From a virus: a stretch of DNA of 22,203 nt. The translations under genes were made by a program, and so were the position numbers. The DNA lies in the IMG/VR virus record IMGVR_UViG_3300028025_001450, positions 1-22,203 of that record. One strand, given 5' to 3'. The notes beneath the pieces were generated by a model. It saw nothing but the letters and a program-made list of their open reading frames with translations. It searched no databases and was not told the origin of the DNA. How positions within the stretch are numbered: position 1 is the stretch's first letter; every line of letters begins with the position of its first letter. Positions 1 through 22,203 of this stretch are shown here, in pieces.

Positions 1-2918
1 TTGATGTATTCTTGACGCAATGCTTCTAGCCCAACCGCCTTTGTGGTAGGCGCAGGTGCCTCTTCCTTAACAGGCGCAACTTCTTCCTTAGCAGGAGCAA
101 CCGCCTTTGTTTTCGCCACTTTAGGGGCGGCTATGGCTTCTTCCTTAACGACCGGAGTTGGAGGCGTTGGCTTAGGTATGGCCACGGGGATGGGAACGCT
201 CTTTGCCTTTGGTGTCTTCGAAGACACTTTAGATTTTGAAGGGGCGATACCAAGTAGTGTGTTAACAGATTCTACTAGTTTTGATTGATTCCCATCGGCT
301 ACATCTTTTTGATAAGCCGCAACCATCTCATCGTATGAGTCGTAATCTTTATTTTCCCTCAAGGAATAAAGTGCTTCTCTTTTCTTGGTTTGATCTGCAT
401 CCAATTCCCAATAGACCCCAATGTCGAAGCCCATCATTTGCTGTAATTTCTTTATGGCTTTCTTGGACTTGGCTATCGCAGATCTTTTTTGCTGGGCTGT
501 ACCGGATGTTGGGTACTCTGCGTTATATGCTTCATCAAAAGTATCTCGGAAATCCTCTAGTTGAGTTTTTATTTTCTGAGACTCCTCGCTTAGTGTTGGT
601 GTCGCCGGCGACACAACTTCCGCTTTCTTCACAGGGAACTTGGCGATGTCCTCTTCGAGTACTTTGATATGGTTCTCATATGTACTTACTCTGTCCTCGC
701 CACGGTTTTCTGTTTTCAAAAACTCAACCATGTCCTTAGCGCTCTGCAATGCAGCAAGGCGTGGGTCTTGGTCGAACAGTTCTTGGTATTCATACGTCTC
801 CTTGTCCCTATCCTTTTGATAGATCTCCTCAGAGATCAAGGCGTCTACCGTGTTGAAGTTTTTCCTTTTCTCTATGGATTGCTCGAAGTCATCTCTTTCT
901 TTTTGAGCCTGCCTTAACTCCTCAATGGCGGCTTCAGTGTCCTCCGCTGATGCCACGTTTCTTTTGGCTCTAGCGATCTTGTCGCCCAAGTCCATAAGAG
1001 TACGCTCATCATCCCTTGTATTACCCTCTTCCTTGACACGACCAATTGATTCGTTGATCTTGTTCAACTCATCGTCAATACCCGGCAATGTCTCAACATC
1101 TTCAGGAATTTCAAGGCGATCAAATACCGCTTGCAAACTCTCTTCAATTGGAGGCTCCGCCTTTGGTTCGGTAGTGATTACTTCTTCTTTGACAACTTCT
1201 TCGGTAGTGGCTTGTTCTTGGGTGTCTCCTTCTCCCACTTCTTGCAATCCCACTTGGGGTTCTTCTGGGCGTAACACGCCTTCCTCTGTGCTTGGCTTTT
1301 GAACGGCATTTTCTTGTAGTGTTTTTATTTGTGAATTGATAGAGGCAAGTTTGTCCTTCGCTGATTGCGTCTTCTTGCCTTCGAATTTCTTTCGCTCTTT
1401 TTCTAATGCGGTTATTTGATCTAATGTATCTTCGTCTAGGTCTGGATTTGCTGAACGTACCTCCTCCTTTATGGAAGACGTCACCATCTTGTCCTGCAAC
1501 TTCGTGCTCAACTCTGGGTCATTGGTTATCTCTATGTTAGAATTCGATAGATCTGTCACATCCATGTTTTCTATCATTTGATTGATGACTTCCGGTGACT
1601 CTATCTTTATACCATTAACGCTATACGTAGGTGGGGGGCCTTGAGGCTTAGACTCGAACTGTTCAATTTGAGTTTCGATTGCTTGTGCTTCTTGTGGCTT
1701 GCCCTCTTTCTTTAACATCTTGGCTCTTGCACCCATTGCGTTAAGCAAAAAGCCAACACCAAATCCTACACCACCAGACTCGCCTACGCCCTCAAGTATC
1801 TCTTGGTTTATGTTGTATACCTCTTGAGCAGATTTGTTAGCGTACAACTGTTGTAATACCTCCGTGGTCATCTCTTCGAAGCCTCCGGTCAATCCTGCTA
1901 CTCCTTTGGTCTTGATGTAGTTCGCAACACCACCTGCAGTTGATTGGTTGAATCGCTTGAGGAATTGCATTACAGGTATTTGCTCAAGGACAGATCCTAC
2001 GGCAGCATTCTTGTAGAATATCTCATACGCTTGATCGTCTGTGGCGCCCATTTGTTTTGCTCTATCAAACTCTGCTTGACCCATCGACAACCCACCACTG
2101 ATTGCGGTCGGGCTCGCTAGGCTTGATGCTATTTGTTTCCCTGCCGCACCGGCAGTACCAACAATACCTGTTGGAGCAGCGGTAGCAACTGCTGCGCCCT
2201 GCTTACCTGCGCCAGCAATACCGCCTGTCATGATTAACGATGCAACTTGACCAAATGCTTGGCCAAATTGATCTGATAAACTATTCTTAAAATCTTCATC
2301 TTGTGGAGCGAGTTCATCAATGGCATTGTTGTAATAATTACCAAAACTTATCAAGGCGTCACTGATTGGCCCCTTTCCTGTGCCTCCAAATACTTTTGAT
2401 GTCGCCCCCTCAAGGAGTGTTCCCATACCTTTGACGGGGTTCCCTATCAAATTCTTATAAAATCCTCTATCTAGAGATGATACAGCATTAAGCAACCAAC
2501 CTTGTTCAGATTCAGTTGCTTTGGATGGTGCTTCTACTATTGCTTGTGCTTCCTCTGGGGTCCTCATTGGAGGAGCCTCAAACATAGGGGCAGTCTCAGG
2601 AACTCTTTGAGATCCCAAAGAAATACCCGAAGGCTTGGATTCCAAAAACGGGAGTGTTGGTTCTGGCTCTGGCTTTGGTTGCTCTTGCTTTTGAAGCCAC
2701 AGAGGTATTGACGACTCTTCTTTTTTTTTTACAGGTTCTGAAACGTATTTCTGAGCGAACGCGTCTCTCCCTTTGGTGAATAATCCGTCTCTCTCCACTA
2801 CACCATACACCTTGTCTTGATATCCGGGGTCTTGGAACTGAACCTGAAAATCGTCAAAAGATTTGGTGTAGTATCCATCTCTTACGAGAACATCGTATAA
2901 CTTCTGCAATTCATCCAT
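1..2918 (-). CDS. Giant internal-virion protein, N-terminal 972 residues (3' end outside window)
   Basis: The frame is open from the ATG at 2918 to the window edge without a stop, giving at least 972 residues. Parts in order: a tandem pair of 30-residue repeats (about 7-58); a Pro/Glu/Lys linker (60-130); a Gly/Ala-rich hydrophobic stretch (about 215-275); a segment GATDDQAYEIFYKNAAVGSV with EQIPV (about 292-317), then GGFEEMTTEVLQQLYANKS (about 350-370) and GFGVGFLLNAM (about 388-398). The last three are typical of large phage ejection or polyvalent proteins, in which Gly-rich helices are thought to enter the cell envelope. From about 405 to 890 the protein is Glu/Lys-rich coiled coil. Residues about 890-970 are a Lys/Pro/Ala/Glu-rich linker (VAPAKEEVAPVKEEAPAP), so further domains, possibly enzymatic, should follow downstream. 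It is the last gene of the block seen here. Confidence 0.7.
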   Translation of the reverse strand, partial: MDELQKLYDVLVRDGYYTKSFDDFQVQFQDPGYQDKVYGVVERDGLFTKGRDAFAQKYVSEPVKKKEESSIPLWLQKQEQPKPEPEPTLPFLESKPSGISLGSQRVPETAPMFEAPPMRTPEEAQAIVEAPSKATESEQGWLLNAVSSLDRGFYKNLIGNPVKGMGTLLEGATSKVFGGTGKGPISDALISFGNYYNNAIDELAPQDEDFKNSLSDQFGQAFGQVASLIMTGGIAGAGKQGAAVATAAPTGIVGTAGAAGKQIASSLASPTAISGGLSMGQAEFDRAKQMGATDDQAYEIFYKNAAVGSVLEQIPVMQFLKRFNQSTAGGVANYIKTKGVAGLTGGFEEMTTEVLQQLYANKSAQEVYNINQEILEGVGESGGVGFGVGFLLNAMGARAKMLKKEGKPQEAQAIETQIEQFESKPQGPPPTYSVNGIKIESPEVINQMIENMDVTDLSNSNIEITNDPELSTKLQDKMVTSSIKEEVRSANPDLDEDTLDQITALEKERKKFEGKKTQSAKDKLASINSQIKTLQENAVQKPSTEEGVLRPEEPQVGLQEVGEGDTQEQATTEEVVKEEVITTEPKAEPPIEESLQAVFDRLEIPEDVETLPGIDDELNKINESIGRVKEEGNTRDDERTLMDLGDKIARAKRNVASAEDTEAAIEELRQAQKERDDFEQSIEKRKNFNTVDALISEEIYQKDRDKETYEYQELFDQDPRLAALQSAKDMVEFLKTENRGEDRVSTYENHIKVLEEDIAKFPVKKAEVVSPATPTLSEESQKIKTQLEDFRDTFDEAYNAEYPTSGTAQQKRSAIAKSKKAIKKLQQMMGFDIGVYWELDADQTKKREALYSLRENKDYDSYDEMVAAYQKDVADGNQSKLVESVNTLLGIAPSKSKVSSKTPKAKSVPIPVAIPKPTPPTPVVKEEAIAAPKVAKTKAVAPAKEEVAPVKEEAPAPTTKAVGLEALRQEYI
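31..170 (-). repeat. Degenerate short repeats encoding a Lys/Glu/Pro/Ala linker
   Basis: On the plus strand, near-copies of CTTCCTTAACAGGCGCAAC occur at about 63-81 and 84-104, with a more distant copy at about 138-157. The decamer ACCGCCTTTG also occurs twice, near 34 and 99. They encode the KEE-AP-type low-complexity linker of the giant protein. This kind of array expands and shrinks easily. Confidence 0.55.
2742..2900 (-). repeat. Tandem 30-residue protein repeat at the N-terminus of the giant protein
   Basis: Residues 8-28 (YDVLVRDGYYTKSFDDFQVQF) and 38-58 (YGVVERDGLFTKGRDAFAQKY) align without gaps at a period of 30. The shared pattern is Y-x-V-x-x-R-D-G-x-x-T-K-x-x-D-x-F. Only the protein pattern is conserved; the DNA copies have diverged. 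Confidence 0.75.
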
Positions 2919-2922
2919 AGTA

Positions 2923-2941
2923 CAAAAATATGTTTTAATTT
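2923..2941 (-). promoter_or_regulatory. Putative promoter before the giant-protein gene
   Basis: TATTTTTG (2930-2923, minus strand) matches TAnnTTTG, and a TTG lies 17 nt upstream of it inside the end of the 596-aa gene. This is the only one of the four boxes here with a plausible -33-like element. The box is only 4 nt from the ATG at 2918, so a transcript from it would be leaderless. Confidence 0.4.
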
Positions 2942-4732
2942 TTAATCCAACTCACCATTGCCTCCAAGAACTCCTGCTCTTTCAGCATTGATTAATGTTT
3001 TTTGATCTAGATTGGAAGTTACAAAATCAACAATACTTTTTGCTACGCTTGCCGACCCATCTTTACCTACTTTTAATTTGAATTCTTGAGTTGCTCCATC
3101 TTTTCCGGGTGCTGTTATTTCTATAGCATTAGACCCCGGGCTAGATTCTTTGGCGGTAAATCCTAACTTGACAATAGAGTTAAGTATTTGTGGTACCGCT
3201 ACTTCCTCTTCTTGGTCTATCATTGCAGGAGTTATTGCTTTTGTTAGGTAGTTCTTAGCCTTTTGTTGTGGCGTTGCAGGAGCCGCTGGTTTTTGAGTAG
3301 AGGAGGATGCTGACACTGTGTTGTTAAATGATTTTCTTCCTGTGCTAACGGCTCCTTTGAGGGCTTCGTTTATATCTACATCAGATCCAAGCAACAATGA
3401 AGATGCAGAACGAATGAAGTCTTCTTGACTCACAAGTGTACCATCTGGATTTTTGAATCTTATAGGCTTTGTCTCTCCATTAGACAATGTTACAGAGATA
3501 CCACTAGGAGTCCTCTTAACAAAATTAACATCAGACAATCCATTGAAGTAATCAAGTGCGGCCGTGATTTCTCCTGCGTTACCACTGTATAATTTGGCTA
3601 GCATATTACCCTCTTCTCTGTCCGTCTTTGTTTTTTGTCCCCTGTTGTATACGTACTCTGGAGCGTAGTCAACACCCGGCTCTTGGAATGGGCGCTTCTC
3701 GGTCTTCTTATCTATATAACTAGACATTTGACTCTTGATGTATGCTTTCGCGTCGTCTCTTTGTTCTTGTTTGAACGTTGGCATAATCACACCCGAACCA
3801 TTTTGGTTCTCCATCAATATCAAATCCCCACTCTTGTCTGCATCGAACTCTTCTCTGCTGTATGTTGCGGTGTATTGATTGCCGGTTCTTGGGTTGATGT
3901 TCATATTGTCCGCCATAATGGAAGCCAATTGATAATCGCTTGCCATAATCTTTTTGATGGTGGCATCTTCCCACTTTGTATATGTGTCCCTAAGCGTTGG
4001 ATCTGTAATGTCAGTCACTACGCCGGTTCTCCTAAAGTCGGTCTTGCCTAATTGACTTATGGTATTCTCCCCCAATTGGTCTACTGCTTCAGTAATACCA
4101 AGTGGTAAACTATATGCGTCAATCTTAGAGTTAACCCTGTTGCGCAATGCCTGAAGACTCACGTAGTTCTTCCCCAACTTTTGGACACCATCTTCCCCCA
4201 CTTCTGGGTTTGATAAGTACACCATACCATTGGTTGAATTAATGGTAGGCACGGTGTTAGATATGTTGGCGAACGATTCGTTCAATGCGGCGAGATCTGT
4301 CTCAAGTCTAGACGACTCTGGCATACCGGTGGCAGGGTTTATAGTCCGCGACCTATCCATGATCACCTTGTATTGATCTTGGTACTCCTTTGACAAGGTG
4401 AAGACCAAGTTAGTAGAGTCTTTGCTGTTTTGAGCAGCCACTTGATAATCCTTTAGACTCATCTTGCCCGACTTTAACAACCGGTCAATGGAGAGCCTGT
4501 AGTTCATCATGTCGTTAGCATAGTTGATCGTCCATGCAGAGGCAGTTGTATTCTCCCCTTTTGGCGCGTCAGCCAACTCTTTCATATCCTCCCTAGTGGA
4601 AGCATCAATGGCCGCCTTCTTGGCTTGCCTGTCCTTGTCTATTTGATTAATAGTATCAGATAGACCTTTACTTACCTCTGCCCAGTTTATCTGACTATTC
4701 GCCTCTCGTTCTGCGTATTTGTAGTATGTCAT
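2942..4732 (-). CDS. Probable virion cargo / internal protein (596 aa)
   Basis: Large soluble, mostly helical protein. The start TYYKYAEREANSQINWAEVS is one I recognise from virion gene blocks of uncultured Bacteroidota phages, always near other large internal proteins. A charged coiled coil follows (about residues 18-60), then mixed helical segments. Residues about 465-490 are a Ser/Pro/Gln/Ala-rich linker (SASSSTQKPAAPATPQQKAK) leading to a separate C-terminal domain (about 490-596) with KAITPAMIDQEEEVAVPQIL. No enzyme motif, cysteine cluster or membrane helix is seen. It is coupled by ATGA to the ejection-like gene and precedes the giant protein gene. By analogy with crAss-like phages, whose capsid and tail hold cargo proteins, it may be packed and ejected; this is inference. 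Confidence 0.5.
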   Translation of the reverse strand: MTYYKYAEREANSQINWAEVSKGLSDTINQIDKDRQAKKAAIDASTREDMKELADAPKGENTTASAWTINYANDMMNYRLSIDRLLKSGKMSLKDYQVAAQNSKDSTNLVFTLSKEYQDQYKVIMDRSRTINPATGMPESSRLETDLAALNESFANISNTVPTINSTNGMVYLSNPEVGEDGVQKLGKNYVSLQALRNRVNSKIDAYSLPLGITEAVDQLGENTISQLGKTDFRRTGVVTDITDPTLRDTYTKWEDATIKKIMASDYQLASIMADNMNINPRTGNQYTATYSREEFDADKSGDLILMENQNGSGVIMPTFKQEQRDDAKAYIKSQMSSYIDKKTEKRPFQEPGVDYAPEYVYNRGQKTKTDREEGNMLAKLYSGNAGEITAALDYFNGLSDVNFVKRTPSGISVTLSNGETKPIRFKNPDGTLVSQEDFIRSASSLLLGSDVDINEALKGAVSTGRKSFNNTVSASSSTQKPAAPATPQQKAKNYLTKAITPAMIDQEEEVAVPQILNSIVKLGFTAKESSPGSNAIEITAPGKDGATQEFKLKVGKDGSASVAKSIVDFVTSNLDQKTLINAERAGVLGGNGELD

Positions 4733-5679
4733 CTTCCGTATATATCAAATGGGTTCACATATGCATTACTCCAGTACGATGTCTGCGGTAGGTTTGGATT
4801 GAATGGCACCCCGTTTACTTGTGGTGGCATAGTAGTCGGGCCTGTCGGTGGCTGAGTAGTTCGAATGGGTTCAAATATATTTTGCCTCAACAACGACTTG
4901 GTCAAGTCGGGGTTTTGAATCATGTAATCTTGGAACTGAACGGGAGTCATCATGTTTGCGATCGGGTTGCCTTGTGCATCCACTGACTTCTCCGAGAAAC
5001 CAACACCAGACAAGGCCTCGAACTCTGGTTTAGCAGACAACTCTACCAATTTATTTTGAAATTGCTCTTGGCTTAAACCTGATGATGTAGCCTGCTTGGC
5101 TAACTTCTCATATTGATTGGTGGCTTTTGAGTCATAGTAGTCGGGTAGCAATTTGCTAGCGCTTGACGCAGCATTACCAATACCTTGAATCCCTTGAGCA
5201 ATGTTCATTGCTTTCAATTTGTCCGCTTGTGCTGCGGCTTTCTGAGCACCGGCTGCCTCCTCCATGTTCACTGCCGCCAAGTAATCTAGCAATCTAGCAT
5301 CTTCGGTGGCTATGAGTTTGTTCAAGCCTTGAATCTGAGCAGTCTGCTCGTCCGCTATGTTCTGTTGCATTTGGTTTTGAGACATCTGCACACGACCAGC
5401 GGTAGAGGCAATGCCTCTTTCGCTTTCTCTGCCTGCTTCAATCGCTTGAGCCCCCGATGCCAACGACGCTTCACGCGCGCGCTCGTAAGGTTCTTTTGCA
5501 AGAGACAAAGCCTCGAACACATTCTGTTCTGCTCTTTTTTTTGCTTCTGCGATAGCCTTCTCTGCGTCTAATCTTGCAGTGGTAGCCGCCTTTGATTGCT
5601 TGCTAGCCTCTCTGAAGCTCATGTACGTACCACTCGCTGTAGACGCTATACCTATAACTGCTGCTGTTGTTGCTGCCAT
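4729..5679 (-). CDS. Ala-rich helical internal virion / ejection-like protein (316 aa)
   Basis: Probable internal virion protein ejected with the DNA. The first 20 residues are small and hydrophobic (AATTAAVIGIASTASGTYMS), long enough for a membrane-seeking helix. Residues about 22-175 are almost wholly Ala/Glu/Lys/Gln-rich helix (KQSKAATTARLDAEKAIAEA; GLNKLIATEDARLLDYLAAV). The C-terminal part is Pro/Asn-rich (TTQPPTGPTTMPPQVNGVPF) and ends NPFDIYGR. This arrangement is like internal core or ejection proteins of short-tailed phages, such as T7 gp14 or P22 gp7, by composition only and without sequence identity that I could show. Its TGA stop overlaps the next ATG as ATGA, which couples it to the 596-aa cargo-like protein. 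Confidence 0.55.
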   Translation of the reverse strand: MAATTAAVIGIASTASGTYMSFREASKQSKAATTARLDAEKAIAEAKKRAEQNVFEALSLAKEPYERAREASLASGAQAIEAGRESERGIASTAGRVQMSQNQMQQNIADEQTAQIQGLNKLIATEDARLLDYLAAVNMEEAAGAQKAAAQADKLKAMNIAQGIQGIGNAASSASKLLPDYYDSKATNQYEKLAKQATSSGLSQEQFQNKLVELSAKPEFEALSGVGFSEKSVDAQGNPIANMMTPVQFQDYMIQNPDLTKSLLRQNIFEPIRTTQPPTGPTTMPPQVNGVPFNPNLPQTSYWSNAYVNPFDIYGR

Positions 5680-5682
5680 AAC

Positions 5683-6093
5683 TTAAAGTTTGATTATCAT
5701 TTCTTTGTTGTAACTATCCCCTTCTTGGTATCCTATTTCTTTGTACACATTCACCAATGAGGGGTGCTTGATTAATGCATACACATATTTGAACCCAAGA
5801 TTCTCGCAAGCCTTTGTCAATATCTGTATCAACAATTCAAGGGCTTGCTTTCTTTCGGGTTTCTTTTTGTATTGTTTGTTCGATATGATCCAATCCACCC
5901 ATGCGGCGCTTGAGTTGGTGGTGTAAAAGAACCCAGCACACACAGGTGTGTCGTCGTCTAGCACAATGATACCACTCAATCCACCTTCTGGCAGGAAGTC
6001 TTTTGCCGGTGCCTCCCAACCCCAGTCATTCCACCATTCTACTAAAATGGTATCGTAGTCCGTGGGGGAAAGAAGCCTAGCATGAAGCGCCAT
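5683..6093 (-). CDS. GNAT-fold N-acetyltransferase-like protein (136 aa)
   Basis: GNAT proteins move an acetyl group from acetyl-CoA to an amine. The fold is suggested by the order of elements: an N-terminal strand and helix, then the strands GLSGIIVLDDDTPVCAGFFY (38-57) and SSAAWVDWIIS (61-71), a long helix (ALELLIQILTKACENLG, 84-100), the strand FKYVYALIKH (101-110) and the final LVNVYKEIGYQEGD (113-126), which is the usual C-terminal 'F/Y-x-x-x-G-F' region. The acetyl-CoA pyrophosphate loop R/Q-x-x-G-x-G/A is not present: the place is taken by KQYKKKPERKQA (73-84). Activity is therefore uncertain. It lies inside the virion gene block, 3 nt before the ejection-like gene. Proteins of this type recur at this place in related phages, from memory. 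The substrate is unknown. Confidence 0.65.
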   Translation of the reverse strand: MALHARLLSPTDYDTILVEWWNDWGWEAPAKDFLPEGGLSGIIVLDDDTPVCAGFFYTTNSSAAWVDWIISNKQYKKKPERKQALELLIQILTKACENLGFKYVYALIKHPSLVNVYKEIGYQEGDSYNKEMIIKL

Positions 6094-6100
6094 ATACCTA

Positions 6101-6108
6101 CAAAGATA
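6101..6108 (-). promoter_or_regulatory. Putative -7 promoter box before the GNAT-like gene
   Basis: TATCTTTG on the minus strand matches TAnnTTTG and is identical to the box at 14800-14793. It lies in the 24-nt gap between two genes, only 7 nt before the ATG at 6093, so a transcript from it would have almost no leader. An A-rich run lies upstream. No -33 TTTG is found at the usual spacing. Confidence 0.35.
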
Positions 6109-6117
6109 TTATTTTTT

Positions 6118-6912
6118 TTAAGGATAACTTTTCATCACCTCTGATTCAAGTGCAAACAGTTCAACTTTGTCTGTATTGTCGTTTGTCAACGTGAATACGC
6201 AGTAGTGTCCAAGCAAACCATGAGACTCCGCAATGGAGTTCTTGATGTACATTGTGTATGGATCTTGAATCAAAGGAATGCTACCCCCTATTATGGTGGT
6301 ATCAACAATCAACCGGTTGATTCCGTTCTTCAAGTCAACAATGATGTCGGTCACTTCTCCGAAAAGAATTGGTGAAGAATAAGTTGGAGGCAAAGAGTAG
6401 TACAGGTAGTCACCAACAGAGATGATGCTACCAATTGCCACAGCATAGTTGACTACGACCGCGCTCGGCACCGTAGATACAATCGTTGTGCTTCTTCCGA
6501 TACCATTGACAGATCTGAGTGGGTATTCTGATTGACTTGCAGGGACTGTCCCAGAGTTACGGATGAAAGCGAAGTACGCTTGCTCCTTCTTCTCGAAGTA
6601 GTTTGGCAATATGAAACCACCAGACTGCAAATCGGTGTACAAATCCACATCCCATGCGTCGTCTCCCTCTATATTGATGGTCTTGAACAACTTGTTCACC
6701 AACGGAGATTCATTGAAGACGCTCTGCAATGTTGATGAGTAGTTGACACCATAAAATCTATTCCTAACGCTGTTGACGTTGTGCCTGTACAGGTTACCGC
6801 CTTTGAACGTGTAGAAATAATTGTTCATACCAATCATCCAATCGGGAAGGTAGGAGTAGAACGATGGCCACCCCTTTGCTTGTTCGCTATATGTTAGTGT
6901 ATAGTTTGGCAT
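6118..6912 (-). CDS. Conserved phage structural protein (264 aa)
   Basis: Probable virion or tail protein of unknown exact place. The N-terminal motif GWPSFYSYLPDWMIGMNNYF (residues 14-33) followed by TFKGGNLYRHNVNSVRNRFY is one I recognise from many Bacteroidota phage virion gene blocks, next to fibre genes. The rest is beta-rich, with SVGDYLYYSLPPTYSSPILF and a C-terminus ending ALESEVMKSYP. It has no signal peptide or membrane helix. It starts 10 nt after the fibre-like gene with an A-rich leader. It might attach or trim the fibre; this is inferred from position only. The stop is followed by a 24-nt gap carrying a TAnnTTTG box. Confidence 0.6.
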   Translation of the reverse strand: MPNYTLTYSEQAKGWPSFYSYLPDWMIGMNNYFYTFKGGNLYRHNVNSVRNRFYGVNYSSTLQSVFNESPLVNKLFKTINIEGDDAWDVDLYTDLQSGGFILPNYFEKKEQAYFAFIRNSGTVPASQSEYPLRSVNGIGRSTTIVSTVPSAVVVNYAVAIGSIISVGDYLYYSLPPTYSSPILFGEVTDIIVDLKNGINRLIVDTTIIGGSIPLIQDPYTMYIKNSIAESHGLLGHYCVFTLTNDNTDKVELFALESEVMKSYP

Positions 6913-6922
6913 GTCTTATCTT

Positions 6923-8218
6923 TTATACGCAACCGCACTGCAAAAATACAGGTGTTAAGTTAGTAACTATCGAGTTAGTTTTTGCACATATTGTAGTCGT
7001 AATTCCGGGGATAATGCCTGTGGTCTGAGGTACGTCATCGCAATCAATCCAATCAACATACTCTGTGAATGGAGTGTCGTTTGTGATTTCGTATGTACCG
7101 CAAATGTCTTCGCATGTCAATCCCGGAGGCGCTGTATTGACGCTATCAACCGCTGTTCCAGAACTATACGCGATAACAGTGTATCCGCAATCTGTCGCCA
7201 ATGTCAATGTAACCAAGTCACCCAAGTTTATGGGGATTGCAGACGACACGATGATTTCTTGACCATCACCGCAACGAGATACGCGGTAGTTGCTTCCGTA
7301 TGTGCATGTTCCAAACTGAACAATTACACCATTCTGCACTTGGAACCAGTCATTTGGAGGAGGACATGCGCTTGGTGCATGGTAGAATCCATCAGGCAAT
7401 ACAAACTCTCCGTTAACATCTTGGAATACCCAATCATAAAGCCCCAATGTACCAGCACCACCATTCACATACTTCACAAAGTATTGCTGATCAATGGCGT
7501 CAGAGCATGCAAGACCAGCATTTGCATTGACGCTACTACTTGAGAAGGTCATCAACGCCGTTGGGCAATAGGTCGATACGTTAAACTGAGACAATGGGCA
7601 TGCGCCAATCACGTTGATTTGCATTGTAGTTGGTGATGCTGCTGTCTTTGGTATAACAATGAAGCATGGCCCCGGTGTTGTGGCTGTCAAATCCAATTGA
7701 CCCGACAACACGGTTACTGTTTCGGTAAACGGAGTGGCCGTGAATGTGCCACCATAATACGTATACTTGTCTAGTGTGTGTGGGCTACCGGCTACGATAC
7801 CACAATCAGACGAGGTTTGACCCACGTATGTCGGCAAGTTTGCTGTGCCTGCCAAGTATCCGAAGTTCACTGAACTCATTTGGTTGTATACCACGCCGTT
7901 GTACAACACCTCGATGCCAAGAGGCACAGTGTATGGGTCAAACTCGATAACAACTGCACCTGTCGCACTGCCAAGTAGGATACCAATTTGGTAGTACCCA
8001 CCAGAAGCGGAATACTCAGATACAATGGTTCCACATGGATCGGCGCACGCAGGGCAACTCTGCTGTGGCAGAAGAACGCACGAAACCTGCTCTCTTACGA
8101 TGGTTCCGTCGGAGTAGTATCCGTCTGCTGCGCACAGCGTTAAGTCAGAATCTGTGAATACAGCGGTTGCTGATCCCAGTGATGGTCCGTTTAAGTAGTA
8201 TGTTGAACTAGTTGCCAT
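6923..8218 (-). CDS. Cys-rich fibre/adhesin-like protein (431 aa)
   Basis: Probable tail fibre or surface appendage protein used in host recognition. The N-terminal domain (residues about 6-60) has the pattern TYYLNGPSLGSATAVFTDSD, ADGYYSDGTIVREQ and CPACADPCG, which I have seen in many Bacteroidota phage structural proteins. A beta-rich domain follows (about 72-215) with VPLGIEVLYNGVVYNQMSS and GACPLSQFNV. A third segment (about 240-305) has QQYFVKYVNG, LPDGFYHAPSACPPPNDWFQ and VQNGVIVQFGTC. The C-terminal domain (369-431) has regularly spaced cysteines and ends CGCV. Composition is low in charged residues and high in Thr, Ser, Gly, Val and Tyr, as in beta-structured fibres. It starts 10 nt after the muzzle-type gene, whose C-terminus it resembles. 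A receptor is not predictable. Confidence 0.65.
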   Translation of the reverse strand: MATSSTYYLNGPSLGSATAVFTDSDLTLCAADGYYSDGTIVREQVSCVLLPQQSCPACADPCGTIVSEYSASGGYYQIGILLGSATGAVVIEFDPYTVPLGIEVLYNGVVYNQMSSVNFGYLAGTANLPTYVGQTSSDCGIVAGSPHTLDKYTYYGGTFTATPFTETVTVLSGQLDLTATTPGPCFIVIPKTAASPTTMQINVIGACPLSQFNVSTYCPTALMTFSSSSVNANAGLACSDAIDQQYFVKYVNGGAGTLGLYDWVFQDVNGEFVLPDGFYHAPSACPPPNDWFQVQNGVIVQFGTCTYGSNYRVSRCGDGQEIIVSSAIPINLGDLVTLTLATDCGYTVIAYSSGTAVDSVNTAPPGLTCEDICGTYEITNDTPFTEYVDWIDCDDVPQTTGIIPGITTTICAKTNSIVTNLTPVFLQCGCV

Positions 8219-8228
8219 TTTGTTTTTG

Positions 8229-11200
8229 TTATGAAGGACATCCGCATTCTTGAATCACTGTGATTGTGATATCTCCAGACATTACCATTGGTGGTGTCAA
8301 GTTTGATCCGCACAAGTTAGCAGACTCTCCTACAGGTATCGTCACCAATACTGGAGATCCTCCGCAAGTGTTGTACTGAACTTGACCTGATGTTTCGCCC
8401 GTGTTTTGGAACTCGTAGTAAGAACATGGGTCAACACAAGGACCACAGTCACAACATACATCTTCCAAACTTATATCCGAATAGCACAATTCTGAGGCCA
8501 CAGAGGCTCTGAAATCCCAAATGAGATACAAGTAGTCACCCGATGATCCTGCGTTGAATGTGATCTGGTTTACATCGCCTGTGCTCAAGATGGGCGAGCC
8601 CAAGTTTGAGGCGGCAATCAATGCATTGATACCAACAGTGGTATTCGGGTACAATGTATTTGTTCTGAGGTATCTGAATTTGTCATTCAGCGAGTCGAAG
8701 ACAAACGTATCAGTTGGGAATTTATTGGAAATGATAGCAACCGTGCTATTGTCTGTTGGTATATTCCCTGCCCCTTGCGGTCCGTTGGTGATGGCGTATC
8801 TTGAAACCAATGGGTTGGTCGTGCCATTGACGAACGTAACAAAGGTTGACTGCAATGGTGAGGTATAAGTGCCATCCACATATCTGTATTGCGCGTGAAT
8901 GGTTTGACCTCCGTCGCTATCGCTTGTCAACATCACCTCAACCACGTTCATAAACTGCTGAACAGGGCAATTGGCGGTCATTTTCAACGTAGCCAATCCG
9001 GTTGTAGTGATTTGAATCTCAACGGTGTTAACAACGTTGGATGTCTTTGTAAAGTTCAACGTGCCCGACGTATTGATAAAGCCAGTGGTGTAAACATTCC
9101 CATTGTAAGTAGCCTCTACCTCAAATGTAGATGCTGGATCTGTGCTTGAGAATACATAGTTGATGTCTACTGACCCTACATATGCACCCAAATCTACACA
9201 GTATGTGAATGTTGACCCCTCGGGTTCGAAGAAACTAAGCGTTTGGCTGATGCCACACTCAACGCAATCGTCTGCCGCTGGCAATTCTATCTCATTGGAA
9301 ACCAACACATACTCGTCCATGTAAGGGTCGTACCCTCCAAGTTTCTGCGTGTTGAATGATGTGATGAACTCATCACGGAACCAAGTCCTCATCCCCAACT
9401 CTGATACCACCATCAAGTTGTCATTGGTGTACGAGTTACCCTTGATTTGGATTACCGCGCCACGCTTAACATCGGTGAAGTATCTGTCGTAACCCCACTG
9501 AACATAACTCTCGGGGTTGAAACTGATACCATACTTCTCAACGCGAGCAATCTGAGTTCCAAGAACTTGAGGAACCGAAGTGATTGCACCGCCTGCGGCC
9601 GAGTCTGACAACAGATTCTTACCGGCCAATACGTATGATATCTTATCCTCTTGAAGTACAAGAACATCCGTCTCACGGGCATCCATCATGTAGATAGGAC
9701 CGAAAGAATCTTCGAGTGTTTTGAAATTCAATAGACCCAAGTTGAACTCGTTGAGTTTGTTGAGGTTTGATTCGTCGTTATAGATACCACTATAAGTGAT
9801 GTCCGCAGATCTGTCGACCTCTCTATAGTCTTGCTCGGACACAGCAGTAACCCTGTTGCCCAAGTTGAAACTTCTTCCAACAACAGAATCCCTGATCTTG
9901 TAACTCTCCGCTCCGTTACCGAAAGCAAAGCAGTTGAAGAACATTGTGTTTACAATCGCCGGTTGACCCAAATTGATATCTTGGTTCTGCACGTTTCCAC
10001 TATGGTTGCCATTGGCATCGATAGAGAAAGACATGTTGTTCTCGAAGAACACGTCTGGCAATGCATCGATTGGTTCTGTCTCAAATATGAGCGTGGTGTC
10101 CGCTCTGAATACTTCTACGTTGGCAGTGATACTTGACCTACGCTTGTTACCACTGAATGCACCAGAGCAACTGTTGGTACCTGTAACCATCAATTGCAAT
10201 TGGTTACTCGCCCCATCTCTAAAGAATCTGAAGTAGTTGGTACACAATGCAGTCGGGATATCTACGTTGTTGTTGGTGATGGTTGCAATGTATTGGTTGT
10301 CTACATCGCAGTTGTTACCACCGACATCGCTGATACCTTCATTCAATACCACCTTGACATTGTCGCCGTTCCACCAATCGAACATGTTGTCGTAATTGGC
10401 AGACGCCACCAAGGTTTTGTCCAAAGTATAAATACGTCTTTCGCACCTGTTACTCCCGTCACCGGTACCCAAACGCTCGAACTTAAAGTAAAGACGAATG
10501 CGGCTACCTGCTGGTATGTCGTAGTCCACCCAAGTATTGGTGGCTGTGTCGAACCTGTTCATTGGGTAGCGAAGCAATGGGTATTCGTTGGCGTTGTCTT
10601 GGTTTACTTCGATTTTACCCGGAGCAATAACAGCCAACTCGTCGTTGATTACGTTGAAACTATTGGGGCTGATCTTCATGTAGACACCAGATGGCACAGG
10701 AAGCGTCACTGACGGATCCAATGTACTTGGTATCGTGATGAAGTCGGCAGCCTTTGAGTCCTTCTCGAGTACGGTAGCATACACGCACTGACGAGTAGGT
10801 CCACTGCTGTCAGCCTTTACAATGAGTCTGTCTCCTGTTTCGACTTTCTTCGAATTTTCTCCATCAAGGAGGAAGTACGCATCATTTGAATCAGGGTCAA
10901 GAAAGAATATAGATGTGTAAACGGTCTCATAGTTTTCTTGGTCTGGCTTGATTACGAATTTATATCTTGTCGCCCAAGCAGGAGCCACCTGTGTTGGTGG
11001 TATCCACGCATAGATTGAGTTTTGGTTTGCAGAGTAGGCACATGGAATATGCACGGTGTTGTTTGGGCTAACCAATGCAGTAGATGATCTGTTGAACTCA
11101 TCCATGTACACGATGCCAATCTCGTAGTCCCTGTTGCTATGCAAACTTTGTGGGTTTGCAATCTCTTGATATGTGGCTTCTACAAATGTAACTTCATAGT

Positions 11201-12893
11201 ACTCGTACACATACTGAGTAGGAGTGGTGGTGTTGTCCACATACTCCATCGCAGGCAATTGGAAGCCAATCACTGTGCTAGCAGGGCTTGTGATGATACC
11301 AATTGGCTCATCAACTGCACTGATACCACTACCAAACTTAATCAAGGCATCCAAGTTGTTCGGGATTGCACAGTTTACTTGGTCAGTAAATGTGGTTCCG
11401 TCACATGATGTTGGATTGCCGGGGGTAGCATCAAATACTGGCTTAATGTTGGATGCCGTACCAACCGCTTCTTGGAATTCTGCGCTAGTAGCCAATGCAT
11501 ATACCGATGTGTAGGACGTGGGTAGGTAGAACGAGAATGTAACAGATATGTTGTCGGTTGTCTCCGCTGGGAATGGCGTGTCTCCGCTGAATGATTGGTG
11601 ATTGAAGGTAATCTCTACGCTGATGGCAGCGCCTGCCACCAAATTAACACCATCCAAATCAATCTCGAATACTGCACCGGGGATTGTTTGTGCCCCGTCA
11701 ATGCTATAAGTGCCGTCAGACACCGAGTCTGTAATTTCAGTCTCTCCGATAATCTCAGTAACCAATTGAGTGTAGTACTCAAACTTAACAGGCTGTCCGT
11801 CCTTATCGATAAGGTTGTAACCTTCTACGTAGTTACCATACATCAATCGGTTGCCCATAAGCGTTTGTGCTTTGGCATATCGAGGTACGTTGTCGTACAA
11901 TCTGAGTAACTCAGACTCCGGCAACACGGTGAATATCTTACTGTTGTTGAATACGTATGTGTAATCGGTATTGTTTGAAAGACCAAGGTTTGCCTTGTCG
12001 AGTTTCTCGATTACGCGGATCACATTCCCACTAGCTTCTTTGAAGAGCAAGTCAATACCAACAACAAGTGGGCCTCCCGAATTGTAGGTAACCTCAACTG
12101 CATTGGCTCTGTTAATCATGCCCTCGTTCAAATAACTGTCTACGCTGAACTGAAATGCGTTTGGCAAAAATGCAGGCTCAGAGAACTGAGATGTTGCAGA
12201 GTATTCGTTATCTGCGTATTGGTACCTGTATGCAAAGCAAATGAACCTTGTCTGCAAGAAGTTCTCCTGCCCAGATGTGATCAATGGTACAATTGTGGGA
12301 GCCTCTACCGGTGGCTTCTTGATAACCAAGATTGACTCAGCACTGAATTGGTCTATGTCCAACACGGGGTTTCCGTATCCTCTAGCCACATTGATAAAGC
12401 GCGGTGCATTGTAATCGTCGGTGAAGAACAACAAGTTGTCGTTCAAGTTTCCCGTCTTTACGATGTTAACACCGGTAATGAGGAACTGTGGATTGAAGTT
12501 CAATGTGGTGTTGGCACCATCACCGTCATCAATACTGATGATGTGGTAGGTCAAGATGCCCGTCAGTACATTGAACGATACAATCAAATCAAGTTTTCCA
12601 GTAGCACCAACGGGGAAGTTGGGGTCATGGACAAACCAATAGATGGTTTCTCTTTCCCCATCTTCGAATGCCCCGATACACTTGGCATCTGAACTCAATG
12701 GCGTTCCGTCCACGTATGACAAAGAAGTCAAAGGGAGATTCCCCTTGATGTTTTCTATGACACCAATCTCTGATTGCTCAGTAGATCCCATGCGGATGTT
12801 AAGCGCATCGATATATTCTCCATTAGGGACAAGCCGTTCATCAACGGACTTGTTCATTCTGCCTGCTATGAAATTTCTTGTTATGTTCGCCAT
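8229..12893 (-). CDS. Stabilization / muzzle-type tail protein (1554 aa)
   Basis: Very large tail-tip or tail-hub protein that probably closes the tail channel and carries the adsorption parts. The N-terminus RNFIAGRMNKSVDERLVPNG followed by EYIDALNIRM and IGVIENIKGN (residues 6-52) is the signature of the 'stabilization protein' family of crAss-like and related phages. Residues about 985-1175 hold the second conserved block: YSGIYNDESNLNKLNEFNLG, EDKISYVLAGKNLL, VEKYGISFNPESYVQWGYDR and YFTDVKRGAVIQIKGN. From about residue 1205 on a different, Cys-containing module begins, with ATYNGNVYTT and ANCPVQQF. The last 75 residues are Cys-rich (CCDCGPCVDPCSYYEF to QECGCPS). This C-terminal 350-residue part resembles most of the next gene product. 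No signal peptide or enzyme motif is visible. Confidence 0.8.
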   Translation of the reverse strand: MANITRNFIAGRMNKSVDERLVPNGEYIDALNIRMGSTEQSEIGVIENIKGNLPLTSLSYVDGTPLSSDAKCIGAFEDGERETIYWFVHDPNFPVGATGKLDLIVSFNVLTGILTYHIISIDDGDGANTTLNFNPQFLITGVNIVKTGNLNDNLLFFTDDYNAPRFINVARGYGNPVLDIDQFSAESILVIKKPPVEAPTIVPLITSGQENFLQTRFICFAYRYQYADNEYSATSQFSEPAFLPNAFQFSVDSYLNEGMINRANAVEVTYNSGGPLVVGIDLLFKEASGNVIRVIEKLDKANLGLSNNTDYTYVFNNSKIFTVLPESELLRLYDNVPRYAKAQTLMGNRLMYGNYVEGYNLIDKDGQPVKFEYYTQLVTEIIGETEITDSVSDGTYSIDGAQTIPGAVFEIDLDGVNLVAGAAISVEITFNHQSFSGDTPFPAETTDNISVTFSFYLPTSYTSVYALATSAEFQEAVGTASNIKPVFDATPGNPTSCDGTTFTDQVNCAIPNNLDALIKFGSGISAVDEPIGIITSPASTVIGFQLPAMEYVDNTTTPTQYVYEYYEVTFVEATYQEIANPQSLHSNRDYEIGIVYMDEFNRSSTALVSPNNTVHIPCAYSANQNSIYAWIPPTQVAPAWATRYKFVIKPDQENYETVYTSIFFLDPDSNDAYFLLDGENSKKVETGDRLIVKADSSGPTRQCVYATVLEKDSKAADFITIPSTLDPSVTLPVPSGVYMKISPNSFNVINDELAVIAPGKIEVNQDNANEYPLLRYPMNRFDTATNTWVDYDIPAGSRIRLYFKFERLGTGDGSNRCERRIYTLDKTLVASANYDNMFDWWNGDNVKVVLNEGISDVGGNNCDVDNQYIATITNNNVDIPTALCTNYFRFFRDGASNQLQLMVTGTNSCSGAFSGNKRRSSITANVEVFRADTTLIFETEPIDALPDVFFENNMSFSIDANGNHSGNVQNQDINLGQPAIVNTMFFNCFAFGNGAESYKIRDSVVGRSFNLGNRVTAVSEQDYREVDRSADITYSGIYNDESNLNKLNEFNLGLLNFKTLEDSFGPIYMMDARETDVLVLQEDKISYVLAGKNLLSDSAAGGAITSVPQVLGTQIARVEKYGISFNPESYVQWGYDRYFTDVKRGAVIQIKGNSYTNDNLMVVSELGMRTWFRDEFITSFNTQKLGGYDPYMDEYVLVSNEIELPAADDCVECGISQTLSFFEPEGSTFTYCVDLGAYVGSVDINYVFSSTDPASTFEVEATYNGNVYTTGFINTSGTLNFTKTSNVVNTVEIQITTTGLATLKMTANCPVQQFMNVVEVMLTSDSDGGQTIHAQYRYVDGTYTSPLQSTFVTFVNGTTNPLVSRYAITNGPQGAGNIPTDNSTVAIISNKFPTDTFVFDSLNDKFRYLRTNTLYPNTTVGINALIAASNLGSPILSTGDVNQITFNAGSSGDYLYLIWDFRASVASELCYSDISLEDVCCDCGPCVDPCSYYEFQNTGETSGQVQYNTCGGSPVLVTIPVGESANLCGSNLTPPMVMSGDITITVIQECGCPS

Positions 12894-12894
12894 G

Positions 12895-13818
12895 TTACTT
12901 TATCCACTTGTCCATGCCACGGAGACTCATCAATAATCTTCCCGGATGAATGTTGCTCAATCTAATCTTTGAATTTCTCAGCAATGCTGCCTTCTCTTTT
13001 CTCGCTCTGGCTACAATATATTCCTGTACTCCGAACTTTGAATTGAGTATTTCGTATTGAATGTACGCATACACGTACTTCTCGAACAATTTGTTTACGG
13101 TGATCAAAGAGTCATCGCCTCCCTCCATGCCATCAGAAACGTACTCAACAATACATTGCTGGTCCGACATGTCTGAGTTGAAGTTGATTACACCTGCCTT
13201 CTTGTCGATGGCAAATGTTGGGTTGAAGTTGGCAGTCTCGGTATTCAAGCCATATCGTGTACCGACTGAGTAGTCAAAATACCAATTGCCATCGATGTAC
13301 CAACCTTCTTGACCATCAAACATTCCTCCCGGATTAAGATAGATGTTTCTCTTCGTTCCGTTCAATCTCTGTGTGTCTATCAAAGAGTTCTGTGGTTGCA
13401 GGATGTTGCCGTTCTGATCAAACAGAATGTTGGCTTGGTTGTCCTGCAAGTACGCGCTTGAAGAAAGTATCTGCACGTTCTCTGTCAGTGGCCTCAATAA
13501 GCCATCCTTATACAAAGAAATGCGAACCCAGTTCACGAAGTCGCTAGGAAGAATGTATCTCAAGTTGCTGCCAACTGTCAACTCAAGGACTTTGATTTCC
13601 TTGAACGCATCGTAGTTCAACTCTTGAATAGCCCTCTTGGCGTGGAACAATATCTTGTAACGCTCCTCATTGTTGATCAATGAGTGGTTGCCAGAATACA
13701 TCAATTGAAAATTCTTGACGATATCCTGTAGACTTACATATTGGTAAGAACCCCAGTTCTCATTCTCCGGGGCGTTACCATTGTTATCGTAGTATTGGTA
13801 TTGAGATATATAAGCCAT
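12895..13818 (-). CDS. Head-to-tail connector / ring protein 2-like (307 aa)
   Basis: Probable neck protein linking portal and tail, of the group often compared with the tail-accessory factor gp4 of phage P22. Strongly recognised segments are NWGSYQYVSLQDIVKNF (21-37), MYSGNHSLINNEERYKILFH (40-59), AKRAIQELNYDAFKEIKVLE (60-79) and LPSDFVNWVRISLYKDG (90-106). This is among the best conserved proteins of crAss-like and related uncultured Bacteroidota phages. The C-terminal 60 residues are helical and basic (ARARKEKAALLRNSKIRLSN). It starts 6 nt after the previous gene and stops 1 nt before the ATG of the 1554-aa gene, so expression of the three is tightly linked. The exact ring position in the neck cannot be told from sequence. 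Confidence 0.75.
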   Translation of the reverse strand: MAYISQYQYYDNNGNAPENENWGSYQYVSLQDIVKNFQLMYSGNHSLINNEERYKILFHAKRAIQELNYDAFKEIKVLELTVGSNLRYILPSDFVNWVRISLYKDGLLRPLTENVQILSSSAYLQDNQANILFDQNGNILQPQNSLIDTQRLNGTKRNIYLNPGGMFDGQEGWYIDGNWYFDYSVGTRYGLNTETANFNPTFAIDKKAGVINFNSDMSDQQCIVEYVSDGMEGGDDSLITVNKLFEKYVYAYIQYEILNSKFGVQEYIVARARKEKAALLRNSKIRLSNIHPGRLLMSLRGMDKWIK

Positions 13819-13824
13819 GGTTTA

Positions 13825-14778
13825 TTATTGCTGTACGCTGAATGTAGGTTGTTCGTGTTGTTGCTGTGCCATACCGAATTGAACCACCTCTGCTTCTCTG
13901 ATAGACATACCGGCATACTCCAATATCTTGGTGGCCAATTTGTATTGATAGTCCTCGGGCAATTCGAAATCTTGGTAGTCGGGCTGAGATTGGTCGAACA
14001 CAGGTTCGCCACCGGCCAAACTAATGTAGGTCCACTTGGGTTCAAATGGGTATCTGAAGTAATTGGCAATCACCTGACCGGGAACTTTGTAACTCACAGG
14101 GGTGACTGTCATTGTCTCCGCTTGCTGCGTGTACGTAGGGAACAGAGTAGATGGCGCAGTCAACATCGATGTGTTGAGCAACGTCGAACTTGAGTGGTTT
14201 AATTTCTCCGCCTCAACTGCCGCGCTTGCCTTCAATATCAAGAAGTTGGCAGGAGTGGTGGTGAATATGTTGTTGTCCAATAACAAGACTGTGTTGCTAG
14301 ATACCAAAGCCACATTGGCCAATGCATTTGTTGTGGTATTTACAACCACATCACCTGCGCTAATACCGGCAGACAAGAATGTCGCACCGCTGTCAACCAA
14401 TTGGAAAGCCACCACTGATGTGTTCGCTCCGCTGTCCAACACCGTTGGGTAGCAGATAACTTTCACCATCATGTAGTATGCATCGTTGGTGGTAGTCAAA
14501 CTTGGAAGAAAGAATACGCTGCCTGCAAAGTTTTCAAGAGGGTTGGTCACGTTGAAGATCTCCATGGCCTCCTCGTAAGTCCTCTTCAAATCTGCATAAC
14601 CGGTACCAGATACACGGCTATTTTCCATCGAGATGATTTTGTTATAGGAAGAAAACATTTCTTCGTACAATTCCATCTGCGCTTGACTAGCAAACAAGTT
14701 GAAGTCTGATGGAGATATATATCCGTAATTGTTCTTGTTGATGATAGACAACACGGTATTTCTTACTTCATTAATCAT
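13825..14778 (-). CDS. Head-to-tail connector / ring protein 1-like (317 aa)
   Basis: Probable neck ring protein that sits under the portal. The N-terminal helix starts MINEVRNTVL, followed by NKNNYGYISPSDFNLFASQA and MELYEEMFSSYN (about residues 14-46), a pattern I associate with crAss-like and related Bacteroidota phage neck proteins. The middle part is beta-rich with many Val, Thr and Ser residues (SAGDVVVNTTTNALANVALV). The C-terminus is Gln-rich (GMAQQQHEQPTFSVQQ). I chose the ATG at 14778 because it matches the conserved start MINEVRN. An upstream TTG at 14805 would start translation inside the terminator T tract. It is followed after 6 nt by the second connector gene, with which it is surely cotranscribed. 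Confidence 0.65.
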   Translation of the reverse strand: MINEVRNTVLSIINKNNYGYISPSDFNLFASQAQMELYEEMFSSYNKIISMENSRVSGTGYADLKRTYEEAMEIFNVTNPLENFAGSVFFLPSLTTTNDAYYMMVKVICYPTVLDSGANTSVVAFQLVDSGATFLSAGISAGDVVVNTTTNALANVALVSSNTVLLLDNNIFTTTPANFLILKASAAVEAEKLNHSSSTLLNTSMLTAPSTLFPTYTQQAETMTVTPVSYKVPGQVIANYFRYPFEPKWTYISLAGGEPVFDQSQPDYQDFELPEDYQYKLATKILEYAGMSIREAEVVQFGMAQQQHEQPTFSVQQ

Positions 14779-14792
14779 GTTATTGTTTAAAG

Positions 14793-14800
14793 CAAAGATA
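14793..14800 (-). promoter_or_regulatory. Putative -7 promoter box restarting transcription before ring protein 1
   Basis: TATCTTTG on the minus strand matches the Bacteroidota TAnnTTTG box. It lies immediately downstream of the strong terminator and 14 nt before the ATG at 14778, where a new promoter would be needed for the neck and tail genes. The expected -33 region falls in the terminator stem and shows no TTTG, so the support is partial. The same octamer recurs at 6108-6101. Confidence 0.4.
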
Positions 14801-14803
14801 AAC

Positions 14804-14834
14804 AAAAAAAAAGAGGGAGCATTTGCCCCCTCTT
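14804..14834 (-). terminator. Strong intrinsic terminator after the 250-aa gene
   Basis: On the minus strand AAGAGGGGGCAAATGCTCCC continues to TCTT. It forms a stem of nine pairs with one A-C mismatch and an ATTT/AAAT tetraloop (14811-14834), followed by a run of nine T (14812-14804). It begins 18 nt after the stop codon of the 250-aa gene. The T tract makes it the stronger of the two terminators in the window. Confidence 0.85.
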
Positions 14835-14852
14835 ATTGTATTGAAATAAAGT

Positions 14853-15605
14853 TTAATACATCATATCTAGGCTGCTATCGAGCAACTTCAATGCATCGAT
14901 GCCTTCGTCTGTCTGCAAATACAAAGCCACTTCAACATATGGGTCAGATCCAAAAGGAATGTTAATCATTTTCTTTTTGCTTGACGGAGTGTTGAACCAA
15001 ACTTCTTTGTTGCCATTTCTGAAGGCCAATACTTTACTATCGAAGTACTTATGTACGTTGGCTTCCAACTTCAACATTGGGTCATTGATCAAATTCAAGA
15101 ATCCTCTTGGGTCTCTCTTAGCGTAAATCAATATGTCTCTCTTCAATTCGGCAGTACTAACCACTGATGGGTCTTTACCAAACAGAACTCGAGCCACATT
15201 CTCCAACTGATCAACGGTCAATGAGCGTGCCTCCAACAAAGCATCTACTTCTTCGTTCAAGAATTCTACCTCTTGCTGGGCATCTTTCTCGTAGTTTACT
15301 TCGGAAAATACACTACCATTCATGGGATGGTAATACAAGAATTGCTGAAGAACAGGATTGGTCTTTGGTACACGCAACATACCATCTTCAAAGATTACTG
15401 GCTCAACAATAAAATTGCCGTCCTGTTCGTCTTCAAATGGGGTCTTTTGGTTTACCGCATATCGCAATGGGCGATTGACGTTCTGTTCTGAATCAAACCA
15501 CAATAGTGGGAATCTTCTTGTACTCCTTGAAGGAATAGTGAATGAAAGGGGAGATGAGTGTAACAGTTTGTAGACTTTGTCTACTGGTATTGCGTTTTTT
15601 TTCAT
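14853..15605 (-). CDS. Unrecognised virion-block protein (250 aa)
   Basis: I do not recognise this gene with confidence. It lies directly after the major capsid gene and before the neck genes, where phages often encode head decoration, head completion or minor capsid proteins. The N-terminus is basic (KKNAIPVDKVYKLLH, then PSRSTRRFPLLWF). The central part about residues 105-175 is helical and charged (EVEFLNEEVDALLEARSLTV, then LFGKDPSVVSTAELKRDILI). The C-terminus is mixed and ends in LDSSLDMMY. No signal peptide, membrane helix, cysteine cluster or catalytic motif is seen. It has its own terminator downstream and another upstream after the capsid gene, so it may be a monocistronic unit expressed at a different level from the capsid and the neck genes. 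The start at 15605 is followed by an A8 run in the first codons. Confidence 0.6.
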   Translation of the reverse strand: MKKNAIPVDKVYKLLHSSPLSFTIPSRSTRRFPLLWFDSEQNVNRPLRYAVNQKTPFEDEQDGNFIVEPVIFEDGMLRVPKTNPVLQQFLYYHPMNGSVFSEVNYEKDAQQEVEFLNEEVDALLEARSLTVDQLENVARVLFGKDPSVVSTAELKRDILIYAKRDPRGFLNLINDPMLKLEANVHKYFDSKVLAFRNGNKEVWFNTPSSKKKMINIPFGSDPYVEVALYLQTDEGIDALKLLDSSLDMMY

Positions 15606-15635
15606 GATATAATTTGATATGATTTTTTACTTTTT

Positions 15636-15666
15636 AAAAAGGAGAGCGCCGTTGCCGGCACCCTCC
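15636..15666 (-). terminator. Intrinsic terminator after the major capsid gene
   Basis: On the minus strand, GGAGGGTGCCGGCAACGGCG continues to CTCC and forms a GC-rich stem of nine pairs with two mismatches and a four-base loop (15641-15666), followed directly by TTTTT (15640-15636). It sits 37 nt after the capsid stop codon. The short T tract and the two mismatches suggest partial rather than complete termination. Confidence 0.65.
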
Positions 15667-15702
15667 AAATTAAATGAATCAACTTTTTTATTTCGTCAGC
15701 GA

Positions 15703-17163
15703 TTAGGCACCGTAACGGAACAATACGAAGTTGTTAGCACCCAAGGTACATACACAACGCTCAGACAAGAAGTTAACTTCCATTGCATCCAAGTCGCTAG
15801 TAGCAGCGCCACCGGCAGAACCTGTGATCCAAGTCTTGTAACGACGGTCCTCAGTAGCAGTTGCTCTGTAACGAACGTGCAAGAAAGGACGCTTGGCGTT
15901 CTTGCCCAACACTTGGTCGTAAACAGTTGTAGAACCTGCAGGAACCAACAAACCAGTGATTACGTTTGCAGTGCTTGCACCAGTGGTAGAAGCAGTCAAA
16001 CCACCACGCATGGTAGGATCGTTCAAGTATTTCCAGTCTGTCTTGTAGAAGTCATATCCACGACGGAAACCGCTGAAGCCAAGGTTCAATGCCATGTTTA
16101 CATCGTTCTCAAACAAACCGAAAGAAGCGGCGTTAGAAGAACCTGAAGCATTGTAACCGTTCAAGGTAGCCAACATATCGTCGATGTCGAAACTGAAGTC
16201 ACGGTTAACGAAGATTACGTTCTCTTCGATAGAACCCTGCTTGTCCAAACGAGATACGATTGAATCGAAGTCAGCCAAGGTAGTTGGGTTACCACCACCC
16301 CATACGTTTCCACGATCGTTTACTACGTAGAACACACCCTCAGAACCTTTGTAACCAGCGGCTACAGCACCAGATCCACTAGCAGCAGGAACTGCTTCGA
16401 TCATAGCGGTTTCCAAGTAGTCCTCGAAACGCAAACGGGTTTCGTGCTCAGACTTCAAATACCACAAGAAGCCAGATGCACCGTTCTCGGTAGTAACTTC
16501 AATCCATCCGATCTGAGCCATGTCAGAACCAGATACAGCATACTTGTCCTTGATGATGATAGGGCTGTTGTCGTAGATGTCATCTTCTGCTTCCAAAGAA
16601 CCAACCATTCCGTTAGTTCCTTTTTTGAATTCAGAACCGTAGATGAAGATGGTGAATGTGTTTGTTGCAAGAGCGTTGGTCATACCGGCGCCTTCGTAGA
16701 AAGCCACGTCAATGGTGCCAAGAGCAGGATCAACGAAAGTAATGATACCTTTGTTCTGGGTAGGGCCAGCAACGTTAGGAGTGATCACCACGGTTTGTCC
16801 AACACGCAAAGCAATGCTACCGGCAGTCAAACCAATAGAAGCACGGTTAGGAACCAACACGTCGTTGATAGTGAAAGTCGCATTATCTGCGCCAGACAAC
16901 ACACTTGTAGTACAGTTGACGTACTTGATGTGCAAACGGCCTTGTTCAGCCCATTTGATCATGTCTGAGTTGGATGGCATTTCAGCGCCAACCATACGCA
17001 AGAAAGAAGCGATTGTGCGATTACCGTAACGCTCAAATTCTTTCTCGTAAGTATCAGGAAGATACTGGTTCAAGAAGTTGAAGTCGGTAATATAGTTAGT
17101 AGATAGGGGGACCTGTTGCGCACTCGGCTGCAACTGATAGGTCGGGGTAGACAAAACTGCCAT
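15703..17163 (-). CDS. Major capsid protein (crAss-like, HK97-type fold expected)
   Basis: Main building block of the icosahedral shell. Recognition rests on the N-terminal motif ERYGNRTIASFLRMVGAEMP (residues 44-63) followed by WAEQGRLH (71-78), which I know from crAss-like capsid proteins, and on the length of 486 aa. The middle part has the Gly/Asn-rich loops and Trp/Phe-rich segments expected of a coat protein, such as FYKTDWKYLNDPTMRGGL. The C-terminus ends in LFRYGA. There is no N-terminal delta domain, in line with a separate scaffold gene just upstream. The start at 17163 has a very A-rich leader (about 17164-17195) and no Shine-Dalgarno sequence, as usual for Bacteroidota. A hairpin followed by T5 lies downstream, which would allow high, separately controlled expression. 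Confidence 0.87.
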   Translation of the reverse strand: MAVLSTPTYQLQPSAQQVPLSTNYITDFNFLNQYLPDTYEKEFERYGNRTIASFLRMVGAEMPSNSDMIKWAEQGRLHIKYVNCTTSVLSGADNATFTINDVLVPNRASIGLTAGSIALRVGQTVVITPNVAGPTQNKGIITFVDPALGTIDVAFYEGAGMTNALATNTFTIFIYGSEFKKGTNGMVGSLEAEDDIYDNSPIIIKDKYAVSGSDMAQIGWIEVTTENGASGFLWYLKSEHETRLRFEDYLETAMIEAVPAASGSGAVAAGYKGSEGVFYVVNDRGNVWGGGNPTTLADFDSIVSRLDKQGSIEENVIFVNRDFSFDIDDMLATLNGYNASGSSNAASFGLFENDVNMALNLGFSGFRRGYDFYKTDWKYLNDPTMRGGLTASTTGASTANVITGLLVPAGSTTVYDQVLGKNAKRPFLHVRYRATATEDRRYKTWITGSAGGAATSDLDAMEVNFLSERCVCTLGANNFVLFRYGA

Positions 17164-17180
17164 AGTCGTTTATTTTTTTC

Positions 17181-18299
17181 TTAGATTTTTTTGATGCTGC
17201 GGATTTTTAAACCTCTGCTGGAATCAGGATCCACTGCTTTTACCTGCATTCCATCTTTACTACCCATGGCCTGTGACGCTGGTCTTTCGCTCATGTTGAT
17301 GTTCTTGATCTTGCGAGTAACATCTTCAGTGGCGGCCGACATGCCTTGCTCATAAAAGAACTTAGCAAACCTCTCAGGGTTCATGGCTACCGCTAGCGCT
17401 CTATGATAACCTGCTGCATCCTTGATCATCCCAGCATCATCCAAGTACTTACCAATAAAGTTCGTTGGTGTCAATTGGGCCTTCTTCAATTCAGCGGCAT
17501 CACCCGGTGCGTAACGTAAAACTTGGTCGTTCAACTTAAACTCAAAACCTTTGAACTCATTGTTGAATACCTCGTCGGTCTTCTTTGAAAACCACTCACG
17601 CTTGCGCTCGGCTTCTTGCTCCATAGTTTTTGCCTGCGATATATATTGCTTATAGGCCTGCAATTCTTCTTTTTCTTCTGGAGAAACGTCTGCCGTTCTT
17701 GACTCAAGGGGCATTTTGTATTTCTCTTTCTGAGTATTGAAGTATTGCTTGGCTTCTGCAACCATTTTCTTTTTGGCTAGTTTGGCGCGCTTGATAGTTG
17801 AGTCATCGTCCAAGTCTTCGTTGTACGAATACTCTTCCATCATGACATCAATGTCCTCGTCATCCAAACCAACCTGTGTTGACTTCAAGTAACTGCGCAG
17901 AACGCTGTCAGAATCCATTGAATCAAAATCTTCCTTCAACTTGAGGAAGTCTTCAAAGCCTCTGCCTGTTTCTTTGCGGTACTTCAAGTACGCTGATACG
18001 TCCTCGGGTAGTTTCTCCTCAGAACGCTCAGTCATCAACTCGTCGAAAGAATTGATTTGCTTGTTGTAGCGTTTACTTATATATGAAAGAACGTCTTGTT
18101 CTTGAAGTTCCTCGGGCTCTTGCGCTACTGGTTCTGGAGGCGTCAGTGGTATCTCTACCTTCTGCTCATTGTCCATGACAACAGTTAACTCGGGAGCCGG
18201 GGCTTCGATTTGTTCCTGATGTCTTACCAACAATTCCTCTTCTAACTCTTGAACGCCTTTGCTTTCGATAGGCTTCACTTCTCTTACTTTGATTTCCAT
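17181..18299 (-). CDS. Scaffold-like / capsid assembly protein (372 aa)
   Basis: Probable internal scaffold that guides coat protein assembly, inferred mainly from its place between portal and major capsid protein and from its composition. The first 90 residues are acidic and proline-rich (PAPELTVVMDNEQ, PLTPPEPVAQEPEELQEQ). Next comes a VLSYISKRYNKQINSFDELM segment (about residues 90-110) of a kind seen in Bacteroidota phage assembly proteins. Residues about 165-260 are strongly charged and helical (DDDSTIKRAKLAKKKMVAEA and a following coiled coil). The C-terminal 45 residues are basic, which suits binding to coat protein. No cysteine, membrane segment or protease motif is visible. It stops 17 nt before the major capsid gene. 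The alternative is a permanent internal capsid protein. Confidence 0.6.
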   Translation of the reverse strand: MEIKVREVKPIESKGVQELEEELLVRHQEQIEAPAPELTVVMDNEQKVEIPLTPPEPVAQEPEELQEQDVLSYISKRYNKQINSFDELMTERSEEKLPEDVSAYLKYRKETGRGFEDFLKLKEDFDSMDSDSVLRSYLKSTQVGLDDEDIDVMMEEYSYNEDLDDDSTIKRAKLAKKKMVAEAKQYFNTQKEKYKMPLESRTADVSPEEKEELQAYKQYISQAKTMEQEAERKREWFSKKTDEVFNNEFKGFEFKLNDQVLRYAPGDAAELKKAQLTPTNFIGKYLDDAGMIKDAAGYHRALAVAMNPERFAKFFYEQGMSAATEDVTRKIKNINMSERPASQAMGSKDGMQVKAVDPDSSRGLKIRSIKKI

Positions 18300-18347
18300 T
18301 TGATTAGATTTAATTTATTGCAAATTTATATATTTTTTTCAATATCG
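18300..18347 (-). promoter_or_regulatory. Putative Bacteroidota-type -7 promoter box before the scaffold-like gene
   Basis: This AT-rich gap between the portal stop and the scaffold-like start carries TAAATTTG on the minus strand (18328-18321), matching TAnnTTTG. A poly-A run lies just upstream. No -33 TTTG is found at the usual distance, so only half of the promoter is supported. The predicted transcript would have a leader of roughly 10-15 nt. No hairpin terminator is visible here. Confidence 0.35.
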
Positions 18348-20783
18348 TTACCGAGGCTCAAACACAGACAGATCGAACCCATCAAGCGAGTCTTCTGTAG
18401 ATTCAAAATTGATTGGCGGTAAATCATTCTTACGCTGATTAATCAATTTAGATTGCTCTGTATTTTGTTGGCTTATCCTCTTGGCTTTGGCTTCCTCTTT
18501 GGTCATCTCTCTATCTGACAAACCTTTGTTGTTCAGACCGGCGATAGCCATGTTGTACTTGAACTCTTCGCCCATCAACTGTTGCTTGAGTCCTGCCTCT
18601 GCCTTCATTCTCTCGATCTCAAAAGCCACCTCTGCCTGTTTAACCTGCATCTTGACTTGACCTTCTGCCTGTATCTTCTGCATGGCTGACTGCGCAGACA
18701 TCTGTTGGATTTGCATTTGCTGCTGTGCCACCATCTGTTGCTTGGTCATCTCCATCTTATCTCTCTGCTCTTGCAACTTCATGCGCTTCACCTTCAACAA
18801 TTGGTTTGCCAACTTCAAGTTCTTGATTTCGCGAATGTCGATAGCATCCTCAAGGTTGATGTCACCCTTGGACAAAGCCATCTGAATGTTGGCTTCCAAC
18901 TGCGCCTTCTGCTCTTCGTCTGGGGCTATCTCCAAGAAGATACCAAAGTCGTAGATGTACAAGTCCTTGATTTCATTCAAGATAGACACGTTGTATTTGC
19001 CTATTCGGCTGATGAAGTCGTCCTTGAAGTCTGCATACTGAAGGATATCTGCTATCCTGTATGTCAATGCTTCTGAGATTGATCGGAAAATATAAAGACC
19101 ACCCTCAAGGATGTGGCGAGTAGCAGTGTTGGAATTCAAAGCGGCCAACTTCTGCAAGCCAACCAATGAGTTGGGGTCTGGGTTTGATGCGTCTCTTGCT
19201 TCGTTAACGCCAGTCACCGTACGGATCATATCCATGTAGTGGTTGTAGTTGGCAATCAACATCTGCGTCTTGGCAGCACCGGAGTTTGACGTAAGTTGCT
19301 GAATGGGCACACGTCCGTTGTTGAAGTCACCCTCTTGGGTGTAACTACGGCCGATAACACTACCCGTTTGGAAGTAAAGCCTCAATGCATCTTCTGGATT
19401 GTATGCGTTGCCGGTACCAAGATCTACTTCGTTAAGACCATCGGCATCGATGAACACACCATCGGGAACTGTACGGGCAATTACCTGTTGCAACTTCAAG
19501 TGAGTCAACTGAATCAAGTCAGCGAAAGGAATCATCCTACGCACCAACGATTCAATCGTACCCTTGTACATACGAGGCGCACATGCCACATAGTTTGGCA
19601 ATGCATGCTGAGAAGAAGACTTAGGACGTACCATGTTCTGAGCCAACTCCCACTTCAATAAGTAGTTTGTACCCATAACCATAACGCCTTCGTACCACAC
19701 ATCGATGGTTTTCTCTACGCGCTCGAACTTGCCATCCTCCATCATATCAGTAGGTGGGTTGAACGAATCATCCTTCTCGATGTAACGAACTCCACCACCT
19801 TCTAGATATTTTTTCTTGTAAACAATCTTCTTTGTGGTTTTGTAATTGAAATATAACAGCGTGGTGGTGTCTCTGAAGAATATGGTATTCTGATAGAACT
19901 GTGCTACGTTGTAATAGTTGTACCAGTTCTGACTGCTCTTGGATATTTCTTCCAACTGCGCGTCGGTCAATGTGGGGTCTATCTTGAGTAACTCAATGAT
20001 AGGCAATGTTTTGATTTCTCCCCAATAGAAACAATCTTTAAAGTATGGGTCTTCGGTGTAACTGTAAACCACGTTAGCAGGGTCTACGTAAGACACCTGA
20101 ACTCCCGATCCAAGCAAGAACTCGTGCTTGGTGACACCGATACCAATAACAGTCATGTCGTAGTCGACACGCTTTCTGATGTCTAGGTATTTGTTCTCGT
20201 CAAGGATTGTGTTGATGGCTTCCTCCTCGGCAATCTCGATCGCCGGCTTGTAGTTCAACTGCATGTACAACGCCAACTCTTCGTCGTTGCTAGGCAAATC
20301 CTCTGGATCAATAGTGAATGCGCTGATGCCTGTGCGCTCTTGAACAATCTCCAAGATATCCTTTGACACCATCTGTGCCTCGATAACATCTTGATACTTA
20401 GTTCTTTTCGATTGAGACATTGCATCCTGTGCATAAGCCTTAACCTTGAACAATCTATCGGACATTCCATTTACCACGATATCCACAAACTTTGGGATAA
20501 CGGGAACTGGAGTCCAATCAAGGTTCAAGTAAGACAAGTCGCCATCGATAGCAAGTTCGTTCTTATACTTTTGAACAGACTGCTCGCCTCTTGCGTATAG
20601 TCTTAGTCTGTGGAAATCTCTCCACTGACCGTAGTATCTGCACTGATTCCCGTCCTTGCGAAACCATTCGTACTGGATGGCCTGACCTATTTGCAACCCA
20701 TACTCCACTGATGCTTTCTCTGAATCAGATACGAACTGAGTTGGGAACCCTGTTGCTATTATATTAATTGAGACATCCTTCAT
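18348..20783 (-). CDS. Portal protein (crAss-like, 811 aa)
   Basis: Twelve-fold ring at one capsid vertex: the DNA entry channel, nucleation point for head assembly and docking site for TerL and the neck. Segments recognised as crAss-like portal are near residues 64-105 (ARGEQSVQKYKNELAIDGDL, then LNLDWTPVPVIPKFVDIVVN) and the middle part with INTILDENKYLDIRKRV. Residues about 670-745 form a Gln/Met/Lys-rich coiled coil (for example KQQMVAQQQMQIQQMSAQ), consistent with the C-terminal helical barrel of long portals. The last 60 residues are polar and acidic. The length of about 800 aa fits crAss-like portals. It starts within the ATGA overlap with terL and is followed after 48 nt by the scaffold-like gene. 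The position between TerL and the capsid genes supports the call independently. Confidence 0.87.
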   Translation of the reverse strand: MKDVSINIIATGFPTQFVSDSEKASVEYGLQIGQAIQYEWFRKDGNQCRYYGQWRDFHRLRLYARGEQSVQKYKNELAIDGDLSYLNLDWTPVPVIPKFVDIVVNGMSDRLFKVKAYAQDAMSQSKRTKYQDVIEAQMVSKDILEIVQERTGISAFTIDPEDLPSNDEELALYMQLNYKPAIEIAEEEAINTILDENKYLDIRKRVDYDMTVIGIGVTKHEFLLGSGVQVSYVDPANVVYSYTEDPYFKDCFYWGEIKTLPIIELLKIDPTLTDAQLEEISKSSQNWYNYYNVAQFYQNTIFFRDTTTLLYFNYKTTKKIVYKKKYLEGGGVRYIEKDDSFNPPTDMMEDGKFERVEKTIDVWYEGVMVMGTNYLLKWELAQNMVRPKSSSQHALPNYVACAPRMYKGTIESLVRRMIPFADLIQLTHLKLQQVIARTVPDGVFIDADGLNEVDLGTGNAYNPEDALRLYFQTGSVIGRSYTQEGDFNNGRVPIQQLTSNSGAAKTQMLIANYNHYMDMIRTVTGVNEARDASNPDPNSLVGLQKLAALNSNTATRHILEGGLYIFRSISEALTYRIADILQYADFKDDFISRIGKYNVSILNEIKDLYIYDFGIFLEIAPDEEQKAQLEANIQMALSKGDINLEDAIDIREIKNLKLANQLLKVKRMKLQEQRDKMEMTKQQMVAQQQMQIQQMSAQSAMQKIQAEGQVKMQVKQAEVAFEIERMKAEAGLKQQLMGEEFKYNMAIAGLNNKGLSDREMTKEEAKAKRISQQNTEQSKLINQRKNDLPPINFESTEDSLDGFDLSVFEPR

Positions 20784-22203
20784 CGAATAATTTCACTTAC
20801 GTTACCTTGGTTTGAGTACCTTGCAAAAGTAATGCTTATTTTTGATTCTTTTTTTTCGGGTAAATATAAGTGTTTTTGGTTGGCCATGATAGCCAAGCCT
20901 GAACTAATTGATGCGTCAAACTTTGTTCTGTTGGATATGTCGAACTTGGACCAATCCTCAAGCGTCTTATTGAATGGCATCGTGCCAATCAAATCGGGGT
21001 CTCTGTACTTGCCCTCAAAGTCAAAGCCCACGTGCTTCTCAATGTAAGACTCGATCGCTGATGCGTGCGACTGGCGCACATCCTCTGATGAGTTTGGTAT
21101 ACCACCCAGCTCACGCTCTGTTTTTGACAGGTTGTTGAATAGTTTGTCGGGTCGGTTGATGCTGTATCCCCTGTACCCCCTGTTCTTGAGGTGGTATAGC
21201 AGTCGGGGTTTGTTGTTCTCCGCAAGCACCGGCATCCCGTAAAATACCAAAGCCATAAGCACATCCTCGAAGAATATCTCCGCAGTCTGTGGTCTCGCCA
21301 CGTACTCCAAGAAGAACTCGTTAACAGGGGCGTTGTCCATGTGGAACTTGGTCATCCCGTGCAGCGCACCGTTTGATCCACGCCCATCCACGGTAGCCGA
21401 GATATCGTATGAGTCACACCCGAACGAACCTATATGCTCATTGCCGGGGTACTTGATTCCGTTCTTGTCGATTATCCTGTTCTGCAGGTTGCCCTCTGGA
21501 AGCCAACTCACTAGGAACCTGCCCTTTGGGTCGGGTGACCATATCACTTTGGTGTCCCTTATCCCATCCTTCCACATGAAACTACCGCGCGTCACCATGT
21601 GTGCTAGCACCTGTGAGTCGTTGTAGTCCACTTGGTGGTATATCTTGGTTAGGTTGAACAGAGATGACTTGGACTCGTCTCTGAATGCGTGAGACTCTGT
21701 GCGTGGGAACTGACGATAGAATTCGTTCAACGCATCCGCGTCATTCTTGAGCGAATCAACTTCTGCTTCCCAATAATCTATGGCGCCGTTCCTCACCATC
21801 ATGCCGTCCACCCCCTTGACAGGGTTGCTAGGCTTTCTAAATATCGGCATGCCGTATCTATCGATGAACCCCTCCATGTTCCACTCCATTGGAATGAACA
21901 AACTGTATAGACCACTCTTGGTCTGTCCGTTGGCGTTGCGCACCGCAGCGTTTGAATCCTCGTACAATTTCTTGTAGTTGTCACCACCCTTGCTCAATGC
22001 GTTTGAGGTAGAGCCCATCAAACATTTGCCGATAATCCTACTACCCACACGCAAACAAGTCTTTGTTACGCGCCAATTGTTGAGGATGTTGTTTGGCTTC
22101 GTCCATTTTGCGCTATTCATGCTTACGGTGAAGTCAGATAGTATCAACTTTCTTTCTTCATCATTGTCTGCATCCACTTGTATGCCAACGTAATCTCCCA
22201 TGT
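20780..22203 (-). CDS. terL: Terminase large subunit, C-terminal part (5' end outside window)
   Basis: Packaging motor and nuclease that cuts the replicated phage DNA and drives it through the portal. The frame is still open at the window edge. The first Met is at 22201 and is probably internal, because the Walker A and Walker B part of the ATPase is missing. Numbering from that Met, residues 62-73 (MGSTSNALSKGG) look like the ATPase coupling motif (motif III). The RuvC-like nuclease follows: D263 in FGCDSYD, E328 in VLAENNKPR, and D429 in NRTKFDASISSGLAIMA are the likely acidic metal ligands. The segment EYVARPQTAEIFFEDVLMAL is typical of the region between the first and second acidic residues. 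The stop codon TGA overlaps the portal start as ATGA, so the two are probably translationally coupled. I am sure of the family; the true start is unknown. Confidence 0.9.
   Translation of the reverse strand, partial: MGDYVGIQVDADNDEERKLILSDFTVSMNSAKWTKPNNILNNWRVTKTCLRVGSRIIGKCLMGSTSNALSKGGDNYKKLYEDSNAAVRNANGQTKSGLYSLFIPMEWNMEGFIDRYGMPIFRKPSNPVKGVDGMMVRNGAIDYWEAEVDSLKNDADALNEFYRQFPRTESHAFRDESKSSLFNLTKIYHQVDYNDSQVLAHMVTRGSFMWKDGIRDTKVIWSPDPKGRFLVSWLPEGNLQNRIIDKNGIKYPGNEHIGSFGCDSYDISATVDGRGSNGALHGMTKFHMDNAPVNEFFLEYVARPQTAEIFFEDVLMALVFYGMPVLAENNKPRLLYHLKNRGYRGYSINRPDKLFNNLSKTERELGGIPNSSEDVRQSHASAIESYIEKHVGFDFEGKYRDPDLIGTMPFNKTLEDWSKFDISNRTKFDASISSGLAIMANQKHLYLPEKKESKISITFARYSNQGNVSEIIR

Follow-up and report, generated by a model that had tools for sequence, protein, structure and literature searches.

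The virus record analysed here, called the window throughout (its full length, 22,203 bases), probably encodes a crAss-like muzzle that is split in two, with the break point serving as a slot for an exchangeable, putative surface protein. Three genes make up the muzzle locus, all on the minus strand and successively spaced by 10 nt: the muzzle body P0002 (8229-12893, an ORF of 1554 aa), the middle protein P0001 (6923-8218, 431 aa) and the C-terminal part P0003 (6118-6912, 264 aa). An earlier, sequence-only reading had treated the first two as a pair of neighbours 10 nt apart, and both ORFs are present as described. P0001 does adjoin the muzzle body, but that reading missed the third gene. As P0003 is the C-terminal part of the muzzle, P0001 lies inside a split muzzle and not merely beside a muzzle.

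P0003, which likely comprises the end of the propeller and the MUZ_C domain as a separate gene, matched Pfam crAss_MUZ_C (PF25729) at 1.6e-18 and 67.3 bits, above the curated cut-off of 27 (matched stretch 6556-6768). Residues 3-37 matched the last positions (1188-1222) of crAss_MUZ (PF25731) at 17.7 bits, below the cut-off of 27, and P0002 had no Pfam crAss_MUZ match at E 0.01; the one-gene muzzles of phi38:1 and elemoF are likewise without a PF25731 match. Since this cut-off was not reached, we term the window's proteins muzzle homologues rather than Pfam crAss_MUZ members. The muzzle body runs up to the strand ...GGYDPYMDEYVL (P0002 residues 1-1197, 9303-12893, minus strand), as marked by phrog_14478, which matched P0002 residues 6-1465 (1.7e-227), and by a body-end profile. 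The latter also matched the one-gene muzzle of phi38:1 at 816-1072 and crAss001 gp44 at 1050-1167 (E 7.5e-6; 3 sequences searched).

PMC10172136 gives crAss001 gp44 as a hexamer at the tail end with a ring-joining domain, a seven-bladed propeller, two Ig domains and a crass fold. It also describes the muzzle as highly conserved, its length varying through insertions into the crass and IG2 domains. Like the window, gp44 (PDB 7qok, 7qol, 8ckb) has a homologous MUZ_C part and body-end segment, but it is one chain of 1371 aa (Pfam MUZ to 1235, MUZ_C 1244-1333), whereas the window encodes the C-part on its own, with the gene for an additional protein between the two muzzle ORFs. Cellulophaga phage phi38:1 (gp097) and Flavobacterium phage elemoF (gp22) likewise have the MUZ_C part fused to the body: one gene encodes the homologues of the window's muzzle body and C-part, with break-point links of 6 and 21 residues respectively. 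By alignment, the window's break point corresponds to a site near gp44 residues 1198-1199, apparently a two-residue turn between likely strands, and from this alignment the break site would be a hairpin. The insertion point differs from the crass and IG2 sites, and the muzzle is besides split into separate genes. An intron was rejected as the cause of the split, Rfam having found nothing in the window.

To place the window among its relatives, we used five IMG/VR scans and named records. These gave 223 loci with a C-part, the window included; removal of 25 duplicates left 198 unique records, of which 160 are split, 34 fused and 4 without a body in the available stretch, counts that stem from queries taken mostly from split phages and do not give the prevalence in nature. 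crAss001 is too distant for the profile and stands outside these counts. Break point and gene order are constant: in 131/160 split records the start of the C-part lies no more than 4 residues from profile position 1, and in the 160 its gene comes next after the body gene or, where present, the middle genes. In the fused records (duplicates dropped) the link at the break point has 4-8 residues in 14/34, 11-22 in 5/34 and 43-157 in 15/34; this loop thus accepts insertions in unsplit muzzles as well. At 90% identity 108 records remain (83 split, 23 fused, 2 without a body), and in a rough tree of these, with many long branches, the split/fused label changes 4 times against a shuffled mean of 21.2. 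The split may have had a single origin. Frames are broken in some split loci, e.g. L014, L072 and L080. We found no structure of a split muzzle, and no description of one in the literature searched, a search with most subscription journals outside its reach.

P0003 and the C-terminal regions of one-gene muzzles align over their full length and share the same conserved residues throughout. This bears on whether the C-terminal part is by now an independent protein (e.g. an adaptor) that no longer completes the propeller of the body. Such independence would suit a gene with its own start and stop codons, and also the extra stretches of at least 126 residues that precede the C-part in a few records (376 in L116), although these speak for the split-muzzle reading as well. 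However, it fits poorly with the full-length conservation shared by split and fused parts and with the fixed place of the gene in the split records, and we consider it improbable.

Among GTDB genomes there was one match, a fragment in an archaeal MAG. The chromosome, labelled as a Candidatus Aenigmatarchaeota MAG (CP070801.1, 4713-7635), holds a truncated phage cassette with an A-D-C end (modules as defined below), a 305-aa N-A'-B' protein and a cut C-part, flanked on one side by a run of N; the phage piece is probably a chimeric join.

The gap between the muzzle halves is filled in a modular way. In the window, the body tail (P0002 residues 1198-1554) has the order A-D-C: domain A (residues 1206-1315, 8949-9278), a beta-sandwich like ColG collagen-binding and GOLD domains; domain D (1316-1468, 8490-8948); and, closing the body, a Cys-rich C module (1485-1554, 8232-8441). 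P0001 has the order N-A'-B'-X-C': the N module (residues 1-60, 8039-8218), domain A' (61-226, 7541-8038), domain B' (227-306, 7301-7540), segment X (307-368, 7115-7300; 22 profile matches in the first locus set) and a Cys-rich C' module (369-431, 6926-7114), all of these lying on the minus strand. A middle ORF of 60 aa or more is present in 141/160 split records, and in 130 of the 141 the N module opens the first such ORF. As the other 19 lack one, a split muzzle does not depend on a middle protein. The architectures of the middle ORFs were N-A'-B' (72), N-A'-B'-X-C (27), N alone recognised (26) and none recognised (30), plus others.

Among named phages, Podoviridae sp. ctfjg026 (MW202828) has the three-gene layout (1551 + 183 + 267 aa) with a body 49.4% identical to P0002, but its middle protein, annotated 'putative glycosidase', matches P0001 over the first 58 residues only. 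Cellulophaga phage phi13:2 (gp120/gp121, 1613 + 241 aa) is split at the same point; it differs in having no middle gene, a gap of 3 nt and a Big_9/cadherin-like domain in the body tail. This phage is in culture, with Cellulophaga baltica as its laboratory host, and none of the cultured phages covered here has a middle gene. In phi13:2 and four relatives the body tail reads A-D-A', and seven bodies carry one or two N modules after A-D. In the window a 136-aa acetyltransferase-like gene (5683-6093; phrog_17252, and phrog_1758 at 8e-4) follows the muzzle C-part, and genes of similar length lie at this position in MW202828, elemoF and phi38:1.

P0001 might instead be an ordinary separate tail fibre whose gene is merely located here, its likeness to the body tail reflecting beta modules that are often reused. 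Fibres typically have modular distal parts, and A-type folds match many unrelated beta-sandwich proteins. However, the middle genes share one slot and nearly all open with the N module (see above), and no module was found outside the muzzle cluster in loci extending up to 8 kb on each side. Moreover, the complete middle unit is fused in frame to the body in two contigs, L032 and L043 (A-D-N-A'-B'-X-C). We therefore regard a fibre gene that is here by chance as unlikely, if less so than an independent C-part, and favour a slot within the split muzzle.

The middle proteins of the P0001 type follow an RBP-like pattern, with the N-terminal module kept and the distal part exchangeable, while in relatives both muzzle halves stay. 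There were two clear distal replacements, L044/L061 and L019/L213. In the former pair the body is 88.5%, the C-part 87.3% and the N module 77.6% identical, with no distal match. We compared distal parts across 122 loci with one middle protein, taking a score ratio under 0.1 as no match. The fraction of pairs (which are not independent of each other) without a distal match was 0/50 for bodies at 95% identity and up, 1.8% of 114 at 85-95%, 15.7% of 548 at 75-85%, 30.6% of 1612 at 65-75% and 15.9% of 3675 at 50-65%.

Other contents of the slot were noted in individual records. The L019 middle protein (6621-7991) has an N module followed by ~8 Cys-rich repeats of roughly 30 residues (counted by eye) that replace A'-B'. 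The body ends of L015, L017, L061 and L072 bear repeated LCYSxxxxxDACCxC units. An 81-aa N-plus-LCYS ORF is found in these records either by itself or fused in frame to the body, which looks as though stop codons are gained and lost at this place. L161, L170, L172 and L212 have four or more ORFs between the muzzle body and the C-part, spanning up to ~6 kb.

The similarity between the body tail and P0001, from which the sequence-only reading had started, is real but partial. The motifs it named (YNGNVYTT, ANCPVQQF, YNGVVYNQ and GACPLSQF) are all present, and a Cys-rich end is common to both proteins. Pairwise BLASTP of P0001 against P0002 gave nothing significant (best 21.6 bits, E 0.16, in the C-terminal module; 18.5 bits, E 1.8, in the A region). 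Module profiles, built from 930 distinct ORFs that the first 89 sequences (window included) supplied, did show a relation. For the C module (the terminal 63 residues of P0001 and 70 of P0002), a profile seeded from middle proteins alone reached the window's body in the first round (E 4.8e-5), and in the reverse search a body-seeded profile reached P0001 (2.7e-6). An hhalign comparison of disjoint C and C' sets (27 and 30 distinct sequences) gave 99.1% and E 1.7e-18, with 0/60 column shuffles as high; these sets were gathered with a profile already holding both kinds, and the separately seeded searches are the less circular evidence. A against A' (124 and 97 sequences) gave 87.3% and E 3.8e-6 across 49 columns; the YNG motif is in register, and 0/60 column shuffles scored as high. 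The value was 93.8% in an earlier sequence set.

The remainder of P0001 has a different composition. The same order of elements had been claimed along both proteins, and for the A/A' core and C/C' this holds, but the 'second beta segment' is not common to them. Domain D scored no better than shuffles against B' (hhalign 0.1%; 50/60 shuffles as high) or X (0.2%; 25/60), and reached 3.8% against A' (1/60). When the two regions were aligned whole, the C module alone aligned (94.2%, 71 columns). The module profiles found no counterpart of the N module in the window's body; N instead matched B' (86.5%; 0/60 shuffles as high), and P0001 thus has its own internal repeat. With the second segment not shared and N extra, P0001 is not a copy of the whole body end.

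These results also weigh on the proposal that P0001 is a duplicate of the C-terminal 350 residues of the muzzle, a free-standing copy that may exchange sequence with its parent. It draws on the adjacency of the genes and on A/A' and C/C' being homologous and in the same order, but leaves D unpartnered and N unaccounted for. The C modules also argue against it. In a tree of 69 of them (few columns, many open forks) the window's body copy groups with body copies and its middle copy with middle copies, with 2 body/middle label changes against 21.8 in shuffles; body and middle copies do not visibly exchange sequence. Body and middle ORF alike carry a C module in 25 of the 160 split records, the body alone in 13 (fused middle units in two cases), a middle ORF alone in 10 and neither in 112, so that modules come and go separately. 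A duplication of this kind is thus improbable. The results do support a unit that is found either fused to the body or encoded by its own gene; they do not support a simple duplication of all 350 C-terminal residues.

Predicted folds were compared for the same regions; the outcome that would have refuted the sequence-only reading, an absent profile score together with different folds, did not arise. AlphaFold2 models had a pLDDT of 89.1 for P0001 (29 sequences) and 88.2 for the body tail (38 sequences). A second look at the models against the PDB with VIA gave the domain-level likeness, with other model parts barely covered. Domain A (model 13-114) matched the ColG collagen-binding domain 1nqj_A with VIA-align 2 Z 11.2 over 94 residues at 2.5 A, and A' (model 58-218) matched the same chain with Z 7.8 over 92 residues at 2.6 A. 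Since Z values below 8 can reflect no more than a common arrangement, it is mainly the profile match that supports A'. Both match lists also contain SIDT1/2 and GOLD domains, and other folds in them tie with ColG. ColG collagen-binding and GOLD domains have a beta-sandwich arrangement as in A and A', but identity is low and a shared fold shows no function. Foldseek found nothing at E 0.001 with the P0001 model and six low-TM multi-domain matches with the body-tail model. P0001 had no match in Pfam or PHROGs, its 29 homologues gave just weak, scattered matches there, and Pfam matches on the 38 body tails were also scattered (G8 in 4/38). A PDB sequence search with P0003, the phi38:1 muzzle and the A1 profile returned nothing relevant.

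We propose that the muzzle, at the tail tip, is split into two chains, P0002 and P0003, at one loop near the end of the propeller. That loop would be the insertion site, at which the body would have gained its tail A-D(-C) and where a separate, exchangeable P0001 (N-A'-B'-X-C') is encoded between the muzzle halves. The body and P0003 would still fold jointly into a single propeller and ring-joining unit, to which P0001 would attach through the N module, the Cys-rich ends or both. Distal domains, A' and B' among them, would bind the host surface, the adhesive part changing while the tail-closing machine stays. For one clade of crAss-like phages, we lean slightly towards a two-chain propeller, broken at one hairpin, that houses adhesin genes which are fused to either half, freed and swapped.

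If the halves assemble, a gatekeeping tail machine would stay fixed while the surface-contacting part is swapped gene by gene. For annotators, the short 'structural protein' after the muzzle and the variable gene preceding it would then both be assigned to the muzzle locus.
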